Assembly: GCA_038741495.1 (NCBI GenBank)
Contig: JAVYKX010000002.1
Span: 198,541 to 262,540 of the forward strand
Reading direction: 5' to 3'
DNA: 64,000 nt
Source of the DNA: Thermofilum sp.
GTDB lineage: Archaea; Thermoproteota; Thermoprotei; Thermofilales; Thermofilaceae
Shown piece by piece: positions 1 through 64,000 of this stretch; position 1 is the first letter of the stretch, and the number at the start of each line of letters is the position of its first letter. The position numbers and the translations under genes were made by a program. The notes beneath the pieces are model-generated. The model saw only the letters and a list, made by a program, of their open reading frames with translations, made no database searches and was not told the DNA's origin.

Positions 1-24
1 AGCGCCGCGTAGGGTGCGTGCAGA

Positions 25-38
25 CCGAGCTCGTGCAA

Positions 39-43
<5 letters not shown>
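25..43 (+). other. 23S precursor processing stem, 5' arm
   Basis: Bases 25-36 pair perfectly with 3127-3138 (12 bp). After a 2x2 internal loop (37-38 against 3125-3126), bases 39-43 pair with 3120-3124. Archaeal pre-23S is excised from such bracketing stems, normally by the splicing endonuclease at a BHB motif. Here I see an internal loop rather than a clean BHB, so the exact cutting site is inferred only in outline. Confidence 0.7.
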
Positions 44-3124
<3,081 letters not shown>

Positions 3125-3274
3125 AGGCACGAGCTCGGGCATTAAGCACCCTGCGCGGCGCATCTATTCTTCAACCCTTTCGCTCCCGTGCGCGTTTATG
3201 CTTCAGAGGGTAAGTGCAGAGTCTAAGTGGGTGCTCGTTTTCGACGTTAGACGTGATCTTCTTCAACAGATAAC

Positions 3275-3284
3275 AAATTTTAAC
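3275..3284 (+). promoter_or_regulatory. TATA box of the CBS-domain gene
   Basis: AATTTTAA lies about 27 bases before the ATG at 3307, the spacing expected of an archaeal TATA box driving a leaderless message. Confidence 0.5.
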
Positions 3285-3306
3285 CCTCTGAGCACTTCCT
3301 TAACCG

Positions 3307-4212
3307 ATGAGTATAGGTGAGCTTGGATTAGGCCGCTACCCACCTTTGCTTGTTCTCAACGAGAATGCTAGCGTTCTAGAGGTTCTAGCGGGGATGGCTG
3401 AGAAGCGTGTGCGGCACTGCCCCCTAGTCTCTGATGAGGGGGTTTTAGTGGGTATGGTTTCGGCCAGAGATCTCGTGGATTTTCTAGGTGGGCAGCGCTA
3501 CAGGAGCATTGTTCAGAATCGCTTCAAAGGAGACATCTACGAGGCGCTTACCAAGGTGAGAGCATCGGAGCTAAGCAGGTACCCTGCTTGGGTGACAGAG
3601 GACACGCCCCTGACGGATGTTCTAGCGAGGTTTATAGAGCTGGGTGTGGGAGCGCTGGTTATCGTTGACAGGTCGAAGAGAGTGAGGGGGCTCTTATCGG
3701 AGAGGCACGTGATGAGCCTGTTCGCCAACGCGACGACCTACGTTCAGGTTAGAGAGATCATGTCGAGGGAGCTGGTAACCGCGCATCCGCACGAGCCGAT
3801 CAGCAAGGCTCTCGAGCTGATGAGCAGGCACAGGGTTAGGAGGATTCCACTCCAATCGGGAGGCAAGCTGAGCGGCATCGTCACGGTCAAGGATGTGCTG
3901 GGTTTTCTGGGTTCAGAGAGTTCGCTAAAGCGCCTGTCTGCCGGCGAGGGGGAGAGCCTTCTCTCAACTCCTCTCCAATCCGTAGCGAGCTACCCTGTCC
4001 TCACGGTCGACGCTGGGGAGGATGTCGGGAAGGCTGTAAGCATTATGAAGAATCACGGTGTGGGGTGCCTCGTCGCTGTTGACGGGACCGGGGCTCCCGT
4101 CGGCATAGTTACTGAACGCGACGTTGTAACGCGGCTTCCAAGAGTAAGAGGAGTTGAGCTTTTCACGGACTTAGTCAAAGCTGCTGTCTTCGCATCGAGG
4201 GTAAGCTTCTAG
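3307..4212 (+). CDS. Four-CBS-domain protein
   Basis: The 301-residue protein consists of four CBS motifs in two Bateman pairs: about residues 5-62, 78-137, 143-200 and 213-275. Each has the usual strand-helix pattern ending in sequences such as LVGMVSARDLV and PVGIVTERDVV. CBS pairs bind adenine nucleotides or S-adenosylmethionine and act as energy or ligand sensors. No catalytic domain is fused, so the partner is unknown. The ATG at 3307 follows a TATA box at leaderless distance. It lies alone between the 23S gene and tRNA-Met. The target enzyme or channel cannot be told from the sequence. Confidence 0.85.
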   Translation: MSIGELGLGRYPPLLVLNENASVLEVLAGMAEKRVRHCPLVSDEGVLVGMVSARDLVDFLGGQRYRSIVQNRFKGDIYEALTKVRASELSRYPAWVTEDTPLTDVLARFIELGVGALVIVDRSKRVRGLLSERHVMSLFANATTYVQVREIMSRELVTAHPHEPISKALELMSRHRVRRIPLQSGGKLSGIVTVKDVLGFLGSESSLKRLSAGEGESLLSTPLQSVASYPVLTVDAGEDVGKAVSIMKNHGVGCLVAVDGTGAPVGIVTERDVVTRLPRVRGVELFTDLVKAAVFASRVSF

Positions 4213-4261
4213 GGCTTCTCCGCGAAAAAGCTAAAAGGATCTGGAGCAGTAATACTGCTGA

Positions 4262-4367
4262 GCCGGGGTCGCCTAGCCTGGTCTAGGGCGCCGGACTCAT
4301 AATCCGGTTATCCCGGGTTCGAAGCCCGGTGCTCGGCACGCGGGCGAGAGTCCCGGCCCCGGCACCA
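4262..4367 (+). tRNA. Elongator tRNA-Met(CAU) with a T-loop intron
   Basis: The acceptor GCCGGGG pairs with CCCCGGC (4357-4363), followed by A and an encoded CCA. The anticodon stem CCGGA/TCCGG carries the loop CTCATAA, so the anticodon is CAU. The CCGGA stem and G1-C72 pair suit an elongator rather than an initiator tRNA; Ile2(CAU) is a less likely alternative. A 27-nt intron (4324-4350) splits the T loop between positions 59 and 60. Its BHB is clear: helix TTCG/CGAG, 3-nt bulges AAG and AGT, and an inner CCCG/CGGG hairpin. Splicing restores T loop TTCGAAT on stem CCGGG/CCCGG. Confidence 0.93.
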
Positions 4368-4426
4368 GCTGCCGTGTTTTCCCCACCGGCTAGAAGAGCT
4401 CTCTGCTCGCTGAGAACTTAGCCTCG

Positions 4427-4564
4427 TGGTGGGGCCGCCGGGATTTGAACCCGGGATTCGGCGGGCGTGCAAGCACCACGCCCTCCACCTGGGCTCCCGT
4501 TAGGGATCCCGAGTCCTGCGCCTGCAGGCGTGCCAGGCATCCTACCAGGCTGGACGACGGCCCC
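4427..4564 (-). tRNA. tRNA-Pro(CGG) with three introns
   Basis: The acceptor GGGGCCG pairs with CGGCCCC, then A and an encoded CCA. The T arm is CCGGG-TTCAAAT-CCCGG. Removing three introns gives anticodon stem CCTGG/CCAGG with loop CTCGGGC (anticodon CGG) and variable loop TGGTC. Intron 1 (about 4513-4531, 19 nt) lies at 32/33, with helix CCTG/CAGG and hairpin CGCC/GGCG. Intron 2 (4494-4507, 14 nt) is the canonical 37/38 intron, with helix CTCG/CGGG. Intron 3 (4457-4484, 28 nt) lies in the variable loop near 46/47, with a 7-bp inner hairpin GGGCGTG/CACGCCC. The intron 3 boundaries are the least certain. Confidence 0.85.
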
Positions 4565-4640
4565 TAGAAAGCTTCCTGAGAGAGAAGAATTAATCCTTTA
4601 CGCTTCAGGGGCTTCGCCGGGGTTACGAGGCCCGGTAAGG

Positions 4641-4648
4641 TTTATAAT
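4641..4648 (+). promoter_or_regulatory. TATA box of the uL22 operon
   Basis: TTTATAAT centred about 28 bases before the ATG at 4673 supports leaderless transcription of the ribosomal operon from that ATG. Confidence 0.6.
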
Positions 4649-4672
4649 GCGTCTAGTAGTGGAGTGCGAGAT

Positions 4673-5131
4673 ATGCCTACGTGGCGGTACTCGGTGGAGC
4701 TAGATCCTGAGCGCACGGCGAAAGCTTCGCTGAGAGATGTGAGCATGTCGTACAAAGCTACTGTAGAGACCTTGAAGCTTCTAAAGGGTAAGAGCCTCGA
4801 GGAAGCTAGAAAGATCCTGGAGAGTATTGCAGCGCTGCGGACGCCGGTACCTTTCCGTCGCTACAGCGGTAAGGTTGCCCATAAGAGAGGCGTGCCGGGT
4901 GCTGGAAGATACCCGGTGAAAGTCGCCAGGCACCTTCTGCGCCTACTCGATAACCTTGAAAACAACGCTGAGTTCAAGGGCCTTGATGTGACGAGGCTTC
5001 GGATAGTCCACGCGGCAGCCCACAAGGGTCCCAAGGTGAAGAGATACATGCCTAGAGCCTTCGGCCGGGCTACACCTTGGTACGATCAGTTGGTGCACGT
5101 GGAGATCTACGCCGAGGAGAGGGGTGAGTGA
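4673..5131 (+). CDS. rpl22: 50S ribosomal protein uL22
   Basis: The 152-residue protein starts MPTWRYSVELD and matches archaeal uL22, which lines the peptide exit tunnel and contacts all 23S domains. The hairpin-loop segment KRYMPRAFGRATPW is near the C terminus. I chose the ATG at 4673 rather than an in-frame GTG at 4664 because of the TATA box spacing. It is the first gene of a compact operon whose downstream starts overlap the preceding stops. Confidence 0.95.
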   Translation: MPTWRYSVELDPERTAKASLRDVSMSYKATVETLKLLKGKSLEEARKILESIAALRTPVPFRRYSGKVAHKRGVPGAGRYPVKVARHLLRLLDNLENNAEFKGLDVTRLRIVHAAAHKGPKVKRYMPRAFGRATPWYDQLVHVEIYAEERGE

Positions 5132-5778
5132 GGAGTATGTCTACTACGACCGCGAAGCGGGCGGTTTCGCAAGGCATCAAGTACATGATGCTCCATGAGT
5201 TTTTAGAGAGAAAGCTAGTTCGCGCTAACTACGTTTACGCTCAGTTCTTCAAAACTCCTATCGGCACTAAAGTCATCATATACGCGGGGATGCCGGGTAT
5301 CATAATCGGCAGACGTGGGGCTAACATCAAAGCGCTCGCAGAGATCTTAGAGAAGGAATTCGGCCTTGAAAATCCACAGATAGATGTTATCGAGGTGCCG
5401 CAGCAGGATCTTAACGCCAAGATAATGGCTTACAGGATAGCTAGGGCTATTGCGAGAGGCGTGAAGTTCCGCCGAGCCGCGATGGCCGCGCTGAACAGGA
5501 TAATGGCTGCCGGAGCGAGAGGAGCCGAGATAGTTATTAGCGGCAAGCTCACGAGCCAGAGACACAGGACAGAGCGATTTAGCCGAGGCTACCTTCCTAA
5601 ATCCGGGGAGCCCGGCGAGGAGCTCGTCGACGAGGCCACGGTTCACGTCCTCCTAAAGCTTGGAATGTACGGAGTTAAAGTCAGGATAATGAAGCCAGCT
5701 AGGATGCCGGATCTCATCGAGGTGAAGCAAGCAGAGCTTTTAAGTGCTGAAGAGAAGCGGACTACCGCAGGTGGGTGA
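5128..5778 (+). CDS. rps3: 30S ribosomal protein uS3
   Basis: The protein carries the type-II KH domain with GIIIGRRGANI near residue 57 and the C-terminal uS3 domain (HRTERFSRGYLPKSGEPG). It sits at the mRNA entry of the small subunit. The GTG at 5128 overlaps the uL22 stop as GTGA, the arrangement also used by the next two genes. An ATG at 5137 (MSTTTAKR) is an equally possible start. About 217 residues, shorter than many archaeal uS3 proteins because the C-terminal tail is short. Confidence 0.94.
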   Translation: MRSMSTTTAKRAVSQGIKYMMLHEFLERKLVRANYVYAQFFKTPIGTKVIIYAGMPGIIIGRRGANIKALAEILEKEFGLENPQIDVIEVPQQDLNAKIMAYRIARAIARGVKFRRAAMAALNRIMAAGARGAEIVISGKLTSQRHRTERFSRGYLPKSGEPGEELVDEATVHVLLKLGMYGVKVRIMKPARMPDLIEVKQAELLSAEEKRTTAGG

Positions 5779-5999
5779 GCTTGGGGAAGAGCGTCTTAAG
5801 CGCTGAAGAAGTGAGGAAAATGACCCCAGAGGAGAGGCAGAAGAAGCTGATTGAGCTGCGAGCCGAGCTCGCTAGGCTCACAGCGCAAGTGGACAGAGGA
5901 GCTCTCGAGAAACCGTCGTCGATACGTAAGATCAAGCGCGCTATAGCGATCATACTGACGGTGGAGAGGGAGGAAGCGCTGAAGGGAAGGAGCCGTTGA
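5775..5999 (+). CDS. rpl29: 50S ribosomal protein uL29
   Basis: The 74-residue protein is mostly two long helices (EEVRKMTPEERQKKLIELR, then the basic SSIRKIKRAIAIILTVERE segment) typical of uL29, which sits at the exit-tunnel rim beside uL23. The GTG start overlaps the uS3 stop; a TTG at 5781 is an alternative. The gene for aIF1, which follows uL29 in many euryarchaea, is absent here and found at 41.0 kb. Confidence 0.92.
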   Translation: MSLGKSVLSAEEVRKMTPEERQKKLIELRAELARLTAQVDRGALEKPSSIRKIKRAIAIILTVEREEALKGRSR

Positions 6000-6280
6000 G
6001 GATTACTCCTCGAAATCTTCTGAACCACGAACTTATAGGCCTAGAAGCGGAAGTTGTCGAATCTTCAGACAAAAACCTGGTAGGGGTCAAGGGGCTCATA
6101 CTCGACGAGACGAAGTATACTCTTCTCATCGGTCAACCTGGGGGCAGGAAGCGGAGAGTCCTCAAGCATGTGGCTGTGTTCAGGATAACGCTCCCGGACG
6201 GCACGAAAGTGCGGGTCGACGGCAAGGTTTTGGTGGGCAGGCCTGAGGAGCGCTTAAAGAGAGAATACTATCGTTGGTAG
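5996..6280 (+). CDS. rnp1: RNase P protein component 1 (Rpp29/Pop4)
   Basis: The 94-residue protein matches archaeal Rpp29: start MRITPRNLLNHELIGLEAEV, the Sm-like beta barrel (VGVKGLILDETKYTLLI) and the C-terminal LKREYYRW tail. It pairs with Rpp21 to support the specificity domain of RNase P RNA in removing tRNA 5' leaders. The TTG start overlaps the uL29 stop. It keeps its usual archaeal place between uL29 and uS17. Confidence 0.93.
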   Translation: MRITPRNLLNHELIGLEAEVVESSDKNLVGVKGLILDETKYTLLIGQPGGRKRRVLKHVAVFRITLPDGTKVRVDGKVLVGRPEERLKREYYRW

Positions 6281-6301
6281 GTGCGGCTACACGGGGAAAG
6301 G

Positions 6302-6309
6302 TTAAATAG
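6302..6309 (+). promoter_or_regulatory. TATA box before uS17
   Basis: TTAAATAG about 30 bases before the uS17 ATG suggests an internal promoter within the ribosomal operon, in the only gap of any size between its genes. Confidence 0.5.
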
Positions 6310-6336
6310 GCACCTTTTCTTGGCGGTGCGGGTACT

Positions 6337-6672
6337 ATGCAGAGGGCTAGGAACATCGGCATCCCTGGGGTCAGTCCACCGGACAGGACGTGTGACGACC
6401 AGCTCTGCCCGTGGCATGGCACCTTACCAGTAAGAGGACAAATAATGCGTGTAAGAGTGGTTAACGTCAAGATGAGTAGAGTAGCTACTGTTGTTCACGA
6501 GTACCTGCATTTCGTCGAGAAGTACAAGCGGTATGAGAGAAGGCGAAAAAAGAAGCATGTGAGAGTACCTCCATGCATCGATGTAAAGCCGGGGGACGAG
6601 GTCTTAATCGGCGAGACCAGACCTCTCGCTAAGTCTGTATCGTTCGTCGTTCTGGGGAAGGTTAAAGGGTGA
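6337..6672 (+). CDS. rps17: 30S ribosomal protein uS17
   Basis: The 111-residue protein has the archaeal N-terminal signature NIGIPGVSPP followed by CDDQLCPWHG, then the OB fold and the basic loop RYERRRKKKHVRVPPC. uS17 is a primary 16S binder. The ATG at 6337 follows a TATA box at leaderless distance. Confidence 0.95.
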   Translation: MQRARNIGIPGVSPPDRTCDDQLCPWHGTLPVRGQIMRVRVVNVKMSRVATVVHEYLHFVEKYKRYERRRKKKHVRVPPCIDVKPGDEVLIGETRPLAKSVSFVVLGKVKG

Positions 6673-6678
6673 TCGATC

Positions 6679-7104
6679 ATGGCGAAGAGAGGTCCAAAGG
6701 TAACAGGCGTCTCCTATAGGCTAGGCATAACACCCGGCCTCTTCATGGAGAGCTTAGTCAAGGTTGCCGATAATTCAGGCGCCACTCTGGCTAGGATAAT
6801 CGGGGTAGTGCACTACAAGCCAGTCTGGAGGAGGATACCCGGAGCGGGCGTCGGCGATATGGTTGTCGTGTCGATAAGAGCGGGAAAGCATGAGCTGCGT
6901 AAGCAAGTCATGAGAGCGGTGATCGTAAGGCAGAGAAGACCCTACAGGAGGGCAGATGGTACGTGGATAGCTTTCGAGGACAACGCTGTAGTAATAATGA
7001 CGCCCGAAGGTGAGCCTAAGGGCACCGAGATACGTGGCCCGGTTGCTAAGGAAGCGATCGAGCGTTGGCCCAGCCTCGCGCCTTTGGCCTCTATCATCGT
7101 TTAG
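6679..7104 (+). CDS. rpl14: 50S ribosomal protein uL14
   Basis: The 141-residue protein shows the uL14 core [19 protein letters not shown] and the [15 protein letters not shown] motif near the C terminus. It lies at the subunit interface and contacts 16S helix 14. It is the last ribosomal gene of this cluster. uL24, eS4 and uL5, which normally follow, are missing from this site, so the spc operon is broken here. Confidence 0.95.
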
Positions 7105-7113
7105 GGAACCCTC

Positions 7114-7815
7114 GTGGGAGCCCGCTTCAGAGCGGAGTACTTGATACTTTCTATCGCCAGGACGCTGTCTGCCAGAGAGAAGATCACCTTGGATGAGTTA
7201 TCCGAGATTGCTGAAACTCCTAGCGATTTTGCGGAAAGCGTTCTATCTTCGCTAGGCATCGAATCCAGGGAGTTGAAGCGTGAGGACCTACCGGTAATCA
7301 TAGTCAGAGCTTGGAAAGCCGGTTTCCCCCTTCTCGACATGGCCCTTAGCGCTGGTTGGAGCTCTCTCGAAGAGCTCGTAGGGGTTCTTCTGGAGGAGCA
7401 CGGGTTCACGTGCAGAAGAAACGTGCGCGTAAAGCTGGCCGGCAGGCGCTACGAGATTGACCTGCTCGCCCTGAAGGGGGATATTCTGCTCTGCGTAGAC
7501 TGTAAGCGCTGGATAAAGGCTAGAGTCTCTGAGCTGAAACGCGCGGCAATAAACCAAAAGGACAGGTGCGGAGCGGTTGCTAGGCTCATAGAGAGCGGCG
7601 AAGTGCCGTGCCTAGGCATCGCAGCTGAGGTCAAAGTGTTCCCTGTAATCGTGCCGCTGCACTCAACCGCGATATCTTCGCACGAAGGTGTTTTGGTGGT
7701 TGGCATCTACGACTTGGCGGCCATACTACGCGATATCAGCTCAGTACTGCTAGCAGAGGCCGGCGCCCAGCATTTTAAAGCCAGGTGCGTTGGCTACAGG
7801 AAAAAGCAAATATAA
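7114..7815 (+). CDS. Predicted PD-(D/E)XK nuclease-like protein
   Basis: The 233-residue protein has an N-terminal helical or winged part (about 1-85) and a restriction-endonuclease-like core: E in VLLEEHGF, then YEIDLLALKGDILLCVDCKRW, matching the E...D...(D/E)XK pattern with D in place of the middle acidic residue. Such proteins cut or bind DNA or RNA. It starts with GTG nine bases after uL14 and so is probably transcribed with the ribosomal genes. I do not recognise a named family. Function in repair, recombination or RNA handling is inference only. Confidence 0.65.
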   Translation: MGARFRAEYLILSIARTLSAREKITLDELSEIAETPSDFAESVLSSLGIESRELKREDLPVIIVRAWKAGFPLLDMALSAGWSSLEELVGVLLEEHGFTCRRNVRVKLAGRRYEIDLLALKGDILLCVDCKRWIKARVSELKRAAINQKDRCGAVARLIESGEVPCLGIAAEVKVFPVIVPLHSTAISSHEGVLVVGIYDLAAILRDISSVLLAEAGAQHFKARCVGYRKKQI

Positions 7816-7840
7816 GGGGTTAGTCACATTGCGAAGAACA

Positions 7841-7949
7841 GGGCCGGTAGCTCAGCTAGGTAGAGCGGCGGTCGAGGCGGCCGAGGCTCTTAGGTCCAAG
7901 TGATGGGGAAACCCGTAGGTCCCGGGTTCGAATCCCGGCCGGCCCGCCA
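7841..7949 (+). tRNA. tRNA-Lys(CUU) with two introns
   Basis: The acceptor GGGCCGG pairs with CCGGCCC, discriminator G, encoded CCA. The T arm is CCGGG-TTCGAAT-CCCGG. Intron 1 (7872-7885, 14 nt) splits the anticodon stem between positions 30 and 31 and has a perfect BHB: helix CGGC/GCCG with bulges GGT and AGG. Intron 2 (7893-7910, 18 nt) is the canonical 37/38 intron with helix CTCT/GGGG and bulges TAG and AAA. Splicing gives stem GCGGG/CCCGT and loop CTCTTAA, anticodon CUU. Confidence 0.93.
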
Positions 7950-8066
7950 CTTTCTAGCAGGAGGCTAGAGTCCTCCCGAGCCGGTTTTCCGCAGGAGTGC
8001 TTAAAGTCGTCGGAAGTGTTTCTTCGGGGCCTGAAGAACTGGAAAAGCACCCTCATAAGCTCGGTG

Positions 8067-8825
8067 TTAAGTCAGATCTCCGCAAGCGCAGAAAATCTCG
8101 TGAAGGATGTCGTAAAGCTGCTCTAGACCTTCTTCTCTGAGTGCAGATACCGTCGGGATACGCATAGCTAGTTTGAAGTTTTCCAGTACGTCTAGTATCT
8201 GCTCCGAGAGGTCTCCCATAACGCCGGGCACCTGGTGGAGCCGATTCCGAAGCGTGTCGCTATCCAGGAAGATATCCACCCCCTCCAGTTTATTCTCCAG
8301 CAAGTCAGCTTTGTTAATCACCGGGACTACATCTATCCCGAATCGAAGCTGTACGACCAGCGAAAGCAGCTTGAGGACGACGATATCCTGCGGTCTTCGC
8401 CCTAGTGTAGGATCTATCACTAGTACTGCCACTACCGCTCCTAGCTTTTTCAGCTTCTCCGTGAAGCTTAAGCCGAACTCCCTGAAGAGGAACAGCTCCA
8501 TCTGCCCCGGAGTATCCACTAAGATGTACGGTTTAGTGAGTCTCTCAAGTTCCTCCATAAGCTCATCCTCGTAATTCATGAGGAGCTCGATGCTTCTTAT
8601 CAGCGCGCCGTTGGGACCTAACCCCTCTCGAAGCATCACTTCTTCTGATCTCACATACTTCCTGACGTTCACGTGTGCCTCGTAAGGAGTCACCTCGGCC
8701 CCGGGATCAAGGTTTACGATACCTGAAGGTATGAGCTGCTTTCTAAGCAGCCAGCGTGAAAGTGCACCTACGAGTGTCGACTTGCCGCATCCTGCCGGCC
8801 CTATAACTAGCAAAAGGTTCCGCAT
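8067..8825 (-). CDS. GPN-loop GTPase
   Basis: The 252-residue protein has a Walker A motif GPAGCGKST at residues 9-17, the family-defining GPN loop (EGLGPNGA) at 70-72, DTPGQMELF for the G3 region and NKADLL for G4. GPN GTPases dimerise through the GPN loop; the eukaryotic members assemble RNA polymerase II, and the archaeal role is unclear. I chose the ATG at 8825 (MRNLLLVIGPAG). The frame stays open upstream, but that extension overlaps the permuted tRNA and lacks family similarity. It is transcribed divergently from the initiator tRNA. Confidence 0.9.
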   Translation of the reverse strand: MRNLLLVIGPAGCGKSTLVGALSRWLLRKQLIPSGIVNLDPGAEVTPYEAHVNVRKYVRSEEVMLREGLGPNGALIRSIELLMNYEDELMEELERLTKPYILVDTPGQMELFLFREFGLSFTEKLKKLGAVVAVLVIDPTLGRRPQDIVVLKLLSLVVQLRFGIDVVPVINKADLLENKLEGVDIFLDSDTLRNRLHQVPGVMGDLSEQILDVLENFKLAMRIPTVSALREEGLEQLYDILHEIFCACGDLT

Positions 8826-8915
8826 GGCTCCAGAAGAGTTAGTAGGCCTAGGTATTTTTGAGCGCTGCTTTGAAGAATCGAAGGTGCACTCGATCCGCAC
8901 CAAGGGGCGCGAAAC

Positions 8916-8924
8916 GCTTAAATC
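8916..8924 (+). promoter_or_regulatory. TATA box of permuted initiator tRNA-Met
   Basis: GCTTAAATC lies about 25 bases before 8946, where the leader strand of the permuted tRNA precursor (GACCGCACC) begins. Confidence 0.5.
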
Positions 8925-8965
8925 AGCAGAAGGAGCTATGTACTTGACCGCACCGGGCCTGAGAA

Positions 8966-9058
8966 TCCACCCCCCGCTACCAGCTAAAGCCACCCCGAAG
9001 CGGGGTGGGGAAGCCAGGTATCCCGCCGGGCTCATAACCCGGAGGTCGGTGGTTCAAA
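8966..9058 (+). tRNA. Circularly permuted initiator tRNA-Met(CAU)
   Basis: The 3' part comes first: T60, T-stem strand CCACC, acceptor strand CCCCGCT, A and CCA (8966-8982). After a 16-nt spacer (8983-8998) comes the 5' part (8999-9058): AGCGGGG, D arm, anticodon stem CCGGG/CCCGG with three consecutive G-C pairs and loop CTCATAA, then GGTGG and TTCAAA. The A1-T72 pair and G-C-rich anticodon stem mark an initiator. Leader and trailer (8946-8959 and 9060-9073) form a 14-bp helix. The join is a BHB with helix TGAG/TTCA and bulges AAT and AAA, cut at position 59/60. Splicing and circle opening yield a normal tRNA. Confidence 0.95.
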
Positions 9059-9165
9059 AGGCCTGGTGCGGTCTTCCCACCCAGATCATCGAGAGGACTT
9101 CGTGCAAAGGCGCTTTACGCCGTTTCTCGCCGGAAGGAGGCGAGTTTCAAATTCCGAATGCTTGT

Positions 9166-9265
9166 TGGCGCCGGGGCCGGGATTTGAACCCGGGCGCCCA
9201 GAGATGGGCAGTGGCTTTCAGTTCTCTCTCCAGGCCACCGCCTTGGTCCGCTCGGCCACCCCGGC
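9166..9265 (-). tRNA. tRNA-Ser, probably anticodon GGA, with one intron
   Basis: This is a type II tRNA with a long variable arm. The acceptor GCCGGGG pairs with CCCCGGC, discriminator G, encoded CCA. The anticodon stem GTGGC/GCCAC encloses 18 nt, 11 more than a normal loop. Removing 11 nt at 37/38 gives loop CTGGAGA (GGA). Removing a different 11 nt at 33/34 would give CTTGAAA (UGA). Neither position has a good BHB, so the anticodon is a best guess. The exons and 37 bp of upstream DNA are shared with the second tRNA-Ser at 12.2 kb. Confidence 0.85.
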
Positions 9266-9302
9266 GCTCACGTCTGACTACCACCAGCTGCTTATTAACC
9301 TT
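9266..9302 (-). repeat. Promoter repeat shared by both tRNA-Ser genes
   Basis: These 37 bases, directly upstream of the tRNA-Ser gene on the minus strand, are identical to 12249-12285 upstream of the other tRNA-Ser. They contain AAGGTTAATAAG, a likely TATA box. The identity extends through most of both exons and stops at the introns, which points to recent duplication or gene conversion. Confidence 0.85.
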
Positions 9303-9448
9303 AAGCGTGCTAGCGGCTTCGATCTTCTCCCGGGCCGATGGGGCTGGACAAAGCTCGGGGACCTGCTTTGGGGTATTTAATCTGTATGCCGTCCGTATTA
9401 GCTGCATCTGAGAGGTTATGCTTCATAGTTACTAGCATGTAAGCGCAA

Positions 9449-9461
9449 GTTCCAGTGGAAC
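9449..9461 (+). promoter_or_regulatory. Mini-ORB-like origin recognition box
   Basis: GTTCCAGTGGAAC is a perfect 13-base palindrome matching the core of the archaeal origin recognition box (TTCCAGTGGAAA type) bound by Orc1/Cdc6. It sits 12 bases before the cdc6 ATG. Single boxes of this type can be part of an origin or an autoregulatory site. I saw no second clear copy in the 200 bases upstream. Confidence 0.7.
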
Positions 9462-9473
9462 CGATGGAGTTCG

Positions 9474-10676
9474 ATGTCTATCGAGGAGATTTTCGAGAAA
9501 TACGTAGAGTCGAGGATCTTCAAAGAGAGGGAAAAGCTGCTGCCAGATTACGTTCCAGAGGAACTCCCCCACAGGGACGAGCAGATAGTCAAGCTCGCAA
9601 GCATCCTAGCCCCGGCGTTGAGAGGCTCAAGGCCTTCAAATGTCTTCATCTATGGCTTGACGGGTACTGGGAAAACCGCGGTGACTAAGCTTGTTCTCAG
9701 GAAGTTGAAGGAGAGAGCTTCTCAGTCTGTCGACTACGCTTACGTGAACTGCCGGCAGAATAACACAAGCTACCGAGTCCTAGCCGAGCTCGCGAAACAT
9801 GTTGGGTTGAGAATTCCCTTCACGGGCTTAGCTTTAGGAGAAGTCATGAAGAGGCTTCTCCAGGGACTTGAACGCAGGAAAATGATGCTAATTGTTGTTC
9901 TAGACGAGATCGATAACCTCGTCAAGAGGCAGGGTGACGATGTTCTGTATTTCCTCACTAGGGTAAATGAAAACCTTAGCAGCAGCAGGGTCAGCGTGAT
10001 TGGCATCACCAACGACTTGAAATTCACAGAGTTCCTGGACGCGCGGGTGAAGAGCAGCCTAGGTGAAGAGGAGCTCGTATTTCCGCCCTACACTGCCGTA
10101 CAGTTAGAAGACATCCTGAGGAGAAGAGCCCAAGAGGCTCTCCACGACGGCGTGGTGAGCGACGAGGTTCTGCGCCGTGTAGCTGCGATCGCCGCGAGGC
10201 AGAATAGCGATTGTCGCCTAGCGCTCGACATCCTCTTGAAAGCAGCCGACCTCGCGGATCGCGAGGGGGCAGCTAGGATAACTTTAGAGCACGTTGAGAG
10301 AGCGAGGAACGAGATCGAGAAGAATCTTGCTGTCGATGTTATCAAAACCATGCCTCTCCATGTAAAGCTTGTGCTAGCCTCGATATACCTGCTTTCGCGC
10401 AGCGGTGGTTCCAAGTTCATAACTACCGGGCTTGTCTACGATAAGTACAGGGAGCTTTCAAGCAAGATCGGCATCGAGCCTGTCACGTCTAGGCGGGTAA
10501 GCGACATCTTAAACGAGCTCGATGTCGTGGGGATCATTAACGCGAAGGTGATCAGCCTCGGCAGGTATGGTCGCACTAAGGTAATTTCGCTGGGTGTACC
10601 TCCAAGGAACGTAGAAGAGGGGCTTGCCTCCGATGTCATCCTACACTCAGTGCTGGAGTTGCCCAGCGAGCATTGA
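9474..10676 (+). CDS. cdc6: Orc1/Cdc6 replication initiator
   Basis: The 400-residue AAA+ protein has Walker A GLTGTGKTA at residues 61-69, Walker B VVLDEIDNL near 141-149, sensor 1 in VIGITND, sensor 2 region around CRLALDILLKAADLA, and a C-terminal winged helix (about 300-395). It binds origin boxes and loads MCM. The ATG lies 12 bases after an origin-box palindrome, suggesting autoregulation or an adjacent origin. It converges with trpS, ending 8 bases from its stop. Confidence 0.95.
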   Translation: MSIEEIFEKYVESRIFKEREKLLPDYVPEELPHRDEQIVKLASILAPALRGSRPSNVFIYGLTGTGKTAVTKLVLRKLKERASQSVDYAYVNCRQNNTSYRVLAELAKHVGLRIPFTGLALGEVMKRLLQGLERRKMMLIVVLDEIDNLVKRQGDDVLYFLTRVNENLSSSRVSVIGITNDLKFTEFLDARVKSSLGEEELVFPPYTAVQLEDILRRRAQEALHDGVVSDEVLRRVAAIAARQNSDCRLALDILLKAADLADREGAARITLEHVERARNEIEKNLAVDVIKTMPLHVKLVLASIYLLSRSGGSKFITTGLVYDKYRELSSKIGIEPVTSRRVSDILNELDVVGIINAKVISLGRYGRTKVISLGVPPRNVEEGLASDVILHSVLELPSEH

Positions 10677-10684
10677 AGAAACCG

Positions 10685-11833
10685 CTACTCAAGCTTAAAC
10701 TCCCAGTTCCACATCTCCTGAGCCAGCTTACCATCGTAGAGGAATTTATCCCTCTTAGCTTCAGCTTCCTTGACCCTCTGCGCGTGCGTAACAAGAAATC
10801 TCTCAACTCTCTCGGCCAAGTGGGTTTTGCACTCCCCGCAGAGAAGCTCGCCTCTCTTGCATGCCCAGAAACGCTCCTCAAGCTTCTTGTCGTCGTTCTC
10901 GAACAACACGGAGAACCAGTGGAAGACTGGGCAGACTTCGGGGACTCCGCCGAGCCTGCGCTGTTCCTCGGCCGTGGCGCGTCCTCCAGTGTACGCGTTC
11001 ATAATTTTCCTGCGTGCTTCCCTAGGCGCCTCATTAAGCATGATTGCAGTCTCCGGTTCGGACGCCGACATCTTAGTCTCCGGACCTGTTAAGCCCCACA
11101 CCAGCTTAGAGAGAAGCTCTGCCGCCTTGTACCTGTTAAGTTTCGGCGCAATGTCTCTCTGTAGCCTAAAGTAGGGATCCTGGTCGATACCGCAGGGGAT
11201 CAGCGGGCGCTTTTTCTCAAATAACGTGGGAACGATCTGTAGTGCAGGGTAGAATATCAGCCCTATCGACGTCTCTCCGTCGAAGCCGAAAACAGCACGC
11301 GCGGTAGAGAAATTTATGTGGCGGGCAATGAGGACTGCAGCCCTGTACATTCTCCCGATGTACTCGGTATCCTTAAAGATGAATGTCCTGTTCTCGTCGA
11401 AACCGAGTGCGATTATGTTCAAGATGTCCTTCTCAGCGTAGGGAGCCACTTCATCCAGCGAGTCCGCCTTTTTAGCGAGAAATTTCTCTTCGTCAGGTAT
11501 CTCTATGTAAACGTTCACCTCAAACTTCTCCTGAAACCACCTGGTGATGATGAAGGGAATTATGTGCCCTATGTGCATCGGTGACTTGCTAGGCGCGCGC
11601 CCCGTGTAGAGGAAGAATCCCTTACCAGACTGGTAGTCAGCCAGAACGTGGTCTAGATCCCTGTGTGCGAAGAAGAACCTTCTTCTCAGCAGCGGATGAA
11701 GCTCTCCTGCAAGTTCCTGCAAAATCTCGAAATGCCTGTCCTCCAGGCGCTCTACTCCGAACTCTTCGATCAGCTTGTCGTAGTCTATCCTTCCCTTAGC
11801 CTCCCAGGGGGTTAGAGTGTAGCCCGATGCCAT
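10685..11833 (-). CDS. trpS: Tryptophanyl-tRNA synthetase
   Basis: The 382-residue class Ic synthetase has the HIGH motif as PSKSPMHIGH (residues 81-90) and the KMSKS motif as KMSAS in GPETKMSASEPE, as in archaeal/eukaryotic TrpRS. The substrate pocket motif GIDQDPYFRL is present. It charges tRNA-Trp in the cytoplasm. tRNA-Glu and tRNA-Ser lie upstream on the same strand and may be cotranscribed. Confidence 0.95.
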   Translation of the reverse strand: MASGYTLTPWEAKGRIDYDKLIEEFGVERLEDRHFEILQELAGELHPLLRRRFFFAHRDLDHVLADYQSGKGFFLYTGRAPSKSPMHIGHIIPFIITRWFQEKFEVNVYIEIPDEEKFLAKKADSLDEVAPYAEKDILNIIALGFDENRTFIFKDTEYIGRMYRAAVLIARHINFSTARAVFGFDGETSIGLIFYPALQIVPTLFEKKRPLIPCGIDQDPYFRLQRDIAPKLNRYKAAELLSKLVWGLTGPETKMSASEPETAIMLNEAPREARRKIMNAYTGGRATAEEQRRLGGVPEVCPVFHWFSVLFENDDKKLEERFWACKRGELLCGECKTHLAERVERFLVTHAQRVKEAEAKRDKFLYDGKLAQEMWNWEFKLE

Positions 11834-11929
11834 CGCTAAGCCCGTTCACGAATTTCTCCGGAAAATTATCTTTTTCCTCAAAGTTCTGCGTGTCTGCACA
11901 GAAGCCGACATCAAAAAGCTCAGGCGAAG

Positions 11930-12069
11930 TGGTGCCCCGGCCGGGATTTGAACCCGGGATGTCCGCGCCCCCTCCCGCAGGCTGGAGGCTCCTCGGCTCG
12001 AAAGGCCGATATCCTGACGGCCACCGCACGCCTACTTCGCGCAGGCTGACCGGGCTAGACGACCGGGGC
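11930..12069 (-). tRNA. tRNA-Glu(UUC) with D-loop and variable-loop introns
   Basis: The acceptor GCCCCGG pairs with CCGGGGC, then A and an encoded CCA. The anticodon stem TCGGC/GCCGA carries loop CTTTCGA, anticodon UUC. A 32-nt intron interrupts the D loop (about 12016-12047); its ends can slide because GTCAG is repeated at both junctions. A second intron of about 30 nt (11961-11990) interrupts the variable loop near 45/46, with an inner GCCTCC hairpin and a 3-bp central helix CCG/CGG. Splicing restores variable loop GGATC and T arm CCGGG-TTCAAAT-CCCGG. Both BHB motifs are relaxed rather than perfect. Confidence 0.88.
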
Positions 12070-12138
12070 TGAAACCCTCTCTACATCTTAAGCCTATAAG
12101 ATTTTCTTAAATCCTAAGTCCGAGTAGGTGATAAGCAC

Positions 12139-12248
12139 TGGCGCCGGGGCCGGGATTTGAACCCGGGCGCCCAGAGATGGGCAGTGGATCTCGAGTGTGG
12201 CGCTTTCTCAGGCGGGTCCACCGCCTTGGTCCGCTCGGCCACCCCGGC
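12139..12248 (-). tRNA. tRNA-Ser(CGA) with one intron
   Basis: The mature type II tRNA matches the tRNA-Ser at 9.2 kb outside the anticodon arm. The anticodon stem is GTGGA/TCCAC and the spliced loop CTCGAGA gives CGA. The 21-nt intron (12195-12215) lies at 32/33. Its BHB is perfect: helix GTGG/CCAC, bulges ACC and ACT, inner stem CGC/GCG. Discriminator G and CCA are encoded. The 37-base promoter repeat lies directly upstream. Confidence 0.93.
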
Positions 12249-12285
12249 GCTCACGTCTGACTACCACCAGCTGCTTATTAACCTT
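12249..12285 (-). repeat. Second copy of the tRNA-Ser promoter repeat
   Basis: Identical over 37 bases to 9266-9302, with the same TATA-like AAGGTTAATAAG upstream of the tRNA on the minus strand. The sequences diverge immediately outside. Confidence 0.85.
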
Positions 12286-12403
12286 GATCTAAGGAAGTCG
12301 TTCACATTCTACCCGGTTCAAAAGCAGGGAGCAGGATGGTTATAACGGCACGTTAAAAAGGTAAGCTTTATCAAAGCCGGGAACTTGCAAGCGCGAGGAT
12401 AAA

Positions 12404-14890
12404 ATGCCAGAGAGTAAGGCAGAGAGAGTCATTCTCTGGTTCGAAGAGCTCACGAAAGAGGACGTCCCGATCGTCGGTGGAAAGAACGCCAACCTAGGTG
12501 AGATGATCAGAGCCGGCATACCTGTGCCGCCGGGCTTCGCCGTGACAGCATACGCTTTCAGGCGCTTTATAGAGGAGATGGGGATAAAGGAGAAGATACA
12601 GCAGATCCTCAGGGAGCAGGTAAAGCCCGGTGCTTCTGAGCCCAGAGATTACGAGGAGGCTAGCAAGAGGATAAGGGAGCTCATTGAGAAAACCCCCATG
12701 CCCAAGGACATTGAGGAGGCGATAAGGGCTGCGTACAGGGAGCTCTCTAGGCGCGTAGGAAAGCGGGAGGAGTTCGTGGCCGTCAGGAGCAGCGCAACTG
12801 CTGAGGATCTTCCCGACGCTAGCTTCGCGGGACAGCAGGAGACTTATCTCAACGTGAAAGGAGAGGATGAAGTTGTAGAGAAGGTTAAGAAGTGCTGGTC
12901 TAGCCTTTTCACTCCCAGGGCTATCTTCTACAGGGAGAGTAAAGGTTTCGCTCACGAGAAGGTGCTGATCAGCGTTGCCGTGCAGAAGATGGTTAACTCC
13001 AGGTCTGCAGGCGTGATGTTCACTATTCACCCCGTCACCGGCGAGGAGGACAAGATAGTGATAGAGGGTTCCTGGGGCCTCGGCGAGGTTGTCGTGGGCG
13101 GTAAAGTGACGCCTGACGAGTGGGTGGTGGACAAGAAAACCCTTACCATTCTCGAAAGGAGGGTATCCGAGAAGAGCATAGAGATCGTGAGGGATCCCAA
13201 GACTGGTGGGAACCTTGAAAGGGAGGTGGATCCCGAGAGGAGGAAGGCGCCCTGCCTGTCTGATGAGGAGGTCCGCAGACTGGCTGAACTCGCGGTACTT
13301 ATTGAGAAGCACTACGGGAGGCCCATGGATATTGAGTGGGCGATCGATAGAGACATGCCTTTCCCGGACAGCGTGTTCATCGTCCAGGCTAGGCCCGAGA
13401 CCGTGTGGAGCTCTCGGAAAGCTGAGGCTAAACCGGCCGAGGTGAAGGCTGTGCGGCTAACGGAGGCAAAGCCTGTCGTAAAAGGTCTGGCGGCCAGCCC
13501 TGGTGTAGCCTTCGGGAAGGCTAAGGTGTGCTTAACGCTCGATGATGCAAAGAAGTTAATGCAGAAGGGCGACATTCTCGTAACCAAGATGACTGACCCA
13601 GACTGGGTCCCCTACATGAGGCTCGCATCAGCCATCGTGACTGACGAGGGCGGTATGACCGCTCACGCGGCAATTGTTAGCAGAGAGCTGGGCATTCCGT
13701 GCATCGTGGGCACGAGGGAAGCGACGAAAGTTATGCAGACGGGAGTAGAGTACACGGTTGATGCAAGGTCAGGAGTAGTCTACGAGGGGTACGTTGAAGA
13801 GCTTGTCGGAAAGAAGGAGGAGAAGCCCGCTGCAGCCGCTGCGGCGCCCATCGAGGTCATTCTGAAGCCGATAACGGCGACGAAGATCTACATGAACCTC
13901 GGCGTGCCTGATAAGATCTTCGAGTACAAGGACCTGCCCTTCGACGGCATTGGCCTCATGCGTGTGGAGTTCATAATGGCGAGCTGGGTTAAGGAGCACC
14001 CGCTCTACCTGCTGGAGACGGGCAGGGGCGATGTTCTCGTAGATAAGATGGCTGAAGGCATAGCGATGGTTGCCAGAGAGATATACCCGAGGCCAGTAGT
14101 CGTCAGGTTTAGCGACTTTAAGACAAACGAGTATAGGCAGCTAGCTGGAGGCGAGAAGTACGAGCCCCACGAGGATAACCCGATGCTTGGCTGGCGAGGT
14201 GTTAGCAGGTACATCAGCCCACAGTACGAGAAGGCTTTCCGCCTAGAGGTGCGCGCGATTAAGAAGGTAAGGGATGAAATGGGGCTGGGCAACGTATGGG
14301 TCATGGCACCTTTCGTAAGAACGCTTTGGGAGGCTGAGAAGTTCATCAAGCTCCTGGCCGAGGAAGGGTTGGAGAGCAGTAGAGATTTCAAGGTCTGGGC
14401 TATGGCGGAGGTACCCAGCATAGTCTTCCTGGCGGAAGAGTTCTCCAGGTACTTCGACGGCTTCAGCATAGGGAGCAACGACCTCACACAGCTGACTCTA
14501 GGTACTGACAGAGACTCTGCGATACTACCCAAGATAGACCCGCGGTATTTCGACGAGCGCGATCCCGCCGTCAAGACTGCTATTGCTATGCTCATAGAGA
14601 AGGCGCACAACTCACCTTACGGTTACAGGACAGTGTCGATCTGCGGCCAAGCCCCGAGCGTCTACCCAGAGTTCACTGAGTTCCTGGTGAGGTTAGGCAT
14701 CGACAGTATAAGCGTTAACCCTGACGTCGTTGCCCGCACCAGAGAGTTAGTTGCCTCCATTGAACGCAGAGTACTTATCGAGAAGAGTATAGGCATTGAA
14801 AGGTACGATGAAGAGCTTGGCTGGCCGATGAGGAGGCAGCGTAGAGGACTTCCAAACATCTGGGCTCGCAGAGTAGACGATATACTTTAA
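12404..14890 (+). CDS. ppsA: Phosphoenolpyruvate synthase
   Basis: The 828-residue protein converts pyruvate, ATP and water to PEP, AMP and phosphate, the entry to gluconeogenesis. Domains in order: ATP-binding domain ([11 protein letters not shown] near 25-35, [18 protein letters not shown] near 129-146), phosphohistidine domain with [14 protein letters not shown] (catalytic His about residue 421), and a C-terminal PEP/pyruvate barrel ([13 protein letters not shown] and the Cys of VSICGQAPS). The length is usual for archaeal enzymes and there is no intein. TATA-like sequences lie near 12340-12372. It stands alone, transcribed away from the tRNA pair. Confidence 0.95.
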
Positions 14891-15088
14891 GAGATACTGT
14901 ACTTTACAGCTTTTCTGCAATTTATTGTATTTCCTTAAGTATTTTAGCAGAATTGCAAGTGCTGCTCCCGAGAGGGTGTTCAGCTATTCTAGCAGTAGTT
15001 TTACCAGAAGTAGGTCAGAGGTACTCCTGTTCATCACAGATCAGCTGCGAATACACATCACACCTTTTTTACTGAGTGTTGCAGGCTC
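14891..15088 (+). other. Convergent intergenic region with T-rich stop signals
   Basis: These 198 bases separate ppsA from the oppositely oriented hel308. They are noticeably more A+T-rich than the flanks and end in a run CCTTTTTTA (15062-15070), a plausible oligo-T terminator for ppsA. I see no gene, tRNA or origin box. Confidence 0.4.
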
Positions 15089-17314
15089 TTAAAAGTAACT
15101 ATCTAACTGAACTTGGTCCTCGCTCTGCAAACCCTCGCTAAGAGAGTCTTCGAGCAGGTCTCTCCTCTCAGGCTCTAGCTGCGCTTTTATCGATTTGGCC
15201 AAGGTGGGGCCTATACCCGGTACTCTGGCGAGATCATCTACGCTGGCATTCAGGAGATCCAGAATAGACCTGTAACCGTGGTTGTATAAGCTTCGGGCCC
15301 TGACCCTGCCTACGCCTTTCAGCGAGACAAGCTCAAGGAGCTCCTCTCTAACTCCGTGCTCTAGCCTTTTGCTGAGAACCCCTAGCTTAGCTGCGTGCTC
15401 AGCGTAACCGAGTATTTCGGCCACTTGCGACAGCGAGTAGGCTATCCACACAGCAGTTTGCGTTAGGAAGTACAGGTCCCCAGGCCCCACGTCGTACTTC
15501 TCAACCAATACCTCTTCTCGAACCTCGTTGATCCAGTCCTCAAGAAGCAACGCCGTCTTGAGGCGGGAAAGGTAGTCGTAGTATTCGAGCTCGTCGTCAG
15601 GTGGTCTGGGCAGCTCGTTGCCTCGCTGCTCAAGCACAGTTTCGAGGTAATCGTAGTCCTTCTTCCTAGCGCTGATCACCATCGCGTCTGGTGTAGACGA
15701 GAGGAGTAGCAAGTACGTTAGAGGCGTTGAAGCTCTGGTGCTGCTGAAGAAACGCTTACCCATATCGGCCGTTAACGGGTCTATATAGAGCTCAGCCACT
15801 CTCCGGCCCAGAGGGGTCGCCCTAATTTCACCGTCACTCTTCTCCACAAAGCCGGAATCGCGGAGCCACTTTAACGTCTTCGAGACGGCTGACTGTACAG
15901 CAAGAGGGCCGAACTGGTGTGCATGCAAGGTCTTTACGAACAATTTCTCCACTCCAGACTCGTCGCTTAATTCCTCGCTTGTCGCAACTACAGATAAAAC
16001 CTGAGATCTCAGAACGGCTTCGGAGCCTAGCTGTGAGTATATTCTCTCTGGAGGTGCCTTCACGTACTCCTCAAGGAGCATTTCCGCTTCGTCAAAGCTG
16101 CGAGCAATGAGAACAGCATCACCTTCCTTGTCAAAGCCAGGTCTACCGGCCCGCCCCGCCATCTGCTTATACTCCATCACCGGGATTCTCTCATAGTAAC
16201 CGAGTTCAACGTCGTAACGACGGTAGTCGACTATGATTACTCGTCTAGCTGGAAGGTTCACTCCCGCAGCTAGAGTGGGTGTCGCTACAACAACCTTGAG
16301 CACTCTTTCCCGAAAGAGAGTCTCCACCACATCTCTTGCGTCTAGGGAGAGACCCGCGTGGTGGAAAGCCACCCCTTCTCTTACGAGTTTAGCGAGGGTT
16401 TCGGAAATTTTATCGGAGTGATGCTGCACGATTCTACTGGCGCTTTCTTTTAATTTCCGAGAGCTTTCCCCCTCCAGGAATCTCCGGCTCACGCTCGCAA
16501 GTTTACGTGCGTCGCTTATAGCTGATTTACGCGTGGGAGAGAACACGAGAACTTGACCCCCCTCCTCCAGAGTATCGACTGCAAGGTCCAGGAGCGGGTC
16601 TGAGTGCTTCGCGATGGATCTCGAAGATCCATCCTGGTAGTAGATCACACCATCGTAGTAAACTCCTTCGCGGAGAGGAACAGGCCTCCAATCCACTCTT
16701 AGAGGCTTAGCGCCCAACCAATCTGCTAGCTCTTCTACGTTGCGGATGGTTGCACTCAACCCCAGAAACTGAGCTCTCGAAAGTACGGTTTTCGCCCGCG
16801 TGAGTAGAACCTCGAGCACAGCCCCCCTCTTCTCCATGCCCAGGGTATGTATCTCATCAGCAATAATCAGCGTCAATTCCTTAAACCAGGGGGCTTTATG
16901 CCTTAAAAGACTATCAGCTTTCTCGTTAGTGGCTATTATTACATGATACCTACCTAGATGCGGGTCCGCGGTGTCGTAGTCGCCTGTACTTACGGCTACA
17001 CGATAGCCGAAAATTCCGAAGAACTCGCTGAACTCCCGGTACTTCTCCGAAGCAAGAGCTCTTAAAGGTGTCAAGTAGAGAACCTTACCCCCAGATAGCA
17101 GATGCTTTAAAGCTGCAAGTTCTGCAACCAGAGTTTTTCCCGAGGCTGTGGGTGCCGCGAGAACCAGGTTCTCACCATCCAGGAGGCCGCTCTTTATAGC
17201 AGCTTCCTGGGTCGGGTAGAGCGCCTTGATACCGTTTTTCTCTACTAGTAGCCTAGCGACTTGGGGACCGAAGTACCTGCTTAGCAATTCAAAGCATTCG
17301 GTCATAGGGAGCAC
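15089..17314 (-). CDS. hel308: Hel308-family DNA helicase (Ski2-like)
   Basis: The 741-residue superfamily 2 helicase has motif I APTASGKT, motif II DEIH, motif III LSATIRN, motif IVa region TRKSA, motif VI QMAGRAGRPG, a winged helix, the ratchet domain and a C-terminal helix-hairpin-helix (LKGVGRVRARSLYNHG, then VPGIGPTLAKSI). Hel308 unwinds lagging strands at stalled forks and limits recombination. Start at MLPMTECF; a Met three residues further on is an alternative. It lies just downstream of mcm on the same strand, so the run GINS23-MCM-Hel308 reads as a replication-repair operon. Confidence 0.92.
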   Translation of the reverse strand: MLPMTECFELLSRYFGPQVARLLVEKNGIKALYPTQEAAIKSGLLDGENLVLAAPTASGKTLVAELAALKHLLSGGKVLYLTPLRALASEKYREFSEFFGIFGYRVAVSTGDYDTADPHLGRYHVIIATNEKADSLLRHKAPWFKELTLIIADEIHTLGMEKRGAVLEVLLTRAKTVLSRAQFLGLSATIRNVEELADWLGAKPLRVDWRPVPLREGVYYDGVIYYQDGSSRSIAKHSDPLLDLAVDTLEEGGQVLVFSPTRKSAISDARKLASVSRRFLEGESSRKLKESASRIVQHHSDKISETLAKLVREGVAFHHAGLSLDARDVVETLFRERVLKVVVATPTLAAGVNLPARRVIIVDYRRYDVELGYYERIPVMEYKQMAGRAGRPGFDKEGDAVLIARSFDEAEMLLEEYVKAPPERIYSQLGSEAVLRSQVLSVVATSEELSDESGVEKLFVKTLHAHQFGPLAVQSAVSKTLKWLRDSGFVEKSDGEIRATPLGRRVAELYIDPLTADMGKRFFSSTRASTPLTYLLLLSSTPDAMVISARKKDYDYLETVLEQRGNELPRPPDDELEYYDYLSRLKTALLLEDWINEVREEVLVEKYDVGPGDLYFLTQTAVWIAYSLSQVAEILGYAEHAAKLGVLSKRLEHGVREELLELVSLKGVGRVRARSLYNHGYRSILDLLNASVDDLARVPGIGPTLAKSIKAQLEPERRDLLEDSLSEGLQSEDQVQLDSYF

Positions 17315-17325
17315 TGCTGAGCTGG

Positions 17326-19410
17326 TTAAATGGTTGTCACTATATACCCTTGGCGCGGCATCATCAACTCGCCGCTGTCGTAGAGTTTCTCGAGAACTTT
17401 TTTCACAAAAGTCTCCTCGAGGCCATGCTTAGAGCACTCTGCAATTACATCTTCAATTTTAACAGGGTTTCCGTTATTTGCACGCACCATATCCTTGATT
17501 ATATCAAGTACTAAAATTATCTTTTCACGCTGAGATTTAGGTTGACCAGTCATCACGGTGTCTATATCCAGCGTCTTGGTGGTCATATCGATACCCACTG
17601 TGCGCAGGAAGTACTCCATCAGCTGTATAGCTACCTCTGCATCTCGCTCTGTAACAACGTTCCTCAGGTGCATTCTAGCGTGTGCTTCTGAGAGCCGTAT
17701 TAGCGCCTCTAGCTGCCTCGGCGTGATAGCAATTGGCGACTCTGGGCTTTCGCTCGCAGCTCTCATGCTCACGTAGAAGTCTACAATTTTGGCTTTAGCT
17801 TCCTCTGAGAGTCTTGGCCTGATGAAGCGTCTAGCATAGGCCACGTACTTCTTGAGGATATGCGGAGGAATTACATTTTCCATGATCTGGGGGTATGCTT
17901 CTCGATGGAAGTCTATGACGTACTGCGCAAGCTCACGATCCCTATCGCGGTTGGGAGTATCCCGGAGTACGAAGATCAAGTCGAACCTTGATAGGATGGT
18001 CACTGGCAAGTCTATGTTCTCCGAGATGTTTCTCGTCGGCAGATACCGCCCGAAGGCTGGATTAGCTGCTGCGAGTATGGATGCCCTGGCATTTAGCGTC
18101 GCCACTATACCTGCTTTCGCTATGCTGACAGTCTGCTGCTCCATAGCTTCGTGAATGCTTACCCTGTCTCTAGCCTCCATCTTGTCGAACTCGTCGATGC
18201 ACGCTATCCCTCCATCGGCCAGCACGAGCGCCCCAGCCTCCAAGTAAAACTCACCACTATTCTTCTCCTTGACGACGGCCGCTGTGAGACCTGCGGCAGT
18301 AGCCCCTTTCCCACTAGTGTAGATACCGCGAGGCGCAATCACGCTGACGTACCGTAGCAGCTGGCTTTTCGCTGTGCCAGGATCACCTACCAGTAGGATG
18401 TGGATATCCCCCCTGACCCTTATCCCGTCGGGATAGATCTTGGGAACTCCACCGAAGAGGAGAAGCGCTATTGCGAGTTTAATCTCCCTGTAGCCGTAAA
18501 TCGAAGGGGCGATCGAGTTAATAATGAGAGTCTCTATATCTTCGCGCCTAGCTAACTCCAGTATCTTTTTCTCGTCATCCGGGGTGATCTCTACATCAAG
18601 GCTCTCTTTAGTTGCGATCTCTATGTAGTTCGCCTCAAGATACGAGTGGAAAACTGGAGGTGAGCTCTTCAAGAGCCTCTTGTCCTCCTCAACTTTCAGG
18701 AAACCTACAACTGTTGCCCTGTCGCCGGGCCTCACTATGTCGACTAAGTCGTCTCTAACCACAACCTCGATGGATCGCGGAAGCTGACCGGGAGGCAGTT
18801 CCTCTGGTTTCTCCTGGAGAACGAACTTTTGAACATCTACAAACTTGCTCTTCTCTGCGATTAGGACAAAGCCTGCTGATTTCCTCTCTTCTTCAGCACA
18901 CCTGGGGCACTGAGATGGCTTAGCTAGGCCCGCCCCCTCCTCTTGCTTTACAACTTCCTCGTAACCGCACGAGCGGCACTTGAAAACAGCTTCTACAAGT
19001 TCCTGCTTTACTGGCGATATTTTAGTCACTATGCCCTCGACGGCGATGAGGCGCCCTAGGTGGCGGGACCTTATGTCGCGAACTTTTACGTGAAGATTCT
19101 CGGGAAGCTTCCTAATCCTTACATGGAATGCTCTAGCTTTCTGAGCGTAGTTTGGGTCCTCAACTGCTACAACACGGTTTAAGGCGCGTGAAGCTTCCTC
19201 TAGGAAAAGGATGGGATCCTTTACAAGCTCATCCGCGAGTACTTTGTTGTAGTTCAGGAGATCATCGAAATCTACGACTAGAGAGACGCTGTTCTCAGAG
19301 ATCATTCTTCTTACAGCTTCCCTGTACTTCTCCCTACCGCCCTCCCTGTAATCCTTTATGAAATTCTCAATAAGTTCTTCTAGATTCAAAGTTTCAACAA
19401 CTGCATGCAT
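17326..19410 (-). CDS. mcm: MCM replicative helicase
   Basis: The 694-residue protein has the N-terminal domain with zinc finger (FKCRSCGYEE, then CPRCAEE), Walker A GDPGTAKSQ, Walker B CIDEFDKM, the arginine finger SRFDL and a C-terminal winged helix. The homohexamer unwinds DNA 3' to 5' ahead of the fork. It starts two bases after the GINS23 stop, so the two are transcribed and probably made together. No intein is present, although archaeal MCM often has one. Confidence 0.96.
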   Translation of the reverse strand: MHAVVETLNLEELIENFIKDYREGGREKYREAVRRMISENSVSLVVDFDDLLNYNKVLADELVKDPILFLEEASRALNRVVAVEDPNYAQKARAFHVRIRKLPENLHVKVRDIRSRHLGRLIAVEGIVTKISPVKQELVEAVFKCRSCGYEEVVKQEEGAGLAKPSQCPRCAEEERKSAGFVLIAEKSKFVDVQKFVLQEKPEELPPGQLPRSIEVVVRDDLVDIVRPGDRATVVGFLKVEEDKRLLKSSPPVFHSYLEANYIEIATKESLDVEITPDDEKKILELARREDIETLIINSIAPSIYGYREIKLAIALLLFGGVPKIYPDGIRVRGDIHILLVGDPGTAKSQLLRYVSVIAPRGIYTSGKGATAAGLTAAVVKEKNSGEFYLEAGALVLADGGIACIDEFDKMEARDRVSIHEAMEQQTVSIAKAGIVATLNARASILAAANPAFGRYLPTRNISENIDLPVTILSRFDLIFVLRDTPNRDRDRELAQYVIDFHREAYPQIMENVIPPHILKKYVAYARRFIRPRLSEEAKAKIVDFYVSMRAASESPESPIAITPRQLEALIRLSEAHARMHLRNVVTERDAEVAIQLMEYFLRTVGIDMTTKTLDIDTVMTGQPKSQREKIILVLDIIKDMVRANNGNPVKIEDVIAECSKHGLEETFVKKVLEKLYDSGELMMPRQGYIVTTI

Positions 19411-19412
19411 AA

Positions 19413-19994
19413 CTACTTCTCACCGAAAATCATCTCACTTAGATCGCTCATCCACGTAGCAATCTGCGAGCAAAGGCTCACGTAGAATATCTGCTCTTCT
19501 CGTGTCATGTTCTTCATCTTCTCTCTGAGGGGAGCCGGGTTCCTGAGAGCCAGCTGTGCTATTTTCAGCGTTCTGAGCCTTATCAGGTCTGTTGCTGCTA
19601 TCCGTATCTTTCGGTAGTTCTCTTCTGCTGTGCCGTCGCCTCTCCTAGCTCTATCTTTCAGATCTCTAACGTAGAGCGCTAGTTTCAGGTAAAAGTCTTC
19701 TTCCAGAGGCTGCAGCTCATCGCTCTTCTCCTCAGCCCACGTGCACTTTTTTACAGTTGAGATCGCAGGAAGCTGTTCGCTATCCACTTCGGCCGCACCT
19801 TCCCGGATGAGCGTCAAGGCGTAAGAGTATGGAAGTTTTACACGCTGCCCAGCTTTAAATTTTAAAAATTGAAGAGCTGACTTTAACGAAGTATCGCGCT
19901 TTATTACCAGCGGGATGTCCGAGTCTGAGTATAGCACTGTGCGGAGGAGGTCCCTGAGCGCCATCATAACCTCTCTGCTCTTTACTCCTGTCAA
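19413..19994 (-). CDS. gins23: GINS complex subunit (GINS23)
   Basis: The 193-residue protein has a small beta domain first (about residues 28-75, VKLPYSYALTLIREGAAEV) and then the helical domain (YRKIRIAATDLIRLRTLKIA, then the ATWMSDLSEMIF helix). This B-then-A order is that of Psf2/Psf3, hence GINS23 rather than GINS51. GINS joins MCM and the Cdc45/RecJ-like protein into the active CMG helicase. Its position immediately upstream of mcm matches Sulfolobus. Confidence 0.85.
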   Translation of the reverse strand: MTGVKSREVMMALRDLLRTVLYSDSDIPLVIKRDTSLKSALQFLKFKAGQRVKLPYSYALTLIREGAAEVDSEQLPAISTVKKCTWAEEKSDELQPLEEDFYLKLALYVRDLKDRARRGDGTAEENYRKIRIAATDLIRLRTLKIAQLALRNPAPLREKMKNMTREEQIFYVSLCSQIATWMSDLSEMIFGEK

Positions 19995-20102
19995 TCTACT
20001 TGATAATAGTGTCCGAGATAGTGTGCTGAAAGTGATAGTATTAGGAATTTATCATAGTCGTAGGACGAGGCGGGCACAAGCAGTAGCGCCGATCGGGTGC
20101 AG

Positions 20103-20112
20103 GAATATATTT
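20103..20112 (+). promoter_or_regulatory. TATA box of S-adenosylhomocysteinase gene
   Basis: GAATATATTT lies 28-38 bases before the ATG at 20141. Confidence 0.45.
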
Positions 20113-20140
20113 CCGCTCGGCTAACTGGAGTGGACAGCTT

Positions 20141-21442
20141 ATGGCGGAGTATAAGGTTAGGGATATCTCCCTAGCAGACAAGGGGAAGATTGCGGTAGAG
20201 TGGGCCGAGGTCCACATGCCGGTTGTATCTAGGCTTAGAAGGCTTCTATCCTTCAAGAAGCCTTTGCAGGGAGTCAGGATAGCGGCGTGTATGCACGTAA
20301 CGAAGGAGACGGCCGTTCTGATGCTCACGCTCCGCGATGCGGGAGCTGAAGTTGCTCTGTCAGCATCTAACCCGCTTTCAACGCAGGATCATGTAGCTGC
20401 TTTCCTTGCTAGGGAGGGTGTGCACGTGTACGCGTGGCGGGGGATGAACGAGGAAGAGTACTTCAACGCGATAGCGTCTGCCGCGAGTATAGGGCCGCAC
20501 ATCACCATGGATGATGGAGGAGACCTTACGGTCATGCTGCACAAGATCGCTCACGACGTGCGCGAAGGAATCGATTACGCTGTGGGATCGAAGTTTCTCT
20601 CTCCGGATACCGCTAGGAGCGTTCGAGGAGGCACTGAAGAGACCACAACAGGTGTGATCAGGCTGAAAGCACTCGAAAGAGAGGGAAAGCTGCTGTACCC
20701 GGTGATAGCAGTCAACGACTCCAGGACGAAGTACCTTTTCGACAATCGATTTGGCACTGGACAGTCGACGATCGACGGCATACTTCGCGCGACGAACATC
20801 CTGCTCGCGGGCAAAGTTGTTGTCGTGGCCGGTTACGGGTGGGTGGGGCGTGGTATAGCTTGGAGAGCAAGGGGGATGGGTGCCCGCGTGGTGGTCGTGG
20901 AAGCTGACCCTATCAAAGCTCTCGAAGCTTACTACGAGGGGTTCGAGGTCACAGACATGTTAAAAGCCGCAAGCCTAGGCGATGTTTTCATCACGGCTAC
21001 CGGTAACATCAATGTTATCAGGAGGGAGCATTTAGAGAGGATGAAGGATGGAGCGATTCTGGCCAACTCGGGACACTTCAACGTGGAAATTTCTCTGAAG
21101 GATCTCGGAGAGCTAGCTGTCTCCAGGAGAAGGATAAGCGACTATGTTGATGAGTTCACACTCCGCGACGGTAGAAGGCTGTACTTGCTAGCCGAGGGAA
21201 GGCTCGTGAACTTGGTTGCTGCCGAGGGACACCCGAGCGAGGTTATGGACTTGTCTTTCGGCAACCAAGTCTTAGCAGTGATGCTGCTTCACAGAAGAGG
21301 AGGTGCTATGCCGCGTAAGGTGCTCAAGCTACCCCGAAGCCTGGATCGGCGCGTTGCAAGATTAAAGCTAATGTCGCTGGGAGTGATGATTGAGAAGCTG
21401 ACTCCAGAGCAGGTAAATTACCTATCGTCGTGGAGCATTTAG
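20141..21442 (+). CDS. ahcY: S-adenosylhomocysteine hydrolase
   Basis: The 433-residue enzyme splits S-adenosylhomocysteine into homocysteine and adenosine, removing the product that inhibits methyltransferases. Visible motifs: EWAEVHMPV near the start, the NAD-binding GYGWVGRGIAWRARGMGA around residue 230, the EETTTGV substrate segment and NSGHFNVEI. The length is typical of archaeal enzymes, which lack the insert and long C-terminal tail of many bacterial forms. The window holds several SAM-dependent enzymes that would feed it (Nop2/Sun, TrmI, TrmY, the methylthiotransferase). Confidence 0.95.
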   Translation: MAEYKVRDISLADKGKIAVEWAEVHMPVVSRLRRLLSFKKPLQGVRIAACMHVTKETAVLMLTLRDAGAEVALSASNPLSTQDHVAAFLAREGVHVYAWRGMNEEEYFNAIASAASIGPHITMDDGGDLTVMLHKIAHDVREGIDYAVGSKFLSPDTARSVRGGTEETTTGVIRLKALEREGKLLYPVIAVNDSRTKYLFDNRFGTGQSTIDGILRATNILLAGKVVVVAGYGWVGRGIAWRARGMGARVVVVEADPIKALEAYYEGFEVTDMLKAASLGDVFITATGNINVIRREHLERMKDGAILANSGHFNVEISLKDLGELAVSRRRISDYVDEFTLRDGRRLYLLAEGRLVNLVAAEGHPSEVMDLSFGNQVLAVMLLHRRGGAMPRKVLKLPRSLDRRVARLKLMSLGVMIEKLTPEQVNYLSSWSI

Positions 21443-21510
21443 CTCGTTGCGGGGCTCTCGAAGCTTTCTCGCTGGCTAGAGCGCATGCGTGGAGTTCATA
21501 CACTGGTGAA

Positions 21511-21519
21511 CGATTTATA
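21511..21519 (+). promoter_or_regulatory. TATA box of metS
   Basis: CGATTTATA lies about 28 bases before the GTG at 21543. Confidence 0.5.
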
Positions 21520-21542
21520 GCCTGTGAAGGACTCGCGTTTGG

Positions 21543-23255
21543 GTGATACCGCTGTCGGAGCGCAAGGAAAAGTGGCTCGTGCTGGCTGCCTGGCCGTACG
21601 TGCACGGGGTACCTCACCTAGGTAACTTGATAGGGTCTATTCTTTCCGCTGACGTCGCCGCCCGGTACCTGAGGATGAAGGGAGCTGACGTGGTCTTCGT
21701 AAGCGGGTCTGACATGCACGGGACACCTATAGAGGTGGAGGCTCTTAAAAGGGGTGTTAGCCCCAAGGACCTGGCTGAGAGCAATCACAAAACTATTCAA
21801 AGCCTGTTTGAAAGATGGAACATAAGTTTCGATAACTACTCTACGACGGAAAGCGACGTGCACAAGCAATTTGTGCACGAGTTTTATGATAAAGTGTACA
21901 AAAATGGCTACGTTTTTGAAGAAGTCGTACAGCTCTACTACTGCCCTAACGACGGGCTCTTCCTCCCCGATAGGTTCGTCACGGGCACGTGCCCCTACTG
22001 CGGCTACGAGAAAGCTTACGGTGATCAATGCGAGAACTGTGGCAGGCTTCTTGAGCCAACACTACTGCTAAACCCCCGCTGCTCTATTTGCGGAGGCACG
22101 CCGGTGCTGAGGACCACTAAGCACTGGTTCTTTGATCTGCCGAAACTGCAGAGCGCCTTAGAGGAGTACATTAAGGGCAACGAGAACCTTCCCTCTAACG
22201 CAAAGAACATGAGTCTTCAAATCTTGAAGGACGGGCTGAGGCCTCGGGCTCTTACCCGCGACAACAAGTGGGGGATTCCCGCACCGTTTCCAGGCGCTGA
22301 GGATAAAACAATCTACGTTTGGATGGAAGCTGTTCTTGGGTACATCTCGGCCACTATAGAGTACTTCAGGAGGAGAGGGGAGCCCGAACGCTGGAAGGAT
22401 TTCTGGCTTGACCCCTCGACGAGAAGTGTGTACTTCATAGGTAAGGACAACATCCCGTTCCACACGCTGATACTACCTGCACTTCTCATGGCGAGCGGTG
22501 AAGGCTACGTTCTCCCGTGGACCGTCGCCTCAACTGAGTACCTGCTATTTAAGGGGTTAAAGTTCTCCAAGAGTAAGAGAGTAGGCGTGTGGATAGACGA
22601 GGCGCTTGAGGTATTCCCAGTAGACTACTGGCGCTTCGCCCTCATCGCCCTCCGTCCCGAAGCTAGGGACACGAACTTCACCTGGGAGGAGTTCCAGCGA
22701 GTTATAAACAACGAGCTTATCGACAATATCGGAAACTTTATTCACAGAGTCCTTGTGCTCGCGTACCGCCGGTACGACGGCAAAGTTCCAGCGCCGAGCA
22801 GTAGACGAGCGGAACGCTTAACTGAGGAGTTGAGAAAGCGCTTCGACCAGGTAACGCTCAGCATGGATGCTTTCAGATTTAAGGAGGCTTTGTCGAGGAT
22901 ACTGGCTCTCTCGAGCGCCGGTAACGCTTTCTTGAACGAAGAGAAACCCTGGGAGCTCGATCCGAAGGACGCTTCGGGTATCGTTTTCGATCTGCTACAG
23001 GTAGTTAAAGCTCTGGCTGTAATGCTTTACCCGATGATACCCTCCAGCGCTGATAGAATCTGGAACCTTCTCGGTTACAATGATAATCTAGCAAACCATC
23101 TGTGGATAGAAGCTCTCGAGCCCTTACCACCAGGGCAGGATCTGCTCGAGCCCAAGCCTCTGTTCTCGAAGATCACCGACGAGGACATTAAAGCGGCTGT
23201 GCAGAAGATCGAGAGCATCCGGGAGAGAATCTCTAGTCAACAACTTCTCCAATAA
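21543..23255 (+). CDS. metS: Methionyl-tRNA synthetase
   Basis: The 570-residue class I enzyme has the HIGH motif as GVPHLGNLIG, four zinc-knuckle pairs between residues about 135 and 185 (CPND, CPYCG, CENCG, CSICG), and KMSKS as KFSKSKRVG. It lacks the C-terminal EMAP/Trbp111-like tRNA-binding domain, so tRNA-binding help, if any, would come from a separate protein. GTG start at 21543 with a TATA box at leaderless distance. It charges both the permuted initiator and the intron-bearing elongator tRNA-Met found here. Its 3' end overlaps the convergent methylthiotransferase by 23 bases. Confidence 0.95.
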   Translation: MIPLSERKEKWLVLAAWPYVHGVPHLGNLIGSILSADVAARYLRMKGADVVFVSGSDMHGTPIEVEALKRGVSPKDLAESNHKTIQSLFERWNISFDNYSTTESDVHKQFVHEFYDKVYKNGYVFEEVVQLYYCPNDGLFLPDRFVTGTCPYCGYEKAYGDQCENCGRLLEPTLLLNPRCSICGGTPVLRTTKHWFFDLPKLQSALEEYIKGNENLPSNAKNMSLQILKDGLRPRALTRDNKWGIPAPFPGAEDKTIYVWMEAVLGYISATIEYFRRRGEPERWKDFWLDPSTRSVYFIGKDNIPFHTLILPALLMASGEGYVLPWTVASTEYLLFKGLKFSKSKRVGVWIDEALEVFPVDYWRFALIALRPEARDTNFTWEEFQRVINNELIDNIGNFIHRVLVLAYRRYDGKVPAPSSRRAERLTEELRKRFDQVTLSMDAFRFKEALSRILALSSAGNAFLNEEKPWELDPKDASGIVFDLLQVVKALAVMLYPMIPSSADRIWNLLGYNDNLANHLWIEALEPLPPGQDLLEPKPLFSKITDEDIKAAVQKIESIRERISSQQLLQ

Positions 23256-24522
23256 GGTGCAGCGCCGTCGCCCCCACTATGCGAGCTTTTACAAACTCTC
23301 CCGGCTGCACATGGTAACCTTTCATGATCACCAGCTTGTACTCCGGAGTTCTACCAGCTACATCCCCTCTGAAGGAAGTTCCGTTGATTAACACTTCGAC
23401 GGTCCTCCCAACGTAGCTCCTATTAACCTCGGCAGCGATTCGCAAAGCTACTGAAGAGGCCTCGCGGCTTCGCGCCTTCTTCACGTGCTCTGGTATGTTG
23501 TCGTAGCTAACATACCCCAGCGTGAAGGGTCTAAGAGTGTATCTAGCAACATGCACTTTGTCGAACCTTAATCTCTCGATAAAGCTAAGAGTGTTCCTGA
23601 AACTTTCATCGCTTTCTCCCGGGAAACCGACTATGATGTCTGTCGCCAGGCTCAGCGTCCCCACGCTACTGCGTATTTTTGCTACTAATTCTTCGTAAGC
23701 GCTCACTGTATATCTTCGCCTCATAAGTCTCAGTACTTGGTCATCGCCAGATTGGGCTGGGAGGTGGAAGTAACGGTAGAGTCTTTCATCCTTAAACAGC
23801 GGTAGCAGCTTTTCAGCGATTTTCGCTGTCATAATTGGTTCCATCATGCCGAGCCTAATCCTGTACCTGCCCTGTACTTCTTCAAGCAGCGTCTCTACCA
23901 GCTCGGGTAAAGAGCTCCTGCTACCAATCCCATAGCTCGCTACATCCTGGCCTGTGAGATATATCTCCCTAGCCCCTCTCGCCACCGCCTCCTTCACTGC
24001 CTTTACGATGCTCTCAACCGGGTAGCTCTTCACCTGCCGCCCCCTAGCCACCCACTCAACGCAGAAACTGCAGGATCCTGTGCAACCGCTCTCTATGGGA
24101 ACTACGTAGGTAGGCCCACCCCGGTACTCCGGGAGAATCGAAAGGTTCCTCTGGTACTTTCGCACTATGTAGACCGGGTCCCTGGATTCTAGGGCGTCGA
24201 CAACGTGGTCAAGGGCATCGGGCTCAACTAATGCGGCTTCGGGCGTGATGCTGAGTATGCTCTTCGGTCTAACATTAACTAAACAGCCTGCGACTACGAA
24301 GCGTGCGTGAGGAGCTTTCTCGCGCAGCTCTCTCAGCCTCTTAAGCATAGCCACCTCTGTATCTCCGCGAACAGCACAGGTTACAACGACGATGGCATCG
24401 GCGTCTCTAGCGTCGCTAGAAACAGTGTAGCCTGCTTTCTCCAGCAGTGATCTGGCGATCTCCCCTTCCGCCTTGCTAAGCCAGCAGCCGTGGACTTCGA
24501 GGTAAACTTTCACTGCCGGCAC
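23233..24522 (-). CDS. tRNA-t6A37 methylthiotransferase (Cdkal1/e-MtaB type)
   Basis: The 429-residue protein has the UPF0004 N-terminal domain with its three cluster cysteines (HGCWLS, VTCAVRG, AGCLVN), the radical SAM motif CTGSCSFC near residue 153, and a C-terminal TRAM domain (about 365-429). It adds a 2-methylthio group to t6A at position 37 of ANN-decoding tRNAs using two iron-sulfur clusters. It converges on metS with a short overlap. Confidence 0.9.
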   Translation of the reverse strand: MPAVKVYLEVHGCWLSKAEGEIARSLLEKAGYTVSSDARDADAIVVVTCAVRGDTEVAMLKRLRELREKAPHARFVVAGCLVNVRPKSILSITPEAALVEPDALDHVVDALESRDPVYIVRKYQRNLSILPEYRGGPTYVVPIESGCTGSCSFCVEWVARGRQVKSYPVESIVKAVKEAVARGAREIYLTGQDVASYGIGSRSSLPELVETLLEEVQGRYRIRLGMMEPIMTAKIAEKLLPLFKDERLYRYFHLPAQSGDDQVLRLMRRRYTVSAYEELVAKIRSSVGTLSLATDIIVGFPGESDESFRNTLSFIERLRFDKVHVARYTLRPFTLGYVSYDNIPEHVKKARSREASSVALRIAAEVNRSYVGRTVEVLINGTSFRGDVAGRTPEYKLVIMKGYHVQPGEFVKARIVGATALHLIGEVVD

Positions 24523-24572
24523 CCGGTGGACATTCAGATCAGAAACTTAGGGAAGGGGGAGTAAAGGATCTC

Positions 24573-26159
24573 TCACAGTGGCAGCTGTCTGTACACTCTC
24601 CCTAAACTCTCAGCGAGCCTGAGCAGCTTCTCCTCCAACTCGTCAACCTTTTGCTTGTACTCGTGCTTTGTAATTCTTCCTCTACGGTACAGTCGCTCGA
24701 CCTCCAGTAAGCTTTCCACACAGCTGTTAATTTCGCTCTCTATCGTAGCCAGAGTTCCGAGCGCTTTCTCTCCCCGTTGTCCGAGTGTTGTTAAGAAAGC
24801 TCGTAGCTCCGAGCTAAAGGCGGAGTCGCGCCTCATGTGACTATTTAGCAGGCTGATCATCTTGGTCGTTCCAGCGCCCCTCGCTCTGTACTCTCTAAGC
24901 TGCTTAACCAGCGTAATAATGTCATTTCTCCAGTCTTCAATAAGTTTCCTGACCTTCTCCGCAGAGCCCTCCTCGGCTGCCTTCTCGAGGACCGCCTGCT
25001 CCTTAGGTCTCTCCTTGCGGAGTACTAGGTAGCCGGCCGCTCCCACAACAGCTACTGTAATCACAACTCCTATGAGCGGTAGGAAGCCTCCCGAGGTTTG
25101 CGCGAAACTGGGCGTTACTCTGACGGGTGAGTACATACCAGGCTGCAGCAGTGGGCCTGCAGGTGGCAGTGAGTAGCATTGCATCGAAGAGCCCACTTTT
25201 TCAACTCTAGAAGCGCTTGGGCTAAGGGTAGCTGTTCCTTCGATGCACACGCGCACTGTGTAGTTCTGGATAAAGGGGCCTAAGCCCATGTACGCGTCTA
25301 CGGTCCCGTTCAGAGGGGACGAGTAGCGTAAAGTGATTATGCTTCTTTGACCTGCACCTTGCAGAGCGGGTAGAAGGCTGATGACGATGAGTGTCTCGTT
25401 CTTTGCAGAATACTGACTAATGTACCTCGAAGGATACTTGAAGAGAGATGCCTCGACAGCGTCGAGCGTGAAAGCTGAAGGAAGTGTTAGCCTCAGGCTG
25501 GTGGTAGGCATTTCTCCCTCCGATACTAGGTGTAAAGAGTCCACATACTCTACCTTACCGGGTGATAGCAAGATCGTTCTATTGAGGAAAGTGACTCTCA
25601 CCATCTGCACGCTGCTCAAAGGAGCCCATGCACGTACAACGTCGCAAGCGCTCGGCACAGCGGTTAAATTGTACTTCACCACTCCTTGTGAACTGCTTCC
25701 GAGGATGGTCTCTACGGTAAACGCTGTGCCGATGGTGAAGCTACCCGTGACGTTCGTTATCACTCCGAGAGGCGCTAGAGGCACAGGTAAAGCGACTGAA
25801 AGCGTGGTCGCGTTAGCAGATAACGCGCTGATAACTAGCGTAACATTTGCCTCAGTAAACTCTCTAGTAAACTCGAAAGTCAGAAGTTCACCTGAAACGC
25901 GTCCACTTACCTGTTGGCCATCAACCCTAGCAAACGCGAGAAGAATTCTGTCTCCAAAGTCGCTAATGTTTAGCGAAAAACTGTTCACAGGTCTCGGGAA
26001 TTTAACGCTAGCAAATAGGAGCGCGTAACCATACTCTATTCGACCTTGAATACTCATGTGCGCTAATTCTGCGGTGCTCTGGCTCGCTTCTTGCGCACTC
26101 GCTGTGCGCGCTAACATAAGGACTACTAGGAGCAGGATAGCCAGCCTCTCGACGCGCAT
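24573..26159 (-). CDS. Secreted/membrane-anchored protein of unknown function
   Basis: I recognise no family. The 528-residue protein has a clear signal peptide (residues 1-22, LAILLLVVLMLARTASA), an extracellular beta-rich part of about 330 residues with many Asn-X-Ser/Thr sites, one transmembrane helix near 356-380 (PLIGVVITVAVVGAAGYLVL) and a basic cytoplasmic tail with a coiled-coil of about 130 residues rich in Glu, Arg and Leu. That topology resembles a receptor, surface anchor or membrane-organising protein. It follows aEF-2 on the same strand with a 55-base gap. Confidence 0.75.
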   Translation of the reverse strand: MRVERLAILLLVVLMLARTASAQEASQSTAELAHMSIQGRIEYGYALLFASVKFPRPVNSFSLNISDFGDRILLAFARVDGQQVSGRVSGELLTFEFTREFTEANVTLVISALSANATTLSVALPVPLAPLGVITNVTGSFTIGTAFTVETILGSSSQGVVKYNLTAVPSACDVVRAWAPLSSVQMVRVTFLNRTILLSPGKVEYVDSLHLVSEGEMPTTSLRLTLPSAFTLDAVEASLFKYPSRYISQYSAKNETLIVISLLPALQGAGQRSIITLRYSSPLNGTVDAYMGLGPFIQNYTVRVCIEGTATLSPSASRVEKVGSSMQCYSLPPAGPLLQPGMYSPVRVTPSFAQTSGGFLPLIGVVITVAVVGAAGYLVLRKERPKEQAVLEKAAEEGSAEKVRKLIEDWRNDIITLVKQLREYRARGAGTTKMISLLNSHMRRDSAFSSELRAFLTTLGQRGEKALGTLATIESEINSCVESLLEVERLYRRGRITKHEYKQKVDELEEKLLRLAESLGRVYRQLPL

Positions 26160-26214
26160 CGGAGGCGAAGCGATAGACAGGCTTAAAAAGTTAAGTGATC
26201 TGCTTTCCCGAGGT

Positions 26215-28419
26215 CTAGGGTCCTACGTAGTCCTCTACTCTGGGTAGCTTCTTCGGAAGTCCTTTCCTCTCCCTAATAGCGAGCACAAGTTGTTCAAGCT
26301 GGCCTGAAGGTACCGGCGCCCACTTCAGGAACTCGTAGGCAAAGAAGGCCCTACCCTGAGTCGCTTCCCTGAACTCATCCGCGATGTTGAAGCTCTCCGC
26401 TACTGGGAGCTCTGCTAGCACACGCATTACAAGGCCCTTCTCCTCCATCGATATTATCTTACCTCTGTGCCTGTTGAGGACGGTTAGTGCTCCGCTTAGC
26501 TGCGCTGACGGTACTTTGATGTCCACTTTCAGTATGGGCTCCAGCAAGGTGGGCTTCGCGGACAAGAACGATGCCATGATGCTGTTTTTAGTTGCCGGCA
26601 TAATCTGCGCGGGACCGCGGTGCGCAGGGTCTTCGTGGAGCACCGCGTCGACAAGCACGACCTTTACTCCACGCACCGGCTCCTGGGCGAGAGGGCCTGC
26701 CTCCATCGACCATCTGAAACCTTGAACTATAGTGTCCCGCACTTCCCTGAGGTATTGAACGCCTGTGGTGCGGTTGACGATCACGTTGAAGTTCTCGTCG
26801 ATATCCCAGATGTTTCGGGCCTCGTCCGTGTCCCAGCCAGCGTACTCGCGGAGGATATTTGCTCTCTCACGCCAGTCCTGGTCCGCGTAAACCTTGCCCT
26901 CCTGCATGAGCTTTATAGTCTCCTCGTTGAGAGGCTCGGTGTAGAGGTACAGCTTATTGTGCTTGTTCGGCGATTTACCCTCGAAGACTTCGCCTTTCTC
27001 CCTCACGGTCTCTCTGTACCGCACTATCGGCGGAGAGGTCACTATATCCAGCCCGGTCCTCTGCTTCAGATCCCATAGCGTGATCTCGAGGTGCAGAGTT
27101 CCCACACCGCTTATCAGGTACTCACCGGTCTCCTGGTTGATGTAAACCTTGAGTGTGGGGTCCTCGATCGCAAGCTTCCTTAGAGCGTCTACCAGCTTGG
27201 GTAGATCGCCGCTCCTCTTGGGCTCGATAGCTATAGTGACTACGGGCTCCGCGACGTAGGCAAGGTGCTCGAAAGGCGTCATCACATCCTTGAATCTCGA
27301 GTCAACTACGGTCTCCCCGGCACGCGCTTTATCAAGCCCTAGGATAGCGACGATGTTCCCTGCAGGTACCTGCTCTATCTTCTCCCTGTAGGGTCCCATG
27401 TAGAGGCCCACTTGCAGAACTTTCCCAGTGTCCTTCGCGTTAACAAGATAGACTTCTTGCCCCTCCACGACAGTACCGCTGAATACCCTACCGGTTGCTA
27501 CCTGACCAGCGTGAGGGTCTACGGTGATCTTACTCACGGCAACGACTGTTGGCCCCTCCGGGTCGCACTCCAGCATGGCTTTCCCGATTTCGCTGCTTAA
27601 CTCTCCACGCCATAGCCGAGGCACTCTATACTTCTGAGCTTCGCGAGGGTTGGGGATGTGCTCTACGACCATGTCGAGGAGAGCTACGTAGAGGGGAAAA
27701 TCTCGTGCCAACTCCTCGTGGTTACCGTGCTCGTACGCGTCGATTATGTAGTCGAACTTCACTCCTTTCTCTACTGCTATGGGTACTGTGAGTCCCCACT
27801 TGTGGAGGGCGCTGCCGAAAGCAACCTGGCCCTTCGCGATGTCAACCTTCCACTTATCTCTAAACTCTTTGTCTGCATAAAGCTCTATCAACCCGTTAAA
27901 CTCCTTCACGATTTCCACGAATCTTTGTTGAATCTCTCGGGGACCTAGCCGAAGCTCCTTGATAAGCCTATCCACCTTGTTTATGTAGAGGAGAGGTTTC
28001 ACGTACTCTTGTAGTGCTTGGCGCACAACGGTCTCTGTCTGAGTCATCACGCCCTCCACAGCGTCTACGACAACTATGCCGCCATCCATCATTCTCAAAC
28101 TGCGCGTGACATGGCCCGTAAAGTCAACGTGTCCGGGAGTGTCCACGAGATTTACCACGTAGGGCTTATTCTCCCACTCGTGGTACAGGGATACGTTCGC
28201 CGCTTTCACGGTCATCTGCCTTAGCTGCTCAATCTCGACGTAGTCCAGCGCCAAGGCCTGTCCAGCAACCTTAGGGCTAAGGATGCCGGCACCCATCAGG
28301 AGAGAATCCGAGGTCGTTGTCTTCCCGTGGTCTACGTGGGCTAAGGTGCCGATGTTCCTGACCTGCTCGACGTTTCTCATGATTTTTGCAATCTCCTCGA
28401 CTTGCTTGTACCTGGGCAC
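26215..28419 (-). CDS. fusA: Translation elongation factor aEF-2
   Basis: The 734-residue GTPase moves tRNAs and mRNA after peptide-bond formation. The P loop is AHVDHGKTT near residue 27, the switch II region DTPGHVDF, G4 NKVD. The domain IV tip carries the diphthamide motif in HEDPAHRGPAQIMPA. The C terminus ends in EDYVGP. Length is normal for archaea. TiaS and uL6 lie upstream on the same strand, forming a translation-gene cluster. Confidence 0.97.
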   Translation of the reverse strand: MPRYKQVEEIAKIMRNVEQVRNIGTLAHVDHGKTTTSDSLLMGAGILSPKVAGQALALDYVEIEQLRQMTVKAANVSLYHEWENKPYVVNLVDTPGHVDFTGHVTRSLRMMDGGIVVVDAVEGVMTQTETVVRQALQEYVKPLLYINKVDRLIKELRLGPREIQQRFVEIVKEFNGLIELYADKEFRDKWKVDIAKGQVAFGSALHKWGLTVPIAVEKGVKFDYIIDAYEHGNHEELARDFPLYVALLDMVVEHIPNPREAQKYRVPRLWRGELSSEIGKAMLECDPEGPTVVAVSKITVDPHAGQVATGRVFSGTVVEGQEVYLVNAKDTGKVLQVGLYMGPYREKIEQVPAGNIVAILGLDKARAGETVVDSRFKDVMTPFEHLAYVAEPVVTIAIEPKRSGDLPKLVDALRKLAIEDPTLKVYINQETGEYLISGVGTLHLEITLWDLKQRTGLDIVTSPPIVRYRETVREKGEVFEGKSPNKHNKLYLYTEPLNEETIKLMQEGKVYADQDWRERANILREYAGWDTDEARNIWDIDENFNVIVNRTTGVQYLREVRDTIVQGFRWSMEAGPLAQEPVRGVKVVLVDAVLHEDPAHRGPAQIMPATKNSIMASFLSAKPTLLEPILKVDIKVPSAQLSGALTVLNRHRGKIISMEEKGLVMRVLAELPVAESFNIADEFREATQGRAFFAYEFLKWAPVPSGQLEQLVLAIRERKGLPKKLPRVEDYVGP

Positions 28420-28464
28420 GCAAATTTCACCTCGTTCCCGCGAGGGCAGAATGGCTTTTATTCA

Positions 28465-29796
28465 TTACCTAGCATCGAGCCTTTCCTGCGGCTCGGATAC
28501 CCACGGAGCGTTCAATGGGGCTTCAAGCGCTTCGATGCCAAGCACGTCGGGGGGGCGAGTCAGGTGCCTGTAGGATCTGGGGCTAGGGAGGTAAACACCA
28601 GGCTCCAGCAGGCGCGGCTTCACTGCGGTATTCTTCCTATCGCTAGAGGACCGGTACCCGCACTTTGAGCACTTGAATCCCTTTCCACGACCCGCGGACT
28701 TCATCCTCGCTCCACAGCGCGGGCACAACGGGTTATAGATCACTTCGAGGGGTTGAACCTCGATAACCCGGAGTACCTCCGCGTTTACAGCGAGCCCCCG
28801 CTGCGGGATTACGCCCCCGCCAACTTCGATTAGGTCGCCTTCTCTAAGCAGTTTGGCAGCTTTCCTCAACCTGCCCGTTTCCCAGAAGAACATAGTGTCG
28901 ATACAGCCTGTTGAATCGCAGACCGTCAGCTTTACGTGTCCTCCCTGGAGTACTCTCGGGCGTGAAGCAACTCTGCCCTTTACCAGCACAGAGTCGTAAG
29001 GGTGAATATCCGCTATACTCTTGAAGCGAAGATGAGCCTGAGTTGCCTGGTTAGTTTTGTAGATAATCCATTCTCGCAGGCCATGCTTCTTTTCGAGAAG
29101 AGAGGCCGCTTCTAGAAGCAAGTTCGGGTCTAACCCACGCAGCCCCAGCACAACTGGAGTTTCTCCCCCAGGCGCTGCGAGAAGGCGCCTTTCAGCGTAA
29201 TCGTAAGTCGAGAAGAGAAGAGGTCTGTGCTTCTTGTCAAGCTCGAGGAGCGTTGGTAGCAGCTCCCGCTTATTCACACCGCTTTTCGTCCTGTAAACAA
29301 GGAGCTCGTAGGTGAAGCTTGCCATCTTGAACGCGCCTATAGCGGCGGCAGCGCCCACAATCCCTCTACCCTTATGTGCCGCTGAGAGAATCTTCCCCTC
29401 TGATACCAACTTATCGAGCACTCTTTCAGCGAAAGTCCTTGGAATGAACTCGTGCAGAGCACGCTCGTAGAAAGGCCTCAGCTCTGCTAGAGCGTCTCTG
29501 GTCGCTACAAGTAATCCGGGAGAAGTTTTCCCATGTTTCTCGGAAAGCGACATCACTGTGCTCTCGCACTCCTCTACAACCTTATCCACATCTCTAGCTT
29601 CCACATCGACATGAAGGGAAACCGCACCGTTGCCTCTCGTCTTAACAGGAACATTGGGGTTAAGCCTAACCAGGTAGGGGAGGTCGAGAAATCTCACTCC
29701 TCTGAGCTTCAGCTTGAGAGCAATCAAATAACCTAGGTAAGTTGTGCACCCGCTTCTCGGCGAGTCGGTGTCATCTAAGCCGATGTGGAGCTCCAT
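28465..29796 (-). CDS. tiaS: tRNA(Ile2) agmatidine synthetase
   Basis: The 443-residue protein has the start IGLDDTDSPRSGCTTYLG characteristic of TiaS, the kinase-like and ferredoxin-like domains, an OB fold (about 265-345, SVLVKGRVASRPRV) and a C-terminal zinc ribbon (CPRCGARMKS, CSKCGYRS). TiaS uses ATP to attach agmatine to C34 of tRNA-Ile(CAU) so that it reads AUA. That tRNA gene is not in this window. It starts 4 bases after the uL6 stop. Confidence 0.93.
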   Translation of the reverse strand: MELHIGLDDTDSPRSGCTTYLGYLIALKLKLRGVRFLDLPYLVRLNPNVPVKTRGNGAVSLHVDVEARDVDKVVEECESTVMSLSEKHGKTSPGLLVATRDALAELRPFYERALHEFIPRTFAERVLDKLVSEGKILSAAHKGRGIVGAAAAIGAFKMASFTYELLVYRTKSGVNKRELLPTLLELDKKHRPLLFSTYDYAERRLLAAPGGETPVVLGLRGLDPNLLLEAASLLEKKHGLREWIIYKTNQATQAHLRFKSIADIHPYDSVLVKGRVASRPRVLQGGHVKLTVCDSTGCIDTMFFWETGRLRKAAKLLREGDLIEVGGGVIPQRGLAVNAEVLRVIEVQPLEVIYNPLCPRCGARMKSAGRGKGFKCSKCGYRSSSDRKNTAVKPRLLEPGVYLPSPRSYRHLTRPPDVLGIEALEAPLNAPWVSEPQERLDAR

Positions 29797-29799
29797 CTC

Positions 29800-30375
29800 T
29801 CAGCGAATGCTCTCTACAGCGTATAAGTAGATGCCGTCCAGTATGCCGGGTCCACTGCCCTCTCTTCCATGCGGGCTTCGGGCTCTATCGCCGGTAAGGT
29901 GTGTTGATAGATGAATGTTGGCTGCTGTCTGGGCTACCGCGTCTTTGTCGACGCCCTCGACGATAATTTCTTCTTTCTCGACTTTCACCTTCACTCCGGG
30001 TAGTACGGTGGCGTAGCGCTTACCTCTCTCCCCTAAAAAGTTCTCGATTACGACGCGGTTGTTCTCAACTTTCACGTTCATCGGGAAGTGGGCATAAACG
30101 ATTTTCAGCTTGTACCTGTACCCTTTGGTAACACCCTCAATCATGTTCTCTATGTGAGCAGCCAAAGTGTTTACTAACGCATAATCTTTCTTAGTAGCGT
30201 TGAAAGTCTCCACGACAACAGCACCGTCTTCGAGCTTCACTAGGATATTCTTAGCGTGCGAAAAGTCTTTCTCCACACTCCCAAGAGGTCCACTCACCAC
30301 GACTCTCTTTCCCTCCACCTTCACCGACACGCCTTGAGGTACTTCGATTCTTCTTACCACCCGGTAGACCCTCAT
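29800..30375 (-). CDS. rpl6: 50S ribosomal protein uL6
   Basis: The 191-residue protein has the duplicated uL6 fold, with PQGVSVKVEGKRVVVSGPLG in the first half and LPGVKVKVEKEEIIVEGVDK in the second. It binds 23S near the sarcin-ricin loop, next to where EF-2 acts. It is detached from its usual spc-operon neighbours and heads a uL6-TiaS-aEF-2 run. A TATA-like GGTTAAATACC on the minus strand lies about 30 bases upstream of the ATG. Confidence 0.95.
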   Translation of the reverse strand: MRVYRVVRRIEVPQGVSVKVEGKRVVVSGPLGSVEKDFSHAKNILVKLEDGAVVVETFNATKKDYALVNTLAAHIENMIEGVTKGYRYKLKIVYAHFPMNVKVENNRVVIENFLGERGKRYATVLPGVKVKVEKEEIIVEGVDKDAVAQTAANIHLSTHLTGDRARSPHGREGSGPGILDGIYLYAVESIR

Positions 30376-30535
30376 AAGGCTCGAAACAGAGGGAGTCGAT
30401 CGGTATTTAACCTTATAGCAAGACCAGTAGTCCGTTTACCTGCCCTTCGCTCGAGCTGTAATGCCGGCAGAATCGCTAACGAGGGAAGCAAGGGCAGCGC
30501 AAAGGATATACCACTGAACCTTTGCTGTCTTCCTG

Positions 30536-30655
30536 GCGGGGGTGCCCGAGCTAGGTCAAAGGGGGCGGACCCCTCCGGGGCCCACACTCAGGATTGCATA
30601 ATGGGAGCTCCGCTGGCGCTGGCCTGCCCGGGTTCGAATCCCGGCCCCCGCACCA
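30536..30655 (+). tRNA. tRNA-Leu(CAG) with two introns
   Basis: This is a type II tRNA with acceptor GCGGGGG/CCCCCGC, A and an encoded CCA. Intron 1 (30569-30585, 17 nt) lies in the anticodon stem at 30/31 with helix GGGC/GCCC, bulges GGA and ACA and inner stem CCC/GGG. Intron 2 (30593-30607, 15 nt) is the canonical 37/38 intron with helix CTCA/TGGG. Splicing yields stem GCGGA/TCCGC and loop CTCAGGC, anticodon CAG. The variable arm is TGGCGCTGGCCTGC. The TATA-like GATATACC at about 30504 lies upstream. Confidence 0.93.
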
Positions 30656-30686
30656 TCCTTTTCCTGAGTGCTTCCCGGAGCCGCGC

Positions 30687-31067
30687 TTACCTTAGCGCGA
30701 TTACCGATATTTCTACTAGGGCGTTGCGGGGTATCTCTGCTTGGACGGTTACTCTAGCAGGCTTCGATTCAGAAAAATACTCGGAGTAAACTTCGTTGAA
30801 TTGGCTGAATAGGCTGAGGTCCTTCAGGTATGCTATCACGTAAACGACTTTACTCAGATCAGAGCCGGCCGCCTCGAGAATTGCTTTCACGTTTTCGAGT
30901 ACCCTCCGTGTCTGCTCCTTTATATCTCCGGAGACTAGCTGACCCGTAGAGGGGTCTATGGGGATTTGTCCGGAAACGAATACGAAAGGCCCCGCAGCTA
31001 CTGCCTGGCTGTAGGGGCCAATAGGTTTAGGAGCTTTCTCCGTGAACACTACGCTCTTCTTCTCCAT
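30687..31067 (-). CDS. ridA: RidA-family enamine/imine deaminase
   Basis: The 126-residue protein matches Rid[10 protein letters not shown] near the start, [10 protein letters not shown], and the active-site arginine in [12 protein letters not shown]. It hydrolyses reactive 2-aminoacrylate and 2-aminocrotonate released by PLP enzymes. It lies 3 bases downstream of the threonine deaminase gene, the enzyme that generates these intermediates, so the pair makes functional sense. Confidence 0.95.
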
Positions 31068-31070
31068 ACC

Positions 31071-32306
31071 CTAGCTCACCAAGGTGAACTCCAAGCCTAG
31101 CTCTTTAAGCTTCAGCAGAAGGATCTCTACAGACTCACGCGAGGGTACCTCAAGCCCCAGCGTAACCTGCGCCATGCCGGGGTTAATGAGCGGATTAAGC
31201 CTCTCGTGATAGATCTCGATTATGTTGAAGCCGAGCTCCGCTATGGGGTCGACAACTCTCTTCAGCTGGCCGGGCTTATCGGGTAAAATCCCTTGGATTC
31301 GGACTTGCCGCCCCTCCAGGAAGAGTACCTGGTTTATGATTCTCGAGAGAAGCGAGGGGTCAATGTTCCCGCCGGAAATCACGCACGCCACTTTCTTTCC
31401 CCTCGCATCGTACGCGCCTGACGTTAGTGCAGCTACGGAGAGAGCACCTGCAGGCTCTGCTACCGTTTTAGCCCGCTCTAGAAGTAGAAACACAGCTTTA
31501 GCGATCTCTCTATCGTCTACGACAACGATGTCGTCTACAAATTCTTGTACGAGCTCAAAGGTGAGCTTTCCGGGCTTTTTCACGATGACTCCGTCCGCGA
31601 TGCTGAAGACGCGGGGTGTTTCTACCGGTTGCCCGTGGCGGTAAGAGAGATACATTGAGGGGGCTCCTGTCGGCTGAACGCCGATCACTTTTACTCGGCT
31701 GTTGAGCCTCTTGAGAGCGATAGCTATCCCTGAGATTAGCCCCCCGCCTCCCACAGGCACCAGAACGGTCTCAACATTGGGTAGATCCTCGTAGATTTCT
31801 ACCCCTATGGTGCCCTGCCCCGCGATTATCTCGGGATCGTCGAAGGGGTGCACGAGAGGGATTCTTTCCTTCTCAGCCAGCTCAACCGCGTAAGCGTAAG
31901 CTTCATCGTAGGTATCTCCATGGAGAACCACCTGCGCTCCGTAGCTTCTCGTCGCGTTAACCTTGTAGAAGGGTGTATGCTTCGGCATAACGACGATTGC
32001 TTTAACTCCGAGGACTGATGCCGAGTAGGCGACGCCCTGAGCGTGGTTTCCGGAACTTGCCGTGACCACTTTTTCTACTCTGCCGGCCTGCAGAAGCTTG
32101 GATAGCTTGTAGTAGGCACCTCTAACCTTGAAAGCCCCTGTTTTCTGCAGGTTTTCGAGCTTTAAACTAACCTCAGCCTTCGCGATATCTGATAGCGTTT
32201 TGCTGAAAACGATTGGTGTCCGGTGGACCGCCGGCTTGAGAATCTCCCGGGCTTCCTTTATTCTCAGCGTAATTTCCTCTGCTAGCTTTTCTCCAAGCAC
32301 AAACAA
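31071..32306 (-). CDS. ilvA: Threonine ammonia-lyase with ACT domain
   Basis: The 411-residue fold-type II PLP enzyme has the Schiff-base lysine in KTGAFKVRGAYYKL, the SSGNHAQG motif and the glycine loop VPVGGGGL. The C-terminal ACT domain (about 333-411, starting GILPDKPGQLKRVV) suggests allosteric control by an amino acid. It makes 2-oxobutanoate for isoleucine synthesis or for threonine breakdown. It is cotranscribed with ridA. Confidence 0.92.
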   Translation of the reverse strand: MFVLGEKLAEEITLRIKEAREILKPAVHRTPIVFSKTLSDIAKAEVSLKLENLQKTGAFKVRGAYYKLSKLLQAGRVEKVVTASSGNHAQGVAYSASVLGVKAIVVMPKHTPFYKVNATRSYGAQVVLHGDTYDEAYAYAVELAEKERIPLVHPFDDPEIIAGQGTIGVEIYEDLPNVETVLVPVGGGGLISGIAIALKRLNSRVKVIGVQPTGAPSMYLSYRHGQPVETPRVFSIADGVIVKKPGKLTFELVQEFVDDIVVVDDREIAKAVFLLLERAKTVAEPAGALSVAALTSGAYDARGKKVACVISGGNIDPSLLSRIINQVLFLEGRQVRIQGILPDKPGQLKRVVDPIAELGFNIIEIYHERLNPLINPGMAQVTLGLEVPSRESVEILLLKLKELGLEFTLVS

Positions 32307-32361
32307 CTTACGGTCTTGCGTGATTAAAGTCTTTTACCGGATAAGAAAAACTTGAAGCGTT

Positions 32362-33279
32362 CTAAACCACCTCTTTAACGTTGGCGAGTACCTGCTCTGC
32401 CCTACCCCTAAGTTCCCACCTGTCTCTCAACCCGTTAAAGCCCGGCTTCTCTATGAGGAAGGATACGGCTGCTGCAGCATAGGCCGCAGCCTCCTTCACG
32501 TCACCGGAGTTCATGTATTCGATTGCGAACACAGTAGTGAAGACGTCTCCTGCGCCCGTCCTGTCAATAACCTCGGAGGACTTAGCTGCCGGTACGTAGT
32601 AAACCCTCTGGGAAGTCGCAACGTAGGCTCCCCCGCTGCCCATAGTGACTAGGGACATTCCCGCCCCATCTTTTACGAGCTTCTCAGCTAGCTTAGGAGG
32701 CTCAGCGTCGCCGTAGAGTACTCTAGCTTCGCTGACTTCAGCGTGAGTAATGTCGGATAAAGGTATGATAAGACGTGCTTCGGGTGTGGAGACGAGCTTA
32801 ACTCTCCTCTTCTCGTCGATTCTCCTAACGTAGCCCTGTAAGTCACTAACTGTGAGGGCGGCTCTCTCCGCTATCTCTTGAACGGCATCTGGAGGGATCT
32901 CTCCGATTAGAGCACCGATTATAACAGCACTACCTCTGATCTTCTCTAGCGGGATATCGCCTAGAAGTATATCCTCGCACCTCGTAAGCAGGTAGGAGAT
33001 CCTTTCATCGCGCTCGTACACGTGCTTAAACTTAGTCGTGGGCATGCTTCTCGAAACCTGTATATGAGAAATGTCCACACCGCTTCTCGAGAGGGACATG
33101 AGGTACTCGTCAGGGAAATCCAACCCTATCTTAGACACTATGTGAGGCCTGGCGCGATGCTTCATCGCGGCAAAAGAACCGTAGGCCACGGTTCCACCCA
33201 TCTTTCTCCTCATGCTCCCCTCCGCCACTATTACGTCGACTACCAGGTGCCCTACCAGAAACACGTCCATCGGCGCCAA
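32362..33279 (-). CDS. PfkB/ribokinase-family sugar or nucleoside kinase
   Basis: The 305-residue protein has the PfkB signatures GGTVAYGSFAA near the start and DRTGAGDVFTTVF (catalytic Asp in GAGD) near residue 236. The family phosphorylates sugars, nucleosides or inositol. The substrate cannot be fixed from the sequence; myo-inositol or a ribonucleoside are possibilities in archaea. It stands alone between the threonine deaminase and ECF genes on the same strand. Confidence 0.85.
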   Translation of the reverse strand: MAPMDVFLVGHLVVDVIVAEGSMRRKMGGTVAYGSFAAMKHRARPHIVSKIGLDFPDEYLMSLSRSGVDISHIQVSRSMPTTKFKHVYERDERISYLLTRCEDILLGDIPLEKIRGSAVIIGALIGEIPPDAVQEIAERAALTVSDLQGYVRRIDEKRRVKLVSTPEARLIIPLSDITHAEVSEARVLYGDAEPPKLAEKLVKDGAGMSLVTMGSGGAYVATSQRVYYVPAAKSSEVIDRTGAGDVFTTVFAIEYMNSGDVKEAAAYAAAAVSFLIEKPGFNGLRDRWELRGRAEQVLANVKEVV

Positions 33280-33368
33280 CCCTACGCTAAGCTGAGCGTG
33301 TGCAAAATAACCTTAACTACAACTCTTCGGCTTCAGCCCCTCGTAGGAGAGCTTCTAAGGTCTCCTTC

Positions 33369-34106
33369 TTAATCCGGTACGAGAAGTATGAAGCTCAGCA
33401 GGTAGATGGTAACCAGCGCGATTGCTACGCCATCCAGAGCTGTGAAGCGCAAGCGAATGTAGGACGTAGGTTTCCTCGAAGAACCGAAACCACGTGCTTC
33501 TAGGGCTTCGGCAGCCATCAAGCTCCTTCTCACTTCGAATATTATCAGTGGCACCATGAGGTAGACGTAGTTGCGCACCCGCTGGGTAAGGCTGCCTTTC
33601 TCCAGCTCAAAACCTCTGCTCTGTAGAGCGTGCATTACTGACTCCACATCTAGTGCCAGGGTTGGAACGAACCTGAAGGACATAGTTATCAGCATGGCGT
33701 ACTCTCTGGGGAGGTGGGCGCTCTCAAGCATTAATGATACTTCATCCGGGGATGTTGTCATGAAGAATAGCGATAATGAAGTCGAGAGGGTGAGAAATCT
33801 TAAAGCCATCAAAGCAGGCCCAACCCATCCGGGCTGAGGAGCTGTAATGTAGTTTAGCACGAATATCAGGAGCGCTAAGGGGGCTGTCGCTCTTAGTATG
33901 CTGACGAACCTAGCCCCCCGTCTTGCCACAATAGCTATACAAGCGGCGGTGGCCAGCAGGAGCGACTGCTTTAGGAGCGATTGGCTGTATAGGGATAGGA
34001 AGGCGAGCGTGAGCGAGATGAGCGCCCTAGAGCGCGGGTCAGTCTTGTCGATCGGTGTGTTCTCTTTCTTGAATTTGAGTGCTCTGAGCGCCTCGATTTC
34101 AACCAC
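33369..34106 (-). CDS. ecfT: ECF transporter transmembrane component EcfT
   Basis: The 245-residue protein has five or six predicted membrane helices and the two Ala-Arg-Gly coupling motifs, ALQSRGFE and ALEARGFG, that dock onto the two ATPases. It overlaps the upstream ATPase gene by 8 bases. It forms a complete A-A'-T energising module with the next two genes. Confidence 0.92.
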   Translation of the reverse strand: MVEIEALRALKFKKENTPIDKTDPRSRALISLTLAFLSLYSQSLLKQSLLLATAACIAIVARRGARFVSILRATAPLALLIFVLNYITAPQPGWVGPALMALRFLTLSTSLSLFFMTTSPDEVSLMLESAHLPREYAMLITMSFRFVPTLALDVESVMHALQSRGFELEKGSLTQRVRNYVYLMVPLIIFEVRRSLMAAEALEARGFGSSRKPTSYIRLRFTALDGVAIALVTIYLLSFILLVPD

Positions 34107-34950
34107 CCTGCTTAAGCTTTGAAAGCAGCTGCAAGCTCAGCTCGTCCGGTCTCCAGAGCACCTCTGACCCGTCCATAATCCCGTGCTTCTTCAGAACCGC
34201 GTATATGCGTACCATCTGCGGTGGGAGTAGCCTAGCTTCTCTTAGAACCGTCTGCTTGCCGAGTATCGCTTTTGGGGGTCCTTCAGCTATCACTCTACCC
34301 CTCGCCATGAGAACTACCCTATCGACATGCTCCGTGACAAACTCTACATCGTGTGTCACCATCACAATGGTCTTACCCATTAGGCGTAGTTGGTGTAGAA
34401 GCTCGGAAATTTTCTCTTTCTGCAAGTAGTCCTGCCCGGCAGTCGGCTCATCGAGCACTATGATTTCCGGGTCGTAGGCTAGGACGGAAGCTATCGTGAG
34501 GCGCTTTCTCTCACCGACGCTCAGGGAGAACGGGGATCTATCCCTATACTCCCACAAGTTAAGCAGGTTGAGAGCCCACTTTACCCTCTGCTCAACAACT
34601 TCCTCCGGGAACTTGAAGTTCCTGAGCGCGAACGCGACTTCGTCGTACACGCTTTCGGTGAAAAGCTGGTGGTCCGGGTTCTGGAAAACTAGCCCCACTA
34701 CCCGCGAGATCTGCGCAACGCTGGCCGTTCTCGTATCCATACCTTCTACGAGCACTCTTCCCCTTGTCGGCTTCAGTATGCCGTTAAAGTGCTTAATCAG
34801 CGTAGTTTTACCGGCGCCGTTCTCACCCATGATAGCTAGAATCTCACCCTTTCTAACCTCAAGGCTTACTCCTCTCAGAGCCTCCACTCCACCCGGGTAG
34901 GTGTAGTAAACATCTTCCACCTTAATGGCTACTTCCCCGTCCCCCTCCAT
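34099..34950 (-). CDS. ecfA: ECF transporter ATPase (second)
   Basis: The 283-residue ABC ATPase has Walker A GENGAGKTTL, a signature loop written LSVGERKRL rather than LSGGQ, Walker B EIIVLDEPTAGQD and the switch His in VTHDVEF. It powers the EcfT/S complex. It overlaps its upstream partner by 29 bases. The degenerate signature may reflect asymmetric roles of the two ATPases. Confidence 0.92.
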   Translation of the reverse strand: MEGDGEVAIKVEDVYYTYPGGVEALRGVSLEVRKGEILAIMGENGAGKTTLIKHFNGILKPTRGRVLVEGMDTRTASVAQISRVVGLVFQNPDHQLFTESVYDEVAFALRNFKFPEEVVEQRVKWALNLLNLWEYRDRSPFSLSVGERKRLTIASVLAYDPEIIVLDEPTAGQDYLQKEKISELLHQLRLMGKTIVMVTHDVEFVTEHVDRVVLMARGRVIAEGPPKAILGKQTVLREARLLPPQMVRIYAVLKKHGIMDGSEVLWRPDELSLQLLSKLKQGG

Positions 34951-35797
34951 ACCCCCTCCCTCGGAATAGCTCCACTATCGCTAGGGCGATTTTCTCAGGG
35001 GAGACACCGTTAGGCGATATTTCTACACCTCCCTCCTCGAGTAGCTCGAGCAGCTTAAGCGCTGGCGTGAAACCTACGATGTGCCCATACCTCTTTAGGG
35101 TGCTGTAAGGACTGCCATCTTCCACGATTTTTCCATCCTGCATCACGATTACTCTTGTGGCGAATGGTAAAGCGACCTCTAGCCTATGCTCTATAACTAT
35201 AGCTAGGACGCCTTCCTCCGAGACCTTTCTTCTAACGAGCGCTAGCACGTGAAGTGCTGTTAAGGGGTCCAAGTTCGCTGTAGGCTCATCTAAAACAAGT
35301 ATCCGGGGGTTCATCACCATGACAGATGCGATAGCTACCCTTTGCTGCTGCCCACCGCTGAGCTCGAAGGGGCTCCTGTCCCTCAGCTCCAGTAACTGGT
35401 ACTCTCTCAGAGACTTCTCTACTCTGCGCACTATCTCGTCTCGCGGAAGCCCGAGGTTCTCGAGACCGAAAGCCAGCTCTCGTTCAACAGTGTTAAAGAA
35501 GAGCTGATTCTCAGGGTTCTGAAAAACAAAGCCTACGCACTCGGCAAACTCGTAAGTAGGGTGTTCTCGAGGGTCGAGACCGCAAACGTTGATGCTGCCG
35601 TGAATCTCTCCACCGTAGAAATTCGGTATCAAGCCGTTGAGCACGCGTGCTAGAGTGCTTTTCCCGCAGCCGCTGGGTCCCGCCAGGAGTATGAACTCTC
35701 CCTCCCTCGCGGAGAGGTTTATCCCTCTTAAAGTCCAGTCCGAAGCACCCGGGTATCTGTAACTGAGGTCTGAAATATCTACGAGCATGGTATTCAA
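34922..35797 (-). CDS. ecfA: ECF transporter ATPase (first)
   Basis: The 291-residue ABC ATPase has Walker A GPSGCGKSTL, canonical signature LSGGQQQRV, Walker B ILVLDEPTANLD and switch His in IEHRLEV. Together with the next ATPase and EcfT it forms the energy-coupling module. No substrate-specific S component is encoded nearby, so the module probably serves S proteins located elsewhere and the substrate (a vitamin or metal) is unknown. Confidence 0.92.
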   Translation of the reverse strand: MNTMLVDISDLSYRYPGASDWTLRGINLSAREGEFILLAGPSGCGKSTLARVLNGLIPNFYGGEIHGSINVCGLDPREHPTYEFAECVGFVFQNPENQLFFNTVERELAFGLENLGLPRDEIVRRVEKSLREYQLLELRDRSPFELSGGQQQRVAIASVMVMNPRILVLDEPTANLDPLTALHVLALVRRKVSEEGVLAIVIEHRLEVALPFATRVIVMQDGKIVEDGSPYSTLKRYGHIVGFTPALKLLELLEEGGVEISPNGVSPEKIALAIVELFRGRGYGGGRGSSH

Positions 35798-35812
35798 ACC
35801 TCCAACCCCGAC

Positions 35813-37009
35813 TTACTTCGCGGTAACTATCTTCACCACCATCCGGTGAGTTAGCTTTTCCTGAGCGCTCAGCTTGCGGCCTGTGAGTGCATCCACCGCG
35901 AACGCGAATTTCTCCCCTAGCTCCGAGTGGATCTCGAAAGCTAGGTCTCTCGCCGTAGAGTCGCGGTGAATAAGGTACACGTCGGGGAGGACGTTACCCT
36001 TGCTGTCGGTTAGCTTTTTCTCGTTCTCGACAGGAAACACGGCTATCATTTCCAGCAGGTCAAATACCGCTCTGTCGAGAGCTTCCTGAACCCCCGTTGA
36101 GCCATAGGGCTTGAGGACGTTTTCGCGAATATACTCTAAGGCTTTCAGCTGGCTGGGGGTGGGCTGTCCAACGATATCGAAATCTGGGGAGCCGGGGATA
36201 TAGTTTACGATTCCAGCCTTTGCAGCCCTCTTGAGGGCGAGCTCCGCCTCAGCTGATGTCGGGACTATAATGTACCTGTCTCCTAGCGCTTCTCTCATCC
36301 TCTTGATGTTATCAGCCGCTACAGGTATGTCGATTTTGTTGGCAGCTAGAAGAATCGGCCTAGCTGCGCGGCGTGCAGCCTTCACCAGCTCGTAAAGATC
36401 CTCTCGACTCCAGCTTGTCACCCTCTTTCCCTGTAGACCTAACTCTTCCATCACGCGCTGAGTAACTTGAGGCTTGACTCCTAGTCCTGCAAGCCGAGAG
36501 TATAATTCTTCGAAGTTCTTGGAATACTCGATGGTTTTCGCCAGCCTATCCCAGTCGCGGGATATCACCTGAAGCATCCACATCTCTATCTCCCTCTCGA
36601 GGAAAAGAACGTCTTCGATCGGGTCGCGGGTTCCAGGCTTCACTACTCTGCCCTCTTCATCTGTTGCGCCAGCTGCGTCCACCACGTGTATGAGAACTGG
36701 AGCCCTGCGCAGGTGATCAAGGAACATATTTCCGAGGCCGCGTCCTCTCCAAGCATCGGGGACGAGCCCCGCCACATCGATTAACTCTACTGGAACAAAA
36801 CGCCACCCCTCCACGCAGACAGAGTTCTGAGGGTTATCGATAACGCCCAGCTCCTTGCACACGCACCTGACTTTAACGTACCCGATCCCTCTGTTAGGCT
36901 CGACCGTCGTGAAGGGGTACGGTGCCCTCTTTACCTCCAGGAGAGTTGCAGCGGCGAAGAATGTCGATTTCCCAGTATTCGGTTTACCTACTATGCCTAC
37001 TTGCAGCAC
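35813..37009 (-). CDS. ychF: YchF/Obg-family P-loop NTPase with TGS domain
   Basis: The 398-residue protein has P loop [10 protein letters not shown] near residue 8, the G2/G3 region [10 protein letters not shown]4-like ANKIDIP and a C-terminal TGS domain (about 325-398, [18 protein letters not shown]). The family binds ribosomes and hydrolyses ATP or GTP. It precedes the ECF genes on the same strand. Confidence 0.9.
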
Positions 37010-37117
37010 ATCACCACCTGCGATGGAAAGATGCCCCGAATATTAACACCGGTGTTCAGGCCGTTAAATCTCCGCGCTTTAAAGCGAACCGGGAAGGTTT
37101 TAAGCTTTCTTTAATAA

Positions 37118-37819
37118 CTACTCAACTCGTAGGAGCTTAACCTCTCCCCCGCCTCTAGTGCTTTCAGCCACTTTCTCGATCAACGCTGATTGCATTCCTG
37201 CAGGAATCTCGAGCTCGAGGTTCAGCGAGCCATCGCTCCCGTAACTCTCCTTTACTATCTTACCCATCTTCGAGGCAAGAGCGCGAACCTTGCTAGCGTA
37301 CTGCGGGGGAGAGCTGACGAGAACGAGAGCTCTAGCGATCTTTAAAGGTAGTATCATCCGTAGTTTTTTCAGTATCTCAGCTACCTGTGTCTCTACAGGC
37401 TGGAAAGGATCGACACCGACTTTTGCTTCCTGGAGAGCTAGCTCGATTCTTTTCGGCGGTATCGGAGTGTTAGTTCTTGGGTCTACGGCGTTTCTCGCTA
37501 TGAACTCGATTATCTGGCGCCTCTTAGCTTCTATCAGCTCTCTTCTTTGCTCTGAAGTTAGGAGGAGCTCTCCTTTCCTCAGGATCAGCTCTGCCACCTG
37601 ATATGGGTCTGAAGTGCCGAAGAACTTTTTCAGCTCCCCCTCCGAGGCTTTCAGCCCCTGACGGGCATCGTAGTATATGAACTCGCCTTCGACTATGTCC
37701 CGGATGTTAATCTGCTCGCCGCTCTTAAAGAGCCAGGCCTTCTCTACATCAACAAATATCTCAAAACGCTTACCACCCTTCTCGAGCCTTGCTACTGTTA
37801 AGCGGCGCTTTGACATCAC
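37118..37819 (-). CDS. SBDS/Sdo1 ribosome maturation protein
   Basis: The 233-residue protein has the three SBDS domains, with N-terminal [16 protein letters not shown] and the central helical [22 protein letters not shown] works in late 60S maturation, releasing aIF6 from the subunit in the eukaryotic model; aIF6 is encoded at 46 kb. It follows the proteasome alpha gene by 8 bases, a conserved archaeal pairing. The exosome genes that often follow are absent here. Confidence 0.94.
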
Positions 37820-37827
37820 TAAGGCAC

Positions 37828-38541
37828 CTACAGCTTTGCTAAAAGCTCCGCGACCTTATCGTATGTGAAAACTGTGAAGGACCGGTTTTTCGCATCGATC
37901 GTCGCGAGCTCGATGTTCTCCGGTGAAAAGCCTTCCTCCATGGCCTCCCGAAGACCCCGCAGGGCAAGGAGCACTGCCTCTTCCACCTTCATATCGTCCC
38001 GGTATTCTTTCACAAAGAGGTCCATAGCTTTCTGGGCGCCTGCGCCTATAGCCTTAGCCTTGCACTTAAGGTAGGTCCCGCCCGGATCCGTCTGAATCAG
38101 GTGAACTCCGCGCCTATCAATGCCGGCGAAGAGGAAGGCTACGCCGAAAGGTCTCACGCCTCCGTGCTGGGTGTAAACTTGCTTGATGTCGCAGATTCTC
38201 TTTACAAGCATCTCCACAGGTATGGGCTCCCCGTAGACCAGCCTGTGCGTTTGCGCGTAGATCCTAGCCTGGTCGATTAACACTCTCGCATCGCCGAAAA
38301 GCCCAGCGAATGCCACACCGATGTGATCGTCAATCTTCTTTATCTTCTCAGCGCTCTCCACGAGGGGCGAGGTGCTCCTCTTCTCTACAGCGAGCACGAC
38401 ACCGTCGACTGCCTTTACACCAAGTGCCGTCATTCCCCGTTTAACAGCTTCGTAAGCGTACTCCACCTGGTACAGTCTGCCTTCAGGGCTGAAGATCGTT
38501 ATCGCTCTATCATACCCGGCCATAGGGGCAGCAGGGAACAT
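37828..38541 (-). CDS. psmA: Proteasome alpha subunit
   Basis: The protein has the alpha-subunit N-terminal signature [15 protein letters not shown], which gates the 20S pore, followed by the Ntn-hydrolase fold with [11 protein letters not shown] start it at the ATG at 38541 ([11 protein letters not shown], 237 residues), which is the normal length. The frame extends to 38613 but the extra residues are not family-like. Confidence 0.93.
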
Positions 38542-38619
38542 GGACTCTCGAGCTAGTGAGACAATCACTCTTATATCCTTGTTCCTTTTCTCTTGACCGG
38601 GAAGAGGCCTCAAGGCTAC

Positions 38620-39780
38620 TCAGGGTTTCTCGAGAAGGGTCACGAAGAAGCCTGGCGTGTCGTTAACCACAGGGTCGAAGAGCAGGCCTGGAATGCCGAG
38701 CAAGGGTTTTCTAACGTTGAGGTAATTGGCGGGCTTCACCCTAAAGCCCAGCTCCCTAGCGGCGTAGACGATGTTAAGCTCGTTTTCGAGAGGCGATATA
38801 GTGCACGTAGAGTAGAGTAGCAGACCCCCGTGCCTTAACACCTTGTAAGCCTCAGAGAGGAATTGTCTCTGGTAGTTAGCGAGCCTGATGACGTCCGAGT
38901 GGGTTCTCGAGTAGCGAAGCTTAGGTCTAACACCGAGGGCGCTGCAGGGAGGGTCGAGGATCACTGCATCGAAGCTGTTCGTACCGACAACCTCCGAGAT
39001 GTACCTGGAGTCATAGATAAAGGTTTTCAGCGACCTTAACCCCAGCCTTCGCGCGTTCTCCTGTATGGCTTTGACCTTCTCCTCGCTTCTGTCCACAGCA
39101 ACGATCTCTCCCTCATCGCCCATCATCTGCGCTGCATGGGTTGCTTTGCCGCCAGGGGAAGCGCACATATCGAGAACTGCCCAGCCCGGCTTAGGCGCGA
39201 GAACCTTTACGGCTATCATGGAAGGAAGCGACTGGTGATAGATCAACCCATCACTATAAGCGCGATGATCCCTAAGCGACTCAACCTTGAAGACAGACAA
39301 GGTTACTTCGACGGCTTTCCCCCTACGCTTCGAGAAAATCTCGTCCGGCTCCATAACAAGCACCCCCTCTGCTACCGGCCGGCTGTCCGGGCTGAGAACG
39401 GTCACTTGATCGCCGGGGAGAGCGTTTTCTACCTTTATGACGCCGGGGGCGTAAACGTTAGCACCCACGTAAGCGCTCTCTGCTGTCGGGTAGTCGACGA
39501 AGACCTTTCCTCTATGCACTCTAACGGTGTTGGGACCCTTGACCTTTAGGTATACCGCCTCGTGTACTTCCGGGTGGGTAAAAACTTCAAGCCCCTCTTC
39601 GCGCAGCGTGTATACGAGCTCCTCCCTTGTGATTTTAAGCGTGTTGACCCTTAAGAAGTAGCGAGATGCTGGAACTGCTATGCCCGCTAGGAGCCTTTCG
39701 AGGTACATTCTGCTGTAAAATCTACCCAAATACTCTCGCATGCTCTCGTGCAGGGTGAGGTTAAACGCGGTCACGCTCAT
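38620..39780 (-). CDS. Nop2/Sun-family RNA m5C methyltransferase with PUA-like domain
   Basis: The 386-residue protein has an N-terminal region with a PUA-like insert (about 90-170), then the SAM-binding [13 protein letters not shown], motif [13 protein letters not shown] and motif [13 protein letters not shown], whose cysteines are the release and attack nucleophiles. It methylates cytosine in tRNA or rRNA; which one is not evident. It diverges from L7Ae. Confidence 0.9.
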
Positions 39781-39865
39781 CGCCGCTGCTGCTGTTCCTC
39801 AATCGCAAAAGTTTAAAAAACGGTTTTTATGCTGCAACTCTGCAGATGAGCGAGAGGTGAGCGAG

Positions 39866-40255
39866 ATGTCCAAGAAGCCGTTTTACGTGAAGTTCGAAGT
39901 ACCGCCAGAGTTAGCAGAGAAAGCTTACCAGGCTCTCTCAATTGCTCGTGAGAGAGGCGGCAGGATAAGGAAGGGAGTCAACGAAACCACTAAGGCTGTT
40001 GAGAGGGGCCAAGCGGTTCTTGTCCTCATAGCTGAGGATGTAGACCCACCCGAGGTCGTAGCGCATCTCCCTCTACTCTGTGAAGAGAAGAAGATCGCTT
40101 ACGTGTACGTCCCCTCTAAGGAAAGGCTTGGCAAAGCTGCTGGGATAAACGTCGGCGCTTCTTCCGCTGCGATAGTCGAACCGGGCGAGGCGAAGTCCCT
40201 GGTGGATGAGATAATAAGGGAGGTCAGCAGTATAAAGATAAAGTCTTCAGCCTAA
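39866..40255 (+). CDS. rpl7ae: Ribosomal protein eL8/L7Ae
   Basis: The 129-residue protein has the L7Ae core [19 protein letters not shown] and [17 protein letters not shown]. It binds kink-turns in 23S rRNA, C/D and H/ACA guide RNAs and, in archaea, RNase P. I chose the ATG at 39866 ([11 protein letters not shown]); the longer frame overlaps the divergent methyltransferase. A GTTTAAAAAA box lies at 39811-39820. Confidence 0.95.
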
Positions 40256-40556
40256 CACTATACTCAAAAATGCTTAAACTACACTGAAGCAAGCTTTCTC
40301 TTAAAATGCTTAAACCTCTTTCTTCTTACATGACTTGCCCGCCACTCAAATGCTCACCTCACCTGCTTCTCTCTTTGGCGCCGTTAAAGCGGCTGACAGC
40401 CGGGAGAACTGAGGGGTGTTGAAAAGCAGTTTCCGCTCCATATCGTTCCATCGCTTTGCAGGGGTGAGCATCAAGGAAGAGGGTGAAGGGGGTGGCGGTG
40501 GAGCGGATCGCGTAGTAATGCTTTTAACCTGTTCGCAAGAAGCGCACAAGGCTAGC
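40256..40556 (+). other. 301-base intergenic region with repeated TATA-like boxes
   Basis: No gene is evident. AAAATGCTTAAAC occurs exactly twice (40267-40279 and 40303-40315), and a related AATGCTTTTAAC lies at 40517-40528, about 30 bases before the eS28 ATG. The third copy is likely the eS28 promoter. The first two may be tandem promoters for a short transcript or a long leader. No C/D-box pair was convincing. Confidence 0.4.
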
Positions 40557-40775
40557 ATGGCGGACAAGTGGAGTGATGCTGTTCCTGCTGAAGTAGTGCA
40601 GATAGTAGGGAGAACAGGGGTAACGGGTGAAGTGACTCAGGTGAGGGTGCGCATCCTAGAGGGCAGAGATAAGGGTAGAATCTTAACGCGTAACGTGCGC
40701 GGTCCCGTCAGGGTAGGGGACATAGTGCTACTCCGTGAAACCGAGAGAGAGGCGCGCAGAATAGCAACTCGGTGA
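40557..40775 (+). CDS. rps28e: 30S ribosomal protein eS28
   Basis: The 72-residue protein matches archaeal eS28: [20 protein letters not shown] and [17 protein letters not shown], ending ETEREARRI. It lies near the mRNA exit of the 30S subunit. The ATG at 40557 (MADKWSD) fits the family; an upstream extension does not. RpoP follows four bases after the stop. Confidence 0.95.
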
Positions 40776-40779
40776 TAGC

Positions 40780-40944
40780 GTGAGCCTAGGATTAGAAGAA
40801 GAGAAAGTGTACCGGTGCCTGCGCTGCGGGTCTGTCTTCAGTAAGAAAGACCAGATACTTCCAGGTTCCCGCTGCCCTATCTGTGGTTTCAGGATCTATG
40901 AGAAGGTTCGCCCCAATGTTCCTAAGCGGCTGAAGGCTGCTTAG
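40780..40944 (+). CDS. rpo12: RNA polymerase subunit Rpo12 (RpoP)
   Basis: This 54-residue gene starts with GTG. It encodes a zinc ribbon YRCLRCGSVFSKKDQ, then LPGSRCPICGFRIYEKVRP, matching archaeal Rpo12, the counterpart of eukaryotic RPB12. The four cysteines (CxxC...CxxC) bind zinc and link Rpo3, Rpo11 and Rpo2 in the polymerase assembly platform. It directly follows eS28, so polymerase and ribosome genes share a transcript. Confidence 0.9.
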   Translation: MSLGLEEEKVYRCLRCGSVFSKKDQILPGSRCPICGFRIYEKVRPNVPKRLKAA

Positions 40945-40964
40945 CAGTTATCATGGCTAGGAAA

Positions 40965-40974
40965 CTTATTTAAA
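40965..40974 (+). promoter_or_regulatory. TATA box of aIF1
   Basis: CTTATTTAAA lies about 40 bases before the ATG at 41011, leaving a short leader; an alternative ATG at 40990 lies closer than usual. Confidence 0.5.
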
Positions 40975-41010
40975 CTCCTGCTGCGCTAGATGTGTCGCTG
41001 CCAGCCAGGT

Positions 41011-41298
41011 ATGAGTGCTGAGCTGCTTGAGAGTATACTTAAAGGCGTTTTCAAAGAGCAGCAAGTTGTCAAGATCAGGGTTGAAAAGCGGAAAGGTAAC
41101 AGAGACGTGACCGTAATCACAGGCCTCGACTTTAAGGATCCGGAGATGAAGAGAATGCTTTCCGAGCTCAAATCGCTCCTTGCCTGCGGAGGAACAATCA
41201 AAGATGACCACATGGAGCTCCAAGGTGATCACCGGCACAGGGTTAAAGAGTACTTGATTCAGAGAGGTTACGCGGAGGGCAACATCATAGTCGAGTGA
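41011..41298 (+). CDS. Translation initiation factor aIF1 (SUI1)
   Basis: The 95-residue protein has the SUI1 fold: RKGNRDVTVITGLDF, then the LKSLLACGGTIKDDHMELQGDH region and the C-terminal RGYAEGNIIVE. aIF1 binds the 30S P site and checks start-codon pairing. In many archaea this gene lies between uL29 and Rpp29, where it is missing here. I chose the ATG at 41011 over one at 40990. Confidence 0.93.
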   Translation: MSAELLESILKGVFKEQQVVKIRVEKRKGNRDVTVITGLDFKDPEMKRMLSELKSLLACGGTIKDDHMELQGDHRHRVKEYLIQRGYAEGNIIVE

Positions 41299-41380
41299 GG
41301 GGGCTGCTATCCAGAGTTAGCGTCGCATTTACTTTTCGGAAGGTTTTTCTACCACCTTACCCTTTTCCTCTAGAAACTTC

Positions 41381-41836
41381 ATGTCTGCTGAGAGTAAGAT
41401 CGCAGAAGAGTCTATCGCGGTGATCGCGAGACTTCGACGAGAGCTAAACGCTGCTACCAAAGAGTTTCTGGTCAAGTTTCACAGCTTATACCCGGATGCG
41501 TTCCGCGTTTATGAGCCTCTGGTCGATATCGAGGAGCGTGACAACCACATTCTCGTATACATGGATGTTCCAGGCTTTAGGAAGAACGAAATTAAGATCA
41601 TGGTCACCGAGGACTTCGTCGAGGTCAGGGCGGAGAAGAGCGAGGATAGGGTGCGGGAAGAGGATGGCCGGAGGTACCTTCAAAGAGAGAGATTCTACAG
41701 GAGAGTTCACAAGCGGGTAGAGCTCCCCGTCAAAGTTCGACCCGATAACGCTAGAGCGAGGTTTGAGGACGGTGTTCTCACGATAATACTCCAGAAGAGC
41801 GGGGAAAGGCGCGAGGTTGAGGTCAGCGTAGAGTAG
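41381..41836 (+). CDS. hsp20: Hsp20 small heat-shock protein
   Basis: The 151-residue protein has an alpha-crystallin domain (about residues 45-140) with LVYMDVPGF-like strand start, the RFYRRVHKRVELPVKV segment and the conserved A-x-x-x-(D/N)GVL element as ARFEDGVLTI. Small heat-shock proteins bind unfolding proteins without ATP. The C-terminal I-x-I anchor is weak. It stands alone. Confidence 0.92.
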   Translation: MSAESKIAEESIAVIARLRRELNAATKEFLVKFHSLYPDAFRVYEPLVDIEERDNHILVYMDVPGFRKNEIKIMVTEDFVEVRAEKSEDRVREEDGRRYLQRERFYRRVHKRVELPVKVRPDNARARFEDGVLTIILQKSGERREVEVSVE

Positions 41837-41860
41837 ACATCTTAGCGGGCCTTTAGGCAA

Positions 41861-41870
41861 AGTTTTTAAA
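41861..41870 (+). promoter_or_regulatory. TATA box of the eL14-cbf5 operon
   Basis: AGTTTTTAAA lies 35-44 bases before the GTG start of eL14. Confidence 0.45.
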
Positions 41871-41904
41871 AAAGCTTGAGTGAGGCTGCTGCGGTGAGAG
41901 CTGG

Positions 41905-42198
41905 GTGAGGGTATTCGAGATAGGGCGTGTCTGCGTTAAGACTATGGGACGTGAAGCCGGCAGAAAGTGCGTCGTAGTAGATATCATAGATGACAAGTTT
42001 GTTCTAGTCACGGGCCCGAGGAGTTTAACGGGCGTTAAGCGAAGGCGAGCTAACGTGAAGCATTTAGAGCCGCTGCCTCACAGGATACCAATCGGGAAAG
42101 GTGCGAGCGACGAGGCCGTGATGGCTGCTCTGGAGAAGGCCGGGCTCCTCGACTTTATGAGAGAGCCTCTCAGACCATCGCTTCAGACCCTATTTTAG
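41905..42198 (+). CDS. rpl14e: 50S ribosomal protein eL14
   Basis: The 97-residue protein has the KOW-like start [20 protein letters not shown] and the [17 protein letters not shown] segment of archaeal eL14. GTG start at 41905. The eL14-Cbf5 pairing is conserved in archaea. Confidence 0.93.
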
Positions 42199-42236
42199 CA
42201 CGCTGAAGCCACTTCCCTAGACTTGGGAGTGCTTTA

Positions 42237-43247
42237 ATGCTTGGAAATTATCTCCGACCTCCGGTGGAGCGCGAGGTTTTGATAAAGGCAGAGGAAGAAA
42301 CTGACTACTCCTACGGTTGGCCCCCTCACCAGCGCCCCGCGGAGGTTCATCTCAAGTACTCTGTGGTGAACCTCGACAAGCCAATCGGGCCCTCCAGCCA
42401 CGAGGTAGTCGCTTGGATACGACGCCTGCTGGGGATCGAGAGGGTCGCTCACGCGGGCACGCTAGACCCGAAAGTTTCAGGTATTCTGCCGATAGTGCTG
42501 AACAACTCGCTGCGGGTTCTCCCAATTCTCCTTAAGGAGGATAAGGAGTACGTTTGCGTTATGCGGCTCCACGGAGACGTCGACTATGCTAGGTTAAAGA
42601 GCGCAGTTGAGCTCTTCCGCGGACCCGTGTATCAGCGGCCCCCCCTCCGCTCTGCCGTAAAGCGCGTTCTAAGGGTTAGGAGAATATACGATATACGGTT
42701 ACTCGAGGTGGATGGGAGGAGTGTCCTCCTTCACGTGTGGTGCGAGTCCGGCACTTACATGAGGAAGCTGTGCCACGATATAGGTGAAGTACTCGGGGTA
42801 GGTGCTCACATGCAGGAGCTTAGAAGGGTCAGGTCGGGGGACCTTACAGAAGAAACTCACCTTGCTTCTCTTCACGACGTTGTTGATTCCTACGAGATGT
42901 GGAAAGAAACGGGGAAGGAAGACTACCTCAGAAGGGTTTTCTTACCAGTAGAGGTAACGGTTCAGAGCCTCCCGAAGGTCTGGATACGCGACACAGCCGT
43001 GGATGCGGTTTGCCGCGGTGCCCCTTTAACAGTTCCTGGTGTTGTCAAGCTAGACAGTGGGATTAAGGTGGGATCGACTGTCGCCGTGTTGTCTCTTAAA
43101 GGTGAGTTGGTCGCGGTGGGAGAGGCCGTTATGACTAGTGATAAGATCCTGTCTTCATCCTCAGGCGTTGCGGTTAGGCCAAAGTGTGTGGTCATGGACC
43201 CCGGTACCTACCCGAAGGGGTGGAGCCGCAAGAAGAGCGTCTCCTGA
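42237..43247 (+). CDS. cbf5: tRNA/rRNA pseudouridine synthase Cbf5
   Basis: The 336-residue protein has the catalytic Asp in AHAGTLDPKVSGIL, the RRIYDIRLLEV and CESGTYMRKLCHDIG segments and a C-terminal PUA domain (about 250-325). With Nop10, Gar1 and L7Ae it forms H/ACA particles; alone with Nop10 it can modify tRNA position 55. L7Ae is encoded nearby at 39.9 kb. Confidence 0.95.
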   Translation: MLGNYLRPPVEREVLIKAEEETDYSYGWPPHQRPAEVHLKYSVVNLDKPIGPSSHEVVAWIRRLLGIERVAHAGTLDPKVSGILPIVLNNSLRVLPILLKEDKEYVCVMRLHGDVDYARLKSAVELFRGPVYQRPPLRSAVKRVLRVRRIYDIRLLEVDGRSVLLHVWCESGTYMRKLCHDIGEVLGVGAHMQELRRVRSGDLTEETHLASLHDVVDSYEMWKETGKEDYLRRVFLPVEVTVQSLPKVWIRDTAVDAVCRGAPLTVPGVVKLDSGIKVGSTVAVLSLKGELVAVGEAVMTSDKILSSSSGVAVRPKCVVMDPGTYPKGWSRKKSVS

Positions 43248-43302
43248 GCTCTTAGCAGAGTAGCCAGGCAAACTTTTAAACCGCGAACACACGTTCAGGG
43301 GC

Positions 43303-43542
43303 GTGGTTTCCTTGCAGCGCAGGGTTGCGATGTTGAGAAGGTTCATGGGCGTGCTCACGCTTGCTGTAGTCATCGCGGGGGGTTACTTTTCCTACAAGAT
43401 ATACGCTTACATCGTGAACCTGGAGCCCGGGAGCTTAGAGTCGTACCAGAGCTGGATGAGCACACTCATTTACCTTCTCTTCATTCTCTCAGCTGCTTAC
43501 GTCCTGATTTCAACCTACGAGAGAAGAGCTCGAGAGTCGTGA
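43303..43542 (+). CDS. Small two-helix membrane protein
   Basis: I recognise no family. The 79-residue protein has two predicted membrane helices (FMGVLTLAVVIAGGYFSY and STLIYLLFILSAAYVLI) and basic ends. TATA box AACTTTTAAA at 43271-43280 places the GTG at 43303 at leaderless distance. It overlaps the ThiL start by 4 bases, so it is translated with ThiL. Confidence 0.7.
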   Translation: MVSLQRRVAMLRRFMGVLTLAVVIAGGYFSYKIYAYIVNLEPGSLESYQSWMSTLIYLLFILSAAYVLISTYERRARES

Positions 43543-44480
43543 ACGTGATAAGGGAGGATAAGCTCCTTCAAAGTATCCTTCCTCTCTTCGGCATCCCCAA
43601 CGAGGACGCTGCGCTTCTCGAGCTTTCAGAGCCGGGAGTAGTCGTTAAGGTGGACTCTTTCGAAGCGGAGCTCCACATGTTTCCCTTCATGGATCACAGG
43701 CACGCCGGGATCAGAGCTGTTATCGCGCCGGTGAGTGATGTGCTCGTTAAGGGCGCGTACCCGAAAGCAGCCTTAATCTCATTGCGGGTACCGCGAGACA
43801 TGAGTGAAGAGGCTGTCCAACGCCTTCACAGGGGTGTTCTAGAGGCAGCATCTAGGTACGGGCTACGGGTTCTGGGCGGTGATACCGACGTAGCTCCCGG
43901 GGGCTCTCTAAGGCTCGATGTGTTTGTTATTGGCACTCTCAAAGGGAAGTTTCTCAAGAGGGGTGGCGCTAAGGTGGGCGACCTCGTAGCCATAACGGGA
44001 AGGGTGGGCTTGTCAGCCGTGATGCACGCATGGGCTTTCTCACCACAGGATATCGAGTGCTCACTGCGACGAGAAGATGTCGAGGGGTTCGTGTGGGGAA
44101 ATATCCCCGAGCCTGGCAGGTGGCTTTCCTACACGAGTTGCGTAAATTCGGCGATAGACAATAGCGACGGGCTTGCTCTAAGCCTTCACTATCTCGCCGA
44201 AGCCTCCGGTGCAAAGATAGTCTTGAGCAACGTTCCTTTACATGCTAGACTAGTCGAGTGCTTCGGCGAGGAGAAAGCAACTACACTAGCGCTCTACTAC
44301 AGCGGTGAAGAGTATAATTTCATCTTCACAGTGCCTCCCGAGTGTGAAGACACCATCAAGATGCTTGGCGCCACGGTGATCGGGAGGGTCGAGGAAGGCC
44401 GGGGGGTGGTCCTCGAGGGAGGTGGTGAAGTGAGCCGCTTCGGCTGGGTGGGAGGAGTAGGCTACGCGGAGAGAGTATGA
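43539..44480 (+). CDS. thiL: Thiamine-monophosphate kinase
   Basis: The 313-residue ATP-dependent enzyme phosphorylates thiamine phosphate to the active diphosphate. Motifs: KVDSFEAELHMFP near residue 35, GGDTDVAPGG, IDNSDGLALSLHYLAE and SGEEYNFIFTVP, all of the AIR-synthase/ThiL superfamily. It overlaps its neighbours on both sides, forming an operon with a small membrane protein and a radical SAM protein. Confidence 0.88.
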   Translation: MNVIREDKLLQSILPLFGIPNEDAALLELSEPGVVVKVDSFEAELHMFPFMDHRHAGIRAVIAPVSDVLVKGAYPKAALISLRVPRDMSEEAVQRLHRGVLEAASRYGLRVLGGDTDVAPGGSLRLDVFVIGTLKGKFLKRGGAKVGDLVAITGRVGLSAVMHAWAFSPQDIECSLRREDVEGFVWGNIPEPGRWLSYTSCVNSAIDNSDGLALSLHYLAEASGAKIVLSNVPLHARLVECFGEEKATTLALYYSGEEYNFIFTVPPECEDTIKMLGATVIGRVEEGRGVVLEGGGEVSRFGWVGGVGYAERV

Positions 44481-46162
44481 GGCTTGTCGTCATCGTTGAC
44501 GGCTACACGGACGAGCCGGCGGGGCTCGGGGTACCGCCCTACATCGACATTTATCCGAGGTACATTGCCGGAGCTGTTTGGCATGCAGATAGAACAGCCA
44601 AAGTGCTGTACTTTACCATCGATAGCATTCGAGGCGACTACTTCTCGTTCCTGAAGGCCGCGTCCAAAGCCGACCTTGTAGTCTTCATAGCGGGGGTCGT
44701 CGTCCCTGGTCGCTACATAGGCGGAAGACCCGCGACGTATGAAGAACTGGCGAGGCTTCCCCGGTCGCTGAAAGGGCCCGTGAAGATACTCACCGGGCCT
44801 GTAGCGCGCTTCGGCTTGGGAACTAGAGGAGGAGTTCGGGCCATTCCCAGAGAGGAGTTTGAAACTCTGTACGACCTCGTTGTGCCGGGGGACGGGTGGC
44901 TGGCGGTATACGAGTACGTGAAGACGGGGAGCCTCGAGGGGGTCAACCCTTACTCTACTTCTAAGGATTACAGCCTCGTTGAGGAGTTCGCAGTTAGAGG
45001 CGCCAGGATCGTGAACCAGCATCCTAATGCCGGCCTTAACCTTGTTGCGGAGGTGGAGACATACAGAGGCTGTCCGCGGTGGGTTACCGGCGGTTGCTCT
45101 TTCTGCATCGAACCGAGGTACGGGCGCGTCATCACGAGGAACCCCAAGGACGTTGCGAGAGAGATAGAGGAGCTCTACCGTCACGGCGTTAGAGCGGTGC
45201 GTCTGGGAAGGCAGGCTGACTTCCTCACGTACATGGCTAAGGGCGTTAATGAGAGCGAATTCCCTGAGCCTTCGCCGGAGAAGCTTGAGGAGCTTCTAAG
45301 GATGGTTAGGCTGGCTGCTCCAAGCCTTGAGGCGCTTCACATAGACAATGTAAATCCTATGACTATAGCGGTTCACAGAGAGAAATCGGTGAGAGCGCTG
45401 AAGGTTCTGCTGAAGTACCATACACCAGGCGATGTGGCTGCCTTCGGTCTAGAGACAGCCGATCCCGTGGTCTCCAAGATGAATAATCTCGGTAACGACT
45501 CGGAAAGCGTTCTTGAAGCTATTAGAGTGGTTAATGAAGTTGGGAGGCGCAGAGGCTGGAACGGTCTCCCCGAGCTCTTGCCAGGGGTGAACTTCGTTCT
45601 CGGTTTGCCCGGCGAGACTAGGAGTACGTTTGCAAGGAATAAGGAGTTTCTAGAAAGGCTACTTCAAGAAAACCTGCTGGTGAGGCGGGTAAACGTCCGC
45701 GAAGTGCTACCACTGCCGGGAACGCCCGTGTGGAGAGTAGGAGATGAGATTGCTCGACGCCATAAAAGGTACATCCTCTCTTTTAAGAGGTGGGTTCGCG
45801 AGTATTTTGACGAGGTGATGATAAGGAGGGTTTTCCCGCACGGTACCCTACTCAGAAGGTGCTTCGTGGAGGGAGTTTCGGGGAGAGTGAGTGTAGCCCG
45901 GCAGGCGGGTAGCTACCCGGTAACTTGCTTCGTTCACGAGCCTCTCAGGCAAGGCGAAGTTATCAACGCTGTAGTCGTGGGCCACAAGTCCCGTTCGCTG
46001 GTTACCGTAAAACACCCAGTTTCCGGGGAGCGGTCTCTAAAGTATCTCTCCAGGTTTTTGAAGCGGGAGGAGCTGGAGGAGGTGCAACGAGGCGAAGTTA
46101 CCAGCTCTAAGGTCCTCTTCTATCTCGGAGCGAGAGAGATTCACGGGAAAAGGGTTCTCTGA
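44477..46162 (+). CDS. Archaeal radical SAM protein of unknown function
   Basis: The 561-residue protein has an N-terminal Rossmann-like part (about 1-170), the cluster motif CPRWVTGGCSFC (seven residues between the first two cysteines rather than three), the barrel segments LGLETADP-like AFGLETADP and VLGLPGETRSTF, and a C-terminal OB/TRAM-like end. This resembles radical SAM enzymes related to MiaB or B12-binding types. Substrate is unknown. It overlaps ThiL by 4 bases; the convergent aIF6 overlaps its 3' end by 22. Confidence 0.8.
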   Translation: MRLVVIVDGYTDEPAGLGVPPYIDIYPRYIAGAVWHADRTAKVLYFTIDSIRGDYFSFLKAASKADLVVFIAGVVVPGRYIGGRPATYEELARLPRSLKGPVKILTGPVARFGLGTRGGVRAIPREEFETLYDLVVPGDGWLAVYEYVKTGSLEGVNPYSTSKDYSLVEEFAVRGARIVNQHPNAGLNLVAEVETYRGCPRWVTGGCSFCIEPRYGRVITRNPKDVAREIEELYRHGVRAVRLGRQADFLTYMAKGVNESEFPEPSPEKLEELLRMVRLAAPSLEALHIDNVNPMTIAVHREKSVRALKVLLKYHTPGDVAAFGLETADPVVSKMNNLGNDSESVLEAIRVVNEVGRRRGWNGLPELLPGVNFVLGLPGETRSTFARNKEFLERLLQENLLVRRVNVREVLPLPGTPVWRVGDEIARRHKRYILSFKRWVREYFDEVMIRRVFPHGTLLRRCFVEGVSGRVSVARQAGSYPVTCFVHEPLRQGEVINAVVVGHKSRSLVTVKHPVSGERSLKYLSRFLKREELEEVQRGEVTSSKVLFYLGAREIHGKRVL

Positions 46163-46815
46163 AGCTGTACGAGCTCGATGCCGGTAGTTTCCTCGCCCAC
46201 CAGCGCTCCTCTATCGTTTGCGATCAGCCCTGCCCGCAAGAAGAACCTACCGCGATTTACTGTCACAACGTTTGCAGGCACCCTGAATAAGCTGCTAAGC
46301 TCCTTCATCTCTTCCTCGCTCACGAGCGGGGGAAGCGCGAGGCCATTGTTCGTCACCACCGCCAGTGACCCGACGAGCGGCGATCCGGCTATTAAGCCGC
46401 TCTCGCAGTCCAGCCCGAGCACATCTGCAATATCCTCAGCCGCATCTTCCAGAATGCTGCTAACCATACAACCTTTGTCGCTAGTCAGCACGAGGTTACC
46501 CAGCCCTGTTTCTCTCACTTCTTTCAAGACTGTGACGTTGAGCCCTGCCTGCCCAGCAATGCTCTTTAAGAGCTCGACCTCCTCATCTCTCGCGACGCGC
46601 GGCAGGATAATTCCGCTGTCGTTACCGGCGATGAAAACACCAAGCAGTCTAGAGCCGGCTACGGAGACTCGAAACGTCTCCACGCCGAGAACTTCACGTA
46701 CCTGTTTTTCCAGCTTTTCCGGAGCATCGGGGGGTAGGAGCGCTATTTTATTGTTAGCGTAAATGTAGACACCGATGTTCGGACTTCCGAAAACTGCTGC
46801 AAGCTCAACGCTCAT
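46141..46815 (-). CDS. eif6: Ribosome anti-association factor aIF6
   Basis: The 224-residue protein has the five-fold quasi-symmetric repeats of aIF6, seen as recurring segments GVFIAGNDSGIILP, NLVLTSDKGCMVS, LAVVTNNGLALPP and AGLIANDRGALVG. It binds uL14/uL24 on the 50S interface and blocks joining. Its gene follows eL31 with a 4-base overlap. SBDS, its release partner in the eukaryotic model, is encoded at 37 kb. Confidence 0.96.
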   Translation of the reverse strand: MSVELAAVFGSPNIGVYIYANNKIALLPPDAPEKLEKQVREVLGVETFRVSVAGSRLLGVFIAGNDSGIILPRVARDEEVELLKSIAGQAGLNVTVLKEVRETGLGNLVLTSDKGCMVSSILEDAAEDIADVLGLDCESGLIAGSPLVGSLAVVTNNGLALPPLVSEEEMKELSSLFRVPANVVTVNRGRFFLRAGLIANDRGALVGEETTGIELVQLQRTLFP

Positions 46816-47123
46816 CTAGCTTCCTCTTCAGAGGCTGTTTCCACCGGCCGCAGTTCGACGCTTACTATCTCACCTTCCTCGACGTTCACCTTTACGCTGG
46901 CTTTAACACGCCTAGGCGGCTTCTCCACGCTCTTAGCCCAAATAATCTCGTTTAACTCTCTGCTTACTGCTACATCACCAGTGTACCGGAAATGCCGCCT
47001 CACGAAGTCCTTGAGCAGCCTAATAGCCACCTTTGCCCTCTTCTTCCTGGGCGCCCTGTAGGCATCCCTCAGGGGGATTGTATACGTGAACACGTGCTCG
47101 CCGTCAGGAAGCTTTCTCGGCAT
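46812..47123 (-). CDS. rpl31e: 50S ribosomal protein eL31
   Basis: The 103-residue protein has HVFTYTIPLRDAYRAPRKKRA and LLKDFVRRHFRYTGDV, typical of eL31 at the exit-tunnel rim. The ATG at 47123 (MPRKLPDG) is chosen; in-frame GTG codons at 47132 and 47129 are alternatives. It lies in the conserved archaeal order eL39-eL31-aIF6. Confidence 0.94.
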   Translation of the reverse strand: MPRKLPDGEHVFTYTIPLRDAYRAPRKKRAKVAIRLLKDFVRRHFRYTGDVAVSRELNEIIWAKSVEKPPRRVKASVKVNVEEGEIVSVELRPVETASEEEAR

Positions 47124-47134
47124 ATCCACCACCC

Positions 47135-47287
47135 CTACAGCTGCATTCTGCTCCTCCTCCAGTTCCTCCTGAGCTTTCTGCGCACTCGTCTTCTAGTTTT
47201 CGCGATGACCCACAAAGGTACTTGCTCGTTGCTTCTGAGCGCTGCAGCCAGACGCAGCTTCTTGCCTAGAGGTTTGTTGTGTGCCAT
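47135..47287 (-). CDS. rpl39e: 50S ribosomal protein eL39
   Basis: This 50-residue gene encodes a highly basic protein starting MAHNKPLGKKLRLAAAL and containing VPLWVIAKTRRRVRRK and RRNWRRSRMQL, the eL39 pattern. eL39 lines the exit tunnel in place of bacterial uL23's loop. Its stop lies just before eL31. Confidence 0.95.
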   Translation of the reverse strand: MAHNKPLGKKLRLAAALRSNEQVPLWVIAKTRRRVRRKLRRNWRRSRMQL

Positions 47288-47345
47288 CCTGCCCCTCCCC
47301 CTGCCTTCCCTAAAGGAGCTTTTAAAGGCTTCGGCCCGTTTTCAC

Positions 47346-47687
47346 CTATGTGAAGCTTACTCTTAATTTTATGTCACGCTTCGTCGCTAGCCTCTCTAGA
47401 ATCTGCCTCAAAGTTTCATCGTCCACAGGCATCCGAATGCTGCCTGATGCCGCGAGCTGGATGAGCTGTGCTTCTAGGGCATCCACAAGCTCCGGCTTAA
47501 CCAGCCTCAAGTTTGCGAGCCGGAGCCGTGCCTCCGGTGTTAGGATTTTCCTAAGTAACTCCTGCTTTCTAGCCTCCTCTGCTTCACGTAACGCTTCCTG
47601 CTTTTTTGCTTCTTCCAGCTTCCTCTGGTACTCTAGCAGCTTGCGGCGCCTAATCTCCTCTAATTCCTCATCCTCCGGAAAGCTCAT
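47346..47687 (-). CDS. PDCD5-family DNA-binding protein
   Basis: The 113-residue protein has a charged N-terminal helix (EDEELEEIRRRKLLEYQRKL) and the three-helix core with ILTPEARLRLANLRLVKPEL, the PDCD5/TFAR19 signature. Archaeal members bind DNA and sit beside eS19; the cellular role is unclear. Confidence 0.9.
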   Translation of the reverse strand: MSFPEDEELEEIRRRKLLEYQRKLEEAKKQEALREAEEARKQELLRKILTPEARLRLANLRLVKPELVDALEAQLIQLAASGSIRMPVDDETLRQILERLATKRDIKLRVSFT

Positions 47688-47727
47688 ACCTAGCCTCAGA
47701 AGCAGCGGCTTTTACCGGCTTAAATTT

Positions 47728-48201
47728 CTAGAGTGTAGGAGAGGAGGTTATGTATTTAGCCAGCTCGGGCCTCTCGCGAGCCAACCTCTTAAAGATTGTC
47801 AAGGCTAAGTTGTCGAGTAGTGATTTTCCCTTGTTTGTCAGAACTCGCCCCTTGGGTGTCCTCTGAACGAGCCCCGCGGCCTCGAGCTGCTGTAGGGCTT
47901 TTCTTATAGCCGAGCCGCCAGCCTTCTTGAAGTGTTTACGCTTCATCGTATTCCGCGTTCGCCCTCCGTAAGCTGTGCGCAAACGCTCTACTCCTACGGG
48001 GCCGTAGAGGTACAGTTTCCTCAGAAGCGAGGCGCAGCGCTTGTACCACCAATCGGGGTCGTCGGGCACTCTATCTTTAAAGCACCCTGTTTTCGCGTAC
48101 AACGACCACTCGGGTGGCTGCACTTCTTTAACGTTCTCCTTTAGGTACTGAGCCAGCTCCTCAACCAGCATTCTAGGTGGGACGAACTTCACCCCTACCA
48201 T
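47728..48201 (-). CDS. rps19e: 30S ribosomal protein eS19
   Basis: The 157-residue protein has the winged-helix-like eS19 fold with WWYKRCASLLRKLYLYGPVG and GRTRNTMKRKHFKKAGGSA, which contact the 30S head. It heads the minus-strand run eS19-PDCD5-eL39-eL31-aIF6. Confidence 0.95.
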   Translation of the reverse strand: MVGVKFVPPRMLVEELAQYLKENVKEVQPPEWSLYAKTGCFKDRVPDDPDWWYKRCASLLRKLYLYGPVGVERLRTAYGGRTRNTMKRKHFKKAGGSAIRKALQQLEAAGLVQRTPKGRVLTNKGKSLLDNLALTIFKRLARERPELAKYITSSPTL

Positions 48202-48230
48202 GAGATTCTGCCTTTCACGCGTCTACAACT

Positions 48231-48240
48231 CTTTTTAAAT
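48231..48240 (-). promoter_or_regulatory. TATA box of the eS19 operon
   Basis: On the minus strand this reads ATTTAAAAAG, 30-39 bases before the eS19 ATG at 48201. The rest of the 178-base divergent gap to srp54 holds no recognisable gene. Confidence 0.5.
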
Positions 48241-48379
48241 CTTCACCTCAATACCCCTCGGAGAGCCTCCTCGGTTCTCGCCATGGAGGTATGAATTCTG
48301 CTACGTGCACGGGCGAGCCTTAAGCGTAGCGTGTTGAGCTCGACAAGTAAATAACGCAAGAGTTGGAAGAGAACCTGAA

Positions 48380-49687
48380 ATGGAGCAGCTCCGTGAGGGA
48401 TTGCTGGGCATAGTTAAGCGGATTAGAGGCGCGGCGTACATCGATGAAAGAGAGGTAGAGGCCATTGTACGCGATCTTCAGAGAACTCTCCTGAGAGCGG
48501 ACGTAGACCCAAAACTTGTTCTCGACCTTTCGCAGAGGATAAGGGAGAGATTTCGAAGCGAGGAGCAGCCTCCAGGCTTCTCGAAAAGAGAGCTGTTGTT
48601 GAAGCTCCTTTACGACGAGCTCGTCAAGCTGCTTGGAGGACAGAGCTCGGAGCCCTTCAAACCGGCTAAGCAGCCTTCTATCATCATGCTTGTAGGCATA
48701 GAGGGGTCGGGTAAAACCACTACGGCCGCGAAGCTAGCGTACTACTTCCAGTCGAAAGGATACAAAGTGGGGCTTATTTCCGCTGATACCTACCGCCCCG
48801 CCGCTTTCGACCAGCTAAAACAGCTTGCGGATAAGGTGGGATGCCTATTCTACGGTGAACCGGAGGGGAAAGACCCTGTAGCGATCGTCGAGCGGGGAGT
48901 CAAGACTCTCGCCGCCAGCGGGGCTCAGATTATACTGGTAGACACGGCTGGTAGGCACAAAGACGAGCTCTCTCTAATGGGGGAGGTAAGGCTCCTCGCG
49001 GAAAGGGCTAAGCCGGATTCCGTAATCATGGTTGTGGACGCTACTCAGGGTAAATCTGTCGCGAAACAAGCTCAAGCATTCAGGGAGCACGTCCCCCTAG
49101 GCTGGGTTGTAGTTAGCAAGATGGATGGCAGCGCGAAGGGTGGAGGTGCGCTTTCGGCGGTAGCGGCAACCGGGGCCCGCATCGCCTTCATAGGGGTGGG
49201 GGAGAAAATAGAGGACCTAGAGGTATTCGAACCCAGATCCTTCGTTGCCCGCCTCCTCGGGGTCCCGGATCTCGACAACATAATCCGGAAGTTCGCAGCT
49301 TACGAAAAGCTGAAGCACGAGAGGCTCAAGGCCCTTTCCACTGGTAAGTTCACGCTACTTGACTTAAAAGAGCAGCTCATGGAGGCCAGGAAGCTGGGCC
49401 CCCTCTCTAAGCTGCTTGAGCTTGCAGGTCTTAATGTACCGTCGGGCGAGGCGCTAGAGCTGGGCGAGAGGAATATCGAGCGCTGGATCGCCATCTTGAA
49501 CTCCATGACGCCGGAGGAGCTCTTGAAGCCGGAGGTGATAGATAAGTCTAGGATTGCTCGGATAGCGAGAGGGTCGGGCACTACGCCCAAGGATGTGCGC
49601 ACGCTTCTGGACTCCTACGAGAAAGCTAGGAAGCTACTCAAGCAGGCTGCGAGGTCGCGAAGAGGATTGCCCGGCTTCAAGCTCTAG
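48380..49687 (+). CDS. ffh: Signal recognition particle protein SRP54
   Basis: The 435-residue protein has the N domain, the G domain with P loop GIEGSGKTTTAAKLAYYF near residue 112, DTYRPAAFDQL, DTAGRH and SKMDGSAKGGG, then the M domain (about 300-430, ending KARKLLKQAARSRRGLPGF), which binds 7S RNA and signal sequences. Together with FtsY it targets ribosomes to the membrane. Confidence 0.96.
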   Translation: MEQLREGLLGIVKRIRGAAYIDEREVEAIVRDLQRTLLRADVDPKLVLDLSQRIRERFRSEEQPPGFSKRELLLKLLYDELVKLLGGQSSEPFKPAKQPSIIMLVGIEGSGKTTTAAKLAYYFQSKGYKVGLISADTYRPAAFDQLKQLADKVGCLFYGEPEGKDPVAIVERGVKTLAASGAQIILVDTAGRHKDELSLMGEVRLLAERAKPDSVIMVVDATQGKSVAKQAQAFREHVPLGWVVVSKMDGSAKGGGALSAVAATGARIAFIGVGEKIEDLEVFEPRSFVARLLGVPDLDNIIRKFAAYEKLKHERLKALSTGKFTLLDLKEQLMEARKLGPLSKLLELAGLNVPSGEALELGERNIERWIAILNSMTPEELLKPEVIDKSRIARIARGSGTTPKDVRTLLDSYEKARKLLKQAARSRRGLPGFKL

Positions 49688-49689
49688 CT

Positions 49690-50244
49690 ATGCGCGAGTT
49701 TATTCTCGTTACTGGAGAAGCAACGCTCGCTGACGAGCCTTTTCTCTCTCGTCTACTCAACGCTGCCTTCTTTCTCTCGCATGGTATTCGAAAGGACGTA
49801 ATCTTGAGGGTCTTGATCCAGGACTGCGGGGTGCTCATTAGCTTCGTAGGTGACAAGCTAAAGCACCTGCATATCGACGAGCAATCGATGGCTGGAGTGC
49901 TGAGAAAAGTCGAGAGAACTGCCTTGCTGCCTCCTCGCAGGCCGGTTAGCGTCCACTACGGTGTAATAGTTGAACCCTCCGCTAGGCTAAACATATGCGG
50001 TGGAAGATACTACTTAGTGTCACGTCGGGGGCGGTGGCTACATGATGTTCTTAAGCGTTGTGAGAATCTGCGTTTCGTGATCGGTGAGGAAGCCAGGGTT
50101 CGCTGCGGAGGGAGCGCTCAGAACGTGAAGGTAACGGTTTTCCCGAAGCCTGTAGACACCACTCTAGCTATTCTCAACATAGAGCTAGATAGAATCTGCG
50201 GGATGCCCAGTGTTAGCTCGAATGCTTTATTCCCACGGCTCTAG
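49690..50244 (+). CDS. trmY: TrmY-like tRNA pseudouridine-54 N1-methyltransferase
   Basis: The 184-residue protein matches the TrmY (DUF358) family of SPOUT methyltransferases: MREFILVTGEA, LLNAAFFLSHGIRKDV, the HIDEQSMAGVLRKVE segment and the C-terminal NIELDR. It would make m1-pseudouridine at T-loop position 54. The usual SVGP...LHASH stretch near the SAM-binding knot reads instead KVTVFPKPVDTTLAI, so either the family is divergent here or activity is altered. It begins 2 bases after SRP54. Confidence 0.75.
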   Translation: MREFILVTGEATLADEPFLSRLLNAAFFLSHGIRKDVILRVLIQDCGVLISFVGDKLKHLHIDEQSMAGVLRKVERTALLPPRRPVSVHYGVIVEPSARLNICGGRYYLVSRRGRWLHDVLKRCENLRFVIGEEARVRCGGSAQNVKVTVFPKPVDTTLAILNIELDRICGMPSVSSNALFPRL

Positions 50245-50306
50245 TTTCCGCTCGCAGCTAGAAGCGACTTGCCGCTATGAAGCGTAAAGCCTCTGGAAAC
50301 GCCGCG

Positions 50307-51071
50307 CTATAGCTTCTGTCCCTGAATGATGTAGCCCGTGTGCTGAACACCGATGGTCTCGGGCCTCAGCTCAGCTGGTTCTGTCTTGTACCTTCTCATC
50401 ATAAGCTCGATGACCTCCAGCCTTCTGAAACCGGCCCTCCGAAGCGCGTGGAGGGAGCGCTCCACCTGGGGAACCGTGGGCACGAAGACCACTAGCGTGC
50501 CGCCGTGAGCTAGCGCCGCGTAAGCCTTGTCCGCGACTAACCACGGGTCGGGAAGATCCAGCACCACGGCGTCGAGCTCCTGCTCGTCGAAACCCTCTTT
50601 GATGTCCTTATTCTTTGCGACGATAAAAGGCAGCAGACCCAGCGCTTTAAAGTTCTCGAGAGCTTTCTCGTAGAAGTCTCTACGCACTTCGTAAGTGTAG
50701 ACCTTACCGTCGGGCCTAACGTAATACGCTAGAGTTGCGGTTAAGAATCCTGTTCCAGTCCCCGCTTCCCCAACTCGAGAGCCCGGCCCGACGCCGGTGG
50801 AGAGCAGTATGTAGCCGAGGTCTTTCGGGTATATGACCTGAGTGAACCTCCTCAAGCTTGCTAGCTTATCGATGAAAGAAGCCCTAGAGACGATGAATCT
50901 CTCCCCCACGTTAGTCTCAATAACGGAGCCCGGCTCAGCGCCAACAAGATCCCTTAAGTTTACGTAGCCTCTAGTCGTGTGGAATACTTTTTCGGGATCT
51001 ACGCGTACGGTGTATGTCTCCCCCTCGCTGTAGTACAAAGTTACCCATTCTCCTGCACTTATGCGGCGCAT
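50307..51071 (-). CDS. trmI: tRNA (adenine-N1)-methyltransferase TrmI
   Basis: The 254-residue protein has the TrmI N-terminal beta domain, the SAM-binding VGEAGTGTGFLTATLA near residue 103, the acidic loop YEVRRDFY and the catalytic VLDLPDPW. In archaea it makes m1A at 57 and 58 of the T loop. I start it at the ATG at 51071 (MRRISAGEW); the longer frame overlaps the divergent UPF0147 promoter. It converges with TrmY, another T-loop enzyme. Confidence 0.9.
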   Translation of the reverse strand: MRRISAGEWVTLYYSEGETYTVRVDPEKVFHTTRGYVNLRDLVGAEPGSVIETNVGERFIVSRASFIDKLASLRRFTQVIYPKDLGYILLSTGVGPGSRVGEAGTGTGFLTATLAYYVRPDGKVYTYEVRRDFYEKALENFKALGLLPFIVAKNKDIKEGFDEQELDAVVLDLPDPWLVADKAYAALAHGGTLVVFVPTVPQVERSLHALRRAGFRRLEVIELMMRRYKTEPAELRPETIGVQHTGYIIQGQKL

Positions 51072-51134
51072 CGGCTGCCGCACGCACAGAGAGGTATATA
51101 TCCATGCATTCTGACCGAAGCGAAGGTGGTAGCT

Positions 51135-51398
51135 ATGGCGGAGGCGCCGATCCAGATACGCCACGCGCTAGAAATCCTCAAACAGATAGCTGACGATCGT
51201 GGCGTGCCGAGGAACATCAGGCGTGTTGCAACAGAGTCGATAGAAGTTCTCCTGGACCCGAAGATGACCCCAGGACTCAAGGCGGCTTCGGTGATTTCCA
51301 AGCTAGAGGAAGTCTCGATGGATCCTAACACCCCGCTCTTCGCTAGAACCAAGATATGGCAGGTCGTATCCCTGCTAGAGCAGGTTAGGGATTCGTGA
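51135..51398 (+). CDS. UPF0147 family protein
   Basis: The 87-residue, all-helical protein (HALEILKQIADDRGVPRNIR, LLDPKMTPGLKAASVISKLE) matches the conserved archaeal UPF0147 family of unknown function. ATG at 51135. Its stop overlaps the start of the following radical SAM gene by 4 bases. Confidence 0.85.
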   Translation: MAEAPIQIRHALEILKQIADDRGVPRNIRRVATESIEVLLDPKMTPGLKAASVISKLEEVSMDPNTPLFARTKIWQVVSLLEQVRDS

Positions 51399-52465
51399 AA
51401 ATCCGAAAGCTGCCCTCTGGCAGTGCGGTTTACGGGAAGCTGCCCAGAGGGTGCGAGCTCTGCCAGCAAGGGTTAAAAACTGTTGTTTTTCTCACCGGGC
51501 TGTGCCCTCAACGCTGCTTTTACTGCCCGCTGAGCAGTGAGCGTAAAGACAAAGATGTGCTGTACGTTAACGAGGTGCTTTCATCACCTGAAAACCTCTT
51601 TGAAACAGTGCTGGCCGAGGTTTTGCGCTCCGCCTCTATGGGCGTAAGTATAACTGGCGGCGAACCCTTAGCTAAGCCTAACCTTGTCACCGGCCTCACC
51701 CGTTTCTTAAAGGATAAATTATCCAGGGATTTTCACGTGCACTTGTACACTTCTGGGATACCCCTCGGCGGTAAACTGGTAGGAGATCTCGTCGACTCCG
51801 GAGTCGACGAGATGAGAATTCACTCGCCGCTGCATCGTCTCGAAAAAGTGCTGGAGACTGTGAAGCAGGAGGGGGATGGTTTGTCTGTAGGTCTGGAGTA
51901 TCCGGCTTTACCCGGCAAGCTGGATCAGCTGCTACTGTTACTCGACATAGCTGAGAAAAGAGAGCTGGATTTCATTGTGTTGAATGAGCTCGAGTTTACC
52001 GAGACGAACGCGCAATCGCTGCTGCTCCGAGGTTACTCGATGCTTCCAGATTACCGAGGAGCCCAGGGTAGCAGAGAAACGGCCCTCGCGCTGCTAGAGG
52101 AAGCTGAGAAGCGAGCAGCGACCGTAAACGTACACTTCTGCCCAGTATCCGTGAAGGATAGTGTGCAGACCTCCTTGAGGGTGTACAGGCACGCGAACCT
52201 TAACGCTTTGCCTTACCACGTGGTGACCGATGAGGGAACCGTTCTGGAGGTCAACTACACGCTCTTGAGTAAAGTGGAGCCCGTGGCCGCCCTCTACCCT
52301 AGGGGTAAATTACCCATGTTTTTCGCCGACTCGGTAACGGAGGGTTTGCTTTCCGAGAAAAGCCTCGTTCTAGGGGGGCTCGCTCTGGAAGAGGTTCCTC
52401 TCCGCGGGAGTAATTCCCGAGCCCTACGTGGAGTTGCGTTAAGAAAGGGGGGTGCGGAGCCTTGA
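51395..52465 (+). CDS. Radical SAM protein, pyruvate-formate-lyase-activase-like
   Basis: The 356-residue protein has the cluster motif GLCPQRCFYCPLS (CxxxCxxC), VSITGGEPLAKP and HVHLYTSGIP of the radical SAM barrel. Two upstream cysteines (RGCELCQQG) may hold a second metal. The family is archaeal and uncharacterised; no glycyl radical partner is nearby. It is coupled to UPF0147. Confidence 0.82.
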   Translation: MKIRKLPSGSAVYGKLPRGCELCQQGLKTVVFLTGLCPQRCFYCPLSSERKDKDVLYVNEVLSSPENLFETVLAEVLRSASMGVSITGGEPLAKPNLVTGLTRFLKDKLSRDFHVHLYTSGIPLGGKLVGDLVDSGVDEMRIHSPLHRLEKVLETVKQEGDGLSVGLEYPALPGKLDQLLLLLDIAEKRELDFIVLNELEFTETNAQSLLLRGYSMLPDYRGAQGSRETALALLEEAEKRAATVNVHFCPVSVKDSVQTSLRVYRHANLNALPYHVVTDEGTVLEVNYTLLSKVEPVAALYPRGKLPMFFADSVTEGLLSEKSLVLGGLALEEVPLRGSNSRALRGVALRKGGAEP

Positions 52466-52594
52466 GAACGCGGGTCTTATCCTGCTCGAGATGGCTTAGC
52501 AAGCGCTTCTTTCCTCTAATCGCGCAGCAACAGCAGGATAAGGTGAGTGCATATGTTTCACCGATTTCTCTAGTCTCGCTGGATAAATTCGTCC

Positions 52595-52700
52595 TGGTGC
52601 CGGGGCCGGGATTTGAACCCGGGACCCTCCGGTCTCCACCTTTCTGGTGGCTTCAGCCGGATGCTCTCTAGCGCTTGCTCTCCCGCTGAGCTACCCCGGC
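52595..52700 (-). tRNA. tRNA-Phe(GAA) with D-loop and anticodon-loop introns
   Basis: The acceptor GCCGGGG pairs with CCCCGGC, A and an encoded CCA. Intron 1 (52668-52681, 14 nt) lies in the D loop near 20/21 with helix AGCG/CGCT and bulges GGA and AGA; the flanking repeat GAGAGCA hides the boundary on simple inspection. Intron 2 (about 52634-52650, 17 nt) interrupts the anticodon loop at or near 37/38 and is dominated by a CCACC/GGTGG hairpin. Splicing gives stem TCCGG/CCGGA and loop CTGAAGA, anticodon GAA. Confidence 0.92.
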
Positions 52701-52819
52701 TACGTTGCTAGTAGGCTCCTGGGGCTTTTTAGCTTTTTCTCTAAAGCAGTAGTCGTAGAGTTACCGCGACCGCAACAGTTTTTATGAGAGCGGTCTCGTA
52801 GAGGGGGCTAGGTGCGTGA

Positions 52820-53911
52820 TTGGTGAATGGTGATGTAGGCAGCATAGTGGGGTGGCTTGTGGCCATCATAGCTCTTTCTTTCGTCATGCAGGAGCTTCAA
52901 GTCTACAGGGCGATAACTGAGGTGGAGAACTACCTTGGGATACTCAGAGCGGCCAGGGATAGAGCTCTCTCTGCTTTGAGGGAGCAGTTCAGGAGGTACA
53001 GGGAGTCTGACAGCGAGGCTGATCTGGACAAGAGGATATACAGGCTGGTGGAGGTTAAGTTAATACCGCCGACGGATCTCGACCCCTACGGTATTGTGAA
53101 AAAGTTGAAGCATATTCTCATGGTTGGAGAGGAGAGCATAGAGCGTGAAGTTTCACTGGCGGCCCCCAAGGCGGCGGCACACGAAGTAAAGAACCTGGTG
53201 GTGATGGCAGAGATCGCGAGAGCGCTTAACGAGGTATACAAGCAGCTGAACCACTACTACCTAATCGCGAGGCGCTTCAAGAGTTTATGGCTCCTCATGC
53301 AGCTGAATGCTGTCATGCCGTTCATCATGGAGGAGGTGCGCGCCATCGAGGGGGCTGTTGAGGCCTTCAGAAAAGCGTTGCCTATAGGCGACTCCGCAGG
53401 GCCTCTGGTTGCCACCTTCCTTATGCGGAAGTACGGTGTCGAGCACTTTTTCGAGCCGGCAAAGGATACGGTCGTCGCAAAGGTCACCGCAAAGGGAAAG
53501 GACCTCTACGTTGTTAAAGCCAAGGGGCCAGGCGGGACTACGGGCCACTACGACGATGCTGTGGAGTGGGTGTTTCAGCGGGCTAAACCCTCTGTCATCG
53601 TGACGGTCGATGCTGCTCTGAAGTATGAAGGTGAGCCATCCGGGATAGTTGCCCACGGCTACGGAGTCGCTATAGGCGGAGTGGGTGTTGAGAAGTATGG
53701 AATAGAGGAGGTAGCCTCCAGGCACTCGGTTCCGCTGTACGCAGTTCTGATAAAAATGTCTGAGAGCGAAGCGCTCTCAATAATGACGGAGGAGATTTAC
53801 AGAGGCGTGAGAGAAGCTGTCAGTATAGTTGAGGAAATCATAGAGAAGGCTCCGGAGGGATCCACCATCCTACTTATAGGCGTGGGGAACACAGTGGGTG
53901 TTCCGCAATGA
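52820..53911 (+). CDS. DUF1512-like archaeal membrane-anchored protein
   Basis: The 363-residue protein has an N-terminal membrane helix (IVGWLVAIIALSFVMQELQ), a long helical region and a C-terminal alpha/beta domain with VVKAKGPGGTTGHYDDAVEWV and GYGVAIGGVGVEKYGIEE. I recall this pattern as the archaeal DUF1512 family, function unknown. TTG at 52820 or GTG at 52823 is the start. It overlaps the next gene by 4 bases. Confidence 0.72.
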   Translation: MVNGDVGSIVGWLVAIIALSFVMQELQVYRAITEVENYLGILRAARDRALSALREQFRRYRESDSEADLDKRIYRLVEVKLIPPTDLDPYGIVKKLKHILMVGEESIEREVSLAAPKAAAHEVKNLVVMAEIARALNEVYKQLNHYYLIARRFKSLWLLMQLNAVMPFIMEEVRAIEGAVEAFRKALPIGDSAGPLVATFLMRKYGVEHFFEPAKDTVVAKVTAKGKDLYVVKAKGPGGTTGHYDDAVEWVFQRAKPSVIVTVDAALKYEGEPSGIVAHGYGVAIGGVGVEKYGIEEVASRHSVPLYAVLIKMSESEALSIMTEEIYRGVREAVSIVEEIIEKAPEGSTILLIGVGNTVGVPQ

Positions 53912-54291
53912 GCTCCCTGGAGAGGCCTCAGCCGAGAAGGTGGGTTCCGACTTACGCTGTCCTGCTGCTGAGCCTCGTAGCTATTTCCGCAGCGCTGGTC
54001 ATCCTTTACCTGCGTACAGGCTCGGAAACTTACCTGAGCGGAGCGCTCCTACTTGCTATAGTGGCTGTCTACACAGGTTGGTCGTTTGCGCGCCTCTTAA
54101 CGGTGAAGGTCGTTCCTCGCTCCCTCTCCACATATCTCAGGTGCCCCTCCTGCGGTTACGAGAGCATGCGGGAGTACAGGGAGGGGGACAGGCTTTTCGG
54201 TGAGGCGGAGCAGTGCCTTAAGTGCGGAGGCAGAATGGTGGTTGAGGGGATTTTTCTGCGCTCAGCTTCGAAAAGCCAGCGAACAGTTTAA
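53908..54291 (+). CDS. Two-helix membrane protein with zinc ribbon
   Basis: The 127-residue protein has two membrane helices (YAVLLLSLVAISAALVILYL and LSGALLLAIVAVYTGWSF) and a C-terminal zinc ribbon LRCPSCGYES...CLKCGGRM. The family is unknown to me. Its ATG overlaps the DUF1512 stop (ATGA), so the two probably work together at the membrane. Confidence 0.75.
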   Translation: MSSLERPQPRRWVPTYAVLLLSLVAISAALVILYLRTGSETYLSGALLLAIVAVYTGWSFARLLTVKVVPRSLSTYLRCPSCGYESMREYREGDRLFGEAEQCLKCGGRMVVEGIFLRSASKSQRTV

Positions 54292-54294
54292 ATA
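54286..54294 (+). promoter_or_regulatory. TATA box of small zinc-finger gene
   Basis: GTTTAAATA lies 29 bases before the ATG at 54323. Confidence 0.55.
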
Positions 54295-54322
54295 GAGAGA
54301 ATCCACGCAGCGGGAGGGGTCT

Positions 54323-54502
54323 ATGGCTTACGTGCCGAAGACGCTGGTGCTTGGAAGGTGCATCAGGTGCGGGAAAAAAATCTACCGTGGAGACGACTAC
54401 TACTACTGCTCTCACTGCGACGTCCCGATCTGCCCGATATGCGCTAAGAAAACTTTTGGGAAGTGCCCAGCTTGCGGGCGCCCGCTCGCAAGGCGCCCAT
54501 AG
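54323..54502 (+). CDS. Small protein with four CxxC zinc-binding pairs
   Basis: The 59-residue protein has CIRCGKKIY, CSHCDVPIC, CPIC-AKK and CPACGRP, eight or nine cysteines arranged as a double zinc ribbon or RING-like fold. I recognise no named family. It has its own TATA box and ends one base from the convergent PAPS-reductase-like gene. Confidence 0.75.
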   Translation: MAYVPKTLVLGRCIRCGKKIYRGDDYYYCSHCDVPICPICAKKTFGKCPACGRPLARRP

Positions 54503-54503
54503 A

Positions 54504-56366
54504 TTACCTAATGCCCCTTTCTCTAATTCGTTGAACGTACTCTGCTAGAGGGCATTTGGAGTTGCAGAGCCCGCATCCCGTGCACTGCCCGCCGACAATT
54601 ATCCCTCCACGAGGGTCTGGGCTTATCGCCTTACTGGGGCACCAGTTAGCGCACTCCAAGCACTCAACGCAGTTGTACGCGCGAAGCAGCACTCTCTCGA
54701 GCTCCGCGAGCTCTTCGTTCCTCAGAGGCCTTGAGGTGATCACCGTTAAGCCGCTTTCTCCCAAGGACAAGCTCGTGACGATTTCCTTCAAGCGCGGGCT
54801 AGTTTTAAGCAGGTTTTGAAGCTTGAAAAGACTTACTTCTGTTTTCGCATTCTTCAAAATGATTCGCACCGTGGTGCCGGAAACCGATTCGATACGGCTT
54901 GCCGAGTCTCTAGATGCTGGCAGGTTTTTCTGCTCAACAAACCGCAGAATGTCTTTTGGCGGTGAAATCCATCGCCACAACCCGAAGTTGATCCACTCTT
55001 CCCCGCTTCCGCTCTTTTCCGCGTAGCTCTCGAGGTAGCGCTTCCACTTCTGGCTGAGCCCAGGCTTCCACCTCTCTAAGATGTCGAGTTCACCCAGCTC
55101 GATCGCGGGGCAAAGCCAGCAGCCGAGCCTGTCGAAGCCCATGAAGTAGAGCTTGTTGATTGGGAGCCTTTCGCGGTAAATGTAAAACCATACCGCCAGC
55201 GCGCTCCACTCGTGGATGGGGCTTGCCGCCACAACGTTCGGCAACCACACGTTTCTCCAGACTCTCGGCGAAAGCGCCCTTGCTGCTGATTCATATTTCC
55301 GCTGCCCGACCAAGCTTAGCACGCCTCCCGGAAACTTCTCTTTCAGCACTCTAGCGATAGGAGCTAGCTTGGTTACCTTGCAGCACCACCTGTAATCTCT
55401 CGCCGGCGGCCCAAAGACCTCAACCGCCCGCCAGAAAGAGTCTCCCGCGCTAGCTACTAGCAGCTCTACACCTAACGCGTCTGCCACGCGGTAAACGTAC
55501 TCGATGGTTTCGGGGAACTCGATACCCGTATCGTTGAAGAGCACGGTAACTTTCTCAGGGCCGAGAGCTTTCACCGCGATGTTCAGCGTGGCTAGGCTGT
55601 CCTTTCCCCCTGAGAACGATACCACCACAGGTCTGCGGTACTTGGAGCTTAGCTCCTGCACGAATCTCACAGCTTCTTCCTCGAGATCTCTGAGTGCAGC
55701 TTCATTGCGCTCTACGGCTTCCCGAAGGCTCGGATTAGCGTCGTGGAAAGAGTACGGTCTCCTGACCCAGCTTTTAAGAACGAAGATCCTACCGCCCCTA
55801 AGCCGTACGCCTACGCCGAGGAACCTCCCGTTAACGGTGCCGAGCGCTATGTACTCGTCACTATCCTCTGGCAGTTTTCTGCTCACTATCACGCCTTCCT
55901 TCACTGTGTACCCCCTGCTGAGCTTCGGCAGGTCAACGACCGCGTAGTAACCAGATTTCTCCTCGAGCATCTTGTTTACGAGAGCGTAGAGCGGCCGGAA
56001 TCGCCAGCGCTTCTCACCTCTTCTCAAGCTGAAAACCAGGTGTCCTACTACCTGGCCGTCGACTATGATCTCCTCAGCGTGGTCGGGGTACGGTACCTTG
56101 TTTGAAAGGATTACCTTTCTACGTGGGAGAGTTCTCCAAGCTTCACTCCTTGAGCCGAAGTACTCTTCGATAACACGGCTAAGAAGCTTGTAGTGGTATC
56201 CAATGCACGGTATCACGTCGCCGGGAGGGGTTACTCTAACCCTGAGAGCTAGGCTATCCAGGTCGCTTCGAAGGAGAGGTAAGTTCAGTGCTGCGCTCCA
56301 GAAAGTTTCAGCGCTCACATGCTTCATCACGTCCGCTTTGCTGCGGGAAGCTGCCTGGCCCACCAC
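54504..56366 (-). CDS. PAPS-reductase/ATP-pyrophosphatase-like protein with ferredoxin tail
   Basis: The 620-residue protein has an N-terminal region with a PUA-like stretch (about 150-205), the PP-loop VVSFSGGKDSLATLN near residue 250, RWCCKVTKLAPI, GCWLCPAIE, and a C-terminal double 4Fe-4S ferredoxin domain (CVECLECANWCPSKA, CTGCGLCNSKC). Such archaeal proteins were annotated as PAPS reductases, but the PUA-like and ferredoxin parts suggest tRNA thiolation or another sulfur transfer. The reaction is not established. Start at 56366; an in-frame ATG at 56327 is an alternative. Confidence 0.8.
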   Translation of the reverse strand: MVGQAASRSKADVMKHVSAETFWSAALNLPLLRSDLDSLALRVRVTPPGDVIPCIGYHYKLLSRVIEEYFGSRSEAWRTLPRRKVILSNKVPYPDHAEEIIVDGQVVGHLVFSLRRGEKRWRFRPLYALVNKMLEEKSGYYAVVDLPKLSRGYTVKEGVIVSRKLPEDSDEYIALGTVNGRFLGVGVRLRGGRIFVLKSWVRRPYSFHDANPSLREAVERNEAALRDLEEEAVRFVQELSSKYRRPVVVSFSGGKDSLATLNIAVKALGPEKVTVLFNDTGIEFPETIEYVYRVADALGVELLVASAGDSFWRAVEVFGPPARDYRWCCKVTKLAPIARVLKEKFPGGVLSLVGQRKYESAARALSPRVWRNVWLPNVVAASPIHEWSALAVWFYIYRERLPINKLYFMGFDRLGCWLCPAIELGELDILERWKPGLSQKWKRYLESYAEKSGSGEEWINFGLWRWISPPKDILRFVEQKNLPASRDSASRIESVSGTTVRIILKNAKTEVSLFKLQNLLKTSPRLKEIVTSLSLGESGLTVITSRPLRNEELAELERVLLRAYNCVECLECANWCPSKAISPDPRGGIIVGGQCTGCGLCNSKCPLAEYVQRIRERGIR

Positions 56367-56450
56367 CCAGCAAGTCGGCTTGAACTTTTCAACCTCTGCG
56401 CTTAAACGTTACCTTAAATTCCACCCCTACCTTCGTATTGCAATGGTAGT

Positions 56451-56585
56451 ATGAATGGTATCATGAGCACTATAGCTGTGAACGTACTGGCTATTGGGAC
56501 GCTGCTATCGCTCGTCTCGCTGCTCCGGAGGAGGCCGAGGAAGAAAGTTATTATAAACTTGAAGGTTGAGCGGGTAGTAGTTTAA
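56451..56585 (+). CDS. Possible 44-residue membrane peptide
   Basis: Starting at ATG 56451, the frame encodes one membrane helix (VNVLAIGTLLSLVSLL) followed by a basic stretch (RRRPRKKVIINLKVERVVV). It is short and could be chance, but the hydrophobic-then-basic layout is protein-like, the gap to topoisomerase VI has no other occupant, and it has no coding shadow on the other strand. Confidence 0.35.
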   Translation: MNGIMSTIAVNVLAIGTLLSLVSLLRRRPRKKVIINLKVERVVV

Positions 56586-56632
56586 AGTAAATTGCTTGTT
56601 CAGCTTGTTATCCTGTAACGTTCTTTACAACA

Positions 56633-56640
56633 GTTTTATC
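56633..56640 (+). promoter_or_regulatory. TATA box of the topoisomerase VI operon
   Basis: GTTTTATC lies about 40 bases before the GTG at 56678. Confidence 0.4.
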
Positions 56641-56677
56641 TAACAAGCGTCCCCGGGAGGTAGAAGGTGTCTCACGC

Positions 56678-58228
56678 GTGGAGAGGTTCCGTGGGCTATC
56701 ACCAGCAGAATTCTTTCACAGGAACAGGGAGGTAGCGGGGTTCGCCAACCCAGCTAGAGCTCTCTACCAGACTATAAGGGAGCTTGTAGAAAACTCTCTC
56801 GACGCGACTGAGAATCACGGTATACTCCCCGTGATATACGTCGAAGTGCAGCAGGACCCCGAGAATGAGAACAGAGTCACGGTGATCGTCGCGGATAATG
56901 GTATAGGTATTCCGCTCCACGAGGTGCCGAATGTTTTCGGGAGAGTGTTCTACGGCTCCAAGTACGTAATCCGCCAGAGCAGAGGCGTTTTCGGCCTCGG
57001 CGTCAAGATGGCTGTTCTCTATGCTCAAATGACGACGGGTAAGCCTATATACGTGCGCACAGCACCGCTGAAATCCCCGGTCGAGGGAGAGTACTACCTT
57101 CAGATCGATATCAGCAGGAATATCCCGCATGTACTCAGAGCGCGGTTCAGGAGGAAAGATCGCGACTGGCACGGAACAGTCGTCAAGCTTACGCTAGAAG
57201 GCTCGTGGTTGCTCGCCAAGAAAAGGATTCTCGAGTATATTAAGAGGACGGCTCTGATAACCCCTTACGCGAGCATCCGCCTCAAAACCCCAGAGGAAGA
57301 CATCAAGTTCAAAAGAGTTACGAGGAAGCTTCCCGAGCCCCCCTCCACAGGGCTCTACCATCCGCGGGGAGTTGACATCGAGGTTCTGAAGGAAATGCTG
57401 AGGTCGCTGAACTCTAACGATATTACTCTCCACGAGTTCCTGGTGAAGAACTTTGAGGGCGTAGGGGAGAAGATTGCCTTAGACTTCCTCAGCTGGGCGG
57501 GCTTTGATCCCGGTAAGAAAGTAAAGGATCTGAAGAGCGAGGATTTAGAGCAGCTCGCCACCAAGATGAAGGCCTACGAAGGATGGAGGCGTCCTCGGCC
57601 CTACACGCTCTCACCCCTGGGCTCGCAGCTGCTTGAGGAAGGGGTGAAGAGAATCCTGTCCCCAGAGTTCGTGGCCGCTGTCTCGAGGCCCCCCTCATCC
57701 TATGGCGGTCATCCCTTCATAGTGGAAGCAGCGATCGCTTACGGCGGTGAGATACCCCCGGGGGATTCTCCGCTACTTCTGCGGTTTGCGAACAGGATGC
57801 CTTTGCTCTACGATGAGGGAGTCGACGTTTCGAGGAAAATCGTCGATTCTATCGACTGGTCTATCTACAAGGTGAAGTTCCCCGCGCCTCTAGCGGTCGT
57901 GATCCACATATGCTCTACTAAGATCCCCTTCAAGGGGGTAGGCAAGGAGGCTATTGCCGACGTTCCAGAAATCGAGAGGGAGCTCGAGATAGCCGTGAGG
58001 GAAATTTCGCGGGAGCTCAGGCTATACCTTTCAAGGCTCGAGAGGCTTCAGGAGGCAAGAAGGAAGGAGGTTATTTTCCGGAAGTACATGAAGGAGGTCG
58101 CAGGCGCGCTAAGTTATATAACGTCTATTAGGGAGGAGGAGCTGCTACTCAAACTCGAGGAGCTAGTTAGAGGAGAGCTCGGCAAGGTGAGTTTCGTTGA
58201 AGAGGGGAATGGTTCAGGCTCCGAGTGA
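56678..58228 (+). CDS. top6B: DNA topoisomerase VI subunit B
   Basis: The 516-residue GHKL ATPase has the N box RELVENSLDAT near residue 36, DNGIGIP, the G-rich lid GVFGLGVKMAVLYAQM, a helix-two-turn-helix domain and a transducer domain with the C-terminal helices. With subunit A it relaxes and decatenates DNA by a double-strand passage. GTG start. It overlaps top6A by 32 bases, so translation is coupled. Confidence 0.95.
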   Translation: MERFRGLSPAEFFHRNREVAGFANPARALYQTIRELVENSLDATENHGILPVIYVEVQQDPENENRVTVIVADNGIGIPLHEVPNVFGRVFYGSKYVIRQSRGVFGLGVKMAVLYAQMTTGKPIYVRTAPLKSPVEGEYYLQIDISRNIPHVLRARFRRKDRDWHGTVVKLTLEGSWLLAKKRILEYIKRTALITPYASIRLKTPEEDIKFKRVTRKLPEPPSTGLYHPRGVDIEVLKEMLRSLNSNDITLHEFLVKNFEGVGEKIALDFLSWAGFDPGKKVKDLKSEDLEQLATKMKAYEGWRRPRPYTLSPLGSQLLEEGVKRILSPEFVAAVSRPPSSYGGHPFIVEAAIAYGGEIPPGDSPLLLRFANRMPLLYDEGVDVSRKIVDSIDWSIYKVKFPAPLAVVIHICSTKIPFKGVGKEAIADVPEIERELEIAVREISRELRLYLSRLERLQEARRKEVIFRKYMKEVAGALSYITSIREEELLLKLEELVRGELGKVSFVEEGNGSGSE

Positions 58229-59327
58229 GGAGGAGGTCATCCGCCGCTTAGAGGAGCTCGGCTCCAGCATCGCTAAACAGATACTGAGCGGTAAAGAGCC
58301 CTACCTCGAGATTCCTGTCAGAACTCTAGCTAACACGATATGGGACGAGGCTAGGAAGATACTCGTACTAGGTCCCCGTACGGCTAAGAGGAGCTTTCTG
58401 GACGTAGGCGAGTCGAAGAAATTCATGCAGACAGTACTCATGCTTTCTCTGATTCTAAGGGCTCGCAGGGAGGGGGATTACCCGACCATAAGGGACCTTT
58501 ACTACACGGGTAAGCACACCATATACTACGTGGATGAGAACGGGAGAAGGCGGAGTGAGGAAACCTGGGACGACCAGAGGGAGTCTAATGCCGTCATCCA
58601 GGACCTTGAAGTGGCTCTGGGGCTGCTGAGGGAGCACATGGGCATCATGCACGACGCCAAGGGAAAGATCGTAGGCAACCTGGTTGTAAGGTCGAAGGGC
58701 TACGAGATTGACCTCTCCAGGATGGGTAGTGGAGCTTACGCGATTCCCCCCAACGTCGACAGGTTGGAGATTCTCAGCGTAGACGCGGAGTACGTCCTTG
58801 TGGTTGAGAAAGATGCTATCTTCGAGAGGCTGAACGAAGAGGAGTTCTGGAAGAGAAGCAGGTGCATACTTGTAACAGGTAAGGGTCAGCCGGACCGAAG
58901 TACGCGCAGGATGGTTAGGAGACTATGGGAGGAGTTCGACTTGCCGGTTTACGTGCTTACCGACGCTGACAGTTACGGGTTCTATATCTACAGCGTTTAC
59001 CGGAGCGGGTCTATATCGCTGAGCTACGAGAGTGAACGCCTAGCTACACCGGGAGCGCGGTTCCTCGGTGTGGCGGTCTCGGATATTGATCGCTACAAGA
59101 TACCGAAGAACTACATCATAAAGGCCACCGAGAGAGACCTCAAGAGGGCGAAAGAGCTTCTTAACTACCCGTGGTTTAAGGAGTCAAAGGGCTGGGTTCA
59201 GGAGCTGGAGCTTTTCCTCGAGAAGGGGGAGAAGGTGGAGATCGAGGCTCTCAGCGGCCACGGCTTCAAATTCCTGTCTCAGAAGTATATCCCTGAGAAG
59301 ATCGAGACGGGAAGCTACCTCTACTAG
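58197..59327 (+). CDS. top6A: DNA topoisomerase VI subunit A (Spo11-like)
   Basis: The 376-residue protein has the catalytic tyrosine in IRDLYYTGKHT near residue 102 and the Toprim acidic residues in VVEKDAIF and LTDADSYG. It cuts both strands, forming 5'-phosphotyrosyl links. The TTG at 58197 or the ATG at 58209 is the start. Its stop overlaps the convergent RAM-domain gene by 4 bases. Confidence 0.95.
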   Translation: MKRGMVQAPSEEEVIRRLEELGSSIAKQILSGKEPYLEIPVRTLANTIWDEARKILVLGPRTAKRSFLDVGESKKFMQTVLMLSLILRARREGDYPTIRDLYYTGKHTIYYVDENGRRRSEETWDDQRESNAVIQDLEVALGLLREHMGIMHDAKGKIVGNLVVRSKGYEIDLSRMGSGAYAIPPNVDRLEILSVDAEYVLVVEKDAIFERLNEEEFWKRSRCILVTGKGQPDRSTRRMVRRLWEEFDLPVYVLTDADSYGFYIYSVYRSGSISLSYESERLATPGARFLGVAVSDIDRYKIPKNYIIKATERDLKRAKELLNYPWFKESKGWVQELELFLEKGEKVEIEALSGHGFKFLSQKYIPEKIETGSYLY

Positions 59328-59554
59328 CTGCCCTGGGATAACAGAGTGGCTGTCTGTTCGATTCCCTTCAAGCTCCTTATAATCTGTATCGTCCTGTCAA
59401 ACTCCGCAAGAGAGGGGGCTTGAATCTTCACTATTATGTCCCAAAGACCGTAGGTTATATCCACTTCAACAACATACTGTATCTTCTTAAGCTCCATCGC
59501 GACATCATACTCTTTTCCAGGCTTCGTGGTCACCAGCATGTATCCAGTAACCAT
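59324..59554 (-). CDS. Stand-alone Lrp/AsnC RAM-domain protein
   Basis: The 76-residue protein is the ligand-binding half of an Lrp/AsnC regulator (MLVTTKPGKEYDVAMELKK, VVEVDITYGLWDIIVKI, IIRSLKGIEQTATL) without the DNA-binding helix-turn-helix. Such proteins form rings and sense amino acids, or modify full-length Lrp relatives. It diverges from the small ATPase gene. Confidence 0.88.
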   Translation of the reverse strand: MVTGYMLVTTKPGKEYDVAMELKKIQYVVEVDITYGLWDIIVKIQAPSLAEFDRTIQIIRSLKGIEQTATLLSQGS

Positions 59555-59583
59555 CAGCTTTCCAGACGTAGGAGGCTAAACGG

Positions 59584-59593
59584 CTTATTTATC
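59584..59593 (+). promoter_or_regulatory. TATA box of the small ATPase gene
   Basis: CTTATTTATC lies about 31 bases before the TTG at 59620. Confidence 0.45.
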
Positions 59594-59619
59594 CTTCGCT
59601 CCGGATTTAGTGGAAGACT

Positions 59620-60216
59620 TTGAGTTATCCAACTTTTATCTATGAAATCAAAGGTTATTGGATGAGGGGGAGGGGGCTTTGTCGGAGGCTACTGGCTCAA
59701 CCTCCTCGCCTTCTCTTTAGAGAAGCTCAGCTAAAAGCGGCTATTGAAAAACTTGCGCGAAAGAATAGTGTAAGAATCGAGGGACCTCCTGGCGTGGGAA
59801 AAACTACGCTAGCTAGAATGGCTGCGGCTAGCCTTGGAAGGGTCACCTATGTCGCGGGCTTTGCTTGTAGAACCTACAACTGCTTGAGAGCTAGGATCGA
59901 CTTCAGCGCGCTGAACATCATAGATGATTACGGCTTAATTCTACGCGATAACAGTGTTGTAAAACTCGTAGAGAGCATTCCCTGGAAGGTGGTCGTCACT
60001 CACCCTGGGTTGTACGCGAGAGAGCTTGATTCTCTGCCTTCCGTGCACATGCCGCCTTACACTTTTCAAGAAATCAGGCAGATCCTGCTCGAGAGGGTTC
60101 AAAGGTTATCACTTACTGTCGACGCGGGCGTTATTGATGAGTGCGCGCGGGAAGCTGCGGAGCACAGCGGAAGCATCAGGCTGGCACTGCTGCTACTGTA
60201 CGAGAGAGTTACCTAG
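59620..60216 (+). CDS. Small AAA-like P-loop ATPase
   Basis: The 198-residue protein has Walker A EGPPGVGKTTLAR, Walker B NIIDDYGLI and a C-terminal helical lid (TFQEIRQILLERVQRLSL, HSGSIRLALLLLYE) reminiscent of Orc1/RFC-type AAA+ modules but lacking a winged helix. The TTG at 59620 fits the TATA spacing; an ATG at 59662 is the alternative. Its stop overlaps the convergent winged-helix gene by 4 bases. The partner is unknown. Confidence 0.75.
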   Translation: MSYPTFIYEIKGYWMRGRGLCRRLLAQPPRLLFREAQLKAAIEKLARKNSVRIEGPPGVGKTTLARMAAASLGRVTYVAGFACRTYNCLRARIDFSALNIIDDYGLILRDNSVVKLVESIPWKVVVTHPGLYARELDSLPSVHMPPYTFQEIRQILLERVQRLSLTVDAGVIDECAREAAEHSGSIRLALLLLYERVT

Positions 60217-60548
60217 CTGAAACCTAGCGTTTTCCCCAGCTCTAAACGCTGGGATAGCTCCTCGGCTACTGCTGATCCAAGCTCCGTCAGCTGCCATACC
60301 TTGTGTCGGGAAACGATAACATACTTCACGAGCCCGAGCTCCTCTAAGTAGTGAAGCACGCTTCTCGTGTAGCTAGCGTTGGCCAGAGACCCCTTACCTA
60401 ATACTCTCCTAATATCCTGGGTTAGCGCGCCCTGCACGTTCCTTAGGTAGAGTAGAACTGCTACGGCGTTAAACTTCTCGTTAAGTAGGAGCTCCTGTAC
60501 CACCTCCTCTGCGCGTTTTCGCTCCACGTTTCGCTTTGCTTCTTGCAA
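60213..60548 (-). CDS. Winged-helix transcription regulator-like protein
   Basis: The predicted product of about 111 residues has a winged-helix pattern: AVAVLLYLRNVQGALTQDIR, VLGKGSLANASYTRSVLHYL, LGLVKYVIVSRHKVWQLTEL. The start is uncertain; TTG 60548 (MQEAKRN) is chosen because the longer open frame, to 60731, runs through the ParB start. It is transcribed divergently from ParB across about 80 bases and could regulate it. Confidence 0.65.
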   Translation of the reverse strand: MQEAKRNVERKRAEEVVQELLLNEKFNAVAVLLYLRNVQGALTQDIRRVLGKGSLANASYTRSVLHYLEELGLVKYVIVSRHKVWQLTELGSAVAEELSQRLELGKTLGFS

Positions 60549-60627
60549 ACTAAAAATCTTAAGTTGGAGAAGCCTCCTTCCGAAGAAACTTATTTCAGCT
60601 TCTACCAGTTTGCCTCGGTGGAGCGGG

Positions 60628-61515
60628 ATGGAGCAGCTTACTCTCCTACCTGTGGAGCAGCTCCAGCCGAGCAGTGTGAACGTTCGCCTCCACGTGAGCG
60701 AGGAGGCCGTGAGGAAGCTGGCTGAGGACATTGCCGCGAGGGGTCTCCTGCACCCGCTGATCGTGCGGCCGGAGGGCGGCGCCTACGGCGTTGTCTGCGG
60801 TAGGATGCGCCTAGAAGCTATAAAGCTCCTGCAGCGCGAGAGGCCCGAGGTTTTCAGCCGCCTCTTCGGGAGGGGTGTTCCCTGCCAGGTTCGCGAGCTC
60901 GACGACCGGGAAGCGCTCGAGCTCTCGCTAGCGGAGAACATCAGGCAGAACACTCTCACCCCAGAGGAGGTGGGCAGGGGGCTCGCGCGGCTCTACGAGC
61001 TCGGCCTACCGGAAGAGGAGATCGCGCGCCGAGTGCTTGTCGAAGTGGATACCATCCGCAGGGCTGTACGGCTTTACTCCAGACTCTCGGCGGTTATGAG
61101 CCTAACCGCCGAGTCGAAGCCCGGCAGGCCCCCCCTGCGCGAGCAGAGACGCCGTATTAGCAGGTCGGGGCTCAGCTCTGTGGCGAGGGCTGTGGAGCAG
61201 CTTCAAACGCAGGGGGAGGGTGGCATCAAGCCCGATGAGGTGGTGAGAAAAGTGGCTGAGTGGGGCAAGGGGAAGCTTAGCACCGGGGAGCTTCGCCTTC
61301 TCGCCGAGAGGTTGAAGCGCGACGCTTCTCTGCTGCGCGACGAAGAGAGGCTCAAAAATTTAATTGAAGAAATTTCTAGAGAGGGCTACGTGGAGAGGGT
61401 AGTTCTGCTCAAGCGGTCCCTTATTGGAAAGTTGGAGGAGCTAGCAAAGCGGGAAGGATTAAGTTTCGACGAGGAGCTTAACAGAGTTGTCGAGAAAGCA
61501 CTCGCTGCCCTTTAA
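60628..61515 (+). CDS. parB: ParB/Spo0J-domain protein
   Basis: The 295-residue protein has the ParB N-terminal nuclease-like/CTPase fold: VEQLQPSSVNVRLHVSEEAV, LAEDIAARGLLHPLIVRP, CGRMRLEAIKLL and LAENIRQNTLTPEEVGRGL. A helix-turn-helix follows (LPEEEIARRVLVEVDTIRRAV), then a helical tail. It would bind a centromere-like DNA site and act with ParA. ATG at 60628 is chosen over a TTG at 60610. Its last codons lie inside a perfect inverted repeat. Confidence 0.85.
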   Translation: MEQLTLLPVEQLQPSSVNVRLHVSEEAVRKLAEDIAARGLLHPLIVRPEGGAYGVVCGRMRLEAIKLLQRERPEVFSRLFGRGVPCQVRELDDREALELSLAENIRQNTLTPEEVGRGLARLYELGLPEEEIARRVLVEVDTIRRAVRLYSRLSAVMSLTAESKPGRPPLREQRRRISRSGLSSVARAVEQLQTQGEGGIKPDEVVRKVAEWGKGKLSTGELRLLAERLKRDASLLRDEERLKNLIEEISREGYVERVVLLKRSLIGKLEELAKREGLSFDEELNRVVEKALAAL

Positions 61516-61545
61516 AGGGTAACATGTCCTTTAAAGGGCAGCGAG
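61501..61545. repeat. Perfect 18-bp inverted repeat, candidate parS-like site
   Basis: CTCGCTGCCCTTTAAAGG (61501-61518) is exactly complementary to 61528-61545 across a 9-base spacer. Each arm contains its own palindrome CCTTTAAAGG. The left arm overlaps the last codons and stop of parB. It could be a ParB-binding centromere, an operator before parA, or an RNA hairpin at the parB 3' end. No T run follows immediately. Confidence 0.8.
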
Positions 61546-61614
61546 GTGTAGTTGTCCTCCTAAGCTTTTTCTAGCTGACTAATATCTCTTATCTCACTAT
61601 AGTTACGGTAGGAA

Positions 61615-62298
61615 GTGATCGCGACGACTTTCAGCGGGTCTAAGGGGGGTACTGGGAAGACTACGCTCGCCGTCTGCCTGAGCGTGGTAGTGGGGGGTGT
61701 AGCGCCGACGTTACTCGTCGATGCGAGCTCTGAGGGGGGCGCGACGGCTTACCTGGTAGGGGACGTTCCTCCCCCGTACCTAAGGGATGATCCTTCACGT
61801 AGCCTGAGGCGGGTTGAAAGCGGTTCGCTGAGGTTGACGATTGCGGTGAATCGGGGGCCTCTTGCCGATCTGCAGGTGGTTGCGGATCACGTGCGAGGCT
61901 GGTCTAGAGCCTACAGCGTTGTAGTTGTAGATCTGCCCGCCCTCACAGATGTAGATGCTGTGGAGAGGTACATGCCGCTGCTGAAGCTCGCTGACGCTGT
62001 CCTAGTAGTCACCGAACCTAGTCCTGCAGCGATGGAAGCGGCCCTCTACAAGTTCAGCGGGAAGAGTGTAGTTGTCGTTCTAAACCAGCCAAGGCCTTAC
62101 CCGCTGGCTGTGGTAAATCAGTACATCTCTATGATGAGAGTTTTCTGCCGTAACGCGGGCTGCGAGTACGTTGTCGTTCCCTACGAGCCCGCGATGAGCA
62201 GGCTGAGCCCCTCCACGCTGCGCGTAATTAACTACACGAGCGAGGAATTCGATGCAGCAATCATGCGGCTTGCCAGGCTTCTGCTGCGTCAGGTATAA
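61615..62298 (+). CDS. parA: ParA/MinD-family ATPase
   Basis: The 227-residue protein has the deviant Walker A KGGTGKTT at residues 10-17 (with the signature lysine), LLVDASSEGG for the A' motif, VVVVDLPAL for Walker B, and VVLNQPRP. It is short relative to chromosomal ParA and lacks an N-terminal DNA-binding domain. GTG start. It follows parB by 99 bases that include the inverted repeat. Confidence 0.9.
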   Translation: MIATTFSGSKGGTGKTTLAVCLSVVVGGVAPTLLVDASSEGGATAYLVGDVPPPYLRDDPSRSLRRVESGSLRLTIAVNRGPLADLQVVADHVRGWSRAYSVVVVDLPALTDVDAVERYMPLLKLADAVLVVTEPSPAAMEAALYKFSGKSVVVVLNQPRPYPLAVVNQYISMMRVFCRNAGCEYVVVPYEPAMSRLSPSTLRVINYTSEEFDAAIMRLARLLLRQV

Positions 62299-62301
62299 AT
62301 A
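62292..62301 (+). promoter_or_regulatory. TATA box of the coiled-coil gene
   Basis: GGTATAAATA overlaps the parA stop and lies about 32 bases before the ATG at 62330. Confidence 0.5.
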
Positions 62302-62329
62302 CAATAGAAACGAATGATAGGTGGTGGTC

Positions 62330-62806
62330 ATGCTTAGAAGAGGCAGAGATGAAGGAGGGGGGAAGCCTAAGGATTTCTTTGAAGAGCACGAAAAGCTGAG
62401 AGCGGAGAAGTCCCGAGCGACGGGCGGTATCTCAGCTCATGATCCGCAACCCTCGCTTCAGAGCAGCGCTCTTCCTTCAGCTTCCCCTGCTCTTCCGTAT
62501 GCTTCATCTCCCTTGAGAACAGCCGATCTTCCACTGGATAGACACGTCGATGCTGGTGAACTGGCTTCTGCTAACACAGGCGGTAGCTCTGCAAAGAGTG
62601 GTGATCCAAGATACTCCGGCTTGGATGCGCTGATCTCCAGTTTGAGGAGTCTAGGCTACGAGGTAAAGCCTCTAGAAGCATTACGCGAGTATGCAGCTCA
62701 GCTAGATGGCGAGGCAGCTAAGCTGTCGCGGGAGATTGAAGAGAAGCGTAAAAGGCTTGAACTTTTACAACAGGCAAGAGAACTTCTACGAAGATTCGGC
62801 ATCTAG
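62330..62806 (+). CDS. Disordered plus coiled-coil protein
   Basis: I recognise no family. The 158-residue protein has a charged N terminus (RRGRDEGGGKPKDFFEEHEK), a low-complexity Ser/Ala/Pro middle (about residues 35-100) and a C-terminal helical/coiled-coil part (SGLDALISSLRSLGYEVKP, AAKLSREIEEKRKRLELL). ATG at 62330 with a TATA box at leaderless distance. It lies between ParA and the secretion-ATPase-like gene and may be an adaptor. Confidence 0.7.
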   Translation: MLRRGRDEGGGKPKDFFEEHEKLRAEKSRATGGISAHDPQPSLQSSALPSASPALPYASSPLRTADLPLDRHVDAGELASANTGGSSAKSGDPRYSGLDALISSLRSLGYEVKPLEALREYAAQLDGEAAKLSREIEEKRKRLELLQQARELLRRFGI

Positions 62807-62819
62807 GGAAGGCAGCGGG

Positions 62820-64000
62820 ATGCCGCTCGCAGAAGCTTCCCGGAACTTCTCGAGGGGCAAGCGCTCCGCTACTCCTGGATCCGGGAAGCAGCAGGCCCCG
62901 GAAAAGCAAGTTTTCGCTGAATCGATGAGGCTCAGAACCGGGGAGCTGGGACAGGGCGAAGTCGCTCGGAAGAAATCACCGCTCCTCAAGCTTAAGCTGC
63001 TCGGATCTAACTTCCTTCGAATCCCCCATTTCTCCGAAACTGCTCGCGCATCCTCCCAGCCTTGCGAACCCGCCTACCCACTCTGCAGGGAGGAGAAGAA
63101 AATCATAGTATACGCGTGCCGTGACCGGGGCTCGCTAGAGATGATCGAGGCTCTCCGGAGAATACTCGCGAGCTTACCGAGGGAGGAGAGGCCGAAGGTG
63201 AAGCTGAGAGTGCTCAAGCTGCGGGAGCCTTCTCAGCTGCAGACCTACATCGAGCAGCTCGGCGAGCTCTTCGGAGGTGTATACTTGAGAGATTTGAGGA
63301 AGCACGGTATCCGCGCACTCCCAGCAATAGTGGTGGACGGCGAGAAAGTCCTAGAGGGTAGGTACCCCTCTGAGGACGAGCTTAGAGCGCTGCTAGCACC
63401 CGCTCCGCGGCAAGCGCCAGAACTCCCGCCAGAGCAGCGTGCTGAGCAAGCTCCCAGCGGTGGAGAAGCCGCGCCCCAGCACGGCCGGTACTTCCTCCCG
63501 CCACTCGCCACTCCAGAGGGGGCGACGCCGGCTCAGGGGCTTTGCTCCCCATCTTCACCGATGCTTCACCAACAGAGGTTGCCGAAAATTCGCGTGAGGG
63601 ATAAGAATAGGCTCGAGGGCGCTGAGGTGCCGCTGCCTCCCCTCGCGCACGGGAGGGTCGTTAGGACTCCCAGCGGAACCATATTCATCGGTGACGGTGC
63701 CGTGCGAGTGTACGCTGAGCGGGAGGGCGAGTGGGGGCCGCTGCAGCCCCTAGCGGAGTACCCCGGGACGCAGGAGGTCTTTATCCGCGAGCTAGATGGG
63801 GAGGTGTACATCACAGCCGGCATCGAGGGGAGGCGCTACGTGGTTGAGCTGCCCAGGCAGCTCCTCGTCGAAAGGCTGGCCCAGAGAATCGCGATCGAGG
63901 CAGGGATCCCGCTCAGCGAGCGGAACCCGCAGGACAGCGGCGAGTTCAAGGGGTGGCGTGTGAACCTCGCGCTGCCGCAGCTAGCTGGCGGCTGGCAGCT
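62820..64000 (+). CDS. Thioredoxin-like domain fused to VirB11/GspE-type secretion ATPase (partial)
   Basis: The frame is open from ATG 62820 to the window end (393+ residues). Residues about 95-195 look like a thioredoxin fold (KIIVYACRDRGSLEMIEALR, ALPAIVVDGEKVLEGRYP with the cis-Pro loop) but have no CxxC pair. A Pro/Ala/Gln linker follows. From about 285 the sequence matches the N-terminal domain of VirB11/TadA-like ATPases: EVFIRELDGEVYIT, LLVERLAQRIAIEAG, then WRVNLALPQLAGGW just before the cut. The ATPase core should lie beyond the edge. Partner systems of this family build pili, secrete or move DNA. Confidence 0.75.
   Translation, partial: MPLAEASRNFSRGKRSATPGSGKQQAPEKQVFAESMRLRTGELGQGEVARKKSPLLKLKLLGSNFLRIPHFSETARASSQPCEPAYPLCREEKKIIVYACRDRGSLEMIEALRRILASLPREERPKVKLRVLKLREPSQLQTYIEQLGELFGGVYLRDLRKHGIRALPAIVVDGEKVLEGRYPSEDELRALLAPAPRQAPELPPEQRAEQAPSGGEAAPQHGRYFLPPLATPEGATPAQGLCSPSSPMLHQQRLPKIRVRDKNRLEGAEVPLPPLAHGRVVRTPSGTIFIGDGAVRVYAEREGEWGPLQPLAEYPGTQEVFIRELDGEVYITAGIEGRRYVVELPRQLLVERLAQRIAIEAGIPLSERNPQDSGEFKGWRVNLALPQLAGGWQ

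Follow-up and report, generated by a model that had tools for sequence, protein, structure and literature searches.

How is a tRNA assembled when its anticodon lies on an exon of five nucleotides between two introns, and a third intron interrupts the variable loop? This is the question raised by the minus strand of positions 4564..4427 of the window, as we call the whole 64,000-nucleotide stretch of DNA analysed here. The region is a tRNA-Pro(CGG) gene of 138 nt with an encoded CCA, and the first-pass annotation was correct both in its limits (4427-4564) and in describing it as a triple-intron tRNA-Pro(CGG); the strand is minus, also for all the parts that follow. Exon 1 (33 nt, 4532..4564), whose sequence is kept in orthologues, carries the 5' strand of the acceptor stem, the D arm and bases 27-32. 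Intron 1 (19 nt, 4513..4531, ACGCCTGCAGGCGCAGGAC) is inserted at 32/33, and it is followed by the mini-exon TCGGG (bases 33-37, 4508..4512), which bears the anticodon CGG. Intron 2 (14 nt, 4494..4507, ATCCCTAACGGGAG) lies at 37/38. As read from the sequence, exon 3 (CCCAGGTGG, 4485..4493) comprises base 38, the 3' strand of the anticodon stem and the start of the variable loop, and exon 4 (4427..4456) the end of the variable loop, the T arm, the 3' strand of the acceptor stem and the CCA. Between them, in the variable loop, is intron 3, of 28 nt (4457-4484) or 26 nt (4458-4483). The earlier description of an internal mini-exon TCGGG of about five bases agrees with the 5 nt measured (4512-4508), and the "six bases" of its title do not. 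We consider it quite probable that this is a functional tRNA-Pro(CGG) with three bulge-helix-bulge introns, and that introns 1 and 3 are removed before intron 2; its expression, its cleavage sites and this order are predictions from the sequence.

The exons on their own make an ordinary tRNA. The sequence spliced in silico is called tRNA-Pro(cgg) by ARAGORN, with a normal cloverleaf formed from all the exon bases, while the unspliced gene and the form lacking intron 1 give no call, or are misread as tRNA-Ala when introns are allowed. In the window, neither ARAGORN nor Rfam at its gathering score detected the three-intron gene, and the tRNAs that they reported all lie elsewhere in it. Being overlooked by the standard finders is what could be expected of a decayed pseudogene with unspliced insertions. 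We regard that reading as very improbable, given that the exons yield a normal cloverleaf with an encoded CCA, that the intron positions are fixed and accompanied by compensatory changes, that the arrangement is found in two other genera too, and that no second CGG copy appears among the own-genome matches listed. Over the tRNA-Pro gene, Rfam also gave weak matches, below the gathering score, to mascRNA and tmRNA; these were rejected as a reflection of tRNA likeness, and a megablast search of the gene against plasmids gave no match.

The limits of the two introns of the anticodon loop can be read from genes that lack them. In G009, which belongs to another genus of the same family, the gene is uninterrupted (GGATGCGTGGCTCGGGCCCACGTGGTCCCGGG), and both its anticodon loop and its variable loop match the proposed spliced sequence; the anticodon loop, CGTGGCTCGGGCCCACG, contains exactly CTCGGGC. 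The anticodon arm of the own tRNA-Pro(UGG) of the window genome (L064) is likewise uninterrupted (CCTGGCTTGGGCCCAGG), and both genes support the mini-exon. One could suppose that introns 1 and 2 together with the mini-exon are a single intron of 38 nt and that the mature tRNA lacks TCGGG. The closeness of the two introns, and nothing further, speaks for this; the product would have no anticodon, and the loop of the uninterrupted relative carries the very bases that would be lost, so that we give this possibility practically no weight. Taken as separate introns, introns 1 and 2 have ends that agree with a strict bulge-helix-bulge motif.

Intron 3 is recognized by comparison with orthologues without it and by near-identical introns in other genes of the same genome, and the spliced product and the orthologues bear out the three intron positions originally claimed, 32/33, 37/38 and the variable loop. 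Its ends are uncertain by one nucleotide per side, as judged from the sequence. The strict motif (GGUG/CGCC, with bulges GA^G and GA^A) gives an intron of 26 nt and the variable loop UGGAAUC, of 7 nt. An intron of 28 nt leaves the mature loop UGGUC (5 nt) with a less regular, imperfect motif, and in the orthologues without intron 3, which come from several Thermofilum and include those of G004 and G005, the variable loop is mostly TGGTC. Both versions result in a tRNA-Pro call by ARAGORN.

In the motif of intron 1, bases 27-30 pair with the intron (CCUG/CAGG) and the inner hairpin is closed by CGCC/GGCG. In that of intron 2, the helix is formed by CUCG (bases 32-35) with CGGG, and the outer helix is the anticodon stem itself. 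The central helix between exon and intron has its 4 pairs in all 12 orthologues for intron 1, and in the window and 9 of the 12 orthologues for intron 2; that of intron 3 has 4 pairs, one of them G-U. Bulges of 3 nt whose cutting restores a standard tRNA are present for introns 1 and 2 and are less clear for intron 3. When the bases of introns 1 and 2 were shuffled 200,000 times, the intron-1 motif appeared with a frequency of 0.0003 and the intron-2 helix with 0.018, and both together never appeared; the double motif of the anticodon-loop introns therefore exceeds chance.

A search for the double-intron pattern of the anticodon arm found it in 9 of the 81 genomes of the class, that is, in all 7 of the genus of the window and in 2 of other genera of the same family. 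Among these 81 genomes there was no match outside the family, and a reversed control pattern gave none. The matches in the named collection are Thermofilum and Thermofilaceae records, and by its sequence the host type of this three-intron tRNA-Pro(CGG) is a Thermofilum-type archaeon. Twelve distinct orthologues, all of one family, retain both anticodon-loop introns, whose interiors diverge. In the helix columns of introns 1 and 2, 97% of the cells of these 12 sequences pair, and 3 pairs are changed on both sides, with 14 such cells, a number and a covariation score that 0 of 500 shuffles reached; the alignment was built from columns cut beforehand to the same length and is thus fitted to the structure that we propose, a dependence that the controls offset only partly. 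Sliding the helix partners abolished the covariation signal. The inner helix of intron 1 measures 3-6 bp in 12/12 and occurs as CGCC/GGCG, CGGC/GCCG, CGAG/CTCG or CGGT/ACCG, with two inner pairs showing compensatory types; that of intron 2 has 0-3 bp.

With respect to intron 2, base 34 of the anticodon covaries with its partner in the intron, the pair being C-G in 6 sequences and U-A in 3; the remaining 3 of the 12 orthologues have a mismatch in the helix. Two of the orthologues with anticodon CGG, L067 and L070, have an intron 2 in the form expected for UGG, which gives a C-A mismatch. In the CGG/UGG pairs of tRNA-Pro genes of T. pendens (L066 and L067) and of G005 (L070 and L071) the introns are nearly alike, and the intron 2 of the CGG copies is still the one that fits UGG. 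As far as the sequences indicate, the mismatch in these paired copies suggests that a duplication or conversion took place recently and that base 34 was changed.

The genome also encodes the enzymes that such introns would need. It has two proteins of the splicing-endonuclease family (PF01974), one being a catalytic-type alpha subunit (match to 3p1z chain B of the PDB, E 2.7e-47) and the other a divergent relative, and one gene for the ligase RtcB. The two PF01974 proteins would fit a heterotetrameric (alpha-beta)2 endonuclease, which we infer from their sequences. Thus the central helix, the bulges, the compensatory changes and the enzymes that characterize archaeal bulge-helix-bulge tRNA introns are all present, and excision is predicted.

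In what order would the introns leave? The original proposal was that the motif at 37/38 needs the stem CCTGG next to CTCGGG, an arrangement that exists only after intron 1 leaves, and that splicing is consequently ordered. The anatomy of the gene and the orthologues argue for the removal of intron 1 before intron 2; the proposal needs refinement, since intron 2 is able to form its 4-bp helix earlier. The last base of intron 1 in the window is C, like exon base 32, and for this reason the helix is possible with intron 1 still present, so that what is blocked is only the outer helix. That block is produced from both sides: on the 5' strand of the stem, bases 27-30 are occupied by intron 1, whereas on the 3' strand bases 42-43 are tied up by intron 3, which pairs with 42-45. 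Intron 2 needs 27-31/39-43, and this engagement of the same bases by introns 1 and 3 is the sharing that marks nested, ordered removal; the outer helix of intron 2 would therefore remain incomplete until both have been removed. Furthermore, since the inner helix of intron 1 is firm and that of intron 2 has so few pairs, intron 2 should be the most dependent on the exon stem. From the sequence, introns 1 and 3 are expected to leave first and intron 2 last.

A relaxed enzyme that accepts motifs without an outer helix might instead remove the three introns, real as they are, in no fixed order. (alpha-beta)2-type enzymes tolerate relaxed motifs according to the literature, and the terminal C of intron 1 in the window allows the 4-bp helix of intron 2 beforehand. 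However, exon base 32 is C in 12/12 orthologues, but intron 1 ends with U in 3 of them and with A in 1; and as long as intron 1 is present, its insertion of 19 nt interrupts the motif of intron 2 on the outer side. We consequently hold unordered removal to be unlikely, although it deserves more attention than the other alternatives mentioned. Folding energies, being model values, do not decide the matter, and neither prove nor refute an order. When the tRNA arms were enforced, the probabilities at 37 C were about 0.9 for the intron-1 helix and about 0.01 for the anticodon stem, and at 80 C each was near 0.1. Of the two competing states, that in which the motifs of introns 1 and 3 are formed scores -53.2 at 37 C and that with the anticodon stem and a makeshift intron-2 helix -53.4, and local energy favours the reverse order in 2 of the 12 orthologues. 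The bulge-helix-bulge motifs were absent from the unconstrained minimum-energy folds of the precursor, and the energies of the intron segments showed nothing unusual with respect to shuffles.

In the ordered pathway that we prefer, an (alpha-beta)2 endonuclease would excise every intron, and the exons would be ligated by RtcB. Cleavage of intron 1 would make use of its own inner hairpin and bases 27-30, and that of intron 3 of its own hairpin and bases 42-45; these two introns would be removed at the start, whichever comes first. With both gone, the anticodon stem 27-31/39-43 could close as the outer helix of intron 2, which would be cut last. During transcription, the intron-1 motif would presumably be complete ahead of the emergence of intron 2. 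It is tempting to go further and to see here a lock with two keys, in which the strands of the stem are held apart by intron 1 (27-30) and intron 3 (42-43) and intron 2 becomes cuttable only after both have gone, as a quality check on splicing; this extension is tentative, and we would sooner doubt it than rely on it. Since intron 3 is present in some and absent from others of about a dozen orthologues, the order of splicing is testable by comparison.

Neither the ordering principle for archaeal multi-intron pre-tRNAs nor the triple-intron tRNAs of this group are new, both being already published. According to reviews, tRNAs with several introns, as many as three, are a prominent feature of Thermoproteales, and one paper places most of them in Pyrobaculum and Thermofilum. 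For some archaeal pre-tRNAs, the passages of PMC3978253 that cite Sugahara 2007 and Tocchini-Valentini 2009 describe a last intron whose motif forms only once the others have been removed, and the iterative search of tRNAscan-SE 2.0 (PMC8450103) was built because later motifs form only after earlier removal. To the extent that these two sources describe such nested introns, the ordering principle is the same as that proposed here, a comparison made by principle and not tRNA by tRNA. The closest likeness is in T. pendens (G003, in which permuted tRNA-iMet and tRNA-Tyr lie at the coordinates published for that species), where L066 and L067 have the same three intron positions, a 5-nt mini-exon and similar intron ends. 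There, the architecture is present in both the CGG and the UGG genes, whereas in the window genome it is limited to CGG, the UGG gene being interrupted near 25/26 instead. Pre-tRNA-Pro(UGG) of P. islandicum (Pyrobaculum) and pre-tRNA-Glu(UUC) of P. calidifontis likewise combine canonical and noncanonical introns to a total of three; unlike the window gene, the former has them at 25/26, 56/57 and the canonical position, with no pair around a 5-nt anticodon exon. In Cyanidioschyzon merolae, whose tRNA-Ile(UAU) has three introns, that at 37/38 is the last to be removed, with RT-PCR support in the cited work, but the motifs of this tRNA fold independently and the order is not forced by shared strands, as it would be here. 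Neither an anticodon exon of 5 nt between 32/33 and 37/38 nor a role of intron 3 in keeping the stem open was met in the literature examined, outside which the primary catalogues lie, and we claim no priority for either. The gene is a clean example of tRNA introns sharing stem strands, and the known picture is unchanged.

Other tRNA genes of this genome are also interrupted. Outside the window, L063 Pro(GGG), L064 Pro(UGG) and L065 Val(GAC) carry a variable-loop intron nearly identical to intron 3 and an intron near 25/26; the common variable-loop intron of these Pro and Val genes is consistent with the intron transposition published for this order. In the window, an elongator tRNA-Met (4262-4367, plus strand) has a T-loop intron of 27 nt at 59/60 (GCCCGGTGCTCGGCACGCGGGCGAGAG), whose motif, TTCG/CGAG, is regular, and the ends given for this gene by ARAGORN and Rfam (4339 and 4338, respectively) are too early. 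In T. pendens, 59/60 is likewise where the permuted tRNAs are joined. Five further tRNA genes or candidates are over-long and probably bear introns, at 7841-7946 on the plus strand and at 9169-9265, 11933-12027, 12142-12248 and 52598-52700 on the minus strand, and ARAGORN called none of these five in the window. The three-intron gene illustrates how tRNA genes of this group escape the standard finders. The window also contains a full-length archaeal large-subunit rRNA gene (37-3126, plus strand).

What the first reader, a model, noticed from the sequence alone, without database searches (positions are those of the whole stretch)
8946..9074. Circularly permuted initiator tRNA-Met gene
The 3' part with CCA precedes the 5' part, separated by 16 bases. 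Leader and trailer form a 14-bp helix that leads into a BHB whose two 3-nt bulges join positions 59 and 60. The order, pairing and initiator features (A1-U72, three G-C pairs in the anticodon stem) are seen directly. Permuted tRNA-iMet is known from Thermofilum pendens, so the class is described; this copy anchors the taxonomy and is a clear example.
Basis: partly seen in the sequence, partly recalled or inferred. Interest (0 to 1): 0.85.

Follow-up and report, generated by a model that had tools for sequence, protein, structure and literature searches.

The report
Permuted initiator tRNA gene in Thermofilum
This heat-loving archaeon encodes its only detectable start-codon tRNA with the two halves in swapped order, so the RNA must be cut and rejoined to work; the arrangement was already known from a close relative, and here it is shown to be widespread and conserved across the family.

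Summary
At 8966-8982 lies the 3' half of an initiator tRNA-Met (T60 to CCA), then a 16-nt spacer, then the 5' half (8999-9058). Leader and trailer form a 14-bp helix running into a canonical 3-4-3 bulge-helix-bulge whose cuts join positions 59 and 60. The joined sequence is a perfect tRNA-Met; the unjoined one is called as no tRNA. No other initiator tRNA was found in the genome (1.6 Mb, 96% complete). The same gene occurs in 12 of 27 genomes of the order, including all 7 of the genus and T. pendens at its published coordinates. Leader and trailer differ between species, yet 9-12 of 12 positions pair, against 6.2 of 12 when partners are swapped; a TATA-like box sits 46-53 nt upstream of the 3' half in all. 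The class was described by Chan et al. 2011, so this is a new member of a known kind. New detail: this copy lacks the T. pendens anticodon intron; a sister genus has a colinear initiator gene in the same neighbourhood; and this genome's elongator tRNA-Met has an intron with the same bulge-helix-bulge at 59/60, consistent with origin from an intron-bearing gene.

The parts
8919..8925 (+). TATA-like promoter element (around CTTAAAT), 48 nt upstream of the 3' half; implies transcription start at or near the leader helix
   Evidence: TTAAA/TTATA-type element 46-53 nt upstream of T60 in all 12 related loci
8946..8965 (+). leader; 8946-8959 outer helix strand, 8960-8963 central 4-bp helix strand, 8964-8965 part of the 3-nt bulge
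8966..8982 (+). 3' half of tRNA-iMet, positions 60-76 including encoded CCA
8983..8998 (+). 16-nt intervening sequence between the mature 3' end and mature 5' end
   Evidence: 2-23 nt in relatives
8999..9058 (+). 5' half of tRNA-iMet, positions 1-59, anticodon CAT, no anticodon intron
   Evidence: ARAGORN calls the joined 77-mer tRNA-Met(cat)
9059..9073 (+). trailer; 9059 third nucleotide of the bulge, 9060-9073 outer helix strand
4262..4367 (+). colinear elongator tRNA-Met with a 27-nt intron (4324-4350) at position 59/60 and the same 3-4-3 BHB geometry (comparison, not part of the permuted gene)
   Evidence: ARAGORN and Rfam report a truncated 77-nt gene instead

Best explanation
This is the cell's initiator tRNA-Met gene, circularly permuted at position 59/60. 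One transcript from the promoter upstream of the 3' half carries leader, 3' half, spacer, 5' half and trailer (inferred). Leader and trailer pair and, with the T-stem, form a 3-4-3 bulge-helix-bulge (shown in sequence and by covariation). The tRNA splicing endonuclease cuts both bulges and a tRNA ligase (RtcB type) joins A59 to U60, giving a circle in which the acceptor stem is closed by the 16-nt spacer (inferred). RNase P and tRNase Z then remove the spacer to give a mature tRNA with encoded CCA (inferred; the circle has been shown only for algal permuted tRNAs).
For: Complete tRNA parts with an exact junction; ARAGORN finds no tRNA in the genomic order but a perfect tRNA-Met(cat) once joined; only one initiator anticodon arm in the genome and no second 5' half among the tRNA-like hits; no other 3' half nearby; conserved permuted order in 12 of 27 genomes of the order incl. 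T. pendens at the coordinates published for its permuted gene; leader-trailer covariation: 9-12 of 12 positions paired in every sequence, with compensatory pair types at nearly every position, against a mean of 6.2 of 12 with swapped partners; 3-4-3 geometry with at least 3 of the 4 central pairs in 11 of 12; spacers of only 2 nt in some relatives leave no room for a second promoter; TATA-like element at a near-constant distance upstream of the 3' half.
Against: No RNA data. The genome is a 4-contig, 96%-complete assembly, so a colinear copy in missing sequence is not excluded. The naked RNA's predicted minimum-energy fold is not the cloverleaf: the spacer CCACCCCGA pairs with the 5' half (-76.0 against -62.7 kcal/mol at 37 C), though the leader-trailer helix and T-stem are retained. 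The splicing enzymes were not searched for in this genome.
Confidence: 0.96

Rival explanations
1. The halves are expressed as two separate transcripts and joined in trans (a split tRNA whose halves happen to lie side by side).
For: Adjacent split halves are known in Aeropyrum pernix tRNA-Asp (PMC3218864); the BHB would be identical in trans.
Against: Spacers as short as 2 nt in relatives leave no space for a promoter before the 5' half; the only conserved TATA-like element lies upstream of the 3' half.
Confidence: 0.03
2. A pseudogene or scrambled remnant of an initiator gene; the working gene is elsewhere.
For: The assembly is 96% complete, so absence is not absolute.
Against: Exact complementary halves, conserved BHB and covarying leader-trailer in many species; no other initiator gene found.
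Confidence: 0.01
3. Ordinary colinear gene with a 59/60 intron, misread because of a flanking partial copy.
For: The elongator tRNA-Met of the same genome has such an intron.
Against: No 3' half downstream of the 5' half and no 5' half upstream of the 3' half: the only other loose match to the 3' half in the window is at 61685 on the other strand, in sequence with no tRNA features.
Confidence: 0.005

Closest known systems
Permuted tRNA-iMet(CAU) of Thermofilum pendens (Chan, Cozen and Lowe 2011, PMC3218864)
   Same: Same isotype, same order, junction 59/60, encoded CCA, BHB between leader and trailer, single copy; found here as G022:C2:539235-539271
   Different: T. pendens has a 7-nt spacer and a 37/38 intron in the 5' half; this copy has a 16-nt spacer and no intron; leader and trailer sequences differ while still pairing; T. 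pendens has 3 of 4 central BHB pairs, this copy 4 of 4
Permuted tRNA-Tyr(GUA) of T. pendens (same paper)
   Same: Same junction and architecture
   Different: Different isotype; its counterpart was not found in this genome with the patterns used
Type IV (59/60) permuted tRNAs of the red alga Cyanidioschyzon merolae (reviewed in PMC3978253)
   Same: Junction at 59/60; model of splicing to a circle and opening of the acceptor end
   Different: Eukaryotic, no encoded CCA, unrelated sequence; circle shown there, not in archaea

Membership tests
Archaeal circularly permuted tRNA genes (T. pendens type, 59/60) | 3' half encoded upstream of 5' half on the same strand | tested here: met
Archaeal circularly permuted tRNA genes (T. 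pendens type, 59/60) | Joined halves make a full tRNA; no colinear copy in the genome | tested here: met
   (genome 96% complete)
Archaeal circularly permuted tRNA genes (T. pendens type, 59/60) | BHB at the junction 59/60 formed by leader and trailer | tested here: met
   3-4-3 geometry, covariation across species
Archaeal circularly permuted tRNA genes (T. pendens type, 59/60) | Single promoter upstream of the 3' half | tested here: met
   by sequence only
Archaeal circularly permuted tRNA genes (T. pendens type, 59/60) | Circular RNA intermediate and mature tRNA | not testable with these tools
   needs RNA; PMC3978253 states it is unclear in archaea
Initiator tRNA-Met | CAU anticodon, A1-U72, three consecutive G-C pairs at the anticodon-loop end of the stem | tested here: met
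Trans-spliced (split) tRNA | Halves from separate transcripts with their own promoters | tested here: not met
   no promoter-sized space before the 5' half in relatives; 16 nt here

The most novel reading that the evidence does not exclude
Permutation of the initiator tRNA is an old trait of the order Thermofilales that has switched back to a colinear gene in at least one lineage (the sister genus, in the same chromosomal neighbourhood), so permuted and colinear states interconvert in place, possibly by reinsertion of the spliced or circular RNA as DNA.
Probability: 0.3. Interest if true: 0.6.

Novelty: new member of a known kind. Interest (0 to 1): 0.35.

Why it matters
An essential single-copy tRNA depends wholly on splicing-mediated rearrangement across a family of archaea. 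The comparative set (permuted genes in at least four genera, a colinear one in the same neighbourhood in a sister genus, and a 59/60 intron with the same BHB in another tRNA of this genome) makes the origin and possible reversal of tRNA permutation directly testable, which two genes from one species could not.

Tried and rejected
ARAGORN and Rfam gathering scans do not see the gene, as expected for a permuted gene. Viral contigs hold no copy. BLAST of the 23S gene against plasmids gave no identification. A seeming shared neighbour in the distant permuted genome G010 is a paralogous class I aminoacyl-tRNA synthetase (36% identity), so synteny there was rejected. The 61685 match to the 3' half is not part of a tRNA. 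The initiator gene was not located in nine genomes of the order (draft assemblies).

Full report
What is there. The window holds, on the + strand, a leader (8946-8965), the 3' half of a tRNA (8966-8982, TCCACC CCCCGCT ACCA), 16 nt of spacer (8983-8998), the 5' half (8999-9058) and a trailer (9059-9073). Joining 5' half to 3' half gives a 77-nt sequence that ARAGORN reads as a perfect tRNA-Met(cat), while the genomic order gives no tRNA (searches also miss it). A1-U72 and the three G-C pairs next to the anticodon loop mark it as the initiator.

Junction. Leader 8946-8959 pairs with trailer 9060-9073 over 14 bp; the 4-bp central helix is 8960-8963 with 9053-9056 (A57-U, C56-G, U55-A, U54-G); the two bulges are AA^U60 and A58A59^A. 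This is the 3-4-3 bulge-helix-bulge of archaeal tRNA splicing, with cuts that join 59 to 60. The fold is far more stable than shuffles (z -6.45). The minimum-energy fold of the naked RNA keeps the leader-trailer helix and T-stem but pairs the spacer with the 5' half in place of the acceptor stem; this comes from this species' spacer and is a mild caveat.

Genome. The window lies in a 1.62-Mb, 4-contig genome of the same genus as a genome with a 1,781,889-base contig whose permuted initiator gene lies at 539235-539271, the place that Chan et al. 2011 give for T. pendens. The initiator anticodon-arm motif occurs once in the genome, no second 5' half occurs in the sequences fetched for the genome's tRNA-like hits, and the other two CAU tRNAs are the elongator at 4262 and a tRNA-Ile2-like gene. 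So this is the only detectable initiator gene, within 96% completeness.

Relatives. A pattern scan of 85,000 species found the arrangement in six other records, five labelled Thermofilum, Thermofilaceae or Thermofilales and one an archaeon without a name that belongs to the order. Among 27 genomes of the order, 12 have it: all seven of the genus, four genomes in two other genera of the family, and one genome (G010) of another family; none was found in the other 54 genomes of the class. A thirteenth (G017) has the 3' half at a contig edge preceded by a leader-like sequence rather than a 5' half, as expected for a permuted gene. Leader and trailer sequences differ between species while pairing is kept: 9-12 of 12 positions in each, compensatory pair types at nearly every position, against 6.2 of 12 on average when leaders and trailers of different species are combined. 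One genome (G019) has a shifted junction geometry. Spacers range from 2 to 23 nt. A TATA-like element lies 46-53 nt upstream of the 3' half in all 12 loci tested. Together these point to one transcript with a functional leader-trailer helix.

Differences from T. pendens. That gene has a 7-nt spacer and an intron at 37/38; this one has a 16-nt spacer and no intron. Introns of different length and place occur in G012, G018, G019 and G020.

Evolution. Five genomes have a colinear initiator gene: two of a sister genus in the same family (G015, G016) and three of other families (G002, G004, G008). None has a 59/60 intron. In G015 the colinear gene lies near the same tryptophanyl-tRNA synthetase (72% identical) and, in G015 and G016, near the PEP synthase that neighbours the permuted gene in Thermofilum, so the two forms are likely the same locus. 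This bears on the published suggestion that the T. pendens locus was laterally acquired. On an RpoB tree G015 is nested between permuted lineages (100/99 support), and the label needs at least two changes: by my count an old permutation with two losses, or three gains. The data do not decide; ten genomes on that tree are unscored and the root is by midpoint. The elongator tRNA-Met of this genome (4262-4367) has a 27-nt intron at 59/60 whose 3' end (GGGCGAGAG^T) has the same layout as the permuted gene's leader (GCCTGAGAA^T). This is what the tandem-duplication model (reviewed in PMC3978253) predicts: leader and trailer are the two arms of a former intron.

Permuted tRNA-Tyr, known from T. pendens, also occurs in five genomes of genera g3 and g7, and is colinear in G005, G006, G010 and G014. 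It was not found in this genome with the patterns used.

Verdict. The observation and the reading are right. The class is known; this is a new, clean member, and the comparative set is the useful addition. Transcription, circle formation and ligation remain inferred.

Noticed in passing
window 4262-4367 (+): Elongator tRNA-Met carries a 27-nt BHB intron (4324-4350) at position 59/60; standard tools report a truncated gene with a mispaired acceptor stem.
   Followed up: yes
L074 / L191 (G016, contig 163): Just downstream of the colinear initiator gene lies a partial copy of its 5' half (GGGGGAGTCAGGTATCCCGCGGGGCTCAT), as might be left by a duplication or an integrated element's attachment site.
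   Followed up: no
L110-L115 (G012, G017-G020, G022): Permuted tRNA-Tyr genes with spacers of about 1-24 nt and a large anticodon intron, extending the T. pendens case to two more genera.
   Followed up: partly
G000 and genus members G021, G023-G026: No tRNA-Tyr gene was found with patterns that find it in relatives; it may be permuted with an altered acceptor or D-arm, or more finely interrupted.
   Followed up: partly
window 8983-8998: The spacer contains CCACCCC, a near copy of part of the 3' half, and can pair with the start of the 5' half in place of the acceptor stem.
   Followed up: partly
window 7841-7946, 52598-52700, 9166-9262 and many loci L002-L031: Many tRNA genes of this genome carry introns, often at non-canonical positions.
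   Followed up: no

Follow-up and report, generated by a model that had tools for sequence, protein, structure and literature searches.

A perfect inverted repeat over the parB stop codon of a Thermofilum genome: a candidate double operator or parS-like site of a ParB/winged-helix module

The window, as we call the 64,000 nucleotides of Thermofilum sp. analyzed here, carries a perfect inverted repeat at positions 61501–61545, between a parB gene and a parA-like gene. Judging from the sequence, we lean, with slightly better than even confidence, toward reading it as a protein-bound double operator or parS-like site of a ParB/winged-helix module. That a protein binds the repeat, which protein it is and what its binding does are what we infer from the arrangement described below. 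Readings of the repeat as a terminator, a product of chance or an attachment site are weaker. The module is preceded by topoisomerase VI B and A genes (56678–59327), which are followed by a small ATPase gene, a winged-helix gene and parB. The window is archaeal.

The two arms, 61501–61518 and 61528–61545, are complementary at 18 of 18 positions and are separated by 9 nt, the full repeat reading CTCGCTGCCCTTTAAAGG-gtaacatgt-CCTTTAAAGGGCAGCGAG. Each arm includes a smaller dyad, CCTTTAAAGG (61509–61518 and 61528–61537), and the two are 19 bp apart from center to center. With their flanks, the half-repeats read TGCCCTTTAAAGGGTA (dyad 1, 61506–61521) and TGTCCTTTAAAGGGCA (dyad 2, 61525–61540), so the perfect inner palindrome extends to 12 bp in the first and 10 bp in the second. 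Neither the repeat nor its dyads are assigned a strand. The left arm spans the final codons and the stop of parB, which ends at 61515, and 69 bases lie between the end of the repeat at 61545 and the GTG start of parA at 61615. An earlier note on this DNA had described the perfect 18-bp repeat, a palindrome inside each arm and an overlap with the parB stop ahead of parA, and these coordinates bear it out on all three points.

That note had also called the repeat far beyond chance, and this holds. When 64 kb was simulated 40 times with a first-order Markov model, the longest repeat reached 12 bp once and was otherwise 9–11 bp. Within the window, it is the longest inverted repeat with a loop of up to 20, the runner-up being 14 bp at 51786–51813. 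The latter is a perfect 28-bp palindrome, ATCTCGTCGACTCC/GGAGTCGACGAGAT, inside an open reading frame that looks radical-SAM-like by eye. The pair of arms is single-copy in the 1,615,881-base genome even with up to 3 mismatches allowed, and near-matches to an arm at 2–3 mismatches in the same genome do not exceed the control level. The dyad CCTTTAAAGG occurs at four places in the genome; two are the dyads of the repeat, and the other two are single and lie inside open reading frames.

The parB gene is on the + strand at 60628–61515. Going by the alignment of ParB sequences, the listed TTG start at 60610 seems less likely than the ATG at 60628, from which the protein is 295 aa long. It has a ParB_N domain (PF02195, E 1.4e-12, 47.9 bits against a cutoff of 26.3), an HTH region and a helical C-terminus; the TIGR00180 parB_part model scores 51.9 bits, under its curated cutoff of 58.45. 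The predicted structure (mean pLDDT 84.1, pTM 0.60) matches KorB, ParB and Noc structures in a tie: KorB 8qa9 at Z 13.6 (rmsd 10.4, 197 aligned), ParB 6sdk at Z 13.2 (rmsd 1.6, 96 aligned), 7bnk at Z 13.2 and Noc at Z 12.9. By this model, the protein is of the KorB/Noc/ParB-type fold in its N-terminal domain and HTH region. The CTP-binding motifs of ParB and KorB clamps are GxRRxxA-like and ENxR-like, and the window protein has the similar GRMRLEA and ENIRQ. Among 12 aligned ParBs, a relaxed GxRRxxA-like motif is found in all 12 and EN[ILV]R in 10. The N-terminal ParA-binding motif [LFI]G[KR]G[LFI] is absent from 11 of the 12, including the window protein; the sole instance, FGKGI in the ParB of locus L030, is located internally.

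Among 398 genomes of the phylum, this ParB family is found at E <= 1e-20 in 13, and these all belong to the same archaeal order. Relatives by protein are of the same family and order, and the named ones are labelled Thermofilum, Thermofilaceae, Thermofilales or Thermoprotei. Scans of genome contigs and viral contigs with the single protein gave no matches, and scans with an alignment gave 33 loci in genome contigs and 12 in viral contigs. Ten of the 33 carry one of those same four labels and are largely the same records as the genome loci compared here. One locus from the alignment scans, L060, gave no match in the winged-helix profile search. Matches to plasmids amount to 590 records, all below 60% identity, and the 15 listed are all bacterial. 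Genome G006, labelled Thermofilum sp. NZ13, has four parB copies. A short open reading frame elsewhere (L046:7763–8023; G000:C2:152777) has a tail that matches the ParB C-terminus with 72% identity across 25 residues and adjoins TTACTGGT-type repeats; tblastn found no parB, helicase or platform gene adjoining it.

Divergent from parB, on the - strand at about 60216–60548 (the start codon is uncertain), is a gene for a small winged-helix DNA-binding protein, a candidate AspA/KorA-like partner. A profile seeded with seven sequences of the 15-locus set described below places such a gene next to parB in 14 of the 15 loci, either divergent or upstream in the same direction. The match in L040 is weak (E 1.6e-5), and the exception is L042, a short contig with no winged-helix gene beside parB. 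The predicted structure (pLDDT 94.6) is about as similar to MarR-type regulators as to AspA and TubR: AspA 4rs8 is matched at Z 13.2 (rmsd 2.7, 84 aligned), the best match is at 13.3 and MarR-type folds are tied. By profile, the match to 4rs8 has E 0.014. KorA is not among the matches listed for the model, which is no evidence against a KorA likeness. The earlier note did not mention this protein, and it is a credible alternative binder of the repeat. Tail to tail with its gene is the small ATPase gene (59620–60213), with nSTAND3, NTPase_1 and weaker Cdc6-lid matches; relatives of this ATPase adjoin parB in L029, L033 and L041.

The comparison with relatives covered 15 parB loci (213.5 kb), in which inverted repeats were collected with a loop of up to 30 and at most one mismatch. 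The counts do not include five relatives (L041, L043, L044, L045 and L046), in which parB is cut short, matches weakly and in part, or is represented by a match to the ParB tail alone. The highest repeat scores are 18 in the window, 17 in G016, 15 in G006-C6 and G009 and 14 in G006-C29, followed by 13 in L038, L036, L035, L034 and L033. All five repeats scoring at least 14 fall within -1000/+100 of parB, a region making up 14.1% of the sequence (binomial p 5.6e-5), as do 6 of the 10 scoring at least 13 (p 1.0e-3); these p-values are optimistic because the limits of the region were set once the repeats had been looked at, and because the G006 copies are not independent. Dyads also score higher at the 15 parB stops than at 157 other gene stops in these loci (p 5e-4) or at 600 random positions (p 2.5e-4), again in a region chosen with the loci in view. 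The parB-stop scores, taken from -30 to +60, are 18, 10, 9, 8, 8, 7, 6, 6, 6, 6, 6, 5, 5, 4 and 4, and one control stop that scores 15 is the G009 repeat itself, near the stop of another open reading frame. The strong stop repeats (window, G004 and G009) are in loci without the gene X275 directly after parB, and the four loci with X275, that of L028 being judged from sequence, have stop scores of 8, 4, 6 and 6. In L030 (1848–9024) and L031 (10424–17540), three genes come after parB: one of 275 aa without a known family, one for a probably secreted protein that matches GH5 cellulase and one for a DEAD-box helicase of roughly 1030 aa. Among the seven full-length loci outside G006, a repeat scoring at least 10 near parB and not wholly coding is present in four (window, G016, G009 and G004), and G014, G015 and G012 have no such repeat.

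The sequence of the repeat does not follow this pattern. No copy of it is present at the inspected parB loci of relatives, even where the HTH region of ParB is nearly identical. The earlier note had proposed as a check that relatives with parB should also have CTCGCTGCCCTTTAAAGG, and this is not borne out; only the position and the architecture recur. Depending on the genome, the strong repeats lie either upstream of the winged-helix gene (as in G016 and G009) or at the parB stop. In G009, upstream of the winged-helix gene, GGGGTAAGTTTACCCA, TGGGTCTTTAGACCCG and TGGGTCTAAAGACCCA follow one another every 20 bp. In G004, CCAAGATTGG, CCAATTTTGG and CCAATTGTGG do so over the parB stop, and the unit is confined to the parB stop in that genome, with one control hit. 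G016 has a 36-bp palindrome between divergent parA and winged-helix genes and TGGGTCCCGTGACCCA 11 bases past its parB stop; their sequences are different, suggesting two ligands. G006 instead repeats GATATC, mostly at 10-bp steps (L131:6330–6500, L037:10010–10160, L035 and L034). All 11 pair matches of GATATC in G006 fall in four clusters, three of them within 1.8 kb of a winged-helix–parB pair, against 0 for the control; one cluster is in a 14-kb stretch without parB, and around one of the G006 parB copies the stretch examined contains no cluster.

Under the preferred reading, two protein dimers would occupy one face of the helix, the dyads being 19 bp, or about two turns, apart. The binder would be the neighboring ParB, of the CTP-clamp type, alone or with the conserved winged-helix partner. 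Bound protein would control its own gene as well as the parA–pilus operon, whose start is 69 bases downstream. ParB may also nucleate here on the locus, in the manner of KorB at OB or of AspA at the 23-bp site that it binds, and the site could serve repression, nucleation of ParB or both.

We think it rather unlikely that the site belongs to the winged-helix protein alone, as an AspA-like nucleation site or that of a plain autoregulator, and that ParB does not read sequence. The constancy of the winged-helix gene beside parB and the place of AspA near the top of the fold matches would fit this, as would the strongest repeats of G016 and G009, which lie upstream of that gene. The winged-helix sequences also diverge more (39% mean column identity) than those of ParB (57%), as the sites do. 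But in the window and G004 the site lies at the opposite end of parB from the winged-helix gene, in the window about 950 bases away from the start of that gene, and MarR/HxlR proteins and TubR score like AspA. A further point comes from TGGGTCNNNNGACCCA, which G016 and G009 share though the HTH regions of their winged-helix proteins differ. It occurs once in each of these genomes, both times at the parB locus. Their ParBs have nearly identical HTH regions, and the sharing of these and of TGGGTCNNNNGACCCA therefore favors ParB as the ligand of that motif. This sharing was noticed first and tested after. Three further genomes with similar ParBs (G012, G014 and G015) lack the motif. It is found in 3 of 17 family genomes, against control hits in 2 of 17, and the third match, in G010, is inside a coding gene. 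A scored scan of the 15 loci gave no other match at 11 or 12 of 12 outside L030 and L032.

An RNA stem-loop at the 3′ end of the parB mRNA, serving as a terminator, a stabilizer or a block to read-through into parA, seems to us improbable. As RNA, the repeat would be very stable (-36.9 kcal/mol, z -6.9), and it is located exactly over the parB stop codon. Yet a hairpin needs neither the inner dyads nor the tandem spacing of 19–20 or 10 bp seen in relatives, no T-run directly follows the repeat and most of the other gene stops of these loci have no repeat of this sort. The strongest repeats of G016 and G009 are upstream of genes, and Rfam has no match at the repeat, with one sub-threshold match elsewhere in the 2-kb stretch. 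We give slightly less credence again to a functionless mutational by-product, a quasi-palindrome perfected by template switching. The perfect arms and a sequence private to one genome would suit it, but strong dyads of unrelated sequence recur at the same module in several genomes. An attachment or transposition scar, or a rearrangement junction that put the repeat and then parA in the X275 position after parB, agrees with the variable gene order 3′ of parB among relatives but is very improbable, as the repeat is single-copy and well inside a 550-kb contig and the 20-kb stretch L027 has no tRNA (the only one in the window is at 4262).

The genes downstream of the repeat, all on the + strand, are those for a parA-like ATPase with the motif GSKGGTGKTT (61615–62298), for a small protein of unknown family that is found with parA in relatives too (62330–62806) and for the 5′ part of a secretion/pilus ATPase frame (62706–63998), whose true start is probably further downstream. 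The last has a T2SSE domain, and its best NCBIfam match, a TadA family, is below cutoff. After parA come the small gene, which is conserved, the T2SSE ATPase, pilin-like genes and a 420-aa membrane-type (platform-like) protein that relatives also have. The pilin-like N-termini were recognized by eye, and the platform-like protein has no Pfam match above cutoff. By tblastn, parA is present in 7 of 19 other loci and the pilus ATPase and platform-like genes extend to the more distant L039 and L040; the G006 parB loci have no match to parA, the ATPase or the platform protein. In the single-contig genome G004, parB and parA are about 2 kb apart. The Tad-like cluster beside parB is at 61615–64000 in the window and at 5156–11041 in L027, with matching genes in L030, L031, L032, L033, L039 and L040. 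This "parA" may as likely be a pilus-type ATPase as a partition motor. It stands first in a pilus-type gene set, so that a role in partition is less secure than one in regulation or in connection with pili. The suggestion of the earlier note, a partition site or an autoregulatory operator, is therefore retained in part: the clustering of dyads near parB in relatives supports a ParB-linked protein site, and the partition role is less secure.

A broader reading, possible in our view but doubtful, is that Thermofilales have a true chromosomal archaeal ParB-type clamp, comprising ParB, the winged-helix protein, ParA and a fast-evolving site of iterated dyads, seated on a Tad-like pilus locus and acting as a centromere or as a switch of the KorB/KorA kind. 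A survey from 2025 finds chromosomal ParABS generally absent in archaea and suspects contamination behind chromosomal ParAB detections (PMC12704722). The position of this locus beside topoisomerase VI genes and its presence in the single-contig G004 speak against contamination as the full answer. The module is not described in the titles and abstracts listed for Thermofilales or Thermofilum with ParB or for Tad pili with ParB. Operators and parS sites near parB are already known; the kind of site is ordinary, its setting unusual. A short DNA site with two candidate binders offers a test of ParB-type clamps in archaea outside Sulfolobales, and the locus lets one ask if pilus genes can come under the control of a ParB module.

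By analogy, the nearest mechanism is that of KorA and KorB. KorB of RK2 is described as a long-range repressor of replication and transfer genes with a 16-bp operator, OB (PMC11790492). The pair likewise combines a ParB-fold clamp, here a tied best structural match, with a small DNA-binding partner, but the present system is archaeal, its partner is a winged helix encoded beside parB and its sites vary between genomes, with no evident likeness to the OB consensus. The nearest archaeal system is AspA–ParB–ParA of the Sulfolobus plasmid pNOB8, which also has a small winged-helix gene beside parB, a parA and a palindromic site. This site is described as a 23-bp palindrome, with several dimers on the DNA (PMC5120986). 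It lies upstream of aspA, whereas the window palindrome is at the 3′ end of parB; the pNOB8 ParB is 470 aa with a CenpA-like C-terminus, as opposed to 295 aa with a ParB/KorB-like HTH region, and the window module is chromosomal and beside pilus-type genes. Also in archaea, SegAB of Sulfolobales is reported to combine a ParA homologue with palindromic sites near its genes, and SegB, in the same account, to have no sequence identity to bacterial ParB (PMC5120986); the palindromes and the ParA homologue are shared with the window, and the unlikeness of SegB to bacterial ParB is not. TadZ/CpaE of Tad and archaeal type IV pili is likewise an ATPase of the ParA/MinD superfamily that has a TadA-like ATPase, pilin-like genes and a platform-like protein for neighbors, and TadZ is described as homologous to archaeal pilus components (PMC6668835). 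The likeness comes from the gene set, and the window ATPase differs in having a ParB/winged-helix module attached. Bacterial ParABS, finally, shares with the window ParB_N, the CTP-motif-like GRMR and ENIRQ, an HTH, a nearby ParA-type ATPase and a palindrome. The bacterial parS consensus is TGTTNCACGTGAAACA, which the window repeat does not resemble; the window ParB is without the N-terminal LG[KR]GL-type motif, and its ParA sits among pilus-type genes.
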